Shown here: piece by piece, positions 1-63,835 of the stretch
Layout of the letters: each line of letters opens with the position of its first letter
Numbering within the stretch: position 1 is the first letter of the stretch
Assembly (NCBI GenBank): GCA_029782135.1
Contig: JAKOVI010000119.1
Location: forward strand, 1-63,835
Reading direction: 5' to 3'
DNA from: Bacillota bacterium
Lineage (GTDB): Bacteria; Bacillota; UBA4882; UBA10575
Length of the DNA: 63,835 nt
The notes under the pieces: generated by a model
What the model saw: only the letters and a program-made list of their open reading frames with translations
What the model was told of the DNA's origin: nothing
Databases searched by the model: none
Translations under genes and position numbers: made by a program

Positions 1-2030
<2,030 letters not shown>

Positions 2031-2158
2031 TTAGTTTCTCTCACGCTCTCACAATTACTCCCAGATCTTCGTCATCAGCCGCCGGATCCCTCTTCACCTC
2101 CCGGCTTGTTCCAAGCCAACCCTCCCCGCTGATATTTTTCATTTTTGTTAAAAAAGCC

Positions 2159-2187
2159 TTGACGAGCAGGAAGGAAAAGGATATAAT
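2159..2187 (+). promoter_or_regulatory. Sigma-A-type promoter of the IclR-family regulator gene
   Basis: TTGACG (2159-2164), a 17-bp spacer and a perfect TATAAT (2182-2187). It lies about 50 bp upstream of the regulator start. The candidate operator at 2203-2216 begins 15 bp after the -10 box, a position that would suit autorepression. Confidence 0.7.
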
Positions 2188-2202
2188 GGTAATGAAAAAA
2201 TT

Positions 2203-2216
2203 TTTATATATATGAA
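2203..2216. promoter_or_regulatory. Candidate operator copy 1 (TTTATATATATGAA)
   Basis: This differs by one base from the perfect 14-bp palindrome at 3058-3071. Both copies flank the IclR-type regulator gene: this one sits between its promoter and its start, the other lies before kduI. A binding site for the adjacent regulator is inferred from position and symmetry only, and A/T alternation can arise by chance. Confidence 0.45.
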
Positions 2217-2236
2217 AAAAGCGAGCGCAAAAACTG

Positions 2237-3007
2237 ATGAATGAACAATGTAACGAAAGAGTTACCACCCTGGAGCGGGCGATTCTCATCCTTGATTATC
2301 TGATGGAGGCCAAAGAAAAACCGAATTTGACCCAGATCGCCTCTGCCCTTAATATTCCGAACGGAACTGCCTTTAACATCCTTAAGACACTGGAAAAATA
2401 CGGTCTGATCGAACGGAATCTGAACTCCAAACAATATGAACTGGGAATGAAACTGTTTCAACTCGGTAATAACGTGAAGTGTATCCGCGAGTTACGGGAA
2501 GCCGCTTTACCGTTTATGCGCGAATTAACGCGCAATACACGCGAGACGAGTCAGTTGGGAATCCTTTTTGAGGACAGCTTGTCTTTTCTTGAGATCATCG
2601 AAGGGCTCAGTACTACCACCAGGGCAGAAATGGGTTTGAAATTACCGTTACATGCCCCGGCGGCCGGAAAAGTCTTGTTTGCTTATCAACCCGAGGAGGC
2701 CATTACGCACATCTTAAAGGAGAAGGATTTTCCCCGTTTTACGAAGAACAGCCTGGTCACGCCGGACCAAATCATGGCTGAGCTCCAAAAAATCAGGGAA
2801 CAGGGTTATGCGATCGATAACGAAGAGGTCTTTATGGGGACTGTCTGTATCGCCGCGCCGGTCTTTAATCATAACAAGAGAGTCTGTGCGGCGGTGGGGA
2901 TTACCGGCGATGCACTCCGGATCAGGACCAATCTTGAGTCCTTTATCAAAGCCGTACAGCATGCGGCGACTAATATCTCCATCCGGCTGGGGTTTGTTGG
3001 CCGCTGA
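2237..3007 (+). CDS. IclR-family transcriptional regulator (KdgR-like)
   Basis: 256 residues with the IclR layout: an N-terminal winged helix-turn-helix (residues about 12-65, with LTQIASALNIPNGTAFNILK as the recognition region) and a C-terminal effector-binding domain (about 80-250, including HAPAAGKVLFAY and the late VCIAAPVFNHN segment). IclR proteins of this group, such as KdgR, control pectin and uronate catabolism. It lies just upstream of kduI, kduD and TRAP genes on the same strand, so control of that set by a deoxyketouronate or KDG-type ligand is a reasonable inference. A consensus promoter at 2159-2187 precedes it. The Shine-Dalgarno sequence is poor. The ATG at 2237 is chosen because it gives the normal N-terminus. 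Confidence 0.9.
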   Translation: MNEQCNERVTTLERAILILDYLMEAKEKPNLTQIASALNIPNGTAFNILKTLEKYGLIERNLNSKQYELGMKLFQLGNNVKCIRELREAALPFMRELTRNTRETSQLGILFEDSLSFLEIIEGLSTTTRAEMGLKLPLHAPAAGKVLFAYQPEEAITHILKEKDFPRFTKNSLVTPDQIMAELQKIREQGYAIDNEEVFMGTVCIAAPVFNHNKRVCAAVGITGDALRIRTNLESFIKAVQHAATNISIRLGFVGR

Positions 3008-3057
3008 TTGATGTGCCTTGTGGGATAAAATTTTTTGCCATCGATAATGAAAATTGA

Positions 3058-3071
3058 TTCATATATATGAA
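3058..3071. promoter_or_regulatory. Candidate operator copy 2, perfect palindrome TTCATATATATGAA
   Basis: A perfect 14-bp palindrome between the regulator gene and kduI, 72 bp before the kduI start. It matches 13 of 14 positions of the element at 2203-2216. This is the most likely site for control of kduI by the upstream IclR-type protein. No strong -35/-10 pair was found around it. Confidence 0.5.
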
Positions 3072-3142
3072 ATTTTGTTGGCTCCTTTGACCTACTGGGA
3101 AGGAACCAAGAAAATGATCATAATACCGAAGGAGGTCTTATC

Positions 3143-3970
3143 ATGGAAGTGAGACATGCTTCCAACCCGGTGGATGCCAAGCACTATACTACTGACCGGT
3201 TGCGTGAGGAGTTTTTACTCCAGGATCTGTTTACACCCGGTGAGGTAAAAATGGTCTATACTCATGTTGACCGGGTCATCGTCGGCGGTGTCGTACCGGT
3301 CGCGCCAATTAAATTGGAAGCGGGGGAAGAAATCCGCGCCGATTATTTTCTCCAACGCCGGGAGATCGGGATCATCAACATTGGCGCCAAAGGAACCATA
3401 ACGGTTGACGGGCAGGTATATACTCTCGAGAATAAAGACGGGCTGTACATTGGGATGGGCTCCAAAGAGGTCATCTTTGCGAGCGCCGATCCGGAGAATC
3501 CGGCCAAGTTCTATTTTAACAGTACGCCGGCCCACAAAACTTATCCCACCGAGAAAGTTGACATTACCAAAGCCGAACCGCAGCACCTCGGTTCAAACCT
3601 GCAGTCGAACGAGCGGACGATCTACAAGTATTTCCATCCCGACGGGGTGAAAACTTGCCAATTGGTGATGGGGATGACCATTTTGGAACCGGGCAGTGTT
3701 TGGAATTCAATGCCTTGTCATACCCATGACCGGAGAATGGAAGTATATCTCTACTTCAACCTGCCGGAAGATGCGATTGTCTTCCATTTCATGGGCGAGC
3801 CGCAGGAAACACGGCACATTGTGATGAAGAATGAAGAGGCGGTGATCTCCCCCAGTTGGTCAATTCACTGTGGATGCGGCACCACGAACTACACTTTCAT
3901 TTGGGGAATGGCCGGTGAAAACCAGGTCTTTTCCGATATGGATCATCTCAAAGTGACCGATCTGAAATAA
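3143..3970 (+). CDS. kduI: 5-dehydro-4-deoxy-D-glucuronate isomerase
   Basis: Converts 4-deoxy-L-threo-5-hexosulose uronate, formed from unsaturated uronates released by pectate or polyuronate lyases, to 3-deoxy-D-glycero-2,5-hexodiulosonate. The 275 residues match the usual KduI length of about 278. The cupin zinc site is readable: His193 and His195 in [12 protein letters not shown], Glu200, and His242 in [11 protein letters not shown]. The N-terminus ([18 protein letters not shown]) is typical. GAAGGAGG sits at good distance before the ATG. The gene precedes kduD, which uses its product. Confidence 0.96.
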
Positions 3971-4032
3971 ACTTCAGGACCTTTCAGGTAAAACTCTAGG
4001 TCTTTTCGGAGATCAAACAGGGAGGAAGAAAA

Positions 4033-4794
4033 ATGTCAATAGATCTGTTTTCTTTAGAAGGTAAAGTCGCGATTGTCACGGGCGCCAGTACAGGCCTCGG
4101 ACAAGGAATGGCTTTAGGATTGGCGAAAGCCGGTGCCAACATTGTCGGCGTCGACTATGTTGAAATGGCAGAGACCAAGGAACAGGTTGAAGCACTGGGC
4201 AGAAAGTTTATCGGGATCGTCGCCAATCTCATGACGATCGAACCGATCGACCCGATTATTGAGCAAACGGTCCAGAACTTTGGCAAGCTCGATATTCTGG
4301 TGAATAATGCCGGTATTATCCGCCGGGAGGATGCCATTAATTTTTCGGAGAAAGACTGGGACGATGTGCTCAATATCAATCTGAAGACCGTCTTCTTCTT
4401 CTGTCAGGCCGCTGCCCGTCAATTTATCAAGCAGGGCTCCGGTGGGAAAATCATTAATATCGCTTCCATGCTTTCCTTCCAGGGCGGTATTCGTGTCCCG
4501 TCCTATACCGCCAGTAAGAGCGGGGTAATGGGCATTACCCGGTTACTGGCAAACGAATGGGCAAAGTATAATATCAATGTCAATGCCATCGCCCCGGGTT
4601 ATATGGCGACCAATAACACCGCTCCGCTTAGGTCCGACCCGGTCAGAAGCAAAGAGATCCTTGACCGGATCCCCGCCGGGCGCTGGGGAACCCCGGCCGA
4701 TCTCGAGGGCCCGGTGGTCTTCCTGGCCTCCAAAGCCTCGGATTACGTGAACGGCTATACGGTCGCCGTCGACGGCGGTTGGCTGGCAAGATAA
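4033..4794 (+). CDS. kduD: 2-dehydro-3-deoxy-D-gluconate 5-dehydrogenase (SDR family)
   Basis: NAD(P)H-linked short-chain dehydrogenase that reduces the KduI product to 2-keto-3-deoxygluconate. 253 residues. The Rossmann motif TGASTGLG is at 16-23, NNAG at 91-94, and the catalytic set is Ser145, Tyr158 and Lys162 (SYTASKSG). The N-terminus MSIDLFSLEGKVAIVTGAS matches KduD. GGGAGGAAG precedes the ATG. It lies 62 bp after kduI and a terminator at 4931-4957 follows, so kduI-kduD form a unit. KDG kinase and aldolase genes are not in the window. Confidence 0.93.
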   Translation: MSIDLFSLEGKVAIVTGASTGLGQGMALGLAKAGANIVGVDYVEMAETKEQVEALGRKFIGIVANLMTIEPIDPIIEQTVQNFGKLDILVNNAGIIRREDAINFSEKDWDDVLNINLKTVFFFCQAAARQFIKQGSGGKIINIASMLSFQGGIRVPSYTASKSGVMGITRLLANEWAKYNINVNAIAPGYMATNNTAPLRSDPVRSKEILDRIPAGRWGTPADLEGPVVFLASKASDYVNGYTVAVDGGWLAR

Positions 4795-4930
4795 AAGAAC
4801 TCTTCGAAACTGACTCTGAAAAATTAGTTTACCGGAGAAGCAAACATCTTGTCCCTGAGCCCCAGCACTTACTTACGAACAAGACGGTATTAAAGCCCGA
4901 TCGGCTTTAAACCCATCACCCAATTAACTT

Positions 4931-4957
4931 AAGAGGAGCCGATTGGCTCCTCTTTTT
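4931..4957 (+). terminator. Rho-independent terminator after kduD
   Basis: A perfect 10-bp stem, AAGAGGAGCC (4931-4940) with GGCTCCTCTT (4945-4954), a four-base GATT loop, and a following T run (TTTTT). Confidence 0.85.
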
Positions 4958-5095
4958 GTAATAAACAGCGGGGGCTTAAAATATACTTTGGCTTGTAATA
5001 TATTATTGATAACATAATTATGGACTGGCATATTGTTTGTCACATAATATTCGTAATGTTTGTTCTCTCCTTGCCTTTACCTTCTTTCACACCGG

Positions 5096-5120
5096 TTTTT
5101 ACTGCAAGATGCAGTAAAAA
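5096..5120. promoter_or_regulatory. 25-bp dyad before dctP
   Basis: TTTTTACTGCA (5096-5106) and its exact complement TGCAGTAAAAA (5110-5120) around a three-base AGA centre. It lies 38 bp before the dctP ATG and directly before the AAGGAGG. It is unlike the TTCATATATATGAA element, so a second regulator or an mRNA hairpin is possible. Confidence 0.45.
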
Positions 5121-5157
5121 TAAAAAATATAAAGATAAAAAAGGAGGATGTTCTTCA

Positions 5158-6168
5158 ATGAGAAAACTGTTAACCTTAGCGCTAGTGCTCCTGATTCTGC
5201 TGTCGCTAACCGGTACCATGTTTGCCGCTCCCGCTCCGATCAAACTAAGGTTGAGCGAAGTTCATATCGCCGGTTACCCGACAACCTTAGCCGACCAGGA
5301 ATTCGCCCGGTTGGTTAAGGAGAAAACCAACGGCCGCATCGAGATCGAAGTTTACTACGGCGGTACGTTGTATGGCTCCGAGCCGGAAGCCATTGAAGCG
5401 ATGATCATGGGTGAACTGGGTTTTGCCCGGGTATCAGTCTCGCCGGTCTCTGACTTTGTGCCAGAACTGAACGCCGTCCAAATGCCCTATCTCTATAAGA
5501 GCAGCGAACATATGTGGGCGGTCCTCAACGGTCGTGTCGGCCAGGATATGCTAAATAAAGTCCAGGCCTCGGGCTCCGGATTAATCGGACTTTGCTGGTA
5601 CGATGCCGGTAGCCGCTGCTTCTATCTCACAAAGAGCGCTAGAACACCGAAAGATTTAGCCGGCCTTAAGATCCGCGTACAGGACAGTAAACTGATGGTC
5701 CGGATGATCGAACTGTTAGGTGCTACCCCGGTGACCGGGATCGGCCCCAATGACATCTACGCCAGCATTATGTCGGGTGTCATCGACGGCGCTGAAAACA
5801 ACTGGCCCACCTACCATACGAAAGGCGACTACAAAGCCGCCAAGTACTATATCCTTGACCATCACACCAGGGTACCGGAGATCCTGCTCGCCTCCGAATT
5901 GGCCCTGAAGAAAGCCGGCGTCACCGCGAAAGATCTGGAGATTATTAAAGAATGCGCCAAAGCCACTCAGGAATTCGAGATCGCCGAGTGGAAGAAGATG
6001 GAGAAGAATTCGGAAGCCGCCGTACGGGCTGACGGTACCATCGTCATCGAACTGACCCCCGCCGAGCAGCAACTCTACCGCGATGCCATGGCTCCGCTGT
6101 ATGAAGAGTTCGGTAAACCGTATCAAGACGTGATCGACGCCATTAATTCGGTCGGCAGACTCTTCTAA
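5158..6168 (+). CDS. dctP: TRAP transporter solute-binding protein, DctP family
   Basis: Extracytoplasmic substrate receptor of a tripartite ATP-independent periplasmic transporter. From the ATG at 5158 it has 336 residues with a Sec signal peptide (MRKLLTLALVLLILLSLTG, cleavage near MFAA-AP) and the DctP fold, including the conserved Arg region KIRVQDSKLMVRMIELLGA and the MSGVIDGAENNWPTY segment near the binding cleft. AAGGAGG lies 8-10 bases before this ATG. The longer frame from 5020 would put a non-signal stretch before the signal peptide and is rejected. The kduI/kduD context suggests an unsaturated or 4-deoxy-keto uronate as substrate, which is inferred. Confidence 0.93.
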   Translation: MRKLLTLALVLLILLSLTGTMFAAPAPIKLRLSEVHIAGYPTTLADQEFARLVKEKTNGRIEIEVYYGGTLYGSEPEAIEAMIMGELGFARVSVSPVSDFVPELNAVQMPYLYKSSEHMWAVLNGRVGQDMLNKVQASGSGLIGLCWYDAGSRCFYLTKSARTPKDLAGLKIRVQDSKLMVRMIELLGATPVTGIGPNDIYASIMSGVIDGAENNWPTYHTKGDYKAAKYYILDHHTRVPEILLASELALKKAGVTAKDLEIIKECAKATQEFEIAEWKKMEKNSEAAVRADGTIVIELTPAEQQLYRDAMAPLYEEFGKPYQDVIDAINSVGRLF

Positions 6169-6479
6169 ACGGTTCCATAATTTAATCCGTGCCTTTGCAA
6201 GCGAGGGAATCCTTCCCGGATTCCCTCCTTTTGTAAAAGGCCTCTGACAACCCCTTTTACTGATGAGACAGAATTTTTATCGTTCTTCCCAACCCGGAGT
6301 CAACATAAATAGATTAAGAAGGGACTAATTGCTCCCGGAATTACTTGGCACCGCCCGGTTGGCATCTTTCTTTTCTGTAGCTACGTCTTTTTTTGAAAGG
6401 ATCAAGTTAGTATCTGTTTAGCATCTGTGGTTGAATCCATCGTAGATAATCTGACGAGAATTGTGAGGTGAAGGTATCT
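6169..6479 (+). other. Intergenic region dctP-dctQ
   Basis: 311 bp without a gene inside the TRAP operon. It contains the hairpin at 6203-6230. The remaining 240 bp show no convincing promoter, ORF or repeat. The usual explanation is that the hairpin lowers membrane-subunit expression relative to the abundant binding protein. Confidence 0.5.
6203..6231 (+). terminator. Hairpin/partial terminator between dctP and dctQ
   Basis: A perfect 10-bp stem, GAGGGAATCC (6203-6212) with GGATTCCCTC (6218-6227), a TTCCC loop, then CTTTTG. The short T tract makes incomplete termination plausible, which would give more DctP than DctQM. Confidence 0.65.
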
Positions 6480-7055
6480 ATGCAATCAGTTGCCCGAGTG
6501 TTGCGCGCCATCGATACGATTATCCATAAGATCCTGTTGATCATCGCCCAAATCGCCTTAGCCGCAATGATTACGATTGTCTGTGTGACAGTCTATTACC
6601 GCTTTGTCTTAAATAAAGGAATCATCTGGGCCGAAGAAGTTCCACGCACCTTGGTCGCCCTTTTTGCCTTTATCGCCTGCGCAATGGGGGTCCGTGATCA
6701 ACTGCATATCGGAATCGGTGTCATCTACGAACGCTTTCCAAAAGGTGGTAAGGTGCGCAAGGTATTGGATATTCTTGCTTACATCTTGACCTTGGTCGTC
6801 GGATATATCATGCTGGTCTACGGTTGGCGCCTCTGTCTCCAACTCGGACGGTTTAAGATGTCGGCCACCGGTTTACCCCGCTCCGTCCAGTATATTTCTT
6901 TACCAATCGCCGGCGCCATCATTATGTACGACTCCCTCCTTTACTTACTGGGGGTGTTGAACGAAGACCATCTTTTATACTCTGAAAAAGAGCCTGAACT
7001 TGAAGTAATTCATCTTAGCAAACAAGAGCAACCGGTGAAGGGAGGAGCGGAATAA
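6480..7055 (+). CDS. dctQ: TRAP transporter small permease, DctQ family
   Basis: Small membrane subunit of the TRAP transporter, pairing with DctM. 191 residues from the ATG at 6480, with four hydrophobic segments (around IIAQIALAAMITIVCVTVYY, LVALFAFIACAMGV, ILAYILTLVVGYIMLVYGW and ISLPIAGAIIMYDSLLYLL) as expected for DctQ. The ATG at 6480 follows GAGGTGAAGG at normal distance. The GTG at 6468 lies within that site and is less likely. The stop overlaps the dctM ATG by one base (TAATG), indicating translational coupling. Confidence 0.92.
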   Translation: MQSVARVLRAIDTIIHKILLIIAQIALAAMITIVCVTVYYRFVLNKGIIWAEEVPRTLVALFAFIACAMGVRDQLHIGIGVIYERFPKGGKVRKVLDILAYILTLVVGYIMLVYGWRLCLQLGRFKMSATGLPRSVQYISLPIAGAIIMYDSLLYLLGVLNEDHLLYSEKEPELEVIHLSKQEQPVKGGAE

Positions 7056-8359
7056 TGGCTACCAGTACCTTGGCTACCATCGTTTTACTAGGCAGTTTAG
7101 TAATCATGATCTTCTTACGGATTCCGGTCGCTTTTTGCCTACTGCTTTCGGCAGTCTTTAGCGCCCTGGTCTACGACCATGGCTTAGCCACATTGGTCCA
7201 GCAGATGGTCAAAGGGATTGACAACTTCACCCTCCTGGCGATCCCCTTCTTTATCGTGATGGGGGAAATCATGACGGAGGGTAACATCTCCAATAAAATT
7301 GTCGACTTCGCCAACCTCCTGGTGGGACGCTTTCGTGGCGGTTTGGCCTATGTCAACTGTCTGGATTCGATGTTTTTCGGCGGGATCTCCGGTTCGGCCG
7401 TTGCTGATTGCTCCAGCCTCGGGTCGGTCGTTATTCCAATGATGAAGAAACAGGGCTACGATGAGGATTTTGCGGTCGGCTTAACGGTCGTCACTTCTTG
7501 CCAGGGGGTTTTAATCCCGCCCAGCCATAACATGGTCATTTATGCCCTGGCTGCCGGGATCGGTGGCCAGATCGCCGAACTCCTGATCGCCGGTGTGGTC
7601 CCCGGGATCCTCCTCGGCTTGGCTATGATGGTACTATGTTATTTTATGGCAAACAAATACAAGTTCCCCCGTTGTGAACCGATCCCGAAAGGGCAGCGGC
7701 TGAAGATCGTCGTCAACGCCTTTTTCCCGATGTTAACCCTCGTGATCATCATGGGCGGGGTTTCCCTGGGTGTCTTTACGGTCACCGAATCGGCAGCAAT
7801 CGCTTGTGTTTATACTTTCATCCTCACATACATCGTCTTCCGCTCCGCTCCCTTTAAAAGCCTCGGGCGTGTCTTGAAGAACAGCCTCAAAACACTGGCA
7901 ATTGTCCTGACCTTAATTGCGGCCGCCAAATCGTTCGCGTACATGATGACCCTTCTCCGGATCCCGGACGCCATGACCCAGGCACTGATCAGCATCACTC
8001 ATAATAAATATCTTTTACTTTTGATCATCAACGCCATTCTACTGTTCCTGGGTTGCTTCATGGATATGGCGCCGCTGATCCTAATCATGACCCCGATCTT
8101 GTTGCCGGTGGTCACCAGTCCCGTCGTGGGGATGAGCCCGATTCACTTCGGCGTAATGCTCATCTTCAGCCTGGCGGTTGGTTTATGCACACCGCCGGTG
8201 GGCAGTGCGCTTTTCGTAGGGTGTGCGATTGGAAAAACACCGATCGAACGTACTGCGGTAAAAATGTTACCGCTGTACGCGGTGATGGTTGCCGTCCTCT
8301 TGCTCGTAACGTTTGTCCCACAGCTCTCTATGTGGCTGGTAGGGGTCATCTTTGGCTAG
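7055..8359 (+). CDS. dctM: TRAP transporter large permease, DctM family
   Basis: The ion-coupled transport subunit of the TRAP system. 434 residues, the family's normal length, with about a dozen membrane segments and typical signatures: an N-terminal LLGSLVIMIFLRIPVAFCLL, PFFIVMGEIMTEGN, FFGGISGSAVADCSSLGSV, LIPPSHNMVIYALAAG and a late CTPPVGSALFVGC. It starts in the one-base overlap with dctQ and ends before a strong terminator at 8421-8448. Confidence 0.95.
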   Translation: MATSTLATIVLLGSLVIMIFLRIPVAFCLLLSAVFSALVYDHGLATLVQQMVKGIDNFTLLAIPFFIVMGEIMTEGNISNKIVDFANLLVGRFRGGLAYVNCLDSMFFGGISGSAVADCSSLGSVVIPMMKKQGYDEDFAVGLTVVTSCQGVLIPPSHNMVIYALAAGIGGQIAELLIAGVVPGILLGLAMMVLCYFMANKYKFPRCEPIPKGQRLKIVVNAFFPMLTLVIIMGGVSLGVFTVTESAAIACVYTFILTYIVFRSAPFKSLGRVLKNSLKTLAIVLTLIAAAKSFAYMMTLLRIPDAMTQALISITHNKYLLLLIINAILLFLGCFMDMAPLILIMTPILLPVVTSPVVGMSPIHFGVMLIFSLAVGLCTPPVGSALFVGCAIGKTPIERTAVKMLPLYAVMVAVLLLVTFVPQLSMWLVGVIFG

Positions 8360-8420
8360 TCCTTGCCAATGACTGTTCTCTGTTTATCCGGCCAAAAGCA
8401 AATTAAGTAATTAAAGCTTA

Positions 8421-8448
8421 AACGACGGGGTAGTCCCCGTCGTTTTTG
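8421..8448 (+). terminator. Rho-independent terminator after dctM
   Basis: A perfect 10-bp stem, AACGACGGGG (8421-8430) with CCCCGTCGTT (8435-8444), a TAGT loop and a T-rich tail. It closes the TRAP operon. Confidence 0.9.
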
Positions 8449-8574
8449 TTTTTATTCACCGCAAAATAGGGCGTTTATATTTGCGGGAGTTCAAAATTAA
8501 TGGCAAATTATCAGCACGTAGAGAATATCAACGGCGAAGCCATTATTGAATTTCAATCAACCGTACCGTGTAAA

Positions 8575-8612
8575 TGGAAAAAAAAGCGACGCATTAATAT
8601 ATGCATCGCTTT
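8575..8612 (-). terminator. Terminator downstream of tRNA-Arg (minus strand)
   Basis: Read on the minus strand, AAAGCGATGCAT pairs with ATGCGTCGCTTT (8601-8612 with 8583-8594, one G-T pair) and is followed by a T run. It starts 16 bases beyond the tRNA 3' end. Confidence 0.8.
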
Positions 8613-8627
8613 AATATTCATAAAAAA

Positions 8628-8702
8628 TGGCGCGCCCGACAGGAATCGAACCTGTGCACCTGGCTCCGGAGGCCAGTGCTCTATCCTCTGAGCTACGGGC
8701 GC
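8628..8702 (-). tRNA. tRNA-Arg, anticodon CCG
   Basis: On the minus strand the 75 bases fold as a cloverleaf. The acceptor stem is GCGCCCG (8702-8696) with CGGGCGC (8638-8632), a G discriminator and an encoded CCA (8630-8628). The anticodon arm is CTGGC-CTCCGGA-GCCAG with CCG in the loop, and the T arm carries GGTTCGATTCC. It reads CGG arginine codons. Confidence 0.96.
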
Positions 8703-8768
8703 TAGCGCTAATGCATAATATATTGTACATGATCTAAACGGAAAAAGCAACAATCAAATGCTGGAGAT

Positions 8769-9254
8769 TTAAACATATTTCTTCGTGGACGTAACTTTTC
8801 CCCGCGCGACAAAACTATTCCGGTTGCCCAGAAAAACCGTCTGGTTAGTCGGAGTGGTAATAAGCACATTTTCGAACGGGAGCATATCCAACAGCCGGAC
8901 GTTAACCCGGATGACGGCGATCTCCCGGAGGGAAGTCGGCGACAGCAGTTCAAATTCGATAAATTCAATGATGGCCGCAAGCTGACAAACCTGACCGGGT
9001 TCGGCCGCCGCAATCTCCACAAAACCGGAGAAAGGGATGTCCACTCCCTGGTGCACAACCACATTATCCTCGTTGACAAAGAAGATCTGTTTATGCAGAA
9101 CCCCTTGGAAGATTACTTTTCCCGGGATAATATGACAGCGCAGATCGCGGACTTCCGCCCGGATCTCGTCAATCTTAAGCGCCGGGGTAAAAAGGTCAAC
9201 CGTATCTTCGACCAAAACCTGCACCGTGGCCTCAGCAATGACATTTACTCCCAT
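8769..9254 (-). CDS. SPOCS-domain (DUF3794) protein, probable sporulation/coat-associated
   Basis: 161 residues from the ATG at 9254, which follows GGAGGAAAG. The protein consists of one SPOCS/DUF3794-type unit: EATVQVLVEDTVDLFTPALK, then the typical KVIFQGVLHKQIFFVNEDN and PFSGFVEI segments. In spore-formers this domain occurs in SipL, which anchors SpoIVA to the spore morphogenetic proteins, and in small stand-alone proteins of unknown detailed role. SipL's C-terminal LysM domain is absent, so this is the short type. The frame can be read upstream to 9536 but lacks a ribosome binding site there. It lies divergent to the small gene at 9421. Confidence 0.82.
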   Translation of the reverse strand: MGVNVIAEATVQVLVEDTVDLFTPALKIDEIRAEVRDLRCHIIPGKVIFQGVLHKQIFFVNEDNVVVHQGVDIPFSGFVEIAAAEPGQVCQLAAIIEFIEFELLSPTSLREIAVIRVNVRLLDMLPFENVLITTPTNQTVFLGNRNSFVARGKVTSTKKYV

Positions 9255-9420
9255 CTTTCCTCCTCCTTTTCTCCCTTCGTTCAGGGTGTTTGTACATCCT
9301 ATGTCTGTCCTACCCGTCCGGCCTACCTGCCAAACGCCTGATCTTCGTATTTTTAAAAAAGTCCAGGATAAACTAGATGACACGGGAGAAGAAAAAATCC
9401 CCGGCCGGAGGAGGTAGAAA

Positions 9421-9621
9421 ATGAAGGATAAAAAAAATATCTCCGCGATTTTACGGTTTGTCACCGAGCATCCGGAGAGCAATGTCAGCCGTCGGATTTG
9501 CCGGGAGACCCTGGGGGAGGCGCCGGCACAGATCAACAGCGCAGTATTAAAACAACTCCAGGATAAACTGGAGATTGCTGATGAGTTTACGATTGAAGGT
9601 TATAATTACTTAATCCGCTGA
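9421..9621 (+). CDS. Small hypothetical protein, 66 aa
   Basis: I do not recognise a family. The ORF has a strong ribosome binding site (GGAGGAGG five bases before ATG) and encodes a soluble, charged, probably helical protein with one cysteine (MKDKKNISAILRFVTEHPES at the start, GYNYLIR at the end). It lies divergent to the SPOCS gene and its last 12 bases overlap tail-to-tail with the YqgF-like gene. A short piece of its 3' coding sequence (TCCAGGATAAACT) recurs at 9361-9373 before the gene, suggesting a partial local duplication. Confidence 0.6.
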   Translation: MKDKKNISAILRFVTEHPESNVSRRICRETLGEAPAQINSAVLKQLQDKLEIADEFTIEGYNYLIR

Positions 9622-10029
9622 CGAAGGGTTCCGGCCGATGGCATCAAGATAACGTTCACCCAGGATCACCGCGACATAATCATCATACGGCCGGGAAGGG
9701 GACTGCAAGCCCAGAGGAATCAGGCGGCGCCACCCTTTCCGGTTGGCAAGAAGAAAACGCCGGCGCCCCTCTTGACTGGAAGCATGCTCATTAACCGTCG
9801 CAAGCTTCAGTCTTCCGGCAAAAACCTTTTGGAGCAAGGCGGAAAACTCCTTGCTGCCGGTCCGGTCCCCAACAACCGCCACCCGGGGAGCGTAGCGGGC
9901 GGTCAGGACGGCGCAGATCTCCTCCATCTTTTCCACCGTTTCGATCCCTTGGGTTAACACCTGTTTCTCCTCATCCAAAACCGCATAGCCGAATTTTTGT
10001 TTCCCCGGATCAAGCGCCAGGATCCGCAT
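9610..10029 (-). CDS. YqgF/RuvX-like RNase H-fold protein
   Basis: 139 residues with the RNase H-like core of the YqgF/RuvX group: a first acidic residue in MRILALDPGKQKFGYAVLD, a VAVVGDRTGS strand-loop in the middle and a final acidic pair in SRPYDDYVAVIL. Family members act in pre-16S rRNA maturation or are compared with RuvC. Because the middle motif departs from canonical RuvX, this may be a separate paralogue. The ATG at 10029 is preferred to 10038 since GAAGG lies eight bases before it. The start overlaps the end of the DUF3084 gene by 20 bases, and the gene is the last of the LPS-transport run. Confidence 0.72.
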   Translation of the reverse strand: MRILALDPGKQKFGYAVLDEEKQVLTQGIETVEKMEEICAVLTARYAPRVAVVGDRTGSKEFSALLQKVFAGRLKLATVNEHASSQEGRRRFLLANRKGWRRLIPLGLQSPSRPYDDYVAVILGERYLDAIGRNPSSAD

Positions 10030-11062
10030 TTTGCCCATCCTTCGTCACCAACCGGATACCCACCGCTACCGGACCCTTGATCCGCCAGGTATCCGCGGCG
10101 GCAATCAGTTGCAAGGTTACCGGCGCCGTTTTTGTTTTCAGTTCCTTCACAACCCGGCTCACTTCCTGGAGAGAAAGATTCTCCCCGATGTACTGCCGTT
10201 CAGAGATCATCCCTTGCAGTAAAGCTTTTTTCCGGAGCACCAGTAGGAGATCAAGGACCTGGTTCAGCACCTCATTCTCCGTGGAATACGGGGAAACCTC
10301 GGTCTCGGCCACCACTTCCCCTTTCCGGAAGACCAGGCCGTTTGGGAAATATTCAAAAGCAACGGGGGCCGGGGCAAAAACCTTGGTGTCTTCGGTCACA
10401 ACTAACCGTAATACCCCCGGCTCCGCTTGCGTCGCCAGACTGGCCGCATAGGCTTCCAGGTCGGTAAAGTCGCTCCCTAAGCGGAGAGCCTGATCCGGGT
10501 TTGACGCCTGGCGCGCCCCGCGCTCTAAGGCCAGGCGGTTCGCTTCCGCCAACATCGCTTGGAGCATCCTCACCGTTGCCGCCGGATCCGCCCCCGCTTC
10601 GACAACCACCGCAGCCAGGATTTCCCCCGCCAGGAAGATCACCCGCTCCGTTTCCGGGAGATTAAGGTCCGCCCTTAACAATAACGCTTCGGCGGAATAC
10701 GCCTGCACTTCCTTCCGCAACCGTTCCCGCTCAACCTCGAGGGCAATTTTATTCTCCTTCAGACCCTTTGTCTCTTCGGCTAAATCATCCAGTTGTTGCT
10801 GTTGCCGTACCAGCTCTTGCTGAATGATTTTCATCCGGAACAGCGCGGTCCGTACATCCTGGGAGACGATTGTTAAGAGGAGGAGGGTGGAACCGCTGAT
10901 TAAGATCCCGGTCACCACCGTAATGATCATCGAGGTGTGTTTCGGGCGCAGGCCAAAAAGGGATAGGCGTTTCTTCCCGACTTTCATCCCCACGCGGTCG
11001 CCCAAAAGCGCGATCAGCCCCCCCAGTAATGCGATGATCAGAACCAAGACAATTCCGTACAA
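10010..11062 (-). CDS. DUF3084 membrane-anchored coiled-coil protein
   Basis: 350 residues. Two N-terminal membrane segments (GIVLVLIIALLGGLIALLGD and MIITVVTGILISGSTLLLLTI) surround a conserved basic loop (KVGKKRLSLFGLRPKHTS), followed by a coiled coil (about 90-135) and a C-terminal domain. This is the DUF3084 architecture, known from cyanobacteria and some diderm Bacillota, with no established function. Its place directly behind lptF/G suggests an envelope role, which is inference. The start is TTG at 11062, preceded by GGGGAGCAAA. Confidence 0.85.
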   Translation of the reverse strand: MYGIVLVLIIALLGGLIALLGDRVGMKVGKKRLSLFGLRPKHTSMIITVVTGILISGSTLLLLTIVSQDVRTALFRMKIIQQELVRQQQQLDDLAEETKGLKENKIALEVERERLRKEVQAYSAEALLLRADLNLPETERVIFLAGEILAAVVVEAGADPAATVRMLQAMLAEANRLALERGARQASNPDQALRLGSDFTDLEAYAASLATQAEPGVLRLVVTEDTKVFAPAPVAFEYFPNGLVFRKGEVVAETEVSPYSTENEVLNQVLDLLLVLRKKALLQGMISERQYIGENLSLQEVSRVVKELKTKTAPVTLQLIAAADTWRIKGPVAVGIRLVTKDGQNADPGA

Positions 11063-11073
11063 TTTGCTCCCCC

Positions 11074-12165
11074 TCAGTTAAGATAGAGCGCTTTTTTCAG
11101 AAACAGGTAACCGCCGTACAACCCTAACACGATATTCTGCAACCAGGCTCCAACCCAGGGAGAGGTAAAGCCGGATTGCCCTAAGAAGGTACCCAAGGCC
11201 ATCAACAAATAATAGAAGATCACATTGATCAGACAGATACCAAGCCCGGCCGAGGCGGTCCGCCGCTGTGACTGGAGGGCAAGGGGTGTTCCTAACAGGG
11301 CAAAGATAAAACAGGCAAACGGAAAAGCCGTTTTTAAATGAAGTTGGGACTCCAACTGTCGCCTGGTTTTTGTATTAAGCTCCGTATTCTTCAAATACCA
11401 GCGAAGATCCCACCAACTCATCTCCTCCGGCCGTTGCGTCAGTTTGATAACCTGCGCCGGCGTCTTCTTAAACCCGGTGGGATTATACCCTTCGGTCACC
11501 CGGACCGGTACCATGAAGTCTTCCCGGTAGTAATATATCTCTCCCTCTTTAAAATACCATCCTTCGTCTCCCCATAGTAACTCTTTACTCTTCAGCGTCC
11601 GGACAAGGTTCCCATCCTGGACCTCCTGGATCATGACGTTGATGAACCGTTCCTCGGCCACATGGTATTCTTCGGCGTAAATCAACCGCTGAAAGCCGTT
11701 CTTCCCTTTTTCATTGTAAAAATACTCTTCCACAACCCCTTGCGGCTTATTCTGCGTCAGATAAGTCCGTTCCCGGCGGTAAGCCAGTTTGGCAGCCGGT
11801 GCAATCGTCTCGTTCAAAATAAAACTCGCCACACTGACCAAAAAACCGATCAAGAGTACAGGGGTAGCGATCCGTAAAAAACTAATCCCGCCGGCCTGCA
11901 TGGCAATCGTCTCACTATGGCTGGTCATCCGCCCCAAACCAAGAAGCGTGGCCAGGAGGATCCCGATATAAACCCCAAAGGCCATATTCTCCGGGATCGT
12001 ATAGGCCCACAACTTAAGGACCGACCAGAAATGCACCTGGTATCTTTCTGCCCATTGGATCACATTGACCAAAGAAAAACCCAAGAACATTCCACTAAAG
12101 GCCAGAACGCCAAAGATAAATGGGCCCATTAATTCTTTCAATAAATACCTGGTAATAATTCTCAT
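11074..12165 (-). CDS. LPS export ABC permease, LptF/LptG (YjgP/YjgQ) family
   Basis: Inner-membrane permease of the Lpt machine that extracts LPS for transport to the outer membrane. 363 residues with the family's six membrane segments: three N-terminal (PFIFGVLAFSGMFLGFSLV onwards), a periplasmic jellyroll-like region (about 140-260 with YAEEYHV, GWYFKEGEIYYYRED) and three C-terminal ones. The cytoplasmic coupling stretch LGRMTSHSETIAMQAGGIS is typical. E. coli uses a heterodimer of LptF and LptG. Only one such gene is present here, so a homodimer or a second gene elsewhere is possible. Confidence 0.92.
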   Translation of the reverse strand: MRIITRYLLKELMGPFIFGVLAFSGMFLGFSLVNVIQWAERYQVHFWSVLKLWAYTIPENMAFGVYIGILLATLLGLGRMTSHSETIAMQAGGISFLRIATPVLLIGFLVSVASFILNETIAPAAKLAYRRERTYLTQNKPQGVVEEYFYNEKGKNGFQRLIYAEEYHVAEERFINVMIQEVQDGNLVRTLKSKELLWGDEGWYFKEGEIYYYREDFMVPVRVTEGYNPTGFKKTPAQVIKLTQRPEEMSWWDLRWYLKNTELNTKTRRQLESQLHLKTAFPFACFIFALLGTPLALQSQRRTASAGLGICLINVIFYYLLMALGTFLGQSGFTSPWVGAWLQNIVLGLYGGYLFLKKALYLN

Positions 12166-12181
12166 TACTCAAAGGCTCTCC

Positions 12182-12907
12182 TTACATATTAAAACGGTCA
12201 CCCAGATAAAACTTGCGCGCCATTTCATCGGAGGCGATCGCTTCCGCTTCACCGGAGACCAGAATTTTCCCCGAATACATAATATATGCCCGATCGGTGA
12301 TCGCCAGGGTCTCCCGGACACTGTGGTCGGTGATCAGGACCCCTAACCCCCGTTCTTTCAACTCTCTGACAATATCCTGCAGATCAGCGACGGCAATCGG
12401 ATCCACCCCGGTAAACGGCTCATCCAATAAAATATAACGCGGGTTCTGGGCTAAAGCCCGGGCAATCTCGACCCGCCGCCGTTCACCCCCGGAAAGCATA
12501 TAGCCCTTCTGTTTTTTAACCTTATTCAGTTTAAAGTCGTCAATCAGTTCCTGACAACGTTTGTGCCTCTCCGCAGGATCTTTAATAATTAATTCCAAAA
12601 TCGCCAGGATGTTCTCTTCAACGGTCAGCTTCCGGAAGACGGAGGGTTCTTGTGCTAAATAAGCCACCCCGTAACGGGCCCGCATATGCATTGGATATTT
12701 CGTCACGTCAATCCCGTCGATTTTGATCCATCCCGATAAAGGCCGTTCCAGACCGACAATCATATAGAAAGTCGTCGTCTTCCCGGCGCCGTTCGGACCA
12801 AGCAGGCCGACCACTTCGCCCGGTTCAACCTTGAGGCTGACTTGGTCGACCACCCGCCGTTTATTATACTCTTTAACTAAACCGGAAACTTCAATCGCCA
12901 TCGGCAT
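12182..12907 (-). CDS. lptB: LPS export ABC transporter ATP-binding protein LptB
   Basis: Cytoplasmic ATPase powering LPS extraction with the LptF/G permease. 241 residues: Walker A GPNGAGKTT, Q-loop in AYLAQEPSVFRKLTVEENI, signature LSGGERRRVEIARALA, Walker B ILLDEPFTGVDP and the H-loop in ITDHSVRETL, all matching LptB closely. The start may be 12907 (MPMAIEVSG) or 12901. Both overlap the end of the lptA-like gene, which indicates coupling. Confidence 0.95.
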   Translation of the reverse strand: MPMAIEVSGLVKEYNKRRVVDQVSLKVEPGEVVGLLGPNGAGKTTTFYMIVGLERPLSGWIKIDGIDVTKYPMHMRARYGVAYLAQEPSVFRKLTVEENILAILELIIKDPAERHKRCQELIDDFKLNKVKKQKGYMLSGGERRRVEIARALAQNPRYILLDEPFTGVDPIAVADLQDIVRELKERGLGVLITDHSVRETLAITDRAYIMYSGKILVSGEAEAIASDEMARKFYLGDRFNM

Positions 12908-13670
12908 TCACCACCGTCTCCCGGGAAACCCGCATCTTGGTTGGCCCTTCAGCCTTTGCTTTCCCCGTTGTGAAGTTATAAATAATAACTGTCTCTTGCG
13001 CTCCTTGCAACCAACCTTCCGCCCAGCGGAGCTGGGGAGAACCGATCAGCGTAATCACCTGGTTAGTTTGGTCGTATTCGATGCGTTCCGCTTCCCCGGC
13101 GACCTCCGGATGCTCAAAACTTAACCCGCCACGCGCCGTAAAAAGACCCTCCCGCAGGTTACCATCCAACTGTTGTCCATTCAAACTCAAATCGTCGTAA
13201 AAGAGCGTAAATCCTCCGCGTACTTGCACAGTCTCTTCTGCTTCCCGGTAACGGAGAGTTCCACTACAGACCAGCGAAGCATGGCCGGTCGTTGCGACCA
13301 AACGGCCGCCGGCCGGCAACTCCACCTGCTCACCGGTGATTACCAACCGCTCGCCGGTCACCTCCAACCCGGCTTCTTCCTGTACAAGCTTCACCCGTTG
13401 CTTGGCAGTCAATGACTGTTCTCCCTGGTCGTAAATGATCGTCGCCGCCGTCAACTGCATCGCCGGTGAAGAAACCGACACCCGGACCGGCTTTTCCGGT
13501 TGCCCCCGGTAAACACATACTCCGGTTTTCAAATCAACCTCGGTTAAACCTTCCGCCGGTACGATCACTTCAAAGTCATTAATCGACAAGGCGACGGCGG
13601 CTTCCGGCATCCTAAAACCCAAAACAAGCACCGATGATAAGAAGAGTAACAAAAAATACTTAATCCGCAT
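12891..13670 (-). CDS. lptA: LptA/OstA-like periplasmic LPS transport protein
   Basis: 259 residues with a Sec signal peptide (IKYFLLLFLSSVLVLGF, cleavage near AVA-LS) and an OstA/LptA-type beta-jellyroll repeat (IIYDQGEQSLTAKQRVKLVQ; LRYREAEETVQVRGG; IEYDQTNQVITLIGSPQLRW). LptA forms the periplasmic bridge between LptC and LptD. At 259 residues it is longer than E. coli LptA (185), with more repeats. It lies between lptC and lptB, as in other Lpt operons. AAAGGAG precedes the ATG. Confidence 0.86.
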   Translation of the reverse strand: MRIKYFLLLFLSSVLVLGFRMPEAAVALSINDFEVIVPAEGLTEVDLKTGVCVYRGQPEKPVRVSVSSPAMQLTAATIIYDQGEQSLTAKQRVKLVQEEAGLEVTGERLVITGEQVELPAGGRLVATTGHASLVCSGTLRYREAEETVQVRGGFTLFYDDLSLNGQQLDGNLREGLFTARGGLSFEHPEVAGEAERIEYDQTNQVITLIGSPQLRWAEGWLQGAQETVIIYNFTTGKAKAEGPTKMRVSRETVVNADGD

Positions 13671-13702
13671 AGGCTGCTCCTTTTACTTAATAGCATTTTA
13701 AA

Positions 13703-14263
13703 CTATTTAAAAGTCCAGCGCGACTCCCCGGGAACCAGCAGATCGCCTTTTTCCGGCTTAAACCTGAACTCCGTCGCATTAACTGTAAAGTTCTCTTTCT
13801 CCACTACCAGATTTTTACCGGAGATCTCCTCCCCGCTGCGGGCATCCCACCCCAATTCATCAGCCTGCATCGTCAGATCTTCTCCGGTCAGCGTAACATC
13901 CGGTTCAAGCAGGAGCCAGTTAAAGTCCTTCCCCATCTTCCCGGTCGGCGCTTCGATCAAATACTGCTCCCCTTGCGCAGTATAGTACGTTCCTTTTATC
14001 CCGAACAGCCGGTGGTAGTCAGCCTCTTCAATCATTTTCTCCACGGTCAGCCGCCAATTGAGCCGGTTCGTCTGATCAACCAGTGAAATTTCTACCCCTT
14101 TTAACTGAGGTATCTCTTGGACGGTGATCTCTTCCTCCTGCACGAGGGGTAATAACTCAATTGGCCTACTTTTGGGTTTAAAGTTCAGGAAAAACATCAG
14201 TAATAGGACGGCAAGGATGAGGGCCGGGCTAATATAGATAACCGGTTTAAGCTTTAACCTCAT
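13703..14263 (-). CDS. lptC: LPS export ABC transporter periplasmic protein LptC
   Basis: 186 residues, one N-terminal membrane anchor (VIYISPALILAVLLLMFFLNF) and a periplasmic jellyroll domain. LptC receives LPS from the inner-membrane LptBFG complex and passes it to LptA. Features such as GVEISLVDQTNRLNWRLTVE and the C-terminal VNATEFRFKPEKGDLLVPG fit LptC/YrbK. It is the first gene of the lptC-lptA-lptB-lptF/G run. GAGAGGAAAA lies before the ATG. Confidence 0.88.
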   Translation of the reverse strand: MRLKLKPVIYISPALILAVLLLMFFLNFKPKSRPIELLPLVQEEEITVQEIPQLKGVEISLVDQTNRLNWRLTVEKMIEEADYHRLFGIKGTYYTAQGEQYLIEAPTGKMGKDFNWLLLEPDVTLTGEDLTMQADELGWDARSGEEISGKNLVVEKENFTVNATEFRFKPEKGDLLVPGESRWTFK

Positions 14264-14345
14264 TTTTTCCTCTCCTTGTCTCGCTTTCTCCCACCTGTTA
14301 CATATCGTTAGTTATTCGCGATCTTCCCGCTTAAACCTTCTATCA

Positions 14346-15164
14346 TCACTTACCAAAACTGGTAAGATCCTTAATCGCAACCACCGAGATGCCATGCTTT
14401 TCCGCCCCATCCAGGAACTTCTCTTTATCCAGGATGAAGGTGGCACCGGCCTCTACCCCCAAAACCCGGGCTTGACTGGTGATTAATGCCTCGAGGGTTG
14501 TCAACCCCACCGTTGGCAGATCAAACCTCAGATCTTGCTGCGGTTTAGCTACTTTAACCACCACGTTTCCGGGACCGCCATGCTTACCGGCGCGCAAAAT
14601 GGTCTGATCCGTTCCTTCAACCGCCTCGACTGCCAAGATCATCCCATTCTTCACAGCCACGCTTTGGCCGATATCCAAGCCGCCAATCTCTTTGGCCATC
14701 CGAAACCCGAACTTTAGATCCTGTTTTTCCTGTTCATTCAGGGCCGGACCCGCCAGAAGGCCTTCTTGCGGAATGAGATGCGTTAAGAACCTGGTCTGGG
14801 TCTCAATCTCAATCCCGTGCTCTTCAAAGTAACGGACGACCGCCAATTGCAACGCATCATCATTCTTCTCTTCCAATTGCGTGAAAAGGTTCATCAGTTC
14901 CTGATCCAGGCCTTTACCGGAAAACAATGCTTCCTTCCCGACCCGGCCGGCCAGCACCAACCGGTCGACTTGATGCTCTTGCAAAAACCGGCGAACAGCA
15001 GCCAATTGACCCAAAGCTTCCTCCCCGGCCGAAAAACCCTCTTTCCGGAAAAGCTCCGCATTCCCGGCCAGGCAGAGAATGACCGGCTCAATGCCCTCAT
15101 TTCTCATTCCTCTTGCCACTTCAAACGGAAGTAATCCTTGTCCTGCCAAAATTCCCCAACTCAT
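14346..15164 (-). CDS. lpxI: UDP-2,3-diacylglucosamine pyrophosphatase LpxI
   Basis: Hydrolyses UDP-2,3-diacylglucosamine to lipid X and UMP in lipid A synthesis. It is the DUF1009-type alternative to LpxH. 272 residues from the ATG at 15164. The N-terminal LpxI domain starts GILAGQGLLPFEVARGMRN and contains LVLAGRVGKEALF. The C-terminal domain contains DIGQSVAVKNGMILAVEAVE, AGKHGGPGNVVVKVAKPQQD and FDLPTVGLTTLE, all LpxI signatures. GGGGGAAA lies at normal distance before this ATG. The frame's upstream extension to 15227 is not supported. A terminator at 15353-15383 separates it from lpxA, so it probably has its own promoter. Confidence 0.93.
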   Translation of the reverse strand: MSWGILAGQGLLPFEVARGMRNEGIEPVILCLAGNAELFRKEGFSAGEEALGQLAAVRRFLQEHQVDRLVLAGRVGKEALFSGKGLDQELMNLFTQLEEKNDDALQLAVVRYFEEHGIEIETQTRFLTHLIPQEGLLAGPALNEQEKQDLKFGFRMAKEIGGLDIGQSVAVKNGMILAVEAVEGTDQTILRAGKHGGPGNVVVKVAKPQQDLRFDLPTVGLTTLEALITSQARVLGVEAGATFILDKEKFLDGAEKHGISVVAIKDLTSFGK

Positions 15165-15352
15165 GCAATTTCCCCCATTCATGTAGTATAAGTATATCCA
15201 ACCGGACTCAGGCTTTTTAAACAGCATTCTTAGAAAAATCCAGTGAAATCTTAAGCTTTTTTAACCGGCCCGGTTGGGATGTTGTTTGGTAAGCGACTTT
15301 GAACTTCTTCATCAGCATTCTTGGCGAAATACTGGCGAAAAGCGGATCTTGA

Positions 15353-15383
15353 TCGAAAAAGACTAGACTCCCCGTCTAGTCTT
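15353..15383 (-). terminator. Terminator between lpxA and lpxI
   Basis: Read on the minus strand, AAGACTAGAC (15383-15374) pairs with GTCTAGTCTT (15368-15359) across a GGGGA loop and is followed by TTT. It ends the lpxC-fabZ-lpxA transcript. Confidence 0.8.
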
Positions 15384-15408
15384 CCCGTCATCTTCTCCTT
15401 CTACTTCT

Positions 15409-16215
15409 TTAGCGGCAGATACCCCGTTCCGCATTGCGGAGAAAACGGATAAAGTGGTCAATCTCCTCCGTCCCATGCAGTTCATGTTCCATTCTCTCAA
15501 TCGCCTGTTCGATCGTGAGGTTTGAACGGTAAAGAATCCGGTAAGCTTTCTTGATCTCATCACGGATTTCCGGGGAGATCCCGCTACGCCGTAGACCGAC
15601 GATGTTGATCCCGGCTACCCGGGCCGGATTCCCGTCGGCGATAATAAAGGGCGGCACATCCTTCACAGTTTTGCTGCAAGCACCGATCATGGCCAGCTTG
15701 CCAACCTTCGTAAACTGGTGGATCCCGCATAACCCGCCAATGACCGCCCGGTCTTCCACGGTGACGTGGCCGGCTAAAGCGGAACAGTTGGCGATGACAA
15801 CATTGTTCCCGACCTGACAATCATGGGCCACATGTGAATAGGCCATAAAGAGATTGTTATTGCCAATTCTTGTTTCGCCGCCTCCACCCTCGGTTCCGCG
15901 GTGGACCGTCACGTTTTCCCGGAAGGTATTCCCATCGCCAATGAAGAGAAAACTCTTTTCGCCTTTAAACTTCAGGTCCTGCGGCTCTCCGCCGATCGAA
16001 GCGCCATGATAAAACTTGTTGTTCGCGCCAATCTTCGTCCATCCTTCAATCACAACATGGGGCCCCACAATACAACCGTCGCCTAACTCCACATTTTCAC
16101 CGATGATTGCATATGGTCCAATCACGACGTTTTTGCCCAATTGAGCACCGGAATGAACAATTGCCGTTTCATGAATTTCTCTTAACGGAAGAACTTTATT
16201 CTCTACTATTTTCAT
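15409..16215 (-). CDS. lpxA: Acyl-ACP--UDP-N-acetylglucosamine O-acyltransferase LpxA
   Basis: First step of lipid A synthesis: 3-O-acylation of UDP-GlcNAc by acyl-ACP. 268 residues. The N-terminal two-thirds form a left-handed beta helix of hexapeptide repeats (IHETAIVHSGAQLGKNVVIG, then ELGDGCIVGPHVVI). The catalytic His lies in MAYSHVAHDCQVGNN. The C-terminal helical part follows GLRRSGISPE, as in LpxA. It is preceded by fabZ and lpxC on the same strand. GAGGAGG is present before the ATG. Confidence 0.97.
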   Translation of the reverse strand: MKIVENKVLPLREIHETAIVHSGAQLGKNVVIGPYAIIGENVELGDGCIVGPHVVIEGWTKIGANNKFYHGASIGGEPQDLKFKGEKSFLFIGDGNTFRENVTVHRGTEGGGGETRIGNNNLFMAYSHVAHDCQVGNNVVIANCSALAGHVTVEDRAVIGGLCGIHQFTKVGKLAMIGACSKTVKDVPPFIIADGNPARVAGINIVGLRRSGISPEIRDEIKKAYRILYRSNLTIEQAIERMEHELHGTEEIDHFIRFLRNAERGICR

Positions 16216-16267
16216 TTAGGGGCCTCCTCACTAACCTCAATTCTTAGCTTTATGTTATACTATAGAT

Positions 16268-16687
16268 TTAAGCTAAAACAAACATCAGTTCAGCCTCGGC
16301 TGCTACTTTTCCGTCGACCAATGCTTCGCCTTTGGCGCGACAAACATTTCCTTTGACCCGTAACAGTTCAACTTCCAGTTGAAGCTGATCGCCGGGGACC
16401 ACCGGACGCCGGAAACGCGCTTTATCGATACCGGTGAAAAAGGGAATTTTCCCCCGGTGCTCCTCCTCAACCAGCAAGGCCAAACCGGCGGCCTGGGCCA
16501 TGCTCTCAATAATTAAAACGCCGGGCATCACCGGGCGTTCCGGAAAATGTCCGTTAAAATATTCTTCACTGTTCGTCACATTCTTCAGTGCAGTGATCCT
16601 TTTCCGCGGCTCCAATGATAAAACACGGTCGACCAACAGAAAAGGATACCGGTGCGGCAGCAATTCTTTAATCTGGTTGATCTCCAT
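16268..16687 (-). CDS. fabZ: 3-hydroxyacyl-ACP dehydratase FabZ
   Basis: Dehydrates 3-hydroxyacyl-ACP in fatty acid elongation and competes with LpxA for this substrate. 139 residues. The hotdog fold carries the catalytic His in [15 protein letters not shown] and the Glu in [16 protein letters not shown]. The N-terminus [15 protein letters not shown] is typical. GGGGGATT lies before the ATG. It sits 12 bp downstream of lpxC and upstream of lpxA, the usual arrangement. Confidence 0.97.
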
Positions 16688-16699
16688 CTAGAATCCCCC

Positions 16700-17536
16700 T
16701 TATACCAGTTGGTTTTCCAGCTTCAAAGCCAACTCCAGATCGAGCTTATGCCCGGAACGCAGGCCAATGATTTCTCCCTCGATCGGACCGAGTAAATACA
16801 GATCGCCGAGGAGATCGAGAATTTTATGGCGGACGATTTCATCCTCAAAGCGCAAAGGATTAAGATAACTATCCTCGCCGACCACTACCGCGATATCCAT
16901 ATTTCCGCCTAAAGCCAGTCCTTGTTTGCGAAGTGCTTCCAGTTCGCGGTAGAATGCTATTGTCCGCGCGGGGGCGATCTCTTTCTGGAAAACCTCCGGC
17001 GTAATCACATACTGGGCAAACTGGTTACCTGTCACTTTATGGTCGGAGGTAAAATAGTAACTAAGCCGTAATCCCTTCCCCGGTAAGGCAATCAAGTACG
17101 AATGAGGTTCACGTTCATCAATGACGGCCACCGGTGCGGTAATCTTCCGCACTTTACGGGGTTTTTCTTGCGTAACCAGTCCCGCTTCCAGAATCTTCTT
17201 CATAAAAAACTGGGCACTCCCGTCGCCCAACGGCAATTCCGGTCCATCAACCTCCACGAGGAGGTTGTCCACTTGGAGCGCATGTAACGCTGCCATTAAA
17301 TGTTCAATCGTTTGGATCCGCCATCCATCCGCCCCGATTGCCATACTTCGAAGGGTATCTACAACATTGGCTGGTGTGGCCTTTAAGACCGGCTTCCCGG
17401 GAAGATCCGACCGTGCAAACAACACTCCGGTATCAACCGGTTGCGGAATTAAATTCACCGCTACATCTTTTCCACAATGAAGGGCTTGACCGTTGAACGA
17501 TATTCTATTCTTCAATGTTTGCTGAAAACCTTTCAA
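16700..17536 (-). CDS. lpxC: UDP-3-O-acyl-N-acetylglucosamine deacetylase LpxC
   Basis: Zinc amidase, the committed step of lipid A synthesis. 278 residues (E. coli 305). The N-terminal domain begins QQTLKNRISFNGQALHCGK. Zinc ligands are His in IQTIEHLMAALHAL and the HxxxD pair in VRHKILDLLGDLYLLG. The catalytic Glu region is DGPELPLGDGSAQFF. The start is TTG at 17536 with GGAGG seven bases upstream; the nearby ATG is out of frame. It heads lpxC-fabZ-lpxA. Confidence 0.95.
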   Translation of the reverse strand: MKGFQQTLKNRISFNGQALHCGKDVAVNLIPQPVDTGVLFARSDLPGKPVLKATPANVVDTLRSMAIGADGWRIQTIEHLMAALHALQVDNLLVEVDGPELPLGDGSAQFFMKKILEAGLVTQEKPRKVRKITAPVAVIDEREPHSYLIALPGKGLRLSYYFTSDHKVTGNQFAQYVITPEVFQKEIAPARTIAFYRELEALRKQGLALGGNMDIAVVVGEDSYLNPLRFEDEIVRHKILDLLGDLYLLGPIEGEIIGLRSGHKLDLELALKLENQLV

Positions 17537-17588
17537 ACATACACCTCCGACACAAAAAATTTATCTTCAATAGTATACCATGATTCGC

Positions 17589-18341
17589 TCAGGTTTTTAA
17601 TAGTTTTTTGTATTTTTCACCAACTTCGGAGCGGGGTGTCGTAAGGACCTTATCCGGGGTTCCTTCCTCCACGATCTCGCCCTCATTCATCAGGAGAATC
17701 CGGTCAGCCGCCCGGTATGCAAAACCAACCTCGTGGGTGACCACCAACATGGCGGTGTCTTTACTTTTCACCAACTCCTCCATAATCTCCAGGACTTCGC
17801 CGACTAAAATCGGGTCCAGCGCCGCCGTCGGTTCGTCCCAAAGCATTAAACGGGGTTCCAAGACCAGCGCCCGGGCGATCCCCACCCTTTGCTGCTCCCC
17901 ACCGCTTAGTTCTTCGGGATGATTCAAGGCGCGTGCCCTTAAACCAACACGGGTCAAGGCCTTGATCCCCTTTTCTTCCGCTTCTTCCGCGGGAACTCCG
18001 GCCAGCCGGAGGGCGAAGATCACATTTTCGAGCACATTTAACCGGCGAACCAGGTTGAACTGTTGAAAGACAAAGCCGATCTTCCGGCGGACCGCCGCCA
18101 ATTGCGGGGCCGCCAAACCGGTAACCTCCTCACCTTCAAAGAAGATCCGGCCGCCATCCGGTTCCGTCAAGCGGTTGATACAACGGATTAAGGTTGATTT
18201 CCCACAACCGCTTGGTCCCATTATAATTATCGTCTCTTCGGGAAAAAGGTTAAGGTTTATTCCCTTTAAGACTTCCCTTTTTTTGTATTTTTTCCGTAAG
18301 CCTTCAATTTTTAGCAAAGGCACCCGTGCTTCCACGCTCAT
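17589..18341 (-). CDS. ABC transporter ATP-binding protein (GlnQ-type), partner of an 826-aa membrane protein
   Basis: 250 residues with Walker A GPSGCGKST (42-50), Q-loop in GFVFQQFNLVRRLNVLENV, signature LSGGEQQRVGIARALV, Walker B MLWDEPTAALDP and the H-loop in VVTHEVGFAYRAADRI. By sequence it resembles polar-amino-acid importer ATPases (GlnQ/HisP). No amino-acid permease or binding protein lies nearby. Its ATG overlaps the stop of the 826-residue membrane-protein gene in an ATGA, so the two are translationally coupled and probably form one complex. It lies between the lpxC operon and envelope polysaccharide genes, hinting at an envelope role, which is inferred. Confidence 0.9.
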   Translation of the reverse strand: MSVEARVPLLKIEGLRKKYKKREVLKGINLNLFPEETIIIMGPSGCGKSTLIRCINRLTEPDGGRIFFEGEEVTGLAAPQLAAVRRKIGFVFQQFNLVRRLNVLENVIFALRLAGVPAEEAEEKGIKALTRVGLRARALNHPEELSGGEQQRVGIARALVLEPRLMLWDEPTAALDPILVGEVLEIMEELVKSKDTAMLVVTHEVGFAYRAADRILLMNEGEIVEEGTPDKVLTTPRSEVGEKYKKLLKT

Positions 18342-20818
18342 TTCATCACCATCTTCCGCCGGTTAAGCATCTGCATCAATCCCGGACGCCCGGCCGGAAT
18401 GACAATCTCCCGCATCACGGTCGTAAAGGAAAAGCCAAGCGCAAAACCTGCTGTCACTTCATCCATCTTCAACTGGTGAAACTTCTCCGCCATGCGGTAG
18501 AAAAGCATCCCGACAAAGGCGCCGACCAGTAAAAAGTACCGGTTGGGAAAGTAAGGAATATTCGCCCCGGAGAGTTCGACCGTCGCCCATAACCAGAGCG
18601 CGCCGAGTCCGGCCGCGTAAAGCCAGGGAAAGAACCGCCGGTAAGTGGCGATCATCATTCCCCACTTTCTTTTGGTTTTAACCTTCTCCGGAAGGGGGGC
18701 AACCAGTTCCAAGTGGTGGAAAACTGCCAAGACCGGCGCCTGGTCCTGTAAGAAAGTCAAAATCGCCATGATTATGACGGCCAGCGCCGCAATCACTCCC
18801 CTGACCTCGCCCAAAAGCCTGGTCACTTCATTCCGGACATCAGGTTGGACGGTCCCTGCCGGGAGTGTCAAAAAGCGTACCTGATCCGTGTCAAAATAAT
18901 CTTTGATCTGTTCAGAGACGGCCTGCTCGTCAAAGCCGGCATTCACAAATAACTGGATCTTTTCCCCCGGAACCACTTCGCCGTTTAAATAACTGTCAAA
19001 CAGTTCAACCGTCTTCCCGATCTCTTCGTCCCGCAGTTTGGGCAGTGATGCTTTGATCATCTCCAGTTGTTCCATGATCATCAGCACATTGGCGCCGCCC
19101 AGAGCCTCCAGCCCTGCTTCCAACGGGGCTAGCTCGGCCCGTAACGCGGAAAAATCAAGCGTTCTGAAGGAGTCCAGACTCTCGGTGGTGATCCCGGTCA
19201 GTTCGGTCAACACGGCCAAAGCATCTTCGCCCCCGCCGGCCAGATTTTCCACCTTCGTCAACTGCTGTGCGAGGGCGGTTGTCCGGTCTTTCCACGCCAG
19301 TAAGGTCTGGACCAAGGGGTTAAACCGGTTGATAAAATCATCAAGGGCACGCGCTTTTTCCCTTAACCCGTCCAAGAGCCGGTCAATCTCCTGATCAAGC
19401 CGCCCCGCTTTTTGCACCAGATCGCCATAGTAGGCAACCTGGCGGGGAAATAACCCGATCCGGGTGATCGCCTGGATTCCTTCCAAGCCGCCGATCGCGT
19501 TTTCCAGTTGAGTTTCGACCCAACGCAGACGGGCCAGATTGGTTGCCATATTCTCAAGTTCATTCCCGGTTCCTTCCAATAAAGCAGCTAGGCGTTTAAT
19601 CCTCTCCAGGTCCGGGTTCTCCGCCCCCATCCCGTAGATACTGTCCAAAGCGGCCTGGATTGTCTCGGCGGCCGTAATCACCTCACCGGCCTGGAACGGC
19701 AGATCCTGTATAGTGTTAACCTTCTCCAATAACTTAATCGATTCATCCAGGACAGAGGCCAGCTTTTGTTTCGGGCTGTCAATAATCACGTTCGCGGCGA
19801 CCGCGCCGATCTTTTTATTCTCCGCCAACAACCGGGCGGGCAAAGCCGTGGAGAGAAAACCGGCATCCCCTTGCACAATCAAGCCTTGCATCTCCCCGTC
19901 CTTCTCCCCGGATGTGACCTTGATCAGAACATCTTCATCCTTGACTGCTGCACCCGGTTTTAAGGAACGTCCTTCCTGACCGTCGAGGACCAGCAAGTCC
20001 CCAGGTTCAAGCTCTCTTCCCCGCTGCGGGACGATCTTAACCTGCCCCGCATAGGAAAGGAGGAATTTTTTCATCTCTGACATCGTTAAAAGAAGGGCTT
20101 GCTGCTGATCGGAACTCTGTCCGGAGGTAACATCCCGGACCAAAGTAACCCCGCCCTGACCGGCTAAACGGCCCGCCAGCTCTTTTCCAGCCGCAACTGG
20201 ATTCTCCACCTGGTAGCCGTCGGGGAGCCGGATCTCCAAAAGACGGTAATTTTGCAACAACTTCTTGAGCTGAGCGGTTACTTGCTTCGTGTTCGCCTCT
20301 TCCGCCAGCAGAACGGCAATACTTGACCCGTCCCGGAAGGCAAACCGCACGCCGGGGATCCGCTCTGCTTCCCGGATGAACAGTTCAAGGACTGCGCCGG
20401 GCAGCGCCGCCAGTGTTACCCGTGGTTCCGTCATGAGGCTGAACCCGCCGGTGCCCGGAATGTCCCGAAAATAGTAACTTAAACTGGAATAAACCTCTTT
20501 AACCCGGTACTTCGGCGCCAGTCCGACATAGACCGCTGTTTTTCCGGCGATGCTGATCCCGGTTTTCACGGTCGAACCCGGAACCTTCTCCGCAATAATC
20601 TCCCGCAGCCGGGCAATCGCCTCCGTTTTCAAGTCGGAGCGGACCTGAAAGAGGAGATCAAACTCCCCCCGGTCCCCCATTAAACCATCGACGGTGTTGG
20701 AAAAATAGCGATCAGCGACCAGCCCCGCGCCGGCGGCGCAGAGGGCAGCAATTATAATACTAAGGATGAACCAGAGCAGTAAATCCTTGATAAATCCGCC
20801 ACAGAAGATACTTGACAT
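18338..20818 (-). CDS. 826-aa membrane protein with giant extracytoplasmic coiled-coil region; probable ABC permease partner
   Basis: I do not recognise a family by sequence. Topology: one N-terminal membrane segment (about 11-33), a roughly 640-residue extracytoplasmic region with long helical, coiled-coil-prone stretches (about 340-640, rich in Leu, Glu and Lys), then membrane segments at about 674-695, 731-748 and 762-776, possibly 788-808. A single N-terminal span, a large external domain and a C-terminal span cluster recall MacB/FtsX/LolC-type permeases and YhgE/Pip proteins, but no sequence match is claimed. GGAGGAGAT precedes the ATG. The stop overlaps the ATPase start (ATGA). Several short repeated-fold regions (40-110 and 160-210, then about 625-665 with NAGFDEQAVSEQIKDYF) suggest duplicated alpha/beta subdomains. 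Confidence 0.72.
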   Translation of the reverse strand: MSSIFCGGFIKDLLLWFILSIIIAALCAAGAGLVADRYFSNTVDGLMGDRGEFDLLFQVRSDLKTEAIARLREIIAEKVPGSTVKTGISIAGKTAVYVGLAPKYRVKEVYSSLSYYFRDIPGTGGFSLMTEPRVTLAALPGAVLELFIREAERIPGVRFAFRDGSSIAVLLAEEANTKQVTAQLKKLLQNYRLLEIRLPDGYQVENPVAAGKELAGRLAGQGGVTLVRDVTSGQSSDQQQALLLTMSEMKKFLLSYAGQVKIVPQRGRELEPGDLLVLDGQEGRSLKPGAAVKDEDVLIKVTSGEKDGEMQGLIVQGDAGFLSTALPARLLAENKKIGAVAANVIIDSPKQKLASVLDESIKLLEKVNTIQDLPFQAGEVITAAETIQAALDSIYGMGAENPDLERIKRLAALLEGTGNELENMATNLARLRWVETQLENAIGGLEGIQAITRIGLFPRQVAYYGDLVQKAGRLDQEIDRLLDGLREKARALDDFINRFNPLVQTLLAWKDRTTALAQQLTKVENLAGGGEDALAVLTELTGITTESLDSFRTLDFSALRAELAPLEAGLEALGGANVLMIMEQLEMIKASLPKLRDEEIGKTVELFDSYLNGEVVPGEKIQLFVNAGFDEQAVSEQIKDYFDTDQVRFLTLPAGTVQPDVRNEVTRLLGEVRGVIAALAVIIMAILTFLQDQAPVLAVFHHLELVAPLPEKVKTKRKWGMMIATYRRFFPWLYAAGLGALWLWATVELSGANIPYFPNRYFLLVGAFVGMLFYRMAEKFHQLKMDEVTAGFALGFSFTTVMREIVIPAGRPGLMQMLNRRKMVMK

Positions 20819-21004
20819 AATATCTCCTCCATATTGACGATTATAGCATATCTTCTGTAACGTAGATAAAGGTAATTCCTGTCTTCCCTTCTATTCTCTA
20901 CTACCGTATGTTATAATTAATTCAATTTGAAACAAACGGTGCGAAAGAAACGAAACGCCTTGAAAAGAAGCAAACGATCCATATTTGAAGGAGGCTTGTT
21001 ATAG

Positions 21005-22204
21005 ATGTCCGCAGAACAACAACCGAAAGATCCAGACCTAAAAGAGATTGACCTCATTGAACAGAGTGGTTGGTATCTAATCTTTGCCACGACTCCATTC
21101 GGACTAACCTACCCCGGTCTTTTAGCGTTATTAATCGCCAAAATCAAATCCCTCTTTACCAAGAAAACAAAAAAAAAAGAAGCACCGGTGCTTCATCCAC
21201 TGGTCCGCCGGACCAATATCTTATTTATCTCCCTCTTAGGCTGCATGTACGTGAGTGCCCTTTTTTCCCGTACCCGCCTTGAATCCTTCCTCCTGGCTTT
21301 TGCCTTCACGTTACTCTTTTACTTCTCTTACTTTGCCGGCGAACGGATGGCTTATACGGACTGGAAAACAATTGAACGCTCCTTGTTCCTGCTGTTCATT
21401 GGCGGGACCGTCGCCTCGATCGCTTCTCTAATCCGTTTGCAACTGTCCGATTATCCCCGGGCCACCCTCTTTGAAGGCCCCAATTCCCTGGGCACCTTAA
21501 TTGTGATGTACACCGGGATCTCCATTGGCTTCTTGGTTTATAAAGGGAAACCATACCGCTATCTTGTCTTCCCATTCTTGCTCCTTTCCACCGCCGCCGT
21601 GATCGCCACCGGCTCCCGTGGCGCCTGGTTGGGCTTTGCCGGAATGTTAACGAGCTTAACGCTTTTTAACCGGAAACTCCTTACCGCTGTCTTGCTCATC
21701 ATCCTCATCGCCGCCTTGATCATCGCGCTGAACCCTTATTCCTATGCGCGTTTTCTCTCCATTTTTTCCTTGGAAAAAGGCGGTAACATGTCGAGAATTT
21801 ATATCTGGCAAGCCAGTTTAAAAATGATTAAAGACCATCCTGTCTTCGGGCTGGGCTTAGGGGTTTTCCCGTTGGCTTTCCCTGAATATGCGGTTGCTGA
21901 GCACTCGGTGGATACTTTCGCCTACGCCCATAACCTTTTCCTGCAGATCGCCGTCGAACTGGGGCTGGTCGGAGGTGTCTTGTTCTTCCTGGCCCTCGTT
22001 TCTGTTTACTACATGGCCTTTTCCCTGGCCAAAACCGGCAACAGCGTTTATCAGGGCTTATTCGCCTCCTTACTCGGCGTTCTCATCCACCAGCAGCTGG
22101 ATATCCCAATCTGGAAGATGCATATCGGCCTCTCTTTCTGGATCCTCGTCGGGCTGGTCGCCGGCTTTTATCATCTGGAAAAAACAAAGCAGAAAAACGA
22201 ATAA
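21005..22204 (+). CDS. O-antigen ligase/polymerase family membrane protein (Wzy_C/WaaL)
   Basis: 399 residues with about ten to twelve membrane segments and the Wzy_C-type loop near the C-terminus (IYIWQASLKMIKDHPVFGLG, then YAVAEHSVDTFAYAHNLFLQ with the conserved His and Asn). The family joins O-antigen or other polysaccharide to lipid A core (WaaL) or polymerises repeat units (Wzy). Neighbouring lipid A and glycosyltransferase genes favour an envelope polysaccharide. GAAGGAGG precedes the ATG and a terminator follows at 22204-22228. Confidence 0.86.
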   Translation: MSAEQQPKDPDLKEIDLIEQSGWYLIFATTPFGLTYPGLLALLIAKIKSLFTKKTKKKEAPVLHPLVRRTNILFISLLGCMYVSALFSRTRLESFLLAFAFTLLFYFSYFAGERMAYTDWKTIERSLFLLFIGGTVASIASLIRLQLSDYPRATLFEGPNSLGTLIVMYTGISIGFLVYKGKPYRYLVFPFLLLSTAAVIATGSRGAWLGFAGMLTSLTLFNRKLLTAVLLIILIAALIIALNPYSYARFLSIFSLEKGGNMSRIYIWQASLKMIKDHPVFGLGLGVFPLAFPEYAVAEHSVDTFAYAHNLFLQIAVELGLVGGVLFFLALVSVYYMAFSLAKTGNSVYQGLFASLLGVLIHQQLDIPIWKMHIGLSFWILVGLVAGFYHLEKTKQKNE

Positions 22205-22229
22205 ACCCGCCGCCAGGCGGGTTTTTTCT
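22204..22229 (+). terminator. Rho-independent terminator after the O-antigen ligase-like gene
   Basis: Stem AACCCGCC (22204-22211) with GGCGGGTT (22216-22223), a GCCA loop and a T run (GTTTTTTCTT). It overlaps the last base of the stop codon. Confidence 0.88.
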
Positions 22230-22260
22230 TGCGATTCGTGATCTTTTTAATTTCTTTCTC

Positions 22261-23541
22261 TTATTCACCATAAGTTTGGGCAAGCACTTCGATAAGAAGA
22301 GCAACCAGCCGCTGTGCCGCCCCCGGCGCGCCGGCCAGTTCCCGGAGGCGTGCTGCCGTTTTCCGGTGTTTCTGCTCATCCGCCAGCAGCGCCAAAGCGA
22401 CGTCGGCCACCTCTTCCACAGAAAGCCGGCCGATTAATTCGGGGACAAGCATCTCACCGGCCAACCGGTTCGGCCAGGCTGAAAACTTGATTTTGGCCAG
22501 AAATTTCGGGAGCAACCGTTTTTTGAGCTGCCTGCCCAGCACCGGTACCCTGGATAAGAGCTGGGCCGGGCCTTCCAGGGGAATCTCCTCCGGATAATTC
22601 AAAGGAATCGTCACGACCATCGGGACGCCCATAAATGATAATTCAACGGTGTTCGTCCCGGGAATCGTTAAGGCCAGATCCGCCCATTGCATCAGGTCAT
22701 ACTGGAGATGGCGGAAACAGGGGATCCGGAGGCCGTTCGCCAGTTCAAGCTCGCCAGCCGGTTCTAACCCTGCAGGGGATCCTTCATCCGTCTTCCGGAC
22801 GTGATAAACCGCTTCCACTCCCCATTCCGCGGCTGTCCAACCGGTCAGCGCCGCCCGGATCTGCTCTTCGGAAATAAAGGGCGAAATACTCACAGCGCAA
22901 GCATACGCCGGCCTTTTCTCCTTAAGTTTCTCCGCGATCTTCAAAAAGAAAGCGAGCATGTATTGGAAATGAACCGGCCGGCTGCCGGGCATTAGTAAAA
23001 CACCGGGGGAGGCTTCATTCCCAATCACCCGTTTCAGCTCTTCCCGGGGATACCTTGGTTTGACCGCATCCAGCATGAGGTTGCCGATCACAACGGTTTT
23101 GTTGCGGACCGTCGTTTTTCTTATCTGCTCCGCCATCCATTCGTACGGTACGGCATAACGGGCAAACGTCTTTTCCCAATTAAAGAGTCCCTCACTGTAA
23201 GCAAGCGCCGGGTAACGGAGGCGCTTCGCCAGCAATGCAGCATAGGTCTGATCGCCCCCTAAAAAGAGGACAACCCCTTGCCCGGCCGGTTGGAACCCGG
23301 AAGGCAACTTTCCGGTCAAGAGGAAACGGACTGTTTGCCGCGGCCCCACCACCCGGTCAACCTGTGCCATTTCCTGCACCACCATCTGTTCCGCCCCGCT
23401 GGCAAACGGGCAGGGAGGTACAAACACCGTCACCCGTTTCTGCCAGGGGAAAGCCTCCAGGGCAGCAAGAAACGGTTTTAACCAACCCGCCACTTCACCC
23501 GGGCTATTGACCGTAACCACGATGTCAACTGGTTCTTTCAT
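22261..23541 (-). CDS. LpxB-superfamily glycosyltransferase (lipid-A-disaccharide synthase-like)
   Basis: 426 residues with a GT-B layout. The opening VVTVNSPGEVAGWLKPFLAA occupies the place of LpxB's AGEPSGD motif. Later come VLLMPGSRPVHFQYMLAFFL and PGTNTVELSFMGVPMVV, the donor-binding segments of LpxB-like enzymes. LpxB joins UDP-diacylglucosamine and lipid X to the lipid A disaccharide. The N-terminal motif is non-canonical, so this may be the working LpxB of this lineage or a related transferase. A second LpxB-related gene lies at 24755. No canonical LpxB is in the window. Confidence 0.72.
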   Translation of the reverse strand: MKEPVDIVVTVNSPGEVAGWLKPFLAALEAFPWQKRVTVFVPPCPFASGAEQMVVQEMAQVDRVVGPRQTVRFLLTGKLPSGFQPAGQGVVLFLGGDQTYAALLAKRLRYPALAYSEGLFNWEKTFARYAVPYEWMAEQIRKTTVRNKTVVIGNLMLDAVKPRYPREELKRVIGNEASPGVLLMPGSRPVHFQYMLAFFLKIAEKLKEKRPAYACAVSISPFISEEQIRAALTGWTAAEWGVEAVYHVRKTDEGSPAGLEPAGELELANGLRIPCFRHLQYDLMQWADLALTIPGTNTVELSFMGVPMVVTIPLNYPEEIPLEGPAQLLSRVPVLGRQLKKRLLPKFLAKIKFSAWPNRLAGEMLVPELIGRLSVEEVADVALALLADEQKHRKTAARLRELAGAPGAAQRLVALLIEVLAQTYGE

Positions 23542-23851
23542 GATCCTATCACCTAATGCAGAGCTTTTTCCCCGCCGGTTATTGCCTTAATCCACTACCA
23601 TCCTTCATGTGAAGAGAAGAAGCTGGTCTTCTTACCCGGCGAGGCACGTCTATGCGCCTTTCTAATTTATGTTATAATAGATTTATCCAAAAGTGCCATT
23701 TTTACGCGAAACCGCTCCCCGGCAAATGCCGGGAGAGCAAAGCCAATCCCTCTTTTCTTAATCTGTATCTGTCTCCGGAAGCTCTTAAGTTTGACGGGGG
23801 AATCATTACAATGTTATATTAAAACTACTTCAGCATAAAGGAGATGTTGAT
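23542..23851 (+). other. Divergent intergenic region with promoter elements and a strong hairpin
   Basis: 310 bp without a gene between the LpxB-like gene (minus) and the GT2 gene (plus). It contains a perfect TATAAT at 23673-23678, a G+C-rich hairpin around 23716-23734 (CCCGGCA/TGCCGGG) flanked by GCGAAACC and GCAAAGCC, and a promoter TTGACG-18-TATATT at 23791-23820. See the separate finding on the hairpin. Confidence 0.5.
23791..23820 (+). promoter_or_regulatory. Promoter before the GT2 glycosyltransferase gene
   Basis: TTGACG (23791-23796), an 18-bp spacer and TATATT (23815-23820), 32 bp before the GTG start. Confidence 0.55.
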
Positions 23852-24754
23852 GTGGAACCGAAAGCCAGCGTCGTCATCCCGGCCTATAACGCCCAACGAA
23901 GTCTTCCTTACTGTTTGCGCTCCCTCTTTAACCAAACCGTTGCCCCGGATAGCTACGAAATTGTTGTAGTCGATGACGGTTCCACCGACCAGACTCCGGA
24001 AGTCGTCAACGCATTAACCAAGGAAGCCCCATGCACCCTGCGCTATATCCGGCTCCCGCGTTCCGGACGCTCCCGCGCCCGTAATACCGGGGTCAAGGAG
24101 GCCAAAGGCCAAATCATTATCTTTCTTGACAGTGATATGATTGTCCGCCGGGAGTTCGTCGCCGCTCATCTGGCCGCCCATTCCCGTCCGGGGTTGGTGG
24201 TCAACGGTTCGGTAATTAACACGCCGGTCCCGGCCGATCCCAACCGGCAACCGGCCCGGGTGAATGATTTCTCCCGTGCCTTTTTTGCCACCGGCAATGT
24301 TTCGGTCGCCCGGGATAAATTATTCGAAGCCGGACTCTTTGATGAGGACTTCATCGAATATGGCTGGGAAGACCTTGAGATCGGCAAACGCCTCCGGCAG
24401 CTTGGCTTAAAAAGAAGTAAAAGCCTGGAGGCTTGGAGTTACCACATCACTCCACCTCTAACTAGTGAATCAATCCCCGCCCTCCTGCGTAAAGAACGGG
24501 AGCGGGGACATACGGCCGTGCTTTTTTATCGCAAAAACCCCACCACCAGTGTGAAATATACAACCCTGATCACCCCGCTCTTCTTTGCCTGGGTCAAACT
24601 GCTGACCCCTTTCCGCTGGCCGGACCGTCCGGGGACGCAAAAACTCTTAGCCACTTTGGAGAAAAAGGGGTATAAATTCGTTTTCAACTTACTCGTAATG
24701 ATTATGCGCAGCTACGCCTATGTCCAAGGGATCAAAGAAGCGCTGGATAGATAA
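23852..24754 (+). CDS. Family 2 glycosyltransferase
   Basis: 300 residues. The GT-A fold opens with SVVIPAYNAQRSLPYCLRSL; the nucleotide-binding Asp pair is in EIVVVDDGSTDQTP, the metal-binding DxD in IIFLDSDMIVR, and the acceptor-side ED in YGWEDLEIGKRLRQLGLK. A hydrophobic C-terminal stretch suggests membrane association. Substrate unknown; an envelope glycan is likely from context. The start is GTG at 23852 after AAAGGAGATG. Its stop is immediately followed by the stop of the convergent LpxB-related gene. Confidence 0.88.
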   Translation: MEPKASVVIPAYNAQRSLPYCLRSLFNQTVAPDSYEIVVVDDGSTDQTPEVVNALTKEAPCTLRYIRLPRSGRSRARNTGVKEAKGQIIIFLDSDMIVRREFVAAHLAAHSRPGLVVNGSVINTPVPADPNRQPARVNDFSRAFFATGNVSVARDKLFEAGLFDEDFIEYGWEDLEIGKRLRQLGLKRSKSLEAWSYHITPPLTSESIPALLRKERERGHTAVLFYRKNPTTSVKYTTLITPLFFAWVKLLTPFRWPDRPGTQKLLATLEKKGYKFVFNLLVMIMRSYAYVQGIKEALDR

Positions 24755-25963
24755 TCAGCGCTGCCGGAAATACTCTTTAATCTGCAAAGCGATTGCCTTA
24801 GCCCCGCCGGGTTCACCCATCCGTTCCCGGCCGACCTTTCCCATCTGCTCCCGGCGGTCGGCATTGGTCAGAATGTTCAGGATCTCCTGCGCGACCACCC
24901 GCGGCTCCCGCGCTACCAGGCTAACCGCCTCCCCGAGCAGCCGTTTCTGCATCTGCGCAAACTTCTCCGAAAACTGCGGCCCTCTTCCCGGAAACGCCAC
25001 CACCGGTTTCCCTAACCCCGCCGCCTGCTCATTACCAGTCCCGGCCAAACCCAACACCAGATCGCTGGCTGCCAGGAGGTCGGCAAACCGGCCTTTCACC
25101 ACCATGATCGATAACCCTTCCCGCGGTCCCTGGAGATGCCCGCAGATTCCCTGCGCGGCCTCTTCGGGAAGCGGCTCGACCAGGCGCCAATCCATAGGCG
25201 CTAACCGCTCCGCCATCACTGCTACTTCCAAACCGCCCGCCAACGCCAGCAAGTAACGGCGGGTTCCGGCGATCCCCTGTTGTTCGGCAAGTAGTTCCTC
25301 CAAGGCGGTCAGGGCGGCCGTCAGATCAACCATGTTTTCGTATGCTTCACGCCGGCTCCCTGGGAGCAACGTAATGACCCAATCCTTCTCTAACCGGAAA
25401 TAATCCGGGTCTCTAAAGGATAAACAGTCCATCATCAAATTACCGGCAAACTCAGCCGGTAAACCTTGCCGGGCAAGGGAGCGGGCGGTCCGGGCGTCCC
25501 GCGGAAAAATCCGTTGGCAGAAACGCCGCATTAAACTTACCTCAATTCGCCAGTGGGGGCGGATGTAATCCGATTTCGCCGTCGGGAGAAAATAAACCGG
25601 CTTTTTCAGGAACATTCCGGCTAACATAATTAAATAAACATCACCGACGCAAACGGCCAGATCTACCTCCGGCCGGATCTTCCTGAGGAGCTGAATCTGG
25701 CTTGCGATCTGACCGAGGAGCCCCCCTTTGACGTCCATCCATAAGTTGCGTAGGCTATTCCTGGCAAATCCGCCACTCGGCAGTTCTTCCGCTTGCATAA
25801 TCACCGGGATCCCGTACTGCGCATAAGCCCGGCCGGCGCCCACTAAAGGCAAGGCGCGAATCGTAACCTCCGGCGCCACTTCCGCCAGTTTTCCGCCCAA
25901 GACGGCAGCGATCTGATCTTCACCATGACCATTGCTGATGATCAGCACTCTAGCCTCTGTCAT
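24755..25963 (-). CDS. Lipid-A-disaccharide synthase-related glycosyltransferase
   Basis: 402 residues from the ATG at 25963. The start VLIISNGHGEDQIAAVLG is the hallmark of the LpxB-related family known from cyanobacteria and other diderms. It continues with DLAVCVGDVYLIMLAG, a GT-B inter-domain region, TLLPGSRREAYENMVDL and VLGLAGTGNEQAAGLGKPVV. Role unknown; a disaccharide-forming step in lipid A or another glycolipid is possible. The start overlaps the end of the MsbA-like gene by 14 bases, so both are probably cotranscribed. Upstream Met codons at 25972 and beyond are less likely. Confidence 0.8.
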   Translation of the reverse strand: MTEARVLIISNGHGEDQIAAVLGGKLAEVAPEVTIRALPLVGAGRAYAQYGIPVIMQAEELPSGGFARNSLRNLWMDVKGGLLGQIASQIQLLRKIRPEVDLAVCVGDVYLIMLAGMFLKKPVYFLPTAKSDYIRPHWRIEVSLMRRFCQRIFPRDARTARSLARQGLPAEFAGNLMMDCLSFRDPDYFRLEKDWVITLLPGSRREAYENMVDLTAALTALEELLAEQQGIAGTRRYLLALAGGLEVAVMAERLAPMDWRLVEPLPEEAAQGICGHLQGPREGLSIMVVKGRFADLLAASDLVLGLAGTGNEQAAGLGKPVVAFPGRGPQFSEKFAQMQKRLLGEAVSLVAREPRVVAQEILNILTNADRREQMGKVGRERMGEPGGAKAIALQIKEYFRQR

Positions 25964-27773
25964 TTTTCTCATCCCAATCCTCATAATCATCATCATGGGC
26001 AGCCATTACCCCCGCCCTGTACATCTTGGCATAGACCCCCCCTTTGTGGAGGAGTTCCTGGTGGGTCCCTTCTTCCACAATCTTTCCTCCCGCCAGGACG
26101 ACGATCTTATGGGCGCATTGCACGGTGGAAAGGCGATGCGCAATAATAAAGGTGGTTCTGCCCTTCATCAAGTGTTCCAAGGCATCCTGGACCAGACGCT
26201 CGGCTTCCGAATCAAGGGCGGAAGTTGCCTCGTCCAAAATGAGGATTTTCGGATCGCGCAAAAGGGCGCGGGCAATCGCAATCCGTTGTTTTTGCCCCCC
26301 GGAGAGTTTCGACCCCCGTTCCCCGGCTAAAGTATCATAGCCTTGCGGGAGTTGCATGATAAAGTCGTGGGCGTTCGCCATCTTGGCGGCGGCCACAATC
26401 TCTTCTTCCGTAGCGCCCGGTTTTCCATAGGAGATATTCTCGCGAATGGAAACCCCGAATAAAATCGTATCCTGGGGGACCAAGCCGATCTGGCGGCGCA
26501 GGGAAGAGGCTTTCACCTGCGCAATGTTATACCCGTCGATCAAGATTTCACCGCTGGTCGGGTGGTAAAAACGGGGGATTAAATTTACCAAGCTGGTCTT
26601 CCCGGCACCGCTCGGCCCCACTAAGGCAACGATCTCCCCGGGCGCGGCCTTCAGATTAATCCGGGTAAGAATCTCTTTCCCTTTTTGGTAGCCGAAAGAA
26701 ACATTCCGGAATTCAACTTCCCCTTTGATCTCGGGTAATTCAATCGCATCGGGCGGCTCCGGGTGGTCGGTCTTGTGGTCGAGCACCGCAAAGAGCCGGT
26801 CCGCCCCGGCTAAAGCTTGTTGAAACGAATTAAAGACATTGGTCAAGCTGGTTAAAGGGGTTCCGATCATGGCTATATAGGTGAAAAATGTTAACAAACG
26901 GCCGGTTGTCAGTCTTCCTTGCAGGACTTCCATCCCGCCGTACCACAAGACAATCGCCAACCCAAAGACATAAAGGATCTCCACGACCGGGGTGAGGAAA
27001 GCCAAAGCCTGTGCCGATTTCATGTTGGCCCGGAAATTGGCCTCATTTTCTTTCGCAAACCGTTTTGCTTCATGTTTTTCCATGGTAAATGCTTTAACAA
27101 CCCGGATCCCGGTAAAAGTCTCCTCGAGCACCGAAGTCAAATCAGCGATCTTTTCCTGTACCCGGTGGCTAATTCCCCGGATTCTTTTCCCGGCCTTACT
27201 GACCACATAGATAATGAGCGGTAAAACCATCATCGTCAACAGCGTCAGCCGCCAGTTGATCACCAGAACCGCAATAATGATCCCGCCCAATAAAAAGGAT
27301 TGCGAAAAAACAGAAGCCAGACCATTCGTGACTACGGTTTGAATCTGCGCCACATCACTGGTGATCCGGGAAATCAACTCGCCGGTCCGTTGCGATTCAT
27401 GAAACCCAACAGACATCCTTTGCAGATGCTCAAATACTTCCTCGCGCAGGGTAGTGACGACCTTTTGCCCCAGATAACTAATGAGGTAACGCTGAAAATA
27501 AGAGAAGACCCCCTTCAACAAAGCAAGCAGAATCGCGGCGAGCACAAGCATTGTTAACAGCTTAAAGTTCCCGTCTTTCGCTAAAACGCGGTCAATTAAA
27601 TAATCGCCGAGCAAGTAAGGGTAAGAAAGGTTAACCAGCGCCACGATCCCCATCGCAATGATCGAGCCCAGTAACTCCTTCCAGTAGGGTTTGATATATA
27701 ATAAGAGCCGGTAACCGGTGGAAGGGCGTTTCCCCTCCGCATCCGTTTTGGTCTTTTCGATCTGTCGCTCCAT
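25950..27773 (-). CDS. MsbA-like ABC exporter (permease fused to ATPase)
   Basis: 607 residues: six membrane segments in the first ~320 residues and a nucleotide-binding domain with Walker A LVGPSGAGKTSLVN, signature SKLSGGQKQRIAIARALL, Walker B ILILDEATSALDSEAE and the His in IAHRLSTVQCAHK. MsbA flips lipid A-core across the inner membrane. General multidrug exporters share this architecture, but the position among LpxB-like, O-antigen-ligase-like and glycerophosphotransferase genes favours the lipid A role. AGGAG lies before the ATG. Confidence 0.88.
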   Translation of the reverse strand: MERQIEKTKTDAEGKRPSTGYRLLLYIKPYWKELLGSIIAMGIVALVNLSYPYLLGDYLIDRVLAKDGNFKLLTMLVLAAILLALLKGVFSYFQRYLISYLGQKVVTTLREEVFEHLQRMSVGFHESQRTGELISRITSDVAQIQTVVTNGLASVFSQSFLLGGIIIAVLVINWRLTLLTMMVLPLIIYVVSKAGKRIRGISHRVQEKIADLTSVLEETFTGIRVVKAFTMEKHEAKRFAKENEANFRANMKSAQALAFLTPVVEILYVFGLAIVLWYGGMEVLQGRLTTGRLLTFFTYIAMIGTPLTSLTNVFNSFQQALAGADRLFAVLDHKTDHPEPPDAIELPEIKGEVEFRNVSFGYQKGKEILTRINLKAAPGEIVALVGPSGAGKTSLVNLIPRFYHPTSGEILIDGYNIAQVKASSLRRQIGLVPQDTILFGVSIRENISYGKPGATEEEIVAAAKMANAHDFIMQLPQGYDTLAGERGSKLSGGQKQRIAIARALLRDPKILILDEATSALDSEAERLVQDALEHLMKGRTTFIIAHRLSTVQCAHKIVVLAGGKIVEEGTHQELLHKGGVYAKMYRAGVMAAHDDDYEDWDEKNDRG

Positions 27774-27805
27774 GCCAAAACTCCTAATCCAGTATTGTAA
27801 GCGTC

Positions 27806-28849
27806 TTAGGCCTGTCCCTGCCTTCTTTTTGCTAAAAACTCCTTAATCGCTTCTGCCGCGCGCTCGGCAGCATGTCCATCCGGTTGATAGAAGATTTCTT
27901 CCCGGGCGGTCTTCCGCTCCTGCGCATAAGCCTCCGGGGCGGCGAACGCTTTTTCGACCGTCTTCCAAACTTCCCCTTTCTTCCGGACAACCGGACCACA
28001 CCGCCAGACCCAGGTCTTCAGCCGGCCAAAGGGGAACAAACGCGCATCCAGGAAAACGAGCGGCCGGTCAAAACTGAGGTATTCGTGGGAGACCGATGAA
28101 ATATCAGCGATTAGCAGATCGGCGGCCGCCATAATCGGTATGACATCATGGTCGTAACCCAGGAGCTTAATCCGTGGATTTTCTTCGGAAAGCTCTTTTA
28201 CCATCCGGTAGTTTTTCCGGTCATACCGCTTTGTGTTCGGATGCAGTTTAACAATGAGATTCTTACCGGCCGGCAGTTGAGAGAGGACTTCCCGCCCAAA
28301 CTTGGAAAGGCTGGTATTAAACTTGGCATCGCGCCAGGTCGGCGCATAAAGGATGGTCGGGAAAGCCGGGTCCAGGCCCAAATCCTTCACTGCTTGGTCC
28401 CGGTTGAATTCCCCCCGGAAAACGCGGTCGGCCTTCGGGTAACCAATCACCGCATAATTGCCATCTTTCAAGAGCCCCGCTTTCTTCATCACCCGGTAGG
28501 ACCTTTCCCCGGCCAACAGGAGGAGGTCATACTCGCGGACCTGGGGTTTAAGACCATAAGTTTTGTCGGAAGTCCCGTGGAAAACCTGAATATGCACGGT
28601 CTCAAAGTCGACATTCAAGTAACGCTTGGAATAGTCCGTCTGCACGATTGCTTCCGGCCGCAACTCCCGCAATCTCTGTTGTAATTCTTTCCGCGTAGGA
28701 TAATACTCCGCCGTCACTTCCGGATAATACTGATCCAAAATCGCTTTGGAGTCCGCACCGTCGGTGAGGACAATACCGCCCAACACCTTGGCGATGTAAA
28801 TAAAGGAGGGGATTTGGTGGATCGAGTTGTCCACGTAGTACACAATCAT
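27806..28849 (-). CDS. CDP-glycerol glycerophosphotransferase family protein
   Basis: 347 residues with the Glyphos_transf (TagB/TagF) fold: VHIQVFHGTSDKTYGLKPQV with the first catalytic His, TILYAPTWRDAKFNTS, LIVKLHPNTKRYD with the second His, and LLIADISSVSHEYLSFDRPLVF near the C-terminus. Family members transfer glycerol-phosphate or ribitol-phosphate in teichoic acid or capsule synthesis. In an LPS-bearing cell it more likely decorates an envelope polysaccharide, which is inferred. AGAAGGAAT precedes the ATG. It is followed by the MsbA-like gene. Confidence 0.88.
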   Translation of the reverse strand: MIVYYVDNSIHQIPSFIYIAKVLGGIVLTDGADSKAILDQYYPEVTAEYYPTRKELQQRLRELRPEAIVQTDYSKRYLNVDFETVHIQVFHGTSDKTYGLKPQVREYDLLLLAGERSYRVMKKAGLLKDGNYAVIGYPKADRVFRGEFNRDQAVKDLGLDPAFPTILYAPTWRDAKFNTSLSKFGREVLSQLPAGKNLIVKLHPNTKRYDRKNYRMVKELSEENPRIKLLGYDHDVIPIMAAADLLIADISSVSHEYLSFDRPLVFLDARLFPFGRLKTWVWRCGPVVRKKGEVWKTVEKAFAAPEAYAQERKTAREEIFYQPDGHAAERAAEAIKEFLAKRRQGQA

Positions 28850-29009
28850 TATTGATTCCTTCTTTCCGCACTCATTACTACCCGGTTAAATTTAAGATCT
28901 CCCGCTGTTTCCAGGTTTTATAATTCCGCACAAGGGGCAGACTACCAATGATTATCTTCGCTGTTTTCTTTTCCCAGGGATTCATCAGTTTAACGAAAGG
29001 AGTTAATCC

Positions 29010-29495
29010 ATGTCTGCGCAAGAAAAACCGGGTATCTGTATCATTCTCTTCAGCGGGGATCTGGACAAAGCCCTTTCCGCCCTGGCACTGGCCTGGACGG
29101 CAGCCGGTCAGGGGTACGAGGCGAATATCTTCTTCACGTTCTGGGGAATCGCCCTCCTCCGCAAGGAACGCGGCCACGCCCGCCACCCTCTGGAAAAACT
29201 CTTCAAACGGCTGCTCCCGGTTGGTCCCGCCCGTTTGGGGCTTTCCAAGATGAACTTCGGCGGCCTCGGCGGTTACCTGATGAAAAAACTGATCCGCCTC
29301 CGCGGAACCGAAACCGTTGACGAGCTTCTCGCCATGGCGATGGAACGAAAGGTCAGGTTTATCGCCTGCCGGGGAACCCTTGAAATGCTTGGCATCAAAG
29401 AATCCGAACTGCTGGAGTACGACCAATTAACCACCGGTGATGTCGAGACCTTCCTCACCCTGGCGGAAAAGTCCAGGATCCAGCTCTTTATCTAA
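29010..29495 (+). CDS. DsrE/DsrF-like (DrsE_2) protein
   Basis: 161 residues. The Rossmann-like opening GICIILFSGDLDKALSALAL, then YEANIFFTFWGIALLRKERG and the C-terminal VRFIACRGTLEMLGIKESEL with a conserved Cys, match the DsrE/F/DrsH-like family often found with sulfur-carrier or rhodanese proteins. No sulfur-trafficking gene is adjacent. A peripheral or sulfur-relay role is only a family-level guess. GAAAGGAG precedes the ATG. It lies divergent to the CDP-glycerol transferase gene. Confidence 0.84.
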   Translation: MSAQEKPGICIILFSGDLDKALSALALAWTAAGQGYEANIFFTFWGIALLRKERGHARHPLEKLFKRLLPVGPARLGLSKMNFGGLGGYLMKKLIRLRGTETVDELLAMAMERKVRFIACRGTLEMLGIKESELLEYDQLTTGDVETFLTLAEKSRIQLFI

Positions 29496-29726
29496 TCATC
29501 TTTCCAGCCAGAACGCCGGCGTGGAAAGAGGCCGCTCAGTTGAACATCACCCGAAACGGTATGCTCCCGGCGGCTCTCTTGATTCATAACTGATTATACC
29601 AGAGTCCCGTCAGAAAATAAACACGCAGGGGGGATTAACATCAGCTACGAGGGAAAAAACCTGAGTGATTTCGCGGAACTGCCAAGCCGCGATCTCTTTG
29701 CCAAAACCACTCCGTTCGCCGAATTT

Positions 29727-30896
29727 ATGGATGAAATGGCCGCCCACCAGTTCCACCACTGGGGCAGAATCCTCTCCAGCCCTTCGGAGCGGCGGGTGAT
29801 TATCCTTGACCGCTATACCAACCAGCCCCGCGAAATGATTATGATGGCGTCCAACAACTATCTGGGGCTGACAACCCACCCGGCCGTCATCGAAGCGGCG
29901 CGGAAAGCCTTGGAGAAATACGGGGCCGGCGCCGGGAGCGTCCCCTTGCTCGGCGGCACCCTTGACCTCCATAAGGAGCTCGAATATAAACTGGCCCGGA
30001 TGAAAGGCTGCGAGGATGCGGTCATCTTCACCTCCGGCTATTCCTCCAACGTTGGTTGTGTCTCCGCTTTGGTCCGGAAAGGCGATGTCGCAGTGAACGA
30101 CCGGCTCAACCATGCCAGTATTATTGACGGTTGCCGTCTCGCCGGGGGTGAGCTCCGGACTTTTAAACATAATGACCCGGAGAGCCTGGAGAAAGTCTTG
30201 CAATCATGCGAAGCGCAAGGCTTCATGGGCAAACTGGTTATTGTCGACGGTGTTTTCAGTATGGACGGCGACATCACCAATCTGCCGGCGATCAAAAAAA
30301 TCGCCGACCGCTACGGCGCCCGGCTTATGATCGATGAAGCCCATGCCACCGGTGTCATCGGGGAAAACGGCAGAGGGACCCCCGAACACTTCAAGATGGA
30401 AGGGGAGATTGATCTGGTCGCCGGGACGCTGAGTAAAGCCCTGGCCGTGGTCGGCGGCTTTGTGGCCTCTTCCAAAGAGGTCGTTAATTACCTACGCTTT
30501 TATGCCCGGTCCCACATGTTCTCGACCGCCCTGCCGCCGGCGGCGGCCGGCGCTTTAATCGCCGGGATTGACGTCATCCAAAACGAACCGGAATTACGGG
30601 CCAAACTCTGGCGGAACATCCGCTACATGCTTGCCAATTTAAGGCGGATGGGCTTTAATCTTGGCAACGCCGAAACTGCGATCATTCCGATCATCGTCGG
30701 TGACGAAACAAAACTGAAATTGATCAGTAGAGAAGTCCACCAAGCCGGGATCTTTGTCAACCCGGTCTACTATCCGGCAGTGCCGAAAAAACTCTCCCGC
30801 CTGCGCCTCTCCTTGATGGCCACCCACACCCAGGAAGACCTGGATGATACCCTGGCCGTCCTCGAAAAAGTGGGGAAAAAATACGGACTGATCTGA
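29727..30896 (+). CDS. PLP-dependent AONS/KBL-family acyltransferase
   Basis: Alpha-oxoamine synthase fold: SNNYLGLTTHP, AGSVPLLGGTLDLHKELE, VIFTSGYSSNVG, MIDEAHATGVIGENGRG, and the PLP lysine in VAGTLSKALAVVGG. Family members condense an amino acid with an acyl-CoA (8-amino-7-oxononanoate, 2-amino-3-ketobutyrate, or ketosphinganine). I cannot tell which substrate. No bio genes are near. 389 residues from the first ATG (29727), which lacks a ribosome binding site. The frame reads well upstream to 29640, where AGGGGGG precedes an ATC, so the real protein is probably about 418 residues (see findings). It ends one base from the convergent isomerase gene. Confidence 0.88.
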   Translation: MDEMAAHQFHHWGRILSSPSERRVIILDRYTNQPREMIMMASNNYLGLTTHPAVIEAARKALEKYGAGAGSVPLLGGTLDLHKELEYKLARMKGCEDAVIFTSGYSSNVGCVSALVRKGDVAVNDRLNHASIIDGCRLAGGELRTFKHNDPESLEKVLQSCEAQGFMGKLVIVDGVFSMDGDITNLPAIKKIADRYGARLMIDEAHATGVIGENGRGTPEHFKMEGEIDLVAGTLSKALAVVGGFVASSKEVVNYLRFYARSHMFSTALPPAAAGALIAGIDVIQNEPELRAKLWRNIRYMLANLRRMGFNLGNAETAIIPIIVGDETKLKLISREVHQAGIFVNPVYYPAVPKKLSRLRLSLMATHTQEDLDDTLAVLEKVGKKYGLI

Positions 30897-30897
30897 C

Positions 30898-31719
30898 TTA
30901 CCGGGCCACCTTTTTTTGCAAACGCCGAAAAGCACAGATAAAATGAGGGATCGCCAAAGACGGCCCCTCCAGGGCCGGTTCGCGGAGCTTGTTCCATTCA
31001 AAAGCAAACCAACCCTGGTACCCCCCGTGTAACAGCGTCAAAAGCTCCGCGAACGGCAGATCCCCCTCACCGAAGAGGCGGTACTGAACCCGTTCGCCAT
31101 CCCAAATCGAATCCTTCAACTGTATGTATTTAATCTGGCCTTGCAGCCGGCCCCAAGTTTCGGCAAAACTTTCCTTCCCAAAACGGTAGGTATGGTGAAC
31201 ATCCCAGGCTACGCCGACCGCGGGATGGTCAAGCCTTTCCTGAAGGGCCGCCAGACGGGCCGTATCCGTATAGACCCCATTTGTCTTGATGAGGACATAA
31301 ACCCCGTGGTCGATCGCAAAATCCCCTAGCTCCATCAAGGCATCCAAAACCAATTGGTCACTGACCTCCCCGCCGGGTCCCGCTTCCTGGTCCCCACGTA
31401 CAAGGACATAATCGACTCCTAATTCCGCCGCCAGCTTAATATAGGCCTTTACTTCTTCGAGGTACGCCTTCCGCTGCCCGGCTTCTCCCGTCTGCAGCAG
31501 AGCGCCGGTCGAGAGTGCGGAGATCTGTAAGCGAATCTTATCCAACTGCTGTTTCGTCCGGGGCAATTGTTTGGGGAGAAACGGAGCGGCGGACGGAAGA
31601 AAAGGTTCGTGCTTCGACCCGTGGAGTTCAACTCCTTGGTAACCCAGTTCAACGGCGGTCGCCTGCACTTCCGTCCAGGTCCAGTCTGGACAAGCCAGGG
31701 TAGAAAAGCTTAACTTCAT
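30898..31719 (-). CDS. Sugar phosphate isomerase/epimerase-like TIM-barrel protein (AP_endonuc_2)
   Basis: 273 residues from the ATG at 31719, preceded by GGAGGGATC. It has the xylose-isomerase-like TIM barrel (MKLSFSTLACPDWTWTEVQA; ELGYQGVELHGSKHEPFLPS; VDYVLVRGDQ; VGVAWDVHHTYRFGKES; IQLKDSIWDGERVQYRLFGE; GWFAFEWNKLREP). Metal-binding His, Glu and Asp residues are in place. The family interconverts sugars or inositol derivatives. The exact substrate is not readable from the sequence. Confidence 0.82.
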   Translation of the reverse strand: MKLSFSTLACPDWTWTEVQATAVELGYQGVELHGSKHEPFLPSAAPFLPKQLPRTKQQLDKIRLQISALSTGALLQTGEAGQRKAYLEEVKAYIKLAAELGVDYVLVRGDQEAGPGGEVSDQLVLDALMELGDFAIDHGVYVLIKTNGVYTDTARLAALQERLDHPAVGVAWDVHHTYRFGKESFAETWGRLQGQIKYIQLKDSIWDGERVQYRLFGEGDLPFAELLTLLHGGYQGWFAFEWNKLREPALEGPSLAIPHFICAFRRLQKKVAR

Positions 31720-31917
31720 CAAGATCCCTCCGGTTTCCAAGCTTCGTGTTGGCCCTACGTGATCAAATCCCGTTATATTGTATTGGGAGATGAGTTCCAG
31801 GGCGCCACAAAAAGCCCCTTATTGGTTAATACCGGTTTGTCCTCTTGCAAAGATTATTTTATCTTTTTCCCCTGGCCGATGCAAGGCTGAACCACCGGGC
31901 GACAAAGGCTCAATCAC

Positions 31918-31945
31918 AAAGAGACAGCCTAGCGGCTGTCTCTTT
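31918..31945 (-). terminator. Hairpin downstream of the SASP gene
   Basis: A perfect 12-bp stem, AAAGAGACAGCC (31918-31929) with GGCTGTCTCTTT (31934-31945), with a TAGC loop. It lies 26 bp beyond the SASP stop. The T tract on the minus strand is short. Confidence 0.75.
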
Positions 31946-31971
31946 GTAAAACTATTGTTAAGTAGAGTCTT

Positions 31972-32295
31972 TTAATAATGTTGGTTTAAGTTGTTGAGAT
32001 TCAAGTTAGGATTGGTAGTATTCTGCTGATTCGACTGTGCTATCCCGGCGCGGAACCCGGCTTGAACATTGGCGACCGCCTGCTGGGAAAGGGTCCTCTC
32101 CGCAGCCTCGATCATCCGTTTGACCATATGACCTCCGATCGCGCCACAGTCCCGGGCCGTCATATAGCCCCAGTAATCGCCCTGAATCGGAGAAGTATCG
32201 ATATTTAATTCCTTGGAGATCTCGTACTTCATCTGATCAAGGGCCTTTTTCGCCTGGGCATAGACTAAGGTATTCCTTTTTTGACCTGCAGCCAT
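31972..32295 (-). CDS. Alpha/beta-type small acid-soluble spore protein
   Basis: DNA-coating protein made in the forespore. 107 residues from the ATG at 32295, which follows AAAGGAGG. The two conserved helices are visible: LVYAQAKKALDQMKYEISKE and the DNA-binding motif YMTARDCGAIGGHMVKRMIE. It is longer than B. subtilis SspA-type proteins because of a Gln/Asn-rich tail (QSNQQNTTNPNLNLNNLN). A typical GPR protease site is not clear. No convincing sigma-G promoter was found. Confidence 0.92.
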   Translation of the reverse strand: MAAGQKRNTLVYAQAKKALDQMKYEISKELNIDTSPIQGDYWGYMTARDCGAIGGHMVKRMIEAAERTLSQQAVANVQAGFRAGIAQSNQQNTTNPNLNLNNLNQHY

Positions 32296-32495
32296 TTTCT
32301 GAGCCTCCTTTCTAAATGCTCTACTCATAATCTCCCCAGCTAAATCAGGTTATAAACAGTTAATTCTTTGGAATAGCGGTTTATGCTGCCGTCACTGCCA
32401 ATGCCTGTTTTCACAACCCTTTGTCCCAAAACATAAAATGGTTTGCCGGTTAAAGTAGGGGTTGTCAAGTTTTAATTGTTCAAGGAGGCGAGGAG

Positions 32496-33908
32496 ATGAA
32501 TAAATGGCATCATCTGGCGCAACAGGAGATCATCGGGCTCCATACCAAAGTCCCCCTGCTCCAAGGCGGGCAAACCCGCTACATCAATCTTGATAATGCC
32601 GCCACCACACCGCCGCTGCGCACGGTCACCCGCGCCGTTCTGTCTTTTCTCCCCTGGTATTCCAGTGTCCACCGGGGTTTTGGTTATAAATCCCAGCTTT
32701 CCACCGAGCTTTACGCCCGGGCCCGGCAACTGGTGCTCAACTTTTTTGGCGCCGATCCGCGGAAATATACGGCTTTATTCGTCAAAAACACCAGTGAAGG
32801 CCTGAATAAACTGGCCCACCGTTTACCGGTGAGCAGGGAGGAGGTACTCTCCAGTTGGATGGAGCACCACTCCAACGACCTTCCCTGGCGCCTCCGCAAA
32901 CAGGCAAGATTCATTGAACTGACTCCGGAGGGCACTTTGGACCTCGGCGACTTGGAAACCAAATTAAAGACCAGCCATCCACGGATTAGACTGATTACCG
33001 TCTGTGGCGCCTCCAACGTCACCGGGGTCGTCAACCCGCTGCAGACGATTACGGAACTCGCCCATTATTACGGAGCCGAGCTGGCCGTCGACGCCGCCCA
33101 ATTGGCGCCGCACTTCCCGATGAAACTGGCCGGACCGCGCGGTGCCATCGACTATCTTGCCCTCTCCGCCCATAAAATGTATGCGCCGTTTGGCACAGGC
33201 GTCTTGATCGGCCCCCACGCCGCCTTCCGCACCGGCATCCCGGACGAAGTGGGCGGCGGGACCGTCCTTGCCTGTTCCCGCGAACAAGTAATCTTTGCCC
33301 CGCCCCCGGAGCGCGACGAAGCCGGTACCCCCAATTTAATCGGGGCCTATGCCCTTGCGGTTGCCCTGCAGTGGTTCGCGCAGCACGACCTGGCCAGCCT
33401 GGCCAGACACGAGGACCAGTTGACTCGTTATGCCTTTTCCCGCCTCCAAACCGTCCCCGGGCTCGTGCTGTACGGCCCTTCCCCCGACCGCTATCCGCGC
33501 ATCGGGGTGATCAGCTTTAACATGGAAGGGATTCCCCACGGTCTGGTCGCCGCCTATCTATCATTTGAAGCCGGAATCGGCGTCCGCCATGGTTGTTTTT
33601 GCGCCCGCCCGTACGTCCATCATTTATTAAGGTTAACCAAAGCCGAAATTAGTTTTTATGAAAATCTCGCCAGAGCCGGGAAGAAATGCGAGCTTCCCGG
33701 GATGGTCCGGATCAGTTTCGGCTTCTATAACACGAGGGAAGAGATTGACCTTTTGATTGACGCCCTCAAAACCTTACGTGCGGAGGAGAAACAAATAAAA
33801 AACCGGTACCGGATTGATCCGGTAACCGGTGAATACCTGCCGACCACTGGGAGGGTTAAAATGTTCATTGCCCAACATGCCGCCGACCTGTTTAAGCTTC
33901 GGACTTAA
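32496..33908 (+). CDS. Class V aminotransferase, cysteine desulfurase-like
   Basis: 470 residues of the fold-type I PLP family: INLDNAATTPP at the start, HRGFGYKSQLSTELY, NTSEGLNKLAHRL, ASNVTGVVNPLQTI, the PLP lysine in LALSAHKMYAPFGTGVLIG, and a late Cys loop (GVRHGCFCARPYVHHLL) like SufS/CsdA-type desulfurases. It is longer than SufS (~406) by an extended tail after residue 420. No iron-sulfur assembly gene is near. Its 3' end overlaps the convergent pgsA by 17 bases. GGAGGCGAGG precedes the ATG. Confidence 0.87.
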   Translation: MNKWHHLAQQEIIGLHTKVPLLQGGQTRYINLDNAATTPPLRTVTRAVLSFLPWYSSVHRGFGYKSQLSTELYARARQLVLNFFGADPRKYTALFVKNTSEGLNKLAHRLPVSREEVLSSWMEHHSNDLPWRLRKQARFIELTPEGTLDLGDLETKLKTSHPRIRLITVCGASNVTGVVNPLQTITELAHYYGAELAVDAAQLAPHFPMKLAGPRGAIDYLALSAHKMYAPFGTGVLIGPHAAFRTGIPDEVGGGTVLACSREQVIFAPPPERDEAGTPNLIGAYALAVALQWFAQHDLASLARHEDQLTRYAFSRLQTVPGLVLYGPSPDRYPRIGVISFNMEGIPHGLVAAYLSFEAGIGVRHGCFCARPYVHHLLRLTKAEISFYENLARAGKKCELPGMVRISFGFYNTREEIDLLIDALKTLRAEEKQIKNRYRIDPVTGEYLPTTGRVKMFIAQHAADLFKLRT

Positions 33909-34419
33909 AAATCCCGCTCCATTTGCGCAAATAATCAATTCCTGAGTAGATGGTGAAAAAGACCGCCGCATAAAGCATGATTTCTGCGCCGGGCAGGGAT
34001 AGAATGATCATAATGATCGCGATAATCTGGGTAAAGGTTTTGATTTTACCCCAAATTCCGGCGCCGACGGAAATTCCTTTCTTCTGCGCCAGGGGGCGGA
34101 GGATGGTGATCATGATCTCCCGTCCAAAAATCACCGCCACGATCCAGCCGCTCACCTTGCCAAGCATAAACAGGCTATAGAGCGCGCTGCCCACCAAAAT
34201 CTTGTCAGCCAGGGGGTCAAAGGACTTCCCAAACGGAGTCGACTCATTCCGCCGCCGGGCGATATAACCATCAAGCCCATCGGTTAAAGCGGCAGCAATA
34301 AAAATACCCGCGGCAAACCATTCCCGCCGGGCAATGGGGAGAAAAAGAAAAGCAATACAGACTGGGGTCAGAATAATCCGTAAAAGAGTCAAGTAGTCCG
34401 CCGGTTTTAGTTTCATCAT
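33892..34419 (-). CDS. pgsA: CDP-diacylglycerol--glycerol-3-phosphate 3-phosphatidyltransferase
   Basis: Membrane enzyme making phosphatidylglycerol-phosphate. 175 residues with several membrane segments and the CDP-alcohol phosphotransferase motif in full: DGLDGYIAR followed by GKSFDPLADK, the expected D-x2-D-G-x2-A-R-x8-G-x3-D-x3-D. The N-terminus (LTLLRIILTPVCIAFL) is typical for PgsA. The next minus-strand gene upstream in the window is the rimO group, with a 60-bp gap between the gene bodies. Confidence 0.93.
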   Translation of the reverse strand: MMKLKPADYLTLLRIILTPVCIAFLFLPIARREWFAAGIFIAAALTDGLDGYIARRRNESTPFGKSFDPLADKILVGSALYSLFMLGKVSGWIVAVIFGREIMITILRPLAQKKGISVGAGIWGKIKTFTQIIAIIMIILSLPGAEIMLYAAVFFTIYSGIDYLRKWSGIFKSEA

Positions 34420-34479
34420 TTGCTCACCACATTTGATTTAGTGTCTTAGCTTAGTTTCGACGTTAACGATGGTTTTCCT

Positions 34480-35820
34480 TTAGGGGTTTTTAATTCGCGC
34501 ATAAATCTCATAGACATCTGCGCCGGTGACCACCGCCCGGACAAACGAACCGGGTTGAAGCCTTCGCGCCTCCGCACCCTCACCATCCAATTTAATTATC
34601 CCGTCAATCTCAGGCGCTTCCCGGTAAGACCGGCCGACCCAACCGTTGTCATCTTCCTTCTCCAACAGCACCATGATCTCCCTGCCGATCAGCTCCCGGT
34701 TTTTCTGGAAAGAGATCGCCTGTTGCTCCTGGATTAATTGGCGAGCCCGCCTTTTCCTGGTCGCCGGGTGCACCTGGGGCTTGATCTTCGCCGCTGCGGT
34801 CCCTGCTTCCCGGTAATAAGGGAAGGTGCCCACCCAATCCAATTGGTATTCTCTTAAAAAGGCCAGCAGTTCGTTGAATTCTTCTTCCGTTTCCCCCGGG
34901 TACCCCAGAATAAAAGTCGACCGCAGGGCGATGTCAGGAAGGTACGCACGAATCTTCACGATCAGTTCTTTAATCTCCCTGGTCGTTGTTTTCCGCCCCA
35001 TCCTCCGCAAAACCCGGTCATTAATGTGCTGCAGCGGAAGATCCAGATAGTGGCAGATGTGCTTCGCTTCTTTGAATACCGTCAGCAAGCGGTCATCAAT
35101 CCGGGATGGATAAGTATACATGAGCCTGATCCAAAACTCCCCGTCGAGCTTGTCGAGGTTGGAAAGCAACTGCGGCAGATCAAATTCCCCCCCGGAGTCA
35201 GTCCCGTAGGCCGTAGTATCCTGCGCCACCAGGATAATCTCCTTCACCCCGCGGGCTAAAAGCTGTTTCACCTCGGCTTCGATCGCTTCCGGCCGGCGGC
35301 TGCGGTACCTCCCTTTTAACTGCGGGATAATACAATACAAGCAACGGTGGTCGCAGCCCTCGGCAATCTTCACATACGCCAGGAAAGGAGCTGTACTGAG
35401 CGGCCGTTCCTGGTCCGCGGGCGGGAGCCAACCACCCTCGGTCTCGGCGACAAAGATCTCCTCCGGCTTCGCCCCGAGGGCAGCGGTGACCAGCTCCGGA
35501 AGCCTGGAATAATCACCCGTTCCCAACCATAAATCGACTTCCGGGATGGCTTTCGCCAGTTTCTCCTTATATCTTTGGGCCAAACAGCCCACCACAACCA
35601 ACAACCGGCATTTTTCTTCTTTATACTGGGCAAACTCCAAAATCGTATCGATTGATTCCTGCGTCGCCGGCTGAATAAAGGCGCAGGTATTAATCACTAA
35701 AACCTCGGCCTCTTCAGGCGCCGGCGTCAGCGTAAACCCCGCCTCGTTCATCAAGCCAATCATATAGTCCGTATCCACTTGGTTCTTCGGACAACCAAGC
35801 GAAATCCAACCAATCTTCAT
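34480..35820 (-). CDS. rimO: Ribosomal protein S12 methylthiotransferase RimO
   Basis: Radical-SAM enzyme adding a methylthio group to an aspartate of ribosomal protein S12. 446 residues from the ATG at 35820. UPF0004 domain first (IGWISLGCPKNQVDTDYM, with further cluster Cys in INTCAFIQPA and VVGCLAQRY), the radical-SAM CxxxCxxC in EGCDHRCLYCIIPQLKGRYR, and a C-terminal TRAM domain. LGCPKN and the IIPQ context separate RimO from MiaB. A GTG at 35832 is a possible alternative start. Confidence 0.95.
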   Translation of the reverse strand: MKIGWISLGCPKNQVDTDYMIGLMNEAGFTLTPAPEEAEVLVINTCAFIQPATQESIDTILEFAQYKEEKCRLLVVVGCLAQRYKEKLAKAIPEVDLWLGTGDYSRLPELVTAALGAKPEEIFVAETEGGWLPPADQERPLSTAPFLAYVKIAEGCDHRCLYCIIPQLKGRYRSRRPEAIEAEVKQLLARGVKEIILVAQDTTAYGTDSGGEFDLPQLLSNLDKLDGEFWIRLMYTYPSRIDDRLLTVFKEAKHICHYLDLPLQHINDRVLRRMGRKTTTREIKELIVKIRAYLPDIALRSTFILGYPGETEEEFNELLAFLREYQLDWVGTFPYYREAGTAAAKIKPQVHPATRKRRARQLIQEQQAISFQKNRELIGREIMVLLEKEDDNGWVGRSYREAPEIDGIIKLDGEGAEARRLQPGSFVRAVVTGADVYEIYARIKNP

Positions 35821-35876
35821 TCCCTCAATCACTCCGTCTATTTCTACGGTTACCGTCTCATCCCGTGCTCAATACG

Positions 35877-36033
35877 CAAACTGCCGGAACTGTACGTTCG
35901 CCAACCATGTACAAACTACCAGAACTTGTCCTTTCTCTGCTCATCCGAACAACCGGAGCTTGTCCACGAACTTTATACAAACTGCCGGAGCTATTCCGTT
36001 CACGGGCTTTCCACAAACGATCCGAGCTTTGAC
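35877..36033. repeat. Five degenerate ~35-bp direct repeats
   Basis: Related segments start at 35877, 35912, 35947, 35978 and 36014 with cores CAAACTGCCGGAACTG, CAAACTACCAGAACTTGTCC, GAACAACCGGAGCTTGTCC, CAAACTGCCGGAGCTATTCC and CAAACGATCCGAGCTTTGAC. Spacing is 35, 35, 31 and 36 bp. They fill the gap between the transglycosylase gene and rimO. Function unknown. Confidence 0.6.
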
Positions 36034-36083
36034 GTATTCTTCCGGCCGTTAATTTCCCTTTTAATCCCCGGCAAGACGTCCTT

Positions 36084-36650
36084 TTAATAAAGGTACCGGT
36101 AGAGGTAATAAGTGCGCATGATTTTCGTCACGTACCGCCGGGTTTCCAGGTAGGGAATCCGGTGCAGATCGTTGACCTTCCCCTCCCAGGCGCCGCTCGC
36201 CAGCCACTCTTTAACCTTGGGCCACCCGGCGTTATATGCGGCCAGGACCAACACCCGGTCTCCGTTAAACTCCCGGAATAAAAAGGCCAGATACCAGATG
36301 CCCAGCTTTATATTGACCTCCGGATCGTAAAGGTCGTCCACCTGATGGTTCAAACCTTTTTGCTCAATTACCCATGAGGCCGTCTCCGGCATCAATTGCA
36401 TTAATCCTCTGGCGCCGCGGCGTGACTCCGCATCAGGCTTAAACTTGCTTTCGACATAAATCAGTGCGGCGACCAGTTGCGGGTCGACCCCCGCATATTC
36501 GGCATTCATCTCAACGATTTCCCGGTAAGGAAAAGGGAAAAGTAAACGGCAAAGCGGTTTATGAAAAAGCATAACCCCGCCGATCGCGACGACCAGCAGC
36601 AGGAAGAGAAGCCGGCGTTTACTAAGGATGATAATAATCGCGCTCACCAC
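36084..36650 (-). CDS. Membrane-anchored lytic transglycosylase (Slt/MltE-like)
   Basis: Cleaves peptidoglycan glycan strands. 188 residues: one N-terminal membrane anchor (LLFLLLVVAIGGVMLFHKPL), then a lysozyme-like SLT domain with the catalytic Glu in ALIYVESKFKPDAES, the GLMQLMPETASWV motif and LAAYNAGWPKVKEWL. The start is probably GTG at 36650. It lies downstream of coaE on the minus strand. Confidence 0.93.
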   Translation of the reverse strand: MVSAIIIILSKRRLLFLLLVVAIGGVMLFHKPLCRLLFPFPYREIVEMNAEYAGVDPQLVAALIYVESKFKPDAESRRGARGLMQLMPETASWVIEQKGLNHQVDDLYDPEVNIKLGIWYLAFLFREFNGDRVLVLAAYNAGWPKVKEWLASGAWEGKVNDLHRIPYLETRRYVTKIMRTYYLYRYLY

Positions 36651-36698
36651 CCGAAGACTTTACTTTTCACCATTTTATGCCGGAAAAACTAGAATATA

Positions 36699-37298
36699 TC
36701 AACGTCCCCGGCTTTTCAGTAAAGTCTTCACCTGACTTTTTAAGTCGGCGATCGTTCCTTCATTGTAAATCACGGCATCGGCCCGGGCAAGCTTTTCGGC
36801 GAGCGGCATCTGCGCCTGCATCCGGCGCTCCGCCTCCGCCGGGGTCAGTCCATCCCGCGCCATGATCCGTTGCCGCTGCGTCTGGGAAGAAGCCGTCACC
36901 ACCCAGACCTCGTCGACCTCTTCTTCCATCTTCGCTTCAAACAGCAAGGGCACTTCCAAGACAACATCCTGCCCTTTTGCCTTGTAGCCCTCAACCTCCG
37001 CCCGGATCTGCGCCTTAATCGCCGGATGCGTAATCTCCTCCAGCAACCGTCTCTTTTCCGGATCATTGAAGACGATCTTCCCGAGTCCCCGGCGGTCAAT
37101 CTCCCCGTCCGGTCTTAGAATATCCGGTCCGAAGGCCGTCAACACCTGCCGGTAAACTTCCGTCCCCGGTCTGAGCAGTTGGTGGGCAATCTGATCGGCA
37201 TCAATCACCGGTAAGCCCACTTCCTTGAGGATTGAAGCCACCGTCGATTTCCCGGTCCCAACCCCGCCGGTCAACCCGATCACCAAACTCTTCCTCAT
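36699..37298 (-). CDS. coaE: Dephospho-CoA kinase
   Basis: Last step of coenzyme A synthesis. 199 residues. P-loop GLTGGVGTGKSTVAS near the N-terminus, then DADQIAHQLLRPG, the LID/CoA-binding segment EITHPAIKAQIRAEV and VLEVPLLFEAKMEEEVDEVW, all CoaE signatures. GAAAGGAAG lies before the ATG. It is in a housekeeping run with polA and mutM. Confidence 0.95.
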   Translation of the reverse strand: MRKSLVIGLTGGVGTGKSTVASILKEVGLPVIDADQIAHQLLRPGTEVYRQVLTAFGPDILRPDGEIDRRGLGKIVFNDPEKRRLLEEITHPAIKAQIRAEVEGYKAKGQDVVLEVPLLFEAKMEEEVDEVWVVTASSQTQRQRIMARDGLTPAEAERRMQAQMPLAEKLARADAVIYNEGTIADLKSQVKTLLKSRGR

Positions 37299-37365
37299 CC
37301 GGTTCTTCCTTTCCCGTTTCTCGTCATTGTCCGCTCATCCTCAGAGTTAGACAGCCTTTACTAGT

Positions 37366-37427
37366 AGCTTTAGAATACTCCAAGAAATTCGCCGGAACAA
37401 GGAAACACCATTCCGCTCCGGCCGAAG
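37366..37427 (-). repeat. Dispersed repeat copy B, directly behind mutM
   Basis: About 62 bp related to the copy at 47783-47843, sharing for example AGCTTTAGAATACTC and GAAATTC, with CACCATTCCGCTCCGG versus TACCATTCTGCCCCGG. It ends ten bases from the mutM stop. See findings. Confidence 0.7.
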
Positions 37428-37436
37428 AACAAGGAC

Positions 37437-38258
37437 CTATTGCTGACAATGCGGACAATAGTGCGTCCCCCGTCCGGCCACACGCGTATAGACCAGCTCC
37501 GTGCCGCACTTCCGGCAGGGCTCCCGTTTCCGTCCATAAACCTGTAAATAAACCTGATGATACCCTTTCTCGCCAAGCCCGTCCACATAATCACGCTGCG
37601 AGGTCCCGCGGTGCCCGATACTGTCGTTCAAGACCGTAATCATACTCTCATAAATCTTCTCCCATTCCCTCGCACTAATCGCGTTTGCCGGCCGCTCCGG
37701 CCGCACCCCGGCCAAAAACAAGGTCTCATCGGCATAGATATTCCCCAGTCCGGCCAACACCTCTTGGTCGAGAAGCAGCCCTTTGACCGGGCCTTTCCGC
37801 CGGGCAGCCGCGGTTTGCCAGCGGGCCAGCACTTCTGCTTTCGGCGTGGTCAGCGGTTCCGGCCCCAGTTTACGCAAGCCGACCGGGGGTTCTGACGGCG
37901 CATGATAGACGACCGTCCCGAACTTCCGCGGATCGACAAAGCGCAAGCTATTCCCGTCGGTGAAAGTAATGCTCAGGGTCGTATGCTTTTCGAGCGGTGC
38001 GGACACCGGCATAAACACCAGTCTTCCGGCCATTCTTAAATGAAAAGTCACCCGCTGCCCGTCATCCAACTGGAGAGTCAGATATTTCCCCCGGCGCTCG
38101 ATCTCCACAATCTCCCGGCCCGGCAAGCCGTCACGCAACTTCCCCGGGGAAGGTTTCACCGCTTTTTCCAGATAAACCTCAACTGCTTCGATTTTTTTCC
38201 CTGTCAATAAAGGCAAAAGCGAACGTCGAATCGTTTCCACTTCTGGTAATTCCGGCAT
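37437..38258 (-). CDS. mutM: Formamidopyrimidine-DNA glycosylase
   Basis: Removes 8-oxoguanine and ring-opened purines and nicks the abasic site. 273 residues. The N-terminus MPELPEVETIRRSL carries the catalytic Pro2 and Glu3. The HhH region is followed by a C-terminal zinc finger (CRKCGTELVYTRVAGRGTHY then CPHCQQ). The ATG shares one base with the polA stop (TAATG), so it is coupled to polA. Confidence 0.97.
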   Translation of the reverse strand: MPELPEVETIRRSLLPLLTGKKIEAVEVYLEKAVKPSPGKLRDGLPGREIVEIERRGKYLTLQLDDGQRVTFHLRMAGRLVFMPVSAPLEKHTTLSITFTDGNSLRFVDPRKFGTVVYHAPSEPPVGLRKLGPEPLTTPKAEVLARWQTAAARRKGPVKGLLLDQEVLAGLGNIYADETLFLAGVRPERPANAISAREWEKIYESMITVLNDSIGHRGTSQRDYVDGLGEKGYHQVYLQVYGRKREPCRKCGTELVYTRVAGRGTHYCPHCQQ

Positions 38259-40936
38259 TAAGTCAAGTCACCCCAGTTCTCTCCAGATTTGACATCAACC
38301 CGTAATGGGACCTTTAATTCATAAGCCTTTTCCATCTCCTCCCGGAGAACCTGCGCCGCCGCCGGCAAGGCTTCCATGTCCACCTCAACCAGCAATTCGT
38401 CATGGACCTGAAGAAGCAGGGCCGCCGGGATCTTCTCCCGCTGCAACCGCGCGTACACCCGGACCATCGCCAATTTGATCAGATCGGCGGCTGACCCCTG
38501 AATGGGGGTATTCCGCGCCATCCGCTCGGCAAAGGAACGCCGCTGAAAATTCCGGGAAGTTAAATCCGGTAAATAGCGCCGGCGGTTCATAATCGTCGTC
38601 ACGTACCCGTCCTCCCGCGCCCGGGCGATTAAGCCTTCCAGGTATGATTTGACTCCTTCGTACTTCCGGAAATAGGCCTCGATAAACGCTTCCGCTTCCT
38701 TCCGCGTCACCCCGGTCCCCTTCGACAGCCCGAAACCGCTAATCCCGTAGATAATCCCGAAATTCACCGCTTTGGCGCGGTCTCTCAATTCTTCGCTGAC
38801 CAGTTCCGGGGGGAGATTAAAGATCTCCGCGGCGGTGCGCCGGTGAATATCCTCCTCGGCATGGAAGGCGGCAATCAATTTTTCATCCCCGGCCAGGTGG
38901 GCCATGATCCTTAACTCAATCTGGGAATAGTCCGCGGATAAAAAGACCCGTTCGCGGTTTTCCGGGATAAAACACCGCCTGATCTCCTTGCCTTCCACCA
39001 TCCGCACCGGAATGTTTTGCAGGTTCGGATCGGTACTGCTCAGCCGTCCCGTCGCCGTCACCGCCTGGTTAAAAGTGGTATGAATCCGGTAAGCGGGGGG
39101 CTTCGCCAGGGTCAACAGCGCCTCCACATAGGTAGAATTCAGTTTCATCAGTCCCCGATGCTCCAAGACCTTTTGAACCAGCGGATGCCGGTCGGCCAGC
39201 GCCTCCAGCACCTCGGCATCGGTTGAATAACCGGTCTTCGTCTTTTTCTGCACCGGCAAGCCCAAACGTTCAAAGAGGATCGTCCCCAGTTGTTTCGGGG
39301 AGGAGATATTAAACTCTTCGCCGGCCAGCGCGTAGATCTCCGTCTCCAACTGAGCCAGCTTCCGGGTGTATTTTTCCTTTAAAGAATGCAGGTGTTCCGG
39401 GCTAACCTTCACCCCGGTCTTCTCCATCGCAAAGAGGATGGAGAGGAGCGGCATCTCCACCTGGTAAAAGAGGTCTGCGACTCCTTCCGCTTTAATCCGC
39501 TCGGCCATCAGCGGATAGATCTTGACCAAGGCCGCCGTCCGTTGAGCACCGGCGGTGGCTGCCGCCTCACCCGCCCACGCGGCCGGCAGGGTATAAACAG
39601 TCTTCTTTTTTCCCTTCTCATCAACCAGGTCGGGGATCTCTACCTTCCCAAAGACCGCAGCCGCCCGTTCCAGATCGACCGACCCCTGGCCACCGCTGAG
39701 CAGATAGGCGCCGAGCATCGCGTCGAAGTGCAGCCCCTCCAGCCGCGCCCGGTAATGATCGGCCAGGATCATCTGGGTTTTCCCGTCATGACAAAGCTTC
39801 GGCGCCTGAGCATCGGTCAACCACCGGACTAAAGGAGCAGGGAGAGACTCCGCTTCCGGCGCCAACGGGAGATAACAATGCTCCGCCGGGGATTTGGAGA
39901 AGGCAACCCCAACGGCTTGTCCACTCTCCCAGTTGACGGTGGTCGCCAGAAACTGGAGCGCCACCGGGGTCTCCGCACTTCCTTCCAGGAAAGCCGGCAA
40001 CGCTTCCGCGTCGATCATCTTCACCTCGGGGCGGAGCGCTTCCCCGACCTCGACCCGGGTTTCGGCTTTGGCCGGCAGGATTTTCCGGAGTAAACTCCTG
40101 AATTCCAGTTTTTCAAAGAGCGGTACCAGGCGCTCCTCATAAGACTCCGGGAGCCGGCAGTCTTCCGGGGAGACGGGCAGCTTAAGATCACATTTGATTG
40201 TTACCAGTTCCGCCCATTGTTTGACCGCCTCGCGGTGGGTCTTGATTAAATCCCGGACTTTCGGATTGCCAATCTCCTCCACCCGCGTTAAAATCTCCGC
40301 CAGGCTGTTGAACTCCTGCAAGAGACTGACGGCGGTCTTCTCGCCAATCCCCGGCACTCCCGGGATATTATCCGCCGGATCACCCCGCAGAGCCTTATAG
40401 TCACGCCATTGGGCCGGGGTCAAGCCATATTTCTCCTGCAGATAAGCTGGATCAACCTTCACCAGATCGGTAATCCCGCGCAGGGTATAATAGATGCAGA
40501 CCCCGTCGGCGGCCAGTTGAAACGAATCCTTATCCCCGGTCACCACGCAGACCTGAAAGCCCTGCTTCTGAGCCTGACAGGCCATACTCCCAATCACATC
40601 GTCCGCCTCATACCCCTCGAGCCCCACCACCGGGACGCCGAGCCGTTCGTAAAACTCCTTGATATATGGGAGTTGGATCCGCAGATCATCATCCATCGGT
40701 TTTCTGGTCCCTTTATAATCGGTATAAGCTTCATGCCGGAAGGTCTTCCCCACATCCTCGGCGACCACCAAATAATCCGGATGCTCATCTTCGATCAGCC
40801 GCATGATCATCATCACCACGCCGTAAACAGCGCCGGTCGGCAGACCGCCCGACGTTTGAAACTCCCGTTGTTTCAGTGCGTGATAGGCGCGATGGGCCAA
40901 ACTGTGCCCATCAATAATGAACATCTTTTTCTTCAT
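38258..40936 (-). CDS. polA: DNA polymerase I
   Basis: 892 residues from the ATG at 40936. 5'-3' exonuclease/flap domain (FIIDGHSLAHRAYHALK; GYEADDVIGSMACQAQ; VVTGDKDSFQLAADG). The 3'-5' exonuclease-like middle domain lacks the catalytic DxE (VALQFLATTVNWESGQA at that place), so proofreading is probably lost, as in many Bacillota. Polymerase motifs: A in FLSADYSQIELRIMAHLAGD, B in RDRAKAVNFGIIYGISGFG, C in LLQVHDELLVEVD. The frame can be read to 41203 but that part overlaps the Kae1-like gene and has no support. GGGGG lies about ten bases before the chosen ATG. Confidence 0.96.
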   Translation of the reverse strand: MKKKMFIIDGHSLAHRAYHALKQREFQTSGGLPTGAVYGVVMMIMRLIEDEHPDYLVVAEDVGKTFRHEAYTDYKGTRKPMDDDLRIQLPYIKEFYERLGVPVVGLEGYEADDVIGSMACQAQKQGFQVCVVTGDKDSFQLAADGVCIYYTLRGITDLVKVDPAYLQEKYGLTPAQWRDYKALRGDPADNIPGVPGIGEKTAVSLLQEFNSLAEILTRVEEIGNPKVRDLIKTHREAVKQWAELVTIKCDLKLPVSPEDCRLPESYEERLVPLFEKLEFRSLLRKILPAKAETRVEVGEALRPEVKMIDAEALPAFLEGSAETPVALQFLATTVNWESGQAVGVAFSKSPAEHCYLPLAPEAESLPAPLVRWLTDAQAPKLCHDGKTQMILADHYRARLEGLHFDAMLGAYLLSGGQGSVDLERAAAVFGKVEIPDLVDEKGKKKTVYTLPAAWAGEAAATAGAQRTAALVKIYPLMAERIKAEGVADLFYQVEMPLLSILFAMEKTGVKVSPEHLHSLKEKYTRKLAQLETEIYALAGEEFNISSPKQLGTILFERLGLPVQKKTKTGYSTDAEVLEALADRHPLVQKVLEHRGLMKLNSTYVEALLTLAKPPAYRIHTTFNQAVTATGRLSSTDPNLQNIPVRMVEGKEIRRCFIPENRERVFLSADYSQIELRIMAHLAGDEKLIAAFHAEEDIHRRTAAEIFNLPPELVSEELRDRAKAVNFGIIYGISGFGLSKGTGVTRKEAEAFIEAYFRKYEGVKSYLEGLIARAREDGYVTTIMNRRRYLPDLTSRNFQRRSFAERMARNTPIQGSAADLIKLAMVRVYARLQREKIPAALLLQVHDELLVEVDMEALPAAAQVLREEMEKAYELKVPLRVDVKSGENWGDLT

Positions 40937-41948
40937 CGCCCGCATCCCCCTTTTCGCCACCGAACTTCCCGTCCCGGGCCAACAGGGCCAACCCCACGGC
41001 ATTATCCGCGGACAACTCCGGTTTCCCGAAGCAGACCTGAACTTCCGGCGCCGCCGCCCGGAAACGGGCCGCCAGTTCTCTCCGGAAAATGGAGTTGGCT
41101 GCCACACCGCCAAAGAGAAGAACCTGCTTACAGCCAGGCTCCTGCCCCTTTGCTTCCATTCCGGCCCGCAGCAAGCGGAAGATCGACTCCACCAAACAGT
41201 CAAAAACCGCCAACGCCAGGTCTTCCGGAGCGGGCTTCTGCTCCAGCAGGCGCAGCGCGGCCGAGGTCGGTCCGGAAAAACTTACCGCCAACCCGCGAAC
41301 GGCAACCGGCAAACGCAAGGTTGGTTCGCCCTTTAAGGCCAGCTGTTCGAGGTGCGGCCCGGCCGGGAACGGCAAGCCCAGGACAACACCGATCCGGTCG
41401 ACCATTTGGCCGGCATGCAGATCAGTCGTCCCGCCGAGCAATTCGACATGGAAACCAGCTCCCCGGCGCCGGATATACAGTAGTTCGGTCGTCCCCCCGG
41501 AAAGATGGACGCCTAAAAACTCCCGGCCTTCCAGCCCAGAGCCGTACAACGCCGCCCGCAGGTGACCTTCCTGGTGGGAAGAGGCCAACAACGGAACCTG
41601 GGCCGCCGCTGCCAGCGTCCGGGCAAAACCGGCACCGGCCAAAAAAACCGGAAGGTATGAACCGTCAACCGGCCGCGGTCGGGCCGCATAGGCGACCCCC
41701 AGGAGCGGGCGGCAAGGCGCCGCTTCTTCAATTAGGTCCGGAAGGTTCTTTAGATGCTGGAAAAGGGCTTCCGCTTGGCGAAGCCCTTTTTCTCCAGGTT
41801 TTACAGTTAAAATCCGCCGTAGATCCTTAACGATCTTTCCCCCGCTATCCACCAGCCCCAGCGAAGTTGTATAGCAACTGGTATCAAGCCCTAAAAAATA
41901 GCCGGGGCCAGCCGGGGGTGTTCCCCGTTCAACGCACAAAGTTTCCAC
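40911..41948 (-). CDS. Kae1/TsaD-like M22-family protein (paralogue type)
   Basis: 345 residues of the ASKHA fold: FLGLDTSCYTTSLGLVDSGG at the start, the metal-binding HxxxH in LASSHQEGHLRAALYG, FLGVHLSGGTTELLYI and VLLFGGVAANSIFRRELAAR near the end. TsaD makes N6-threonylcarbamoyladenosine in tRNA, but canonical TsaD begins near GIETSCDET. Here the second motif reads TSCYTTS, so this is probably the clostridial M22 paralogue of unknown function. A true tsaD should exist elsewhere. The start is uncertain (GTG at 41948). Its end overlaps the polA start by 26 bases. Confidence 0.8.
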   Translation of the reverse strand: METLCVERGTPPAGPGYFLGLDTSCYTTSLGLVDSGGKIVKDLRRILTVKPGEKGLRQAEALFQHLKNLPDLIEEAAPCRPLLGVAYAARPRPVDGSYLPVFLAGAGFARTLAAAAQVPLLASSHQEGHLRAALYGSGLEGREFLGVHLSGGTTELLYIRRRGAGFHVELLGGTTDLHAGQMVDRIGVVLGLPFPAGPHLEQLALKGEPTLRLPVAVRGLAVSFSGPTSAALRLLEQKPAPEDLALAVFDCLVESIFRLLRAGMEAKGQEPGCKQVLLFGGVAANSIFRRELAARFRAAAPEVQVCFGKPELSADNAVGLALLARDGKFGGEKGDAGDEEKDVHY

Positions 41949-42035
41949 CCCAAACTTGACTGGTCAGCGCACACCACGCCCAGCGTCCGCCGGCCGAATC
42001 CGGAATTACAGCGCGGGATACGCAACCAAACCAAC

Positions 42036-42494
42036 TTAGCTCTCCTCGTCCTCCGGTCCGGCGCCGGCCGTGGTCTGCACTCCGGCCAAGTTACGGAATT
42101 CGTTGATGATCGTGCCCAGAACTCCGTTGACAAACTTGCCGGAATCATCTTCCCCGTACCGTTTCGCCAATTCGACCGCTTCGTTCACCGTTACTTCCAC
42201 CGGAATATCGGAGCGGTATAGCAACTCGTACACGGCCAGGCGGAGAATATTCCGGTCCGTACTGGCCATCCGGACGAGCGGCCACTCTACTGAATAGTGG
42301 GTCAAGACCCGGTCGATCTCCGTCCGGTGCTCCTGCGCCCCCTGGACGAGCTCAGCCAAAAAACCACGCGCATCGGCAGAAAGTTCTTCATTCTCCGCTA
42401 AAATCCGCTTCAGCGCCTCCTCCCAGGGGACACGCCCCAGATCAACCTGGAATAAGACCAAAAATGCTAGTTCCCTCGCCTGCCGTCTACTCAT
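42036..42494 (-). CDS. nusB: Transcription antitermination factor NusB
   Basis: 152 residues from the ATG at 42494 (GGAGG nine bases upstream). All-helical NusB fold: SRRQARELAFLVLFQVDLG, then the C-terminal IPVEVTVNEAVELAKRYGED and SGKFVNGVLGTI. Binds boxA RNA with S10 in rRNA antitermination. The association with the Asp23 cluster upstream is common in Clostridia. Confidence 0.96.
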   Translation of the reverse strand: MSRRQARELAFLVLFQVDLGRVPWEEALKRILAENEELSADARGFLAELVQGAQEHRTEIDRVLTHYSVEWPLVRMASTDRNILRLAVYELLYRSDIPVEVTVNEAVELAKRYGEDDSGKFVNGVLGTIINEFRNLAGVQTTAGAGPEDEES

Positions 42495-42529
42495 GAAGAA
42501 CAACCTCCGGCGCGAACCGGCGCCGCCAT

Positions 42530-42769
42530 CTACTTAAGTCGTTGCCGGAACAGGTAGTTTTTAATTTTGCTGATATAATTCTCTTCACCATCTGCTTTCC
42601 TTCCAACGGTATATCCTACGACAACGCAAAGTAAAAAGGATAAAGCCTTCAGCCAACCCAGCCAGAGCACAAAGAGTCCGGTGAGAAAGCCGAGCGCCGT
42701 CCAGCAGATCCGTCCTTTATAGGTAAGGAGTAAGGTTAGTAGTTGATGATCAGGTCTTTCTTCCATCAT
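42530..42769 (-). CDS. DUF2273 small membrane protein
   Basis: 79 residues with one long or two short membrane segments (ICWTALGFLTGLFVLWLGWL, ALSFLLCVVVGYTVG) and a basic tail. DUF2273 proteins regularly accompany Asp23 and AmaP. Their role is unknown, probably part of the envelope-stress complex. AAAGGAGG precedes the ATG. It follows amaP by ten bases. Confidence 0.88.
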   Translation of the reverse strand: MMEERPDHQLLTLLLTYKGRICWTALGFLTGLFVLWLGWLKALSFLLCVVVGYTVGRKADGEENYISKIKNYLFRQRLK

Positions 42770-42779
42770 CCACCCTCCT

Positions 42780-43313
42780 TTATTCTACCCGTGAGCGCGG
42801 CTCAGCCGTAACCCGCACCACCGTTACTTCGGTCTTGCTGACCGGAACCCCGATGGTCTCCCGGATATAACTGCCCAACTGCTCCCGGATCTCCTGGATC
42901 AACTGGGGAATATTTAAATCCGGATTACTGACAATCTCCACTTGGAATTTTAACCCCTCGGTTTCAGCCAGGACGTCAACCTCTGCTTCCTTCACCCCGT
43001 TAATCCGTTTTACCGCCCGTAAAGCCAAAGCCTGAACAGCACTGGTGGCAATGCGAATCTCACCCAGTTCAGTCTCATGAATAATCGTCGGCAATAATTT
43101 CTTCGTATGAATACCGGCCATCCAGAGCAGCAGGAAGAGAAGGAAAAAGAAGAGAAACCCCACAAGCTTTGCGATCTTCGTTTCTTCCGAGTCGGTCAAG
43201 AGGGAAGTAACCCGTAAAAAGTCTTCACCCAACAATAAACCGAAGAAGACAACGGCAATCAGTAACATCACCAAGGAACCAAAGATCGTTACCACCCGGT
43301 AAGAAATTCGCAT
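42780..43313 (-). CDS. amaP: Alkaline shock response membrane anchor protein AmaP
   Basis: 177 residues. Two N-terminal membrane segments (VTIFGSLVMLLIAVVFFGLL and LVGFLFFFLLFLLLWMAGIH) precede a cytoplasmic Asp23-like domain (GEIRIATSAVQALALRAVKR onwards). In S. aureus AmaP tethers Asp23 to the membrane. It lies between the asp23 and DUF2273 genes. Confidence 0.9.
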   Translation of the reverse strand: MRISYRVVTIFGSLVMLLIAVVFFGLLLGEDFLRVTSLLTDSEETKIAKLVGFLFFFLLFLLLWMAGIHTKKLLPTIIHETELGEIRIATSAVQALALRAVKRINGVKEAEVDVLAETEGLKFQVEIVSNPDLNIPQLIQEIREQLGSYIRETIGVPVSKTEVTVVRVTAEPRSRVE

Positions 43314-43339
43314 TTCGTTCTTCCCTTCCTTTCACCCGG

Positions 43340-43753
43340 TTATTTAACCCGTTTCTCCTTCTCCGTGGGGGCGGGCAACTCTTCCTGGCGAAACTCGACA
43401 CCTTGGATATGAACGTTCACCTCAACAACACTCAGCCCGGTCATACTCTCAATCGCCCGTTTTACATTCTCCTGGACCGCGACTGCAACTTCGGGGATTT
43501 TGGCTCCGTACTCCACAACAATGTAGAGATCGACCGCCGCTTCCTTCTCCCCGACCTCTACTTTAACCCCTTTGGCGAGGTTCTTCTTCTTGAGCAGTTC
43601 GGTGATGCCATCAACCATCCCGCCGCTCATCCCGTAGACGCCTTTAACCTCCATCGCTGCCAAACCAGCAATTACACCAACCACTTCATTGGCAATGCGA
43701 ATTGTCCCGTTCTTCTCGTTCCATTCTTGTTGCGGAAATAAATCTTTCGCCAA
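43340..43753 (-). CDS. Asp23/Gls24 family envelope stress protein
   Basis: 137 residues. The Asp23 signature is clear: GTIRIANEVVGVIAGLAAME, VKGVYGMSGG, VDLYIVVEYGAKIPEVAVAV and VEVNVHIQGVEF. Membrane-associated through AmaP in other Bacillota. The start is most likely TTG at 43753, since GGGGAGG is eight bases upstream. The GTG at 43762 lies inside that site. Confidence 0.92.
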   Translation of the reverse strand: MAKDLFPQQEWNEKNGTIRIANEVVGVIAGLAAMEVKGVYGMSGGMVDGITELLKKKNLAKGVKVEVGEKEAAVDLYIVVEYGAKIPEVAVAVQENVKRAIESMTGLSVVEVNVHIQGVEFRQEELPAPTEKEKRVK

Positions 43754-43800
43754 ACCTGGCACCTCCCCCTCATTAATTTAATTGATCCCCGCTTTTTAAT

Positions 43801-45156
43801 CTATTCAGAGTGCAATTCATTTATCAAGTTATTGATAAAATTCGTACTGACCTTTCCCTTCCGGAAAGCGGAATCGTACAGGATCTCCAGGTGGAAAAGG
43901 ATCGTTGACGGAATCCCGATGATCTCGAACTCTTCCAACGCCCGGATCATGCGGGCAATCGCCACATCGCGCGTCTCGCCCCAGGCGATTAATTTCGCGA
44001 TCATCGAATCGTAATACGGGCTGATCTCCGCCCCCGAGTAGGCGGCGCTGTCCACCCGGATGCCCGGCCCGCCCGGCGCATGGTAAAACTCAATCTTGCC
44101 GGGATGCGGAATGAAATTCTTCTCCGGATCCTCGGCATTGATCCGGCACTCAATCGCATGCCCGGAAAGTTTAATCTCCTCCTGCCGGAAAGGAAGCTTT
44201 TCCCCGGCCGCAATCAGGATCTGCTGTTTCACCAGGTCAATGCCGGTGACCATCTCCGTCACCGGATGTTCCACTTGAATCCTGGTGTTCATTTCCATAA
44301 AGTAAAACTGGTTATTCTCATCCAACAAAAATTCGATCGTCCCGGCATTCGTATAACCGACCGCCCGCGCGCCCTTCAGCGCCGCTTCGCCCAGAGCCCG
44401 GCGTAGTTCCGGCGTGATCCCTGGTGCCGGACTCTCCTCGAGAATCTTTTGGTGGCGGCGTTGGAGAGAACAGTCTCTTTCGCCGAGGTAAACCCCATTC
44501 CCATGTTCGTCGAAGAGGACCTGAATCTCAATATGCCGGGGATTTTCGATGTATTTTTCCATGTACACCTCAGGCTGGCCGAACGAGGTTTCCGCCTCCG
44601 CCTGCGCGGTCTGAATCGCCTGTTTTAATTTTTCTTCCTCGTAAACGACCCGCATTCCCCGGCCGCCGCCGCCGGCGGCTGCTTTAATGATCACCGGGTA
44701 ACCGATCTCGCGCGCCAGCCGGGTCGCTTCTTCCAATGAAGTCAACGGGCCGTCCGACCCCGGAATTACCGGAAGACCATGCTCCTTCATCAACTTCTTG
44801 GCCCGGGCTTTATCGCCCATCATCTCCATGACCTGCGCGGCCGGTCCAATGAATTTAATGTTGTGGGTCTCACAGATCTCAACAAACCGCGGGTTCTCAG
44901 CCAAAAAGCCGTATCCGGGGTGAATTGCGTCCACGCCGGTGATCGTCGCCGTACTGATCAGATTGATGATATTAAGATAACTCTTACTCGGGGAGGCTGG
45001 CCCGACACAGACGGCTTCGTCGGCGTACCGGAGATGTAAAGAATCCCGATCAGCCTCCGAATAGATCGCCACCGTGCTAATCCCAAGCTCTTTACAGGCC
45101 CGGATGACCCGTAAAGCGATTTCACCCCTGTTCGCCACAAGTATTTTCCGAAACAC
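43801..45156 (-). CDS. accC: Acetyl-CoA carboxylase, biotin carboxylase subunit
   Basis: 451 residues, the standard length. ATP-dependent carboxylation of the biotin on AccB. N-terminal [23 protein letters not shown]-grasp loop [37 protein letters not shown] and [20 protein letters not shown] are diagnostic. The start is GTG at 45156 after GGAGG. It follows accB by 24 bases. Confidence 0.97.
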
Positions 45157-45180
45157 CTGCTACACCTCCGGCTGTTTCTG

Positions 45181-45666
45181 TTAGAGTTTTTCAACAAAAA
45201 ACAGGGGTTGTCCATATTCAACCGGTTGGGCATCCGCGACTAACACTTCAAGGATCTTCGCCCGGACAGGACATTCGATCTCATTCATCACTTTCATTGC
45301 TTCAATAATACACAGCGTCTGGCCGGGTTCAACCGTTTGACCCGCTGTGACAAAGGGATCTTCCCCCGGAGCTGGCGCCCGGTAGAAGGTGCCGACAATC
45401 TCCGCCTGGATATACATTTGGTTTGGACCCAAGACCCGTTCGGTTTCTTCCGCGTGTTTCTCCAAGGCCGGCGGTTTAATCTCCGCCCCCTCAGCCTTCG
45501 GGGCAGCGACGGGCACCGCGGTCGGGGTGACGGTCACCACCGGCTGAACCGCTCCGGAAAAACCTTTTTTGATCACGATTTTGGTACCGTTACTTTCTAA
45601 GTTTAATTCAGTGATATCCGTTTCGACCAGCATCATCATTAATTCCTTAATATCTTTTATGTCCAT
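45181..45666 (-). CDS. accB: Acetyl-CoA carboxylase, biotin carboxyl carrier protein
   Basis: 161 residues. N-terminal helical region (IKDIKELMMMLVETDITELN), a Pro/Ala-rich linker (about 45-80) and the biotinyl domain with the biotinylated lysine in CIIEAMKVMNEIECP. Carries CO2 between AccC and the carboxyltransferase. AAGGAGAGGAG precedes the ATG. Transcribed with accC. Confidence 0.96.
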   Translation of the reverse strand: MDIKDIKELMMMLVETDITELNLESNGTKIVIKKGFSGAVQPVVTVTPTAVPVAAPKAEGAEIKPPALEKHAEETERVLGPNQMYIQAEIVGTFYRAPAPGEDPFVTAGQTVEPGQTLCIIEAMKVMNEIECPVRAKILEVLVADAQPVEYGQPLFFVEKL

Positions 45667-45876
45667 GACTACTCCTCTCCTTAGCTAAGGAATTGCATAA
45701 TTCATTGGTGGAAGACTTGACGGCTGCCAAATCGATCTTGCCGTCACTATACAACTCCCTTCTTAGATAAACCAGATGAATTTATTTCACCATGCAACTA
45801 CTATTTTCCTCTTTTTTCTTCATTAATTTCATCTTAAACGCGGAAAAAACCTCAACTTTCGCGGCATCCTGGACAC
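45667..45876 (-). other. Intergenic region spoIIIAH-accB
   Basis: 210 bp between the end of the spoIIIA operon and accB. It contains an inverted repeat ATCCTGGA/TCCAGGAT (45866-45888) spanning the spoIIIAH stop, a possible stem in a terminator with a distant T run (45845-45850 on the minus strand). A TATAGT hexamer lies about 85 bp before accB, but no matching -35 was found. Confidence 0.35.
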
Positions 45877-46377
45877 TTATTCCAGGATCCGCAACTGCTC
45901 GGCCCGGTAACCGGTGACGGTCGTGACCAACTCCCCCAGATCGGCAACGAGCGCCGCATTCAACTCCCGTCCTTTAATCACAATGGTGATCGTCTCCGGA
46001 TAGACCGCTACCGCACTATAGGTATACCCTTTTGCTTTCAGCAGGTTCTCAAGCTCAGCCTCCAAAGCCTGCCGTTTCGTTAAGACCAGCAACTCCTCCT
46101 GGAGTTTGCCCGTTTGCGTTTGGTCGGCCATCGCCAGCATGGCCATCAACTGTTCTTGCAGCCGGCTCCGCTCCCGGTCCCTGGTCAAGCGGAAATCGGC
46201 AATCAGCGAGTCATAGCCGAGCGGATCGACGGCCACCACCGGTACTTCAAGCGACGGAGCGGGTGATCTTGCCGGGAAAAACCATGAATAAAGCAGACCA
46301 AAGAAGCCGATGAGAAAAAAAACAACCACGACAATGAGTACAGGAATAATGCCGGGCTGGAACGCTTTTAACTCCAC
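45877..46377 (-). CDS. spoIIIAH: Stage III sporulation protein AH
   Basis: 166 residues: one N-terminal membrane anchor (GIIPVLIVVVVFFLIGFFGLL) and a C-terminal EscJ/YscJ-like ring domain (KRQALEAELENLLKAKGYTY, VAVYPETITIVIKGRELNAA). SpoIIIAH lines the mother-cell side of the channel to the forespore and binds SpoIIQ. The start is GTG at 46377 after AAAGGAGG. Confidence 0.92.
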   Translation of the reverse strand: MELKAFQPGIIPVLIVVVVFFLIGFFGLLYSWFFPARSPAPSLEVPVVAVDPLGYDSLIADFRLTRDRERSRLQEQLMAMLAMADQTQTGKLQEELLVLTKRQALEAELENLLKAKGYTYSAVAVYPETITIVIKGRELNAALVADLGELVTTVTGYRAEQLRILE

Positions 46378-46434
46378 GACCTTTCCTCCTTTTCCAGATT
46401 CTCCCCTTTAAGGTTTCCCCAACCGGCCCCTGGT

Positions 46435-47049
46435 TTATTTACCCCAAGGCAAAACCTTTACCCGGTGGAGGGGAACCCCCAGTAAAGTGGCAGCCGCCTC
46501 CCCAAGCGCCTGCTGGATCTTGGGATCCGCCCCCCCTTCCGCGACGACCAGGACGCCGGTGATCGCGGGGGCTTTCGCACTGATCCGGACCGGTGTCTCT
46601 TCCCCGCCGCTTTTGCGCTGAAAAACCGGCTCCCGCACAACCCGGGTTTCCCGCGATTCACCACCATCCTGCGGAAGCAGCCGTTCTTCTTGCTCCTCCC
46701 GGAACAGCCATTTGACCTCCTCCGAGCCGGCCAGTTGGAGAGCAACGACCACCCGCCCCGCCCCTTTAATCTGCGCCAAGACCGCCGCCGTCTCCCGCTC
46801 CAGCCGCGCCTTGGACCATTGCTCCTCCTCTTTTTCGAGCAGGACATCGGCTTTCACCGGAACCTCCGGGGAGGGCATTGCCGGTTTCCGGTCGTAGATT
46901 CCGCCCAACAGTAGAAAAACCGCCCCCAGGCAACCAAAGAACAGACAAGCGTGCATGATCTTCTTATACATTGTTGGAATTTGCAGAAAAGAACGGTCCT
47001 TCCCTTTTCCCAAAAACCAGAAGAGCGCGTTATTCTTATTCGCCTCCAA
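46435..47049 (-). CDS. spoIIIAG: Stage III sporulation protein AG
   Basis: 204 residues if started at the TTG at 47049; the first ATG (MYKKIMHAC) is at 46971. One membrane anchor (HACLFFGCLGAVFLLLGG) and a ring-building domain with VLAQIKGAGRVVVALQLA and PAITGVLVVAEGGADPKIQQ typical of SpoIIIAG. Forms a large ring of the feeding-tube complex. The start is uncertain because no ATG has a ribosome binding site. Upstream frame to 47127 overlaps spoIIIAF and is not supported. Confidence 0.88.
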   Translation of the reverse strand: MEANKNNALFWFLGKGKDRSFLQIPTMYKKIMHACLFFGCLGAVFLLLGGIYDRKPAMPSPEVPVKADVLLEKEEEQWSKARLERETAAVLAQIKGAGRVVVALQLAGSEEVKWLFREEQEERLLPQDGGESRETRVVREPVFQRKSGGEETPVRISAKAPAITGVLVVAEGGADPKIQQALGEAAATLLGVPLHRVKVLPWGK

Positions 47050-47542
47050 ACTCTTTCGCCACCTCCACCTGCTCAGGGCTGATCGCCAGGAGTTCCCCGA
47101 CCAACCGCTGTAAAGTTGCGGGCGCAAGCCCGGGGTCCGCGGTCAGGACAAGGCGTACCCGGGGATCCCGGCCGCGCAGGGAGAAGGCTTCCACTCTGAT
47201 CCCTTCCACCCCGGTGATCCGCCGGAGCATCACCTCCAGGCTTTCCCGCCAAGCCGGAGCCATCACCGCTTCTACTTTATCCTCCCCAGCCTGCCTAAGT
47301 TTAAGCCCTTCAGCCACTAAAGCCGCCGGCCGGTGATCTCCCTTTGGTCCTCCCTCCTCCGCCAGTTCCGGAGGGAAAACGATCTCTTGATTTATATTTA
47401 CAACCAGCCCAATTAAAGAAAGGAGCACAAACAAGCCCACGACCATGCGCGCATATTTCCGCATCCCGTCCTCCGGCAACAACAACTCGAAAAAACCGGC
47501 CAAAAGGATTAACGCCAACAACGCTCTTAGCCCTTCTCGCAT
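47036..47542 (-). CDS. spoIIIAF: Stage III sporulation protein AF
   Basis: 168 residues. Two N-terminal membrane segments (LRALLALILLAGFFELLLPE and MVVGLFVLLSLIGLVVNINQ) and a C-terminal ring-type domain, as in SpoIIIAF. The pattern GMRKYARMVVGL is conserved. It is separated from spoIIIAE by an unusually long 302-bp gap holding a palindromic element. Confidence 0.9.
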   Translation of the reverse strand: MREGLRALLALILLAGFFELLLPEDGMRKYARMVVGLFVLLSLIGLVVNINQEIVFPPELAEEGGPKGDHRPAALVAEGLKLRQAGEDKVEAVMAPAWRESLEVMLRRITGVEGIRVEAFSLRGRDPRVRLVLTADPGLAPATLQRLVGELLAISPEQVEVAKEFGGE

Positions 47543-47844
47543 TTGACAGTACCTCTTCTCTGGCTCCCCTCATTGCTTGCCACTCGCCGCAAGCACAAAT
47601 GCTAACCTTTGCATGCTTTATCCAGCCAAGGCAGAATGGTATTCACCAATGACTTGAATTGCTTCGCAAAGTATTCTTAGCGAAGCGAAGGTCGAACGCG
47701 GGCCGAACGGCAAGGAAGGCGTGAACCGCTTTTGGTTCTCAGGATGAACCGGAAAGCGGTTGCCCGCTTTCAAACGAAGTTGAGCTTTAGAATACTCGCA
47801 GAAATTCACCGGAACTAGGGAATACCATTCTGCCCCGGCTGCGA
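47543..47844 (-). other. 302-bp gap between spoIIIAE and spoIIIAF
   Basis: Gap within the spoIIIA operon, mostly occupied by the inverted-repeat element at 47623-47843. The first 80 bp before spoIIIAF show no ORF or clear promoter. A 63-codon frame (47618-47809) lies inside the element and is not considered a gene. Confidence 0.55.
47623..47843. repeat. ~220-bp palindromic element (MITE- or REP-like)
   Basis: Outer arms of about 60 bp (47623-47682 and 47783-47843) are inverted copies: GGCAGAATGGTATTC on the left matches GAATACCATTCTGCC on the right, with further matches at GAATT and TATTCT. Inside lie two more hairpins: GCTTCGC/GCGAAGC (47661-47686) and AACCGCTTT/AAAGCGGTT (47724-47761). The right arm ends two bases from the spoIIIAE stop. 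Confidence 0.7.
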
Positions 47845-49017
47845 TTAGCGCACCACAGCCGTGAGGTTCCCCAACCCCACCAGGATCGTCAGGCTAAAAA
47901 AAAACATCAGTCCGGACACTGCTACCGCGGCAAAGATGACCATGATCGTTTTGCCGATCTCTTGCAAAGAATCGGCCAGCCGTTCCTGCCCGAGCGGTTG
48001 CACCAGGACCGCCGCCAACCGGTAGATAAATGCCACCACCAGGATCTTAAAGGAAGGGTAGACACAGAGCAGGATCACCCCTAAAGCGCCGAAAACGCCG
48101 AGGGCATTTTTGATCAACAATGAACAACCGGCAGCCAGATCCAAGCTGTCCGCAACCGTCTTCCCGACCAGCGGCATCAGATTACCCGTGAGGAACTTCG
48201 CCGCCTTCAACCCAAGACCGTCGGCCGCGGCAACGGTGACGCCTTGCATCGTCAGGAGCCCAAGAAAAATAACGACCAGCAAACCAAGGAGGACCACCGC
48301 CCCCTGGCGGGCGGTCTCCGCCAACCGGGAGAGCGAAAAACCTTCCACCAGCCGCGAGACTAAACCGATCATCCCCGCCAGTAAGATCAAGGGGAGAACG
48401 ATGTTTTTCACGATGTTGATCACAACGGCCGTTCCGCCCCACATCAACGGATGGCAAACCGTCGACAAAGTCAGCCCACCGGCCGCTGCCAACAAGGTAA
48501 AGACCGGCGGCAGCAGGGCCAATACAAACTGATTAATCCGGTCAAGGGCGGCATTGGCCAGTTGTAAGGTAGTCGTAAAGCTCTGGACCGCCAGCCCCAT
48601 TAAGACGAGGTAAATGATGTTAAAGACCAGATTTCCCAAACTCTCTCCCGCCCAGGCCTGTTGGAAATGGACCAGCACCGCGCCGACCACGGCCAAAATT
48701 ACCAGTCTAATCAATAAATGCAGGTTAAGCATAACCTCCCGGGCAAGAAACCTTCCACCCTGGCGGAGAATTGTAGCCAGGTCCAGCTTCAACCCTTCCC
48801 TCGCCCAACCACGCAGATTCCAGGTGGGCAGCAGCGCTTGCGTCTCCGCATCAAGCTGGGAGAGGAAAGCCGTAAGTTCATCCAGTTTGAGATGGGCCAA
48901 TTCCTGTTCGACGATGGAGTAAAGCTCTGCCGGGTACTGGTTTGCCCACCCCGTCCCGGAGAAGAACAACAGCACCAGGCCGGCAATGATCAACCTTGTT
49001 CGTCCAGTTCTTTTCAT
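47845..49017 (-). CDS. spoIIIAE: Stage III sporulation protein AE
   Basis: 390 residues with a signal-type N-terminus (LIIAGLVLLFFSGTGWA), a short extracytoplasmic part and about seven membrane segments. Conserved stretches such as VCHPLMWGGTAVVINIVKNI and AADGLGLKAAKFLTGNLMPL are typical. Membrane component of the mother-cell channel. Confidence 0.95.
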   Translation of the reverse strand: MKRTGRTRLIIAGLVLLFFSGTGWANQYPAELYSIVEQELAHLKLDELTAFLSQLDAETQALLPTWNLRGWAREGLKLDLATILRQGGRFLAREVMLNLHLLIRLVILAVVGAVLVHFQQAWAGESLGNLVFNIIYLVLMGLAVQSFTTTLQLANAALDRINQFVLALLPPVFTLLAAAGGLTLSTVCHPLMWGGTAVVINIVKNIVLPLILLAGMIGLVSRLVEGFSLSRLAETARQGAVVLLGLLVVIFLGLLTMQGVTVAAADGLGLKAAKFLTGNLMPLVGKTVADSLDLAAGCSLLIKNALGVFGALGVILLCVYPSFKILVVAFIYRLAAVLVQPLGQERLADSLQEIGKTIMVIFAAVAVSGLMFFFSLTILVGLGNLTAVVR

Positions 49018-49036
49018 CTTCCGTCCCCGTCACTCG

Positions 49037-49426
49037 TTAAATAATCCGGAGCACCATTTCCAGAATCGCCCTCATCACCGGTAGGGCGAGAAATAAGATA
49101 ATGATCTTCCCGGCCAGCTCCAGTTTGAAGCCTAAGGCCCCTTCCCCGGCATCACGGCAGATCTGTCCACCAAAGCCGGCCAGGTAGGCCACCCCCATTA
49201 CTTTAAAGATCGTCTCCAGATAAGCCTGGTTAACCTGGGCTTGGGCCGAAAAATACCGGAAAACATCGATGATCTCGGTCAACTGCCCGGCGAGCCTGAT
49301 CAGAATGATGATTCCGACGACCATCGAGAGCATAACCGCCAATTCCTGACGGTTTTGGCGGAGAATCGTGAGGAACACGACGGCGACCAAACACAGGCCT
49401 AGATAGATCAGGATTTGGATTTCCAC
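49037..49426 (-). CDS. spoIIIAD: Stage III sporulation protein AD
   Basis: 129 residues with four membrane segments (IYLGLCLVAVVFLTILR, MVVGIIILIRL, VMGVAYLAGFGGQICRDAGE, IIILFLALPVMRAILEMV). The GQICRDAGEGALGFKLELAGK stretch is the family hallmark. GTG at 49426 has AGGAGG six bases upstream; the ATG at 49432 lies too close to it. It follows spoIIIAC. Confidence 0.93.
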   Translation of the reverse strand: MEIQILIYLGLCLVAVVFLTILRQNRQELAVMLSMVVGIIILIRLAGQLTEIIDVFRYFSAQAQVNQAYLETIFKVMGVAYLAGFGGQICRDAGEGALGFKLELAGKIIILFLALPVMRAILEMVLRII

Positions 49427-49458
49427 GCCCATCCTCCTCACCGCCGGCGGCTAGTCGT

Positions 49459-49656
49459 TTATAAACCGAAGACCGCCCGTACTTCCTGGAAAAGACGGTA
49501 CAGTAACGGGATCACCATCAGCAAGACAATTACGACCCCGGCCAATGTTAACAATTGCGCCTGTTCTTCCTTTCCCGCCTGTTTGAGGACCATATTCATA
49601 ATGGAGATAATAATCCCCACGCCTGCAATTTTAATGATAATGCTTACATCAGCCAC
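49459..49656 (-). CDS. spoIIIAC: Stage III sporulation protein AC
   Basis: 65 residues, two membrane segments (VSIIIKIAGVGIIISIMNMV and LLTLAGVVIVLLMVIPLLY) with KQAGKEEQAQLL between them, as in SpoIIIAC. The start is GTG at 49656 after GGGGAGGG. The longer frame up to 49965 is an out-of-frame shadow of spoIIIAB. Confidence 0.94.
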   Translation of the reverse strand: MADVSIIIKIAGVGIIISIMNMVLKQAGKEEQAQLLTLAGVVIVLLMVIPLLYRLFQEVRAVFGL

Positions 49657-49769
49657 TTTTTCCCTCCCCTTCCGGTTCCCCGCGCTTGCCAACAACCAAC
49701 ACTTGCCATGACAACTTTGACAACAACCGGACCGGCCGCCTTCGCCGCGCAACCGGCAAACAAGCCTGC

Positions 49770-50285
49770 TCAGTAAAGAAGAAGAATGATCAAGGCGCCC
49801 CCGGCCATCCCCAGGTACCGGTAAAGCCGCTCGTTTTTTCCCCGGAACGCCGCCGCCGTTTCCGCCTGCAGCTTTAGCTTTTCCAGGGTTTGCCGGATCG
49901 CGTTCAACTGGTGCTCGCGGTCGGTACTCCCTAAAGTATGGCCGAAATCCTCCAGCAACGCCCAATCCTCCCCCTGGAGGGCCAGCCGGTCCTGACAGGC
50001 CGCCAGACTCTGCGCCCAGGCCTCGGCGGCGGTTAGCCCCCGTGCTTCGTTGAGCTTCGCCGTAAAACTGGCGAAAAGCTCTCCGGTCTCCGGATCAGCC
50101 CGCCGGCTGATCCGGCCGCACGCCTCCGCCAGCGGAAGATCCGCATATCCGACCTCGGTTTCCAGCCACTGAAAGCACTGGATCAGACTCTGCAAAAGCT
50201 TCACCCTCTTCTGGAGCAGCAGGCTGAAGAGCCAACCGATTACCGTACCGGCAACAAAGACCAGGATCGCGCCGATGTTTTTCAT
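49770..50285 (-). CDS. spoIIIAB: Stage III sporulation protein AB
   Basis: 171 residues. One N-terminal membrane segment (IGAILVFVAGTVIGWLFSLL), a helical soluble region with FQWLETEVGYADLPLAEACG, and a C-terminal anchor (YRYLGMAGGALIILLLY). SpoIIIAB resembles GspF-type proteins and probably couples the AA ATPase to the membrane channel. The ATG at 50285 overlaps the spoIIIAA stop (ATGA) with GGAGGTGG upstream. Confidence 0.94.
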   Translation of the reverse strand: MKNIGAILVFVAGTVIGWLFSLLLQKRVKLLQSLIQCFQWLETEVGYADLPLAEACGRISRRADPETGELFASFTAKLNEARGLTAAEAWAQSLAACQDRLALQGEDWALLEDFGHTLGSTDREHQLNAIRQTLEKLKLQAETAAAFRGKNERLYRYLGMAGGALIILLLY

Positions 50286-51262
50286 CTTTCCACCTCCAAA
50301 CGCCGCACTCCGGAGAATAATGGCGCTTTTGTCCGCCCGTCCCAAATCCCCTCTAAAGTGCCCGGGCCCAGCCGCCGGCTCAAGACCACCACCCGTTCCA
50401 CCAGCCCCCGCGTCCAGAGCTTGCGGAGGGAAGGACGCACGGCGAAATCACCGGTATCCCAGGCGTGCGCGGTCGTGAGCAAGCCCACACCCGCATTTAG
50501 AATCTCCTCGATCATCTCCAAATCGCCGGGCCCTCCGATCTCATCTGTCGCAATCAACTGCGGCCCCATTGAACGTAATAATAAGAAAACCCCGTCCCGT
50601 TTGGGGCAACCGCTTAACAGATCGGTCCTGATCCCGACGTCAAGCTGGGGAATTCCCTGGTAGCTACCTGCCACTTCCCCGCGTTCATCCACCAGCCCCA
50701 CTTTGACCGGGGCCGGAAGCCCGTCGCCATTACTGAAACAACGGATTAAATCCCGGAGCAAAGTGGTCTTCCCTGCTTGGGGCGGCGAGACGATCACGGT
50801 GCGCAGCGGGCGGGCATCCTGGAGCAAATAGGGGAGCAGACTGCGCCCGATCCCTTTTAACTCGCGGGCAATCCGGATGTTCAGACTGGTAATCCTTTTT
50901 AAGCGGAGCAAACTACCCCCGGCAACCAGGCATTCCCCGGCCATCCCCACCCGGTGTCCCCCCGGCAGGGTAAGATATCCTTCCCGCAGTTCTTCTTCCA
51001 GCGTATAGAGGGAATTACCCCCCATCAGCTGGACGGTGCGGAGCACATCCTCCGCCCGGACAAGGCAAGCCTCCCGCGGGTCGTCCGTGATCTCCCCGGC
51101 CGGTGTGACAAGGAAGGACCGGCCCATCTCGACCTGGAGGGGTTGTTCCGCCCGGAGACGGATCTCCTCCAGCCTGGCCCAACGCTCGGGGTAAGCCGTC
51201 TTTAGCTTCTCGAGGACCAAACGGAGTCTTGGAATAAGATACGGGAGCACCTTTTCTGCCAA
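50282..51262 (-). CDS. spoIIIAA: Stage III sporulation protein AA, secretion-type ATPase
   Basis: 326 residues. Type II/IV secretion ATPase relative: LEEIRLRAEQPLQVEMG, GNSLYTLEEELREGYLTLPG, Walker A VIVSPPQAGKTTLLRDL, KVGLVDERGEVAGSYQG and ATDEIGGPGDLEMIEEILNAG with Walker B. Energises the channel complex. The start is probably TTG at 51262. First gene of the operon, behind the terminator at 51327-51370. Confidence 0.95.
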   Translation of the reverse strand: MAEKVLPYLIPRLRLVLEKLKTAYPERWARLEEIRLRAEQPLQVEMGRSFLVTPAGEITDDPREACLVRAEDVLRTVQLMGGNSLYTLEEELREGYLTLPGGHRVGMAGECLVAGGSLLRLKRITSLNIRIARELKGIGRSLLPYLLQDARPLRTVIVSPPQAGKTTLLRDLIRCFSNGDGLPAPVKVGLVDERGEVAGSYQGIPQLDVGIRTDLLSGCPKRDGVFLLLRSMGPQLIATDEIGGPGDLEMIEEILNAGVGLLTTAHAWDTGDFAVRPSLRKLWTRGLVERVVVLSRRLGPGTLEGIWDGRTKAPLFSGVRRLEVER

Positions 51263-51326
51263 AGCTACATCAACCCGCCCTCTCGCCTATGCTCTCCTTT
51301 TCTAGCTGCATCCCGGTTTCCACCAT

Positions 51327-51370
51327 AAAAAAAGCCCGTCCCCTACTGTACATACTTATGGGGACGGACG
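51327..51370 (-). terminator. Terminator before the spoIIIA operon
   Basis: On the minus strand CCGTCCCC (51367-51360) pairs with GGGGACGG (51343-51336) and is followed by GCTTTTTTT. It ends the transcript of the CD1247-like gene and insulates spoIIIAA. Confidence 0.8.
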
Positions 51371-51429
51371 AAAAAATATGCTATTCTCTTGGTGCGGTGC
51401 GAAAGCCAAAAACCTTTCTTCAGCCCTGC

Positions 51430-51693
51430 TCAGCCCTCGATCAGGTCTTCATTCTCCTCCTGGTTCTCTTCCGGCGGGTAATAGAGTTCCTCCAGATACC
51501 CCAGGTCTTCATCGATCGCCTCAACATAGTCGTTTAATTCGGCGTGATCATCCCGTATATTTTCAATCTCCATTGAAATGAGGTCGCAGATGTTAATCAG
51601 CTGTGTCCAGAGAATCCCATCCCGCTCGTTCGGAAACTCCTGGCCCTCAATCAGCCCGCGCAAATAGGCGACCTGTTCTTTCAACTCCATCAT
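51430..51693 (-). CDS. CD1247 N-terminal-domain-like acidic protein
   Basis: 87 residues from the ATG at 51693, with GGAGGG seven bases before it. Acidic and helical: ELKEQVAYLRGLIEGQEF, then DDHAELNDYVEAIDEDLGYL and an Asp/Glu-rich tail. This pattern matches a small Clostridia protein family known as the CD1247 N-terminal domain. Function unknown. It is regularly found near efp and spoIIIAA, as here. Confidence 0.8.
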   Translation of the reverse strand: MMELKEQVAYLRGLIEGQEFPNERDGILWTQLINICDLISMEIENIRDDHAELNDYVEAIDEDLGYLEELYYPPEENQEENEDLIEG

Positions 51694-51761
51694 CTTCTCA
51701 CCCTCCAATTCGCATTCTCTTCCTAGTATGACTGGAGGATTAAAATCTATCCATGCCGTCC

Positions 51762-51798
51762 AAAAAACAAAGCCGCCCCTTCTCGCAAGGAACGGCTT
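51762..51798 (-). terminator. Terminator behind efp (minus strand)
   Basis: On the minus strand AAGCCG (51798-51793) and CCTT pair with AAGG and CGGCTT (51775-51770), followed by TGTTTTTTGG. The dispersed repeat copy C lies between it and the efp stop. Confidence 0.75.
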
Positions 51799-51815
51799 TT
51801 CCCTACTAAATCATC

Positions 51816-51878
51816 GTCGAAGAAACCTGCGTCGCAGTCAAACCCGCTGGAACGGAACCCATTCCGCGCCCGCTTCCG
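51816..51878 (-). repeat. Dispersed repeat copy C, directly behind efp
   Basis: About 60 bp resembling the copies behind mutM and spoIIIAE in the part CGCTGGAACGGAACCCATTC versus CGCCGGAAC...ACCATTC; the distal half is diverged. It ends eleven bases from the efp stop. Confidence 0.5.
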
Positions 51879-51888
51879 TACCGGCCGC

Positions 51889-52449
51889 TTACTTGGAACG
51901 GCGGAGGTACTCGCCAGTTCTGGTATCAATCTGGAGGATATCCCCAACTTCAATAAAGAGCGGGACATTGATGACGACCCCGGTCTCCAGCTTGGCCGGT
52001 TTGGTCGCGCCGGTCGCCGTATCACCTTTAAAGCCGGGTTCCGTCTCGATAACCTCCAGTTCCACCGTGTTCGGCAGCTGGACCCCGATCGATTCGTTAT
52101 TATACATCTGGACCAGCACAAGCATGTTTTCTTTTAAGTATTTAATGCCGTCACCGATCTTCTCCTCCGGCAGGGTCAGTTGGTCATAAGTACTGGTATC
52201 CATGAAGACATAGTCTTGATCACTCTTATATAAGAACTGCATCTCCTTGGTCTCAATCCGGGCCGGTTGGACCTTCTCCCCGGCGTTGAAGGTCTTTTCT
52301 ATCGTAAACCCGGTCCGCAGGTTTTTCAGTTTCGACCGGACAAAAGCCGAACCTTTTCCGGGTTTCACATGCATGAACTCGACCACGGTGTAAAGCTGAC
52401 CGTCAACTTCAATCGTTAGTCCTGTCCGAAAATCATTAACAGAAATCAT
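51889..52449 (-). CDS. efp: Elongation factor P
   Basis: 186 residues, three OB-type domains. Rescues ribosomes stalled at proline runs. The modified-lysine loop is in [20 protein letters not shown]. The C-terminal [20 protein letters not shown] is diagnostic. AAGGAGG lies before the ATG. It follows the Xaa-Pro peptidase gene, the usual order in Bacillota. Confidence 0.97.
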
Positions 52450-52535
52450 AAAACAACCTCCTTACTACTCCAAGGCATAAAGCATAAGATTAACCGCCGG
52501 CTCCCTTCACTTATTATCTCCCATTGTGCGGCGCT

Positions 52536-52641
52536 CTTATTTTACCATATGCTCATCCTGGCTGTCGAGAGATATGCCCTATTGGGAAGATCTTACTGGT
52601 GATCCCTTATTTTACCATATGCTCATCCTGGCTGTCGAGAG
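52536..52641. repeat. 36-bp direct repeat: duplicated 3' end of the Xaa-Pro peptidase gene
   Basis: Bases 52536-52571 and 52606-52641 are identical (both contain TACCATATGCTCATCCTGGC). The second holds the stop and last codons of the peptidase gene. The first is a free copy 70 bp further downstream of it. Confidence 0.85.
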
Positions 52642-53713
52642 GGAGGATTGATTTGGGGCTGGCCGTTAAGTTTTCAATCCCGTCCGCGGTCACGACCACA
52701 ACATCTTCGATCCGGATCCCGCCCCACCCGGGAAGATATACCCCGGGTTCAACCGTAAAGACCATTCCCGGCTCCAACACCGTCTCGTCGGTCATTGAGA
52801 GCCGCGGGTCTTCATGGATCGACAGCCCTAAGCTGTGCCCCAAACCGTGGCCGAAATTCTCCCCGTAACCGGCCTGGCTGATCACCTGCCGGGCCAGGGC
52901 ATCCACCTCTTTGCCGGTCATCCCGGGCCGGATCCCGGCCAAGGCCGCCTCCTGGGCTTCCCGGACCAGGTTGTAGAGCTCAAGCTGGCGGGGGGTGGGT
53001 TCCCCCACGACGACCGTACGGGTAAAATCACTGCAGTAACCGGCATAACGCGCCCCGCCGTCGACAACCACCAGATCACCCGGGGCCAGCCGGCGAGGAC
53101 CGGGCGCCCCGTGCGGCAAAGCGCTCCGCGGGCCGGAGGCGACAATCGTGGAAAAGGAGGTGCCTTCGGCGCCGAGTTTCCGTTGGAAGTACTCAAAAGC
53201 CGCCGCAATCTCCGTTTCCGTCTTCCCGGGTACAAACTCTGCTTGAAGCTGCGCCCAGGCCCGGTCGGTAATCTCCACTGCAGCACGGATAAGAGCCAGT
53301 TCCTCCGGGGACTTAATCCGCCGTAAACGGTTGACCAGCTTTTCCGTCGGCACCAGGCTGACGCCGGGGATGTTCTCCCGGAGAAAACGGTAATCCTTCT
53401 CCACCAGGTGCTCGCTCTCAAACCCCCAGCGCTGGTTCTGCCCGCGATTGAAGGCTTTTATTTCCGCGCAAACAGTCACCCAGATCTTCGGTTCATGCTC
53501 CTTGACTTCAAAACCGCTGCCCGCCGTTTGTTCGCCTGCTTGTTCCAGATAGCGAAAATCGGTGTAAAGCACCGCCCGTTGTTGATCAATGACCAACACC
53601 CCGGACGACCCGGTAAAACCACTTAAGTACCTCCGGTTCTCCGGAGCGGTTACGATAAAACCGTCCAAAGCGTTCTCAACCAAAAGCTTACGGAATTTTT
53701 CCAGTCTTTCCAT
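52607..53713 (-). CDS. Xaa-Pro peptidase (M24B, PepP/PepQ-like)
   Basis: 368 residues from the ATG at 53713. N-terminal creatinase-like domain (LVENALDGFIVTAPENRRYL) and a pita-bread catalytic domain with metal ligands in VVVDGGARYAGYCSDFTRTV (Asp pair), HGLGHSLGLSIHEDP (His), FTVEPGVYLPGWGGIRIEDV (two Glu). Cleaves N-terminal residues before proline. It lies directly upstream of efp. The last eleven codons are duplicated downstream. Confidence 0.94.
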   Translation of the reverse strand: MERLEKFRKLLVENALDGFIVTAPENRRYLSGFTGSSGVLVIDQQRAVLYTDFRYLEQAGEQTAGSGFEVKEHEPKIWVTVCAEIKAFNRGQNQRWGFESEHLVEKDYRFLRENIPGVSLVPTEKLVNRLRRIKSPEELALIRAAVEITDRAWAQLQAEFVPGKTETEIAAAFEYFQRKLGAEGTSFSTIVASGPRSALPHGAPGPRRLAPGDLVVVDGGARYAGYCSDFTRTVVVGEPTPRQLELYNLVREAQEAALAGIRPGMTGKEVDALARQVISQAGYGENFGHGLGHSLGLSIHEDPRLSMTDETVLEPGMVFTVEPGVYLPGWGGIRIEDVVVVTADGIENLTASPKSILPLDSQDEHMVK

Positions 53714-53756
53714 CTCAACCCGTCCCGTTCTGTTTTTTATTGCCCGGATTCTTGGG

Positions 53757-54488
53757 CTAATAGTTAAACCGCACACCAACCGAATAATAGGATTCCGGAT
53801 AGGTGATCCTCCCGCGCAGAGTGAGGGAGTAAATATTCACCCCGATTTCACCTATGTACAACGGTGTTGAACCAAAGAAATTGGCCTCACCGCAGAGAAA
53901 GACCGGCTTGGTATCGAGTTTGGCCCGCAATTGGTAGATATTCCCGGGCAGGGTCTCCATTGCAATTATGTGCTGGATAAACAGTTTGTTCACCCCACCG
54001 TACAATTGTAACACCGGCAATGGGTTGATCTCAATCCCGACCTCAAGTTTACCCGCATTAACCAAGAGTAAAGTATACAGGTCGGCATCCAAAACCACTT
54101 TGAAAAATTCCGGCCCGATTTTCCCTCCCAGGTTTATGCGGGGGAGAACAACCATTTTCTCTTCATCAAACATCAGAATTCCACCGACCCCGGTGTAAAA
54201 ATCACGGGTACCGCCTTTAAACGTTGCATTAAAGATCCCGGAATCTAAATATCCGGAGCCGAAAGTACCGTTGACCGCAATTACCCCCTGCGGGCCCAAT
54301 TTCTGGTAGCCGGCGAAATTATACGCATTCGCTTTGAAATAATTCAGTTCAAGGCTACCGGTTTGGCTTTCCTGCGGCCACCATTCGGTTGTCAAAAATA
54401 ACTCGTCCAAATAACCGGAGGCGGTTGCCGGAGCGGCGAACCAGACAAGGAACAGACAAAAGATCCAGGAGACCAGCAGTTTCTTCAT
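53757..54488 (-). CDS. Predicted outer-membrane beta-barrel protein
   Basis: 243 residues from the ATG at 54488, which follows AAGGAGG. A Sec signal peptide (LLVSWIFCLFLVWFAAPATA) is followed by alternating amphipathic strands and a C-terminal aromatic end (YYSVGVRFNY), the usual beta-barrel insertion signal. I do not recognise the family. In a diderm cell an outer-membrane location is likely. It is not clearly operonic with pepP, 43 bp downstream. Confidence 0.65.
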   Translation of the reverse strand: MKKLLVSWIFCLFLVWFAAPATASGYLDELFLTTEWWPQESQTGSLELNYFKANAYNFAGYQKLGPQGVIAVNGTFGSGYLDSGIFNATFKGGTRDFYTGVGGILMFDEEKMVVLPRINLGGKIGPEFFKVVLDADLYTLLLVNAGKLEVGIEINPLPVLQLYGGVNKLFIQHIIAMETLPGNIYQLRAKLDTKPVFLCGEANFFGSTPLYIGEIGVNIYSLTLRGRITYPESYYSVGVRFNY

Positions 54489-54717
54489 GTTATCCTCCTT
54501 TTTCGCAATGAACAAAGATAATCCAATTATAACAGAGTTCGTAAGAACTGGCACTAAAAACAAACAAAATTGAGCGGACTTTTTTACCGCGCCCAACTTA
54601 CCACTCCCCGCTCCCGCGAGCCGAAGCCCCTGCCGCCCTGAACCAATAACCGGGATCGCGCATAAGATATCATACGTTTTCCTATTAATTCTACCATAAG
54701 CGGAAGGAGTAAACAGA

Positions 54718-55083
54718 ATGAGTATGATTGCCCATCTTCCGACTGCCGACGCTTTAGCTTCTTCACCTGAGAACGACGAGATGAGCTACACCGTTTTATC
54801 GACCGAAGACCTCCAGCAACTGATCAACGCCCTCGACCTGAACCCGCAAGAACTCTTAGCGAAAAACCACCTCCGCCGGGTTGAGCAGATCTTCCCCGGA
54901 GCCGAACTGAAAATCCCGGGTTGGACGATCATCAAATACATCACCCGGGCCGGGGATACGATCGCTGCCCTAAGCAAACGCTTTAATATCCCCTCCTTCA
55001 TCATCATGCGGCTGAACGGTTTGACCACCGAGGTCACCCTCCAGGCCAGACAGGTGCTTTGCCTTCCGGAACCGTGCCGGTAA
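54718..55083 (+). CDS. LysM-domain protein
   Basis: 121 residues. One LysM domain near the C-terminus (IKYITRAGDTIAALSKRFNI PS...LNGL, about residues 68-112), preceded by a LysM-like degenerate segment (YTVLSTEDLQQLINALDLNP). No signal peptide is visible, as in several sporulation LysM proteins. Possible spore-coat or peptidoglycan binding. CGGAAGGAG precedes the ATG. Confidence 0.78.
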   Translation: MSMIAHLPTADALASSPENDEMSYTVLSTEDLQQLINALDLNPQELLAKNHLRRVEQIFPGAELKIPGWTIIKYITRAGDTIAALSKRFNIPSFIIMRLNGLTTEVTLQARQVLCLPEPCR

Positions 55084-55249
55084 GAGGCCGGATTAACTCC
55101 GGCCAACGGACATTTCTCCGTTCGAAAAAAAATTCAAAGCCCCGAAAACGTGGACAAGCTTTTTTCCGACCAACCGGCAGGATTGGCTTGACTTTACCTT
55201 GTTTTTGTGGAAAAATACGTTTTAGCCCAACGAGACAGGAGAGTAGTTG

Positions 55250-56596
55250 ATGAAAGATTTAACTCAAGGATCCGAAGCAAAACTGATCTTTAATTTTGCC
55301 CTCCCCATGCTGATCGGGAATGTTTTTCAGCAATTATACAACACCGTCGACAGTATCATCGTCGGGAATACAATTGGCAAAGAAGCGCTGGCCGCGGTAG
55401 GGGCCAGCTTCCCCATTATTTTTCTGCTCGTTGCTTTAATCATGGGGGTGACGATGGGCGCGACGATCCTGATTGCTCAGTTTTTCGGCGCCCGTCAGAT
55501 GGATGAAGTAAAAAAGACGATCGATACCACCTATCTTTTTGTCTTCTTTGCCGCCCTCGGCGCGACCGCCATCGGCCTCGCCACCAGCAGCCCGATCCTC
55601 AGGCTTTTAAAGACCCCGACCGAGATCTTTCCCCTCGCCAAAGAATACCTGGATATCATTTTTGCGGGGATCATTGTCATGTTCGGGTACAACACGATCA
55701 GCGCCGTCCTGAGGGGGCTGGGTGATTCCCTCACCCCGCTTTATTTCTTGATCATCGCCACCTTAGTCAACATCATCTTCGACCTGGTCTTTATCAAGGT
55801 CTTTCACTGGGGCGTCGCCGGAGCTGCCTGGGCGACCGTCCTCGCGCAAGGAATCTCTTTCCTGCTTGGACTGGTCTACCTCCATAAAACGCACGAGCTC
55901 TTCACCTTTAACCCCCGGAAGATGACCTTTAACCGCGGGATCTTTTTGGCCGGTTTAAAAATCGGCCTCCCGAGCGGCATCCAACAGACGCTCGTCGCCA
56001 CCGGGATGATAGCCCTCTCCCGGATCGTCAACAGTTTTGGTACCAATGCCGTCGCCGCCTATACCGCAGCCGGCCGCCTCGATTCCTTCGCCTCGATGCC
56101 CGCCATGAACCTGAGTGTGGCGCTCTCTTCCTTTGTCGGGCAAAATCTCGGCGCCAACAAGCCGGAACGGGTGAAAAAAGGCTACCGTGCCACTTTAGGA
56201 ATGGCGACTTTAATCTCCCTCGCCATAACCCTGACCGTGATCCTCTTCGGCCCCCAGTTGGTGAGGATCTTTAACCAGGATCCGGCCGTGATTACGATCG
56301 GCAGCGAATATCTGGTGATCGTCGGATCTTTCTATTTTGTCTTCTCCACCATGTTCGTGACCAACGGCGTCTTAAGGGGGGCGGGTGACACGCTCATCCC
56401 GATGTTCTTTACTGTTTGCTCCCTCTGGCTGATCCGGGTCCCGCTCGCCGCCTTCCTCGCGTCGCGGATAGGCACCAACGGGATCTGGTGGGCGATCCCG
56501 ATCGCCTGGGTCGTCGGCGCCATACTCAGTGTCAGCTACTACCGCTCCGGACGCTGGAAACGCAAAGTGGTGGTCAAACCCAACCCTGCCTCTTGA
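55250..56596 (+). CDS. MATE family efflux transporter
   Basis: 448 residues with twelve membrane segments in two MatE halves: LIFNFALPMLIGNVFQQLYN, VDSIIVGNTIGKEALAAVGA, then in the second half GLPSGIQQTLVATGMIALSR and SFVGQNLGANKPERVKKGYR. Na+- or H+-driven export of cationic compounds. AGGAGAG lies before the ATG at 55250; TTG at 55247 is an alternative. Confidence 0.95.
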   Translation: MKDLTQGSEAKLIFNFALPMLIGNVFQQLYNTVDSIIVGNTIGKEALAAVGASFPIIFLLVALIMGVTMGATILIAQFFGARQMDEVKKTIDTTYLFVFFAALGATAIGLATSSPILRLLKTPTEIFPLAKEYLDIIFAGIIVMFGYNTISAVLRGLGDSLTPLYFLIIATLVNIIFDLVFIKVFHWGVAGAAWATVLAQGISFLLGLVYLHKTHELFTFNPRKMTFNRGIFLAGLKIGLPSGIQQTLVATGMIALSRIVNSFGTNAVAAYTAAGRLDSFASMPAMNLSVALSSFVGQNLGANKPERVKKGYRATLGMATLISLAITLTVILFGPQLVRIFNQDPAVITIGSEYLVIVGSFYFVFSTMFVTNGVLRGAGDTLIPMFFTVCSLWLIRVPLAAFLASRIGTNGIWWAIPIAWVVGAILSVSYYRSGRWKRKVVVKPNPAS

Positions 56597-56609
56597 TTCA
56601 TCCTCTTTT

Positions 56610-56638
56610 GACCGGAAACCAATTCCGGTCTTTTTTTC
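56610..56638 (+). terminator. Rho-independent terminator after the MATE gene
   Basis: GACCGGAA (56610-56617) with TTCCGGTC (56623-56630), loop ACCAA, followed by seven T. Confidence 0.88.
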
Positions 56639-56641
56639 AGG

Positions 56642-57631
56642 CTATTCTTCTGTGACAACCCCTTCTTGCTCCTGGATCAGCCGGACATAAAGGAGCAACT
56701 CCTTCCGGGAGTTCACGTTCAACTTGGCATAGATCCGTTTATTGTGGGTCTTAATCGTATTAATGGAGAGGCACAGGATCTCCGCGATCTCCTTCGCGGT
56801 GTACCCTTTAATGTAAAGGTTGAAGACGGAGCGCTCGGCAGGGGAGAGGGTCGCAATATTTTTGACAAAATCCTGGAAGAGGGGGGAGTTTTTCGTCACT
56901 TCCTCCGCCGGCAACTGCGTACTGGCAGCCGAATCCTGCGCGGCTAAAAAAGCAAACAGATCATCGATCTCTTGAATATTCGTCTTTTCGTAGGTGGACA
57001 CTTTGCCGTCCTTCACCTTCTGCAGGGCGCCGACCACCGGCGCGATTTGGTGACGGCTGATTAAGGCAGCAGCCCCCACGCTAAAAGCGAGCAGCAGAAA
57101 GAGCAAGATTAAAAAGCGCCGGTTGTGCTCTCGAATACTGGCCCTTAAATCTTGTTCCGGCATGAGAATCGCCAAGGCCCATTCATTTCCGGAAAAGACC
57201 GCATCCTTCGGGTAAATGTTTATTGTTTGGTGGAGCCCTGTGTATGTAGAGCCGTCCGCGGCAAAATAAGTTGAGAGGCCGTTCTCCTGGGTTTTGAAGG
57301 GTAAAGGACCGCCGTTTTGTAAGGGAAGCGCCGTGTAATTCCCGGCGTACATTGCTTTTGAAGCGTCCAGCTCATTCCTTTGTTCCGGTGCGAGCATGGC
57401 AAAGACCCGGGTGTAGGTGGAACTGGCCGGGGTATTTTGCAGTTTGAACAACATCGCACTGACCTCGAACCCGCAAACCCCGATCACAGAGCCATCGGAA
57501 GTGATCAGCGGGACACAAAGCAACATCACTTTCTCAAAATTGCCCGCCAACACGCTACTTGGGTTCCAGTAATACAGGCGTGACAGCGGAAGGGTACTCC
57601 CCTTTGCCGCGTTCATCGTGGTGAAAAAAAA
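56642..57631 (-). CDS. LuxR-type membrane regulator, downstream half (HTH); split by an A9 run
   Basis: C-terminal part of a membrane-bound one-component regulator. It includes the end of an extracytoplasmic sensing domain (LYYWNPSSVLAGNFEKVMLL; GSVIGVCGFEVSAML), a membrane segment (FLILLFLLLAFSVGAAALIS), a short linker and a LuxR/GerE DNA-binding domain at the C-terminus (LSPAERSVFNLYIKGYTAKE then IAEILCLSINTIKTHNKRIY). It has no convincing start of its own: the first ATG (57616) lacks a ribosome binding site. It reads on naturally from the gene half at 57555-58277 if one base is removed from the nine-base A/T run at 57624-57632. Confidence 0.8.
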   Translation of the reverse strand, partial: FFFTTMNAAKGSTLPLSRLYYWNPSSVLAGNFEKVMLLCVPLITSDGSVIGVCGFEVSAMLFKLQNTPASSTYTRVFAMLAPEQRNELDASKAMYAGNYTALPLQNGGPLPFKTQENGLSTYFAADGSTYTGLHQTINIYPKDAVFSGNEWALAILMPEQDLRASIREHNRRFLILLFLLLAFSVGAAALISRHQIAPVVGALQKVKDGKVSTYEKTNIQEIDDLFAFLAAQDSAASTQLPAEEVTKNSPLFQDFVKNIATLSPAERSVFNLYIKGYTAKEIAEILCLSINTIKTHNKRIYAKLNVNSRKELLLYVRLIQEQEGVVTEE

Positions 57632-58277
57632 AGTCCCCCGGTTCCACCTGGAATTCCATTTGCCATTGGGGCAGCATGTTAAGGCCTTTTTGCCGGGCAA
57701 TGGAAGCGGGCCCCCGTAAAAAGCGGATCGCCGGGAAAGCGAGGTTAATCACATTGGGTTCCATGTTCTTCAAAAAAAGCCCGGCCCGGGAAGTTTCCGC
57801 GGTGGCGAGCGCCGGATTGATCGTAGCATCCAGAACCACAAAAGCCCCGCTGCTCTTGTTCTTTTCCAAGGCGGCGACCAGTAACTCGAAGGATTCGTTA
57901 AGGATTGACTCCAAAAGGTGGGGATGGTTCTTAAGCTGGGACGGGGGTAGACCTTCTGCTTGCAGCCTGTTTTCGATTTGTTCGCTTAAACGCTTCGAGA
58001 GCGTAACTCCTTCGACCGAGAGGATCCCGAATTCCCGGGCAACATTCCCGGCAATATGTTTGAGTTCATTCCGTAAAAAGAGATAACACTCGTTCAACCC
58101 AACCGAGAAAGCTCCGGTGGAAAAGAGGATCAAGATTAACCCCAGCATAACGGCTGTTAAAAAAAATGATAAAAAAAGTAAAAGAGCGCCGTTGCAGGGA
58201 AAGCCTGTTCCTTTTCGGAAAGAGAGCTGGCTTAAGCATCTTCGTACACCTTCACTGGATTCTTCAAGGGTTGACAA
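57555..58277 (-). CDS. LuxR-type membrane regulator, upstream half (sensor)
   Basis: N-terminal part of the same regulator. A short cytoplasmic lead, one membrane segment (LLLFLSFFLTAVMLGLILIL) and the first part of a dCache-like extracytoplasmic sensing domain (LLESILNESFELLVAALEKN; GAFVVLDATINPAL). After GDFFF, encoded by the T9 run, this frame soon ends at 57555, while the other frame continues the domain. The start is TTG at 58277, overlapping the end of the solute-binding-protein gene by 14 bases, so both genes are transcribed together. Confidence 0.75.
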   Translation of the reverse strand: MSTLEESSEGVRRCLSQLSFRKGTGFPCNGALLLFLSFFLTAVMLGLILILFSTGAFSVGLNECYLFLRNELKHIAGNVAREFGILSVEGVTLSKRLSEQIENRLQAEGLPPSQLKNHPHLLESILNESFELLVAALEKNKSSGAFVVLDATINPALATAETSRAGLFLKNMEPNVINLAFPAIRFLRGPASIARQKGLNMLPQWQMEFQVEPGDFFFHHDERGKGEYPSAVTPVLLEPK

Positions 58278-59625
58278 AGTCCTGATAAAGCTCTTCGCTC
58301 ACCACAGACAATGCTTTTTGCCCCTTGAGAACACTCTTCCTTCCTTCCGACATTATCTGTTTCAACTTGGTCTCGTATTCTTTGCTTAACCTGTCTAATT
58401 GCTCGTAGTTGGGCGGGACCACGAAGGTGTATTCCCCGTACATCTGAGCAGCCGCCTCCAACAACTTCTTTAGATTCTGGGTCTTCGCCGTTTTGATCTC
58501 CCGCTTGATATTGTTTTCAAACGCTTCTTTGGTAACGGGCAGATAACCGGTGGAAGAGACAAAACGCATATTCTGCGCCGGTTGGGTGAACCATTTCAAA
58601 AACAACACGGCAGCATATTCTTTTTCGGGCGTCGAGTGCCGGACGCACATCCCGCTGCCGCGCTGCAAGGCCAGTTTGGCGCTGCCTTGGAAGGTCGGGT
58701 AAGGCAAGATTGTATATGTAACAATCTCGGTCGTATTATCAGGGTAAGTGATACGGTCGCCATAAAAAAGGATCCCGGCGGTCGAGCCGATGGAGCAGAC
58801 GATCTCACCGGTCTTGGACAGATCGGAGGAATAGCTGTTCGTGACCGCATAACCGCCGGCCAGCGCGGGCAGAACACTAAAATTCCATACCGGCTTGAAA
58901 AGTTCTGAAGCGGTATTCAGGTGATCCGGGTAGATAAACTCCCCACCCAACTGGGCCATCCCGACATGGGCAATATTAAACCAGGAGTCGGCCGTGAAGA
59001 ATGTCTTCCCGTCATTGTCTTGATCGGGAGTGAGGGCATCCGTCCATTGATAATATTTAACCGCCGCGTCGGCAATCCCCTCGAAGGTGGCGAGACTCTC
59101 CAGCTTGACACCGGTTGCGGCGGAAAAACGGTCAAACAGTGTCTGATTGACAAACAAGACCTCGGTCGATTTGGCAATCGGGAAAACATAGAGCTTCCCG
59201 TCGTCGAGCCTGCCTTCCTCAATAAACTGCGGCAGGTAGGCATCGAGTTCTTTCGGAGTGAATTGATCATCCAAGGGGGTGAGCAATCCTTGTTTCGCAA
59301 GGATCAGCGCAGTTTTAGGGTAAGCGGTTACGAGATCAGGCATCTCCGGGGCGCCGGGATCGCCGGCGGCGATCATCATCAGTTTTTCTTGAAGATCTTT
59401 GGAGGCTGAAATGGAGGTAACACTGATGATCACGCCTTTTTTCCGCCCGACTGTGCTGTTAAACTCATCAACCAATTCGTCCATCACGCTCTGCATCTGA
59501 CCGCCATAGTTGTGCCACATCGTAACCGTCACCGGTTTTTTGGGATCAAGCTTTACACGCTCGCACCCAAACGACAAGAAAGCTGTCAAAAGACAGACAA
59601 GGATCAGGGAGACTCTTTTCTTCAT
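58264..59625 (-). CDS. Extracellular solute-binding lipoprotein (family 1, UgpB/MalE-like)
   Basis: 453 residues from the ATG at 59625 (GGAGGCGG upstream). Lipoprotein signal with lipobox Cys (LVCLLTAFLSFGCER). Family 1 binding-protein features: PVTVTMWHNYGGQMQSVMDE, PDLVTAYPKTALIL, YVFPIAKSTEVLFVNQTLFD, QRGSGMCVRHSTPEKEYAAV. Such proteins deliver sugars or glycerol phosphate to ABC importers. No permease or ATPase gene is adjacent; the partner is a membrane LuxR-type regulator, so a ligand-sensing role is possible. Confidence 0.9.
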   Translation of the reverse strand: MKKRVSLILVCLLTAFLSFGCERVKLDPKKPVTVTMWHNYGGQMQSVMDELVDEFNSTVGRKKGVIISVTSISASKDLQEKLMMIAAGDPGAPEMPDLVTAYPKTALILAKQGLLTPLDDQFTPKELDAYLPQFIEEGRLDDGKLYVFPIAKSTEVLFVNQTLFDRFSAATGVKLESLATFEGIADAAVKYYQWTDALTPDQDNDGKTFFTADSWFNIAHVGMAQLGGEFIYPDHLNTASELFKPVWNFSVLPALAGGYAVTNSYSSDLSKTGEIVCSIGSTAGILFYGDRITYPDNTTEIVTYTILPYPTFQGSAKLALQRGSGMCVRHSTPEKEYAAVLFLKWFTQPAQNMRFVSSTGYLPVTKEAFENNIKREIKTAKTQNLKKLLEAAAQMYGEYTFVVPPNYEQLDRLSKEYETKLKQIMSEGRKSVLKGQKALSVVSEELYQDFVNP

Positions 59626-59645
59626 AAGAACCGCCTCCATTTTCC

Positions 59646-59748
59646 GGCGTAACCTTTTATTACATTACGCCATGCTTTATCAACCCGCCCGCAAAATCAC
59701 CCCAAAAATCACCCTTGTTTTGCTACCTTAATCACCCCTGGGGTGATT
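59646..59748. promoter_or_regulatory. Repeated AATCACCC boxes between divergent regulator and binding-protein genes
   Basis: AATCACCCC at 59695-59703, AATCACCC at 59707-59714, AATCACCCC at 59730-59738, and an inverted GGGGTGATT at 59740-59748 that forms a 19-bp palindrome with the third. A further inverted repeat, GGCGTAA/TTACGCC (59646-59671), lies nearer the binding-protein gene. This looks like an operator cluster for the SARP- or LuxR-type regulator. Confidence 0.55.
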
Positions 59749-59913
59749 ATATTTTTTTACTTATCCCGTATAGTTATGGTGGAATGACCCAACAAAATCC
59801 GGATGGCAAAGAAGAAAATCCCTCATTATTCTATTCTATCAATTATTAACATGAAGTCAATAAGATGGATAATTATGGTGTTTAATCCCATATGACAAGG
59901 GGGAAAGGCCGCG

Positions 59914-61122
59914 ATGGGTTTCCACCAATCCTCGGAAGCGAATTTAAAGACCAATAACCTGGCCTATTTGGGTTTTATCAAGCTTTTCGATCATTCCTTT
60001 CCGGCAAATAACCAGGTCGTCAATCTCCGGGATAAATATAACGCACTTGATTTAGCCGAGTATTATTTCCGGTGCGGGATGGACGTTTCCCGTCAGGTGA
60101 GCGAGGACCGCTTTTTCCAAACCCTCAGCCGTTCCTTTTTGGCCTTCGTTGCGGCGCGGAAAGGAGAATGGGATGAGGCGTTAAAGCTGGCGGAGGAAGC
60201 TTTCGCTGAGGCCTTAACACAAGGAGGGGCAATTGTCCCACTTTGCGAGCTCCTCTTCAGTGCAATCCTCTTGGAGAGCGGGGATCACGAGCAGGCCCGG
60301 AAACGGATGGCCAACTCGCTCGAATTCTTGAAAAGAATAGCTGTTGAGACCACAGGCAAAGATGCTTATCTCTTTAGAATTCAAATGTTCGGCCCCATCC
60401 GGGTCTTCCATGGCGGACAGGAGATTAATACCGCCCAGTGGCGGACGGTCAAATCGCGCCACCTTTTGGCCTACCTTGCCCATCAGGATAAACCGGTCAG
60501 TACCGATCAGATCATCGAGGATCTCTGGCCGTATGTTGAGCCGGATAAAGCAATCGCTTTGTTCCACACCACCCTTTACTATCTGCGCCGCCTCTTGCAA
60601 CAGTTTACGACGGAAGAGATGATTATCCGTGGTTCCAAACGTTACCAACTCCGGCCCGGTTCCGTCTTCATCGACCGTTTTGAATTCGAGAAAAATGCCC
60701 GTTTAGCTTTGGAAAAAGAAATGTCCACCGAGTTGGCGGAACAGCTGGAAAGCACCATCTTGCTTTACCGGGGAGATTACCTCGAGGATCTTGACTACCA
60801 ATGGATCGCGCCTGTTCAAGAGCGATTACGGAATTTAAACATGGAACTTCGACAGAAGCTGGCCATCTTTTACCTGCAAAATAAGATGCCGGCCAAAGCC
60901 TTGCTTCACTTGCAGCAATTGATGGCCTTGAACCCTTACTCCGAAACAACGCTCAAACTACTCCTTACCGCCTGTGCGGAAATGGGTGATCAAGCAGCGG
61001 CGATCAAACACTATCTGGCCTTTACGAGAAATATCGCCAAGGAATTGGGCCTGCAACCATCGGCCGAGCTAAAAAAGTATTTTTCGAACATCGTAAAAGA
61101 AAAGAGTAAAGCCGCTTTATAA
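59914..61122 (+). CDS. SARP/BTAD-type transcriptional regulator
   Basis: 402 residues. The N-terminal ~150 residues are helical and TPR-like (LAEYYFRCGMDVSRQVSEDR; EWDEALKLAEEAFAEAL). An OmpR-type winged helix follows (about 155-245: FRIQMFGPIRVFHGGQEINT; SRHLLAYLAHQDKPVSTDQI), then a BTAD domain (about 250-395: GDYLEDLDYQWIAPVQERLR; LLLTACAEMGDQAAAIKHYL). Such proteins bind short direct repeats and activate transcription. Targets may be the AATCACCC boxes upstream. GGGGGAAAGG precedes the ATG. Confidence 0.88.
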   Translation: MGFHQSSEANLKTNNLAYLGFIKLFDHSFPANNQVVNLRDKYNALDLAEYYFRCGMDVSRQVSEDRFFQTLSRSFLAFVAARKGEWDEALKLAEEAFAEALTQGGAIVPLCELLFSAILLESGDHEQARKRMANSLEFLKRIAVETTGKDAYLFRIQMFGPIRVFHGGQEINTAQWRTVKSRHLLAYLAHQDKPVSTDQIIEDLWPYVEPDKAIALFHTTLYYLRRLLQQFTTEEMIIRGSKRYQLRPGSVFIDRFEFEKNARLALEKEMSTELAEQLESTILLYRGDYLEDLDYQWIAPVQERLRNLNMELRQKLAIFYLQNKMPAKALLHLQQLMALNPYSETTLKLLLTACAEMGDQAAAIKHYLAFTRNIAKELGLQPSAELKKYFSNIVKEKSKAAL

Positions 61123-61140
61123 GCGGCTTTACTCTTTTTA
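61101..61140 (+). terminator. Bidirectional terminator between SARP and CsgG-type genes
   Basis: A perfect 17-bp stem (61101-61117 with 61121-61137; core AAGCCGCTT/AAGCGGCTT) with a TAT loop, overlapping the SARP stop codon and flanked by A and T runs. It can serve both convergent genes. Confidence 0.92.
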
Positions 61141-61185
61141 AAAAACGGATCTTTGCCAAGCTATCCTCTTATTTTTTTGTCCTTT

Positions 61186-62136
61186 TTATTTTTGCTGGAC
61201 CGGATCCCCAACCGCCGGGGTCAGGCTACCGCTTAATTTCTTCACAACCGTACAGGTTGCGGAGCGCTCCTTGACCTCGGTCACCTTAATCTCGGCTACA
61301 TCTTCCGTAACTTCATCAATGACCTCGCCGCTAAACGGATCTTTTACCACCTCAAGCACCCGCTTAATGACGAAAACCATATCCATCTTGACCCCCGATG
61401 AGGAACCGATATTCAGGATGACCCGGTCACCCGAAGCGTAAGCAACTACACCCTTTATTTTCGCGGCTTGGGACGGTTTCCGGCCGCTGCTGTAGGCTTG
61501 ATCGGCAAGTTGTTCCGATGCGGAAGCCACCGCCTCACGCAGGGCAATACCCAAATTGGTGGTACGGAATTGATCACTGCCGAGGGCAACCCTACTCCAA
61601 TCCACTTCCACCGACAGGTTGGTGCTGCGTTTTTCCCCACGCCCGGTGACGCTGGCGATAATCTCCGCCGTAGTGGTATCAACGAGGCGGGCATCGATCG
61701 CCACGATCGCGTTGGTACTCTTGACCCCCAACCCAAGACCCTTGGAGAAACTTACACCGCTTACTTCGGCCGATTTAAGACTAAATTCGGTGACCCTGCC
61801 CATCACCAGGAAATCAACGCCTAAAATTTTCCCAATGGCCGAGGCGGTCTTGGGATCAACCCTGCCGCTTTGCCCGAAATCCTGTTCGGCCAAGACCTTA
61901 TCAATCTGTTCCCGTTCGATCAGCCTGAATTTTTTGGTCTTCAACAACTCGGTGACGAACTCGTCGGAGACCCCCTTACCGACATCCCAATGGCCCTCAT
62001 CCCACCAACGATTTTGGATCGAACCGTCGTCAAAGGGGAGGACCGCAATTTTGTAGAGCTCCTGAGCACCGGCTGTTTGTAAGATCAGAGCGGTAAAAAC
62101 GACTAACAACAACCACAAGAAGAATCTCCGTTTCAT
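61186..62136 (-). CDS. CsgG/HfaB-family protein
   Basis: 316 residues with a Sec signal peptide (FLWLLLVVFTALILQTAGAQ). The CsgG-type domain shows KIAVLPFDDGSIQN, FRLIEREQIDKVLAEQ, GKILGVDFLVMGRVTEFSL and a conserved transmembrane-hairpin region, followed by an FlgT-C-like module (GVVAYASGDRVILNIGSSSG). CsgG forms an outer-membrane pore for curli. No lipobox Cys is present, unlike E. coli CsgG, and no curli genes are near, so the role is open. GGAGGTG precedes the ATG. Confidence 0.85.
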   Translation of the reverse strand: MKRRFFLWLLLVVFTALILQTAGAQELYKIAVLPFDDGSIQNRWWDEGHWDVGKGVSDEFVTELLKTKKFRLIEREQIDKVLAEQDFGQSGRVDPKTASAIGKILGVDFLVMGRVTEFSLKSAEVSGVSFSKGLGLGVKSTNAIVAIDARLVDTTTAEIIASVTGRGEKRSTNLSVEVDWSRVALGSDQFRTTNLGIALREAVASASEQLADQAYSSGRKPSQAAKIKGVVAYASGDRVILNIGSSSGVKMDMVFVIKRVLEVVKDPFSGEVIDEVTEDVAEIKVTEVKERSATCTVVKKLSGSLTPAVGDPVQQK

Positions 62137-62174
62137 TAAAACACCTCCAATTTTTATTTAAACCGCCAGGAATA

Positions 62175-63281
62175 CTATTCGACCGTGAGTCCGATTAAGA
62201 TATCACACTCGGTTTCTTTGGGATTAATCGTGATAACGCCAGAGCGGTTGCCTTTTTGGAAATTGATCATCTTCATTTCGCCAAGATCTTGGGGGGTTAC
62301 ACTCCATCCTTTATTCTCCAGATTTTTGATGTAGTAATCATAAATCTCACCGGCGGAATCCTTGGATGTCAAGATTGTAGTGGAACCCGACAACTTATCG
62401 TCTTTGCCCCCGATAAAACCATCGACTTCCGCACGGGGATAGATCGGAATATCTTTTGGAAAGTTCTCCGGGAGGCCGGAACCAAAACTCAGATCCCCAA
62501 TCTTGAATCTGCCGCCCTTTTGATCGATCTCGATCTGTCCCCCAGTAACACGGCTGAGAATTTTCGAAGTAACCCCGAGGTCTGTTCTCCGGCGTATGGA
62601 AGAACTCCTCCCAGTTCCAAACAGCGTACAAATGACTCCAATAACCAGCAAGACCGCTAGTCCAATTCCGGCCTTTTGCAGTATTTGTTTTTCCAGTTTA
62701 AAGGGGACCGGCTCTTTTCCGGAAAGCTGTTGATAGGCTAAGGTCATCCCGATCATACCAAAAGGAATGGTCAGAACAGCACCGATCAGAAAGATGAAGT
62801 AACCAATTCCGCCAATCAAGAGCATTGCGAAACTATAAAGCCAAAGTTGCGCCCATTCGCCGGCAAAACAGGCAATGCTGCGCTGAATTGCCTGGAGCGG
62901 CGGTCTGTTCTGTTCGACAATGAAACCGATGGTCAGGAAATACAGGAGAAATAATACAGGGTTGACAACAAAGTTAGCTATCCAGCCAATTACCGGAATG
63001 TTTCCGATAATATAAACCACGATGCTGGCGCCCCAGAGTAGAAGCGTCGCCACTAGAGTAGGAAGAAACTGATCAAAGTGGGCAAAGAGCTCATTTAAAT
63101 CTCCCTTTTCGCCGCGGATCAGCTTCAAGCCTAGGATCAAAAGTCCGCCAATCACCGGGCCGGCGAGAATGCCTAAAGTCACAACAGAAATTACGCCCGC
63201 AATTAACGAAGCCAGCACCAACAGGACGAAGTTCTTTACGTATAAATTGAAACTTTCCTGAACGTTTTTGACTAAATTCAT
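62175..63281 (-). CDS. Multispanning membrane protein with C-terminal soluble domain
   Basis: 368 residues. Five to six membrane segments in the first ~220 residues (ASLIAGVISVVTLGILAGPV, VATLLLWGASIVVYIIGNIP, VVNPVLFLLYFLTIGFIVEQ, LWLYSFAMLLIGGIGYFIFL), reminiscent of DUF975/DUF4013-like proteins, then one membrane anchor (GIGLAVLLVIGVICTLFG) and a soluble domain of about 120 residues (FPKDIPIYPRAEVDGFIGG; IYDYYIKNLENKGWSVTPQ). I do not recognise a function. AAGGGGGAGA precedes the ATG. It is upstream of the CsgG-type gene on the same strand, 38 bp away. Confidence 0.72.
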   Translation of the reverse strand: MNLVKNVQESFNLYVKNFVLLVLASLIAGVISVVTLGILAGPVIGGLLILGLKLIRGEKGDLNELFAHFDQFLPTLVATLLLWGASIVVYIIGNIPVIGWIANFVVNPVLFLLYFLTIGFIVEQNRPPLQAIQRSIACFAGEWAQLWLYSFAMLLIGGIGYFIFLIGAVLTIPFGMIGMTLAYQQLSGKEPVPFKLEKQILQKAGIGLAVLLVIGVICTLFGTGRSSSIRRRTDLGVTSKILSRVTGGQIEIDQKGGRFKIGDLSFGSGLPENFPKDIPIYPRAEVDGFIGGKDDKLSGSTTILTSKDSAGEIYDYYIKNLENKGWSVTPQDLGEMKMINFQKGNRSGVITINPKETECDILIGLTVE

Positions 63282-63616
63282 TTTGTCTCCCCCTTAACGG
63301 ACAAATCTTAATAAATTATAGTACATTGATTCTCAACAAATTCTAAACAAATTGGTTCAGGTAAGTTTATCTCCTATATGCCATTACACAAAAAGTCCCA
63401 AATTAAAAAATTATGTAGTTTATCGTATAATCTTCTATTATTTCCTAATATTTCCTGCCCCGATCTGTTCTTTTTGCAATTTTATACACTAGTACCAAGT
63501 TGACCCTCTTAAAAGGTTAATTTTATTTTTTCACCCCGTGTTTAGCCTTGTTGCAACTGGTTATTCTTTACTTTGGAAATATCAGCCGTTAATCAATGTT
63601 GTCGCTCCTAGTTGTT
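63282..63616. other. A+T-rich gene-free region beside the CRISPR array
   Basis: 335 bp without an ORF, clearly richer in A and T than the neighbouring genes. It contains an isolated TATAAT at 63430-63435 and a TTGACC near 63502. It may hold the promoter of the membrane-protein gene (minus strand), or be a CRISPR leader, although the repeat orientation argues for the distal end of the array (see findings). Confidence 0.45.

Positions 63617-63835
<219 letters not shown>

Follow-up and report, generated by a model that had tools for sequence, protein, structure and literature searches.

Does a membrane-bound LuxR-type regulator whose sensor half and DNA-binding half lie in different frames represent two genes, one gene with a switch, or one gene that has been broken? 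The question is raised by a locus in a stretch of 63,835 nucleotides from a Bacillota bacterium (assembly GCA_029782135.1, contig JAKOVI010000119.1, positions 1 to 63,835), referred to here as the window. An initial annotation had described the gene as split exactly at a run of nine T, with phase variation, transcriptional slippage, a recent mutation or a homopolymer error as possible meanings. The sequence and its open reading frames bear out the run itself: T9 at 57632-57624 (minus strand) parts the sensor half from the LuxR-type half in adjacent frames, and both halves stay readable through it. The frame upstream of T9 reads ..EPGDFFFHHDERGK.. and stops at 57555, and the frame downstream reads ..GTFFFTTMNAAKG.., stops at 56642 and ends in a LuxR-type HTH. 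This HTH was the sole domain that Pfam detected on the window pieces (GerE, PF00196, E=4.6e-15 in the downstream piece).

Do relatives carry one gene here or two? Using the downstream half as the query, we scanned genomes of bacteria and archaea and obtained 69 homologous loci. A single open reading frame of at least 500 amino acids was present in 61 of them (L053, which spans a run of N, was counted as open). Five of the eight loci without such a frame end at a contig edge (L052, L057, L063, L065, and L086); the remaining three are L087, broken across N, L089, with the HTH alone, and L069, with a frame break at a T8. A second set consisted of the window's own genome and 60 genomes around it (61 in all), with several contigs shared with the 69-locus scan; the full-length match was open in all 14 other genomes of this set that had one, at 543 to 593 amino acids and with no internal stop. 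No intact second copy was found in the assembly of the window's own genome, where other matches were of HTH length only. That the halves might be two separately conserved genes, a case considered at the outset, is rejected, as relatives have one gene. On these comparisons, the locus holds one gene, not two, and is to be annotated as one broken gene.

The HTH part alone, 71 to 79% identical, is retained at L089:5983-6303 (Syntrophomonas wolfei) and, in another genome of the phylum, at L018. It is perhaps a remnant, or perhaps a domain belonging to another gene.

Where does the gene begin, and is T9 its only break? When the window's three frames were aligned with 15 relatives, the N terminus conserved in relatives (MLKP...LSLQRRSFTFF) mapped to the ATG at 58239, and it was with this codon, not with the listed TTG at 58277, that the relatives' start aligned. 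Comparison of the window, L021, and L022 revealed length differences of 1 to 2 bases in the spacer that separates the upstream gene's stop from the ATG, and such variation between genomes fits a start at ATG 58239 over the upstream TTG. This ATG lies in a third frame, distinct from that of the sensor half. From it the window encodes MLKPALFPKRNRLSLQRRSFTFFIIFF, after which the frame is lost at a T8 (58166-58159) and translation ends after 57 codons (stop, 58068-58066). DNA alignment with the four nearest homologues (L021 to L024) revealed just two coding indels, each of them one additional T in a T-run. At the first break, the window has T8 compared to T7 in frame in L024 and T5 in L021; at the second, it has T9 compared to T8 in frame in L021, L022, L024, and L029, and relatives run through this site as GDFFFT in a single frame. 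Because there is a second break, at T8 in TM1, T9 alone cannot account for the split.

The initial annotation was right that the T9 break is real and missed the one at T8. Its further proposal, that eight T would give a protein of about 545 residues, is correct only with the mechanical TTG start at 58277, and the N terminus of that protein would be nonconserved. A start codon picked by the length of the open reading frame had concealed the second break. The three window pieces showed 71 to 88% amino acid identity to L021 and L022 and, by alignment, are unambiguously homologous to one protein (Table 1).

Table 1. Coordinates of the broken regulator gene, its parts, and genes associated with it
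Feature	Location	Strand	Basis
Ancestral single gene for a transmembrane dCache-LuxR regulator, in three frames here	56642..58239	-	Homologous loci and alignment
Frame 1: conserved start ATG 58239 and N terminus ahead of TM1	58180..58239	-	
T8 run: first frame break (+1), within TM1	58159..58166	-	DNA alignment, codons
Frame 2: remainder of TM1 and first half of dCache sensor	57633..58158	-	Alignment; mechanical ORF 57555-58277
T9 run: second frame break (+1), within dCache domain	57624..57632	-	DNA alignment, codons
Frame 3: second dCache half, TM2, linker, LuxR-type HTH	56642..57623	-	ORF, Pfam
Intact solute-binding-protein (SBP) gene (SBP_bac_8), directly upstream partner	58264..59640	-	PF13416, E=2.6e-29
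Double-zinc-ribbon protein genes in relatives	L034:2160-2912, L036:2399-3154, L038:1806-2564	Opposite to SBP gene	

What would the intact protein look like? An AlphaFold model of the L022 homologue (60 sequences, mean pLDDT of 81.5) contained a helix at residues 15 to 41 (TM1), a mixed alpha/beta domain, a helix at residues 361 to 410 (TM2 and linker), and the HTH helices, with the TM helices assigned by eye. The middle domain matched dCache ligand-binding domains, also by Foldseek, and the best dCache match was PctA (5t65 and 5ltx; Z of 18.5, rmsd of 3.8 over 231 residues, 13 percent identity). Pfam detected the LuxR/GerE HTH (PF00196) in 60 of the 60 relatives of alignment A1, dCache_1 in one of these relatives, and MCP-like_PDC_1 in seven. 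As modeled, the intact protein is a membrane one-component regulator with a predicted order of TM1, extracytoplasmic dCache domain, TM2, and cytoplasmic LuxR-type HTH.

This architecture bears on the idea that the split is functional, with a separate sensor protein and a separate DNA-binding protein being made. A possible restart codon is available in frame 3, ATG 57616, which lies 7 bases past T9 and before the frame 2 stop. However, alignment and model place the break inside the dCache fold, the downstream product would be without TM1, frame 2 is without a conserved start, and no homologue is divided like this. We give a functional split hardly any credence.

Are the two additional bases present in the organism, or are they products of sequencing or assembly, each run having been called one base too long in a gene that is intact? 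Such an error is the main rival explanation, and we consider it rather unlikely. Both breaks fall in homopolymers, and the genome is a draft of 163 contigs. In addition, L069 (Syntrophaceticus schinkii Sp3) is broken at another T8 of the same gene (L069:5520-5640), and its upstream SBP gene also matches as two pieces; according to its genome report, this strain was sequenced on an Ion Torrent PGM at 35x (PMC4642661). The L069 break is probably a sequencing error in the public record.

The long runs elsewhere in the window's own genome argue against an error. Codon-usage scoring with 150-base flanks was too weak for frame calls, and a hexamer score and homology were used instead. Among 78 distinct runs of at least 8 bases that were scored (∼0.46 Mb plus the T9 sites), 10 had coding sequence on both sides; by hexamer score, nine of these were in frame, and the one that was shifted was T9 at the regulator. 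Four more in-gene runs, at window positions 46315 and 47896 and in L104 and L126, are crossed in frame by homologues, which gives 13 other in-gene runs of at least 8 bases in frame. The long in-gene runs total 15, a small count, and two random errors among them would share a gene in 2 of 105 pairs (∼2 percent), a post hoc figure that ignores locally poor coverage. The two pairs are the T8/T9 pair here and two runs of L111 in one open reading frame, as judged by open lengths.

Frames were also surveyed against genes of genome G001. Across 135 matched G001 genes (at least 60% match), which cover 127 kb of the sequence sampled from the window's own genome, the regulator was the sole clear frame break; the automated survey is blind to short terminal breaks, and the T8 break came to light solely through alignment. 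Another candidate, at window positions 9269-9283, was rejected, as its out-of-frame part precedes the start of a protein that is otherwise 94% identical. The reverse control survey returned one candidate in G001 (L241), and a smaller first survey had listed extra candidates arising from short shadow frames. Outside the window and the survey sample, a G001 protein matches L094:2609-3009 (own genome, contig C6) as two adjacent pieces in different frames, with 64% and 63% identity, 15 bases between the two matches, and no run seen nearby; this may be another frame break in the genome that holds the window. A scan for viral-contig patterns gave no match.

Could the T-runs instead be a contingency device that toggles the regulator through slipped-strand mispairing? 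Runs of T8 to T9 are hypermutable in principle, and 6 of the 16 relatives with codons listed have, at their GDFFF site, a T8 or T9 that can slip again. However, two tracts are out of frame together, so that two separate corrections would be needed, and the Ion Torrent locus L069 is the only fetched homologue seen to lose its frame at a run of this kind. Quantification of A/T runs of at least 8 bases revealed them in 20 of 60 homologous open reading frames, compared to 20.0 ± 2.9 in synonymous shuffles. Because the count equals that of the shuffles, the runs are not selected for, and the T8 or T9 at GDFFF is explained by coding for FFF; the enrichment of a tract beyond coding needs by which a contingency gene is recognized was not found. 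We regard phase variation as improbable.

Slippage could also occur during transcription, at U8 and U9, with a fraction of the mRNA being full length and both forms being made. Insertions by the transcription machinery are known to occur in A/T runs and to increase with run length (PMC5574713). In this case, however, transcripts would need a one-base loss at both runs, and the same study reports mainly insertions at runs: of the transcription deletions in E. coli, less than 1 percent start inside uninterrupted runs, and no transcription error restoring frame was seen. Moreover, T8 to T9 runs also occur in in-frame relatives, where slippage would only hurt. Transcriptional slippage thus strikes us as highly improbable. 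Neither it nor phase variation, both proposed at the outset, gained positive support, given two tracts off at once, in-frame relatives with runs of 8 to 9, and runs that are unenriched.

How old, then, is the break? The dN/dS of the two long pieces compared to L021 and L022 was 0.11 to 0.18, with intact pairs at 0.11 to 0.16, and that of the first piece (14 to 20 codons) was 0.16 to 0.21. Unique nonsynonymous and synonymous changes numbered 2:9 in the middle piece and 7:18 in the last piece, the same ratio as in relatives (Fisher's P = 1, with few changes in the test). Neither dN/dS nor the unique changes revealed relaxed selection or further decay in the pieces. As judged from these substitutions, the break is very recent; the lack of relaxed selection is just as expected from a segregating switch or from an error in the assembly. 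Intact orthologues in relatives together with a frame broken here characterize a frameshifted pseudogene. Since there is no excess of nonsynonymous change, we do not class the gene as an established pseudogene; at most, it became one very recently.

The explanation that we favor, and hold to be probable, is that very recent slippage mutations, two T-run expansions, silenced the regulator gene. Slipped-strand mispairing would have added one T to the T-run in TM1, now T8, and one to the T-run in the sensor, now T9, so that both indels would be present in the organism's DNA, and the second may have arisen in a gene that the first had already killed. Because long runs mutate far faster than other sites, a dead gene can gain two run indels before other decay; in the poly(A) tract of inlA, for example, mutation was reported to be raised about 1,000-fold (Orsi et al. 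2010, PMC2831843). Function would be lost, as the conserved ATG opens a frame of only 57 codons and no product would link the sensor to the DNA-binding domain. Among the four meanings first offered, a recent mutation is the best supported, as each indel adds one T to a T-run and the pieces are free of signs of decay. In inlA of Listeria monocytogenes, as that report describes it, a single-base change in a run silences the gene in a potentially reversible way, as here (PMC2831843). In contrast to inlA, two tracts are hit together here, and reversion is known from no population of this organism.

What of the SBP gene directly upstream? In the window it is intact and 86% identical to that of G001. 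An SBP homologue lies upstream of the regulator in 60 of the 69 loci (counted by eye); of the nine loci without an SBP match, seven have 0 to 210 bases upstream, and two (L083 and L089) have room and no match. Across the 61-genome set, SBP (E values up to 1e-60) and full-length regulator are both present in the same 15 genomes and both absent from the other 46. Of 15 other family members, 4 have neither gene, so the pair is dispensable. The SBP and dCache-LuxR gene family is found in many Bacillota genomes and in some spirochaete ones. No ABC permease was matched by Pfam among 17 neighbor genes of relatives and 3 of the window, and one ABC ATPase was found (L073). From its gene neighborhood, the pair looks like a stand-alone sensing unit.

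Other genes lie beside the pair. Two of them (window positions 59914-62136) are conserved there in the nearest relatives: one, divergent from the SBP gene, for an activator with a BTAD domain, with homologues in L021 to L032, and one for a CsgG-domain protein, with homologues in L021 to L024 and L028. In three distant relatives, a gene for a double-zinc-ribbon protein lies on the opposite strand ∼0.8 to 1.4 kb upstream of the SBP gene (Table 1); it may be a target of the pair or a partner to it.

One scheme that would unite these elements is that a lipoprotein SBP, with no neighboring permease, presents a ligand to the dCache-LuxR protein, and that in this lineage the two T-runs act as locks, with few cells regaining the regulator. 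We find this scheme very doubtful. Under the reading that we favor, recent silencing by slippage, loss of the partner while the SBP gene stays intact is a natural test of the pair's role.

How does this regulator compare with known systems? Transmembrane transcription regulators (TTRs; PMC10269533) are likewise membrane-anchored one-component proteins with an outside sensor. The regulator here carries a LuxR-type DNA-binding domain at its C terminus, and the main text of the TTR paper (PMC10269533) is without the term LuxR or GerE. The dCache chemoreceptors, such as PctA, have a similar extracytoplasmic fold, but the output of PctA-type proteins is a chemotaxis signaling domain, whereas that of the regulator is an HTH. 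The frameshift itself is ordinary; the wider value of the locus lies in the strictly paired SBP and dCache-LuxR family. Our literature search found no description of an SBP plus dCache-LuxR pair, and, on the evidence of its genes, this is possibly an undescribed SBP-coupled one-component system. In XylFII-LytS, an SBP gene lies beside a signaling gene, as in the pair here. To our knowledge, the known SBP-coupled sensors pass their signal to histidine kinases or to other parts of two-component systems. CuaD of Ruminiclostridium cellulolyticum, as presented in its report (PMC10384115), likewise has an SBP gene beside a signaling gene. In contrast to these SBP-coupled sensors, CuaD and XylFII-LytS, the partner of the SBP here carries the DNA-binding domain itself.
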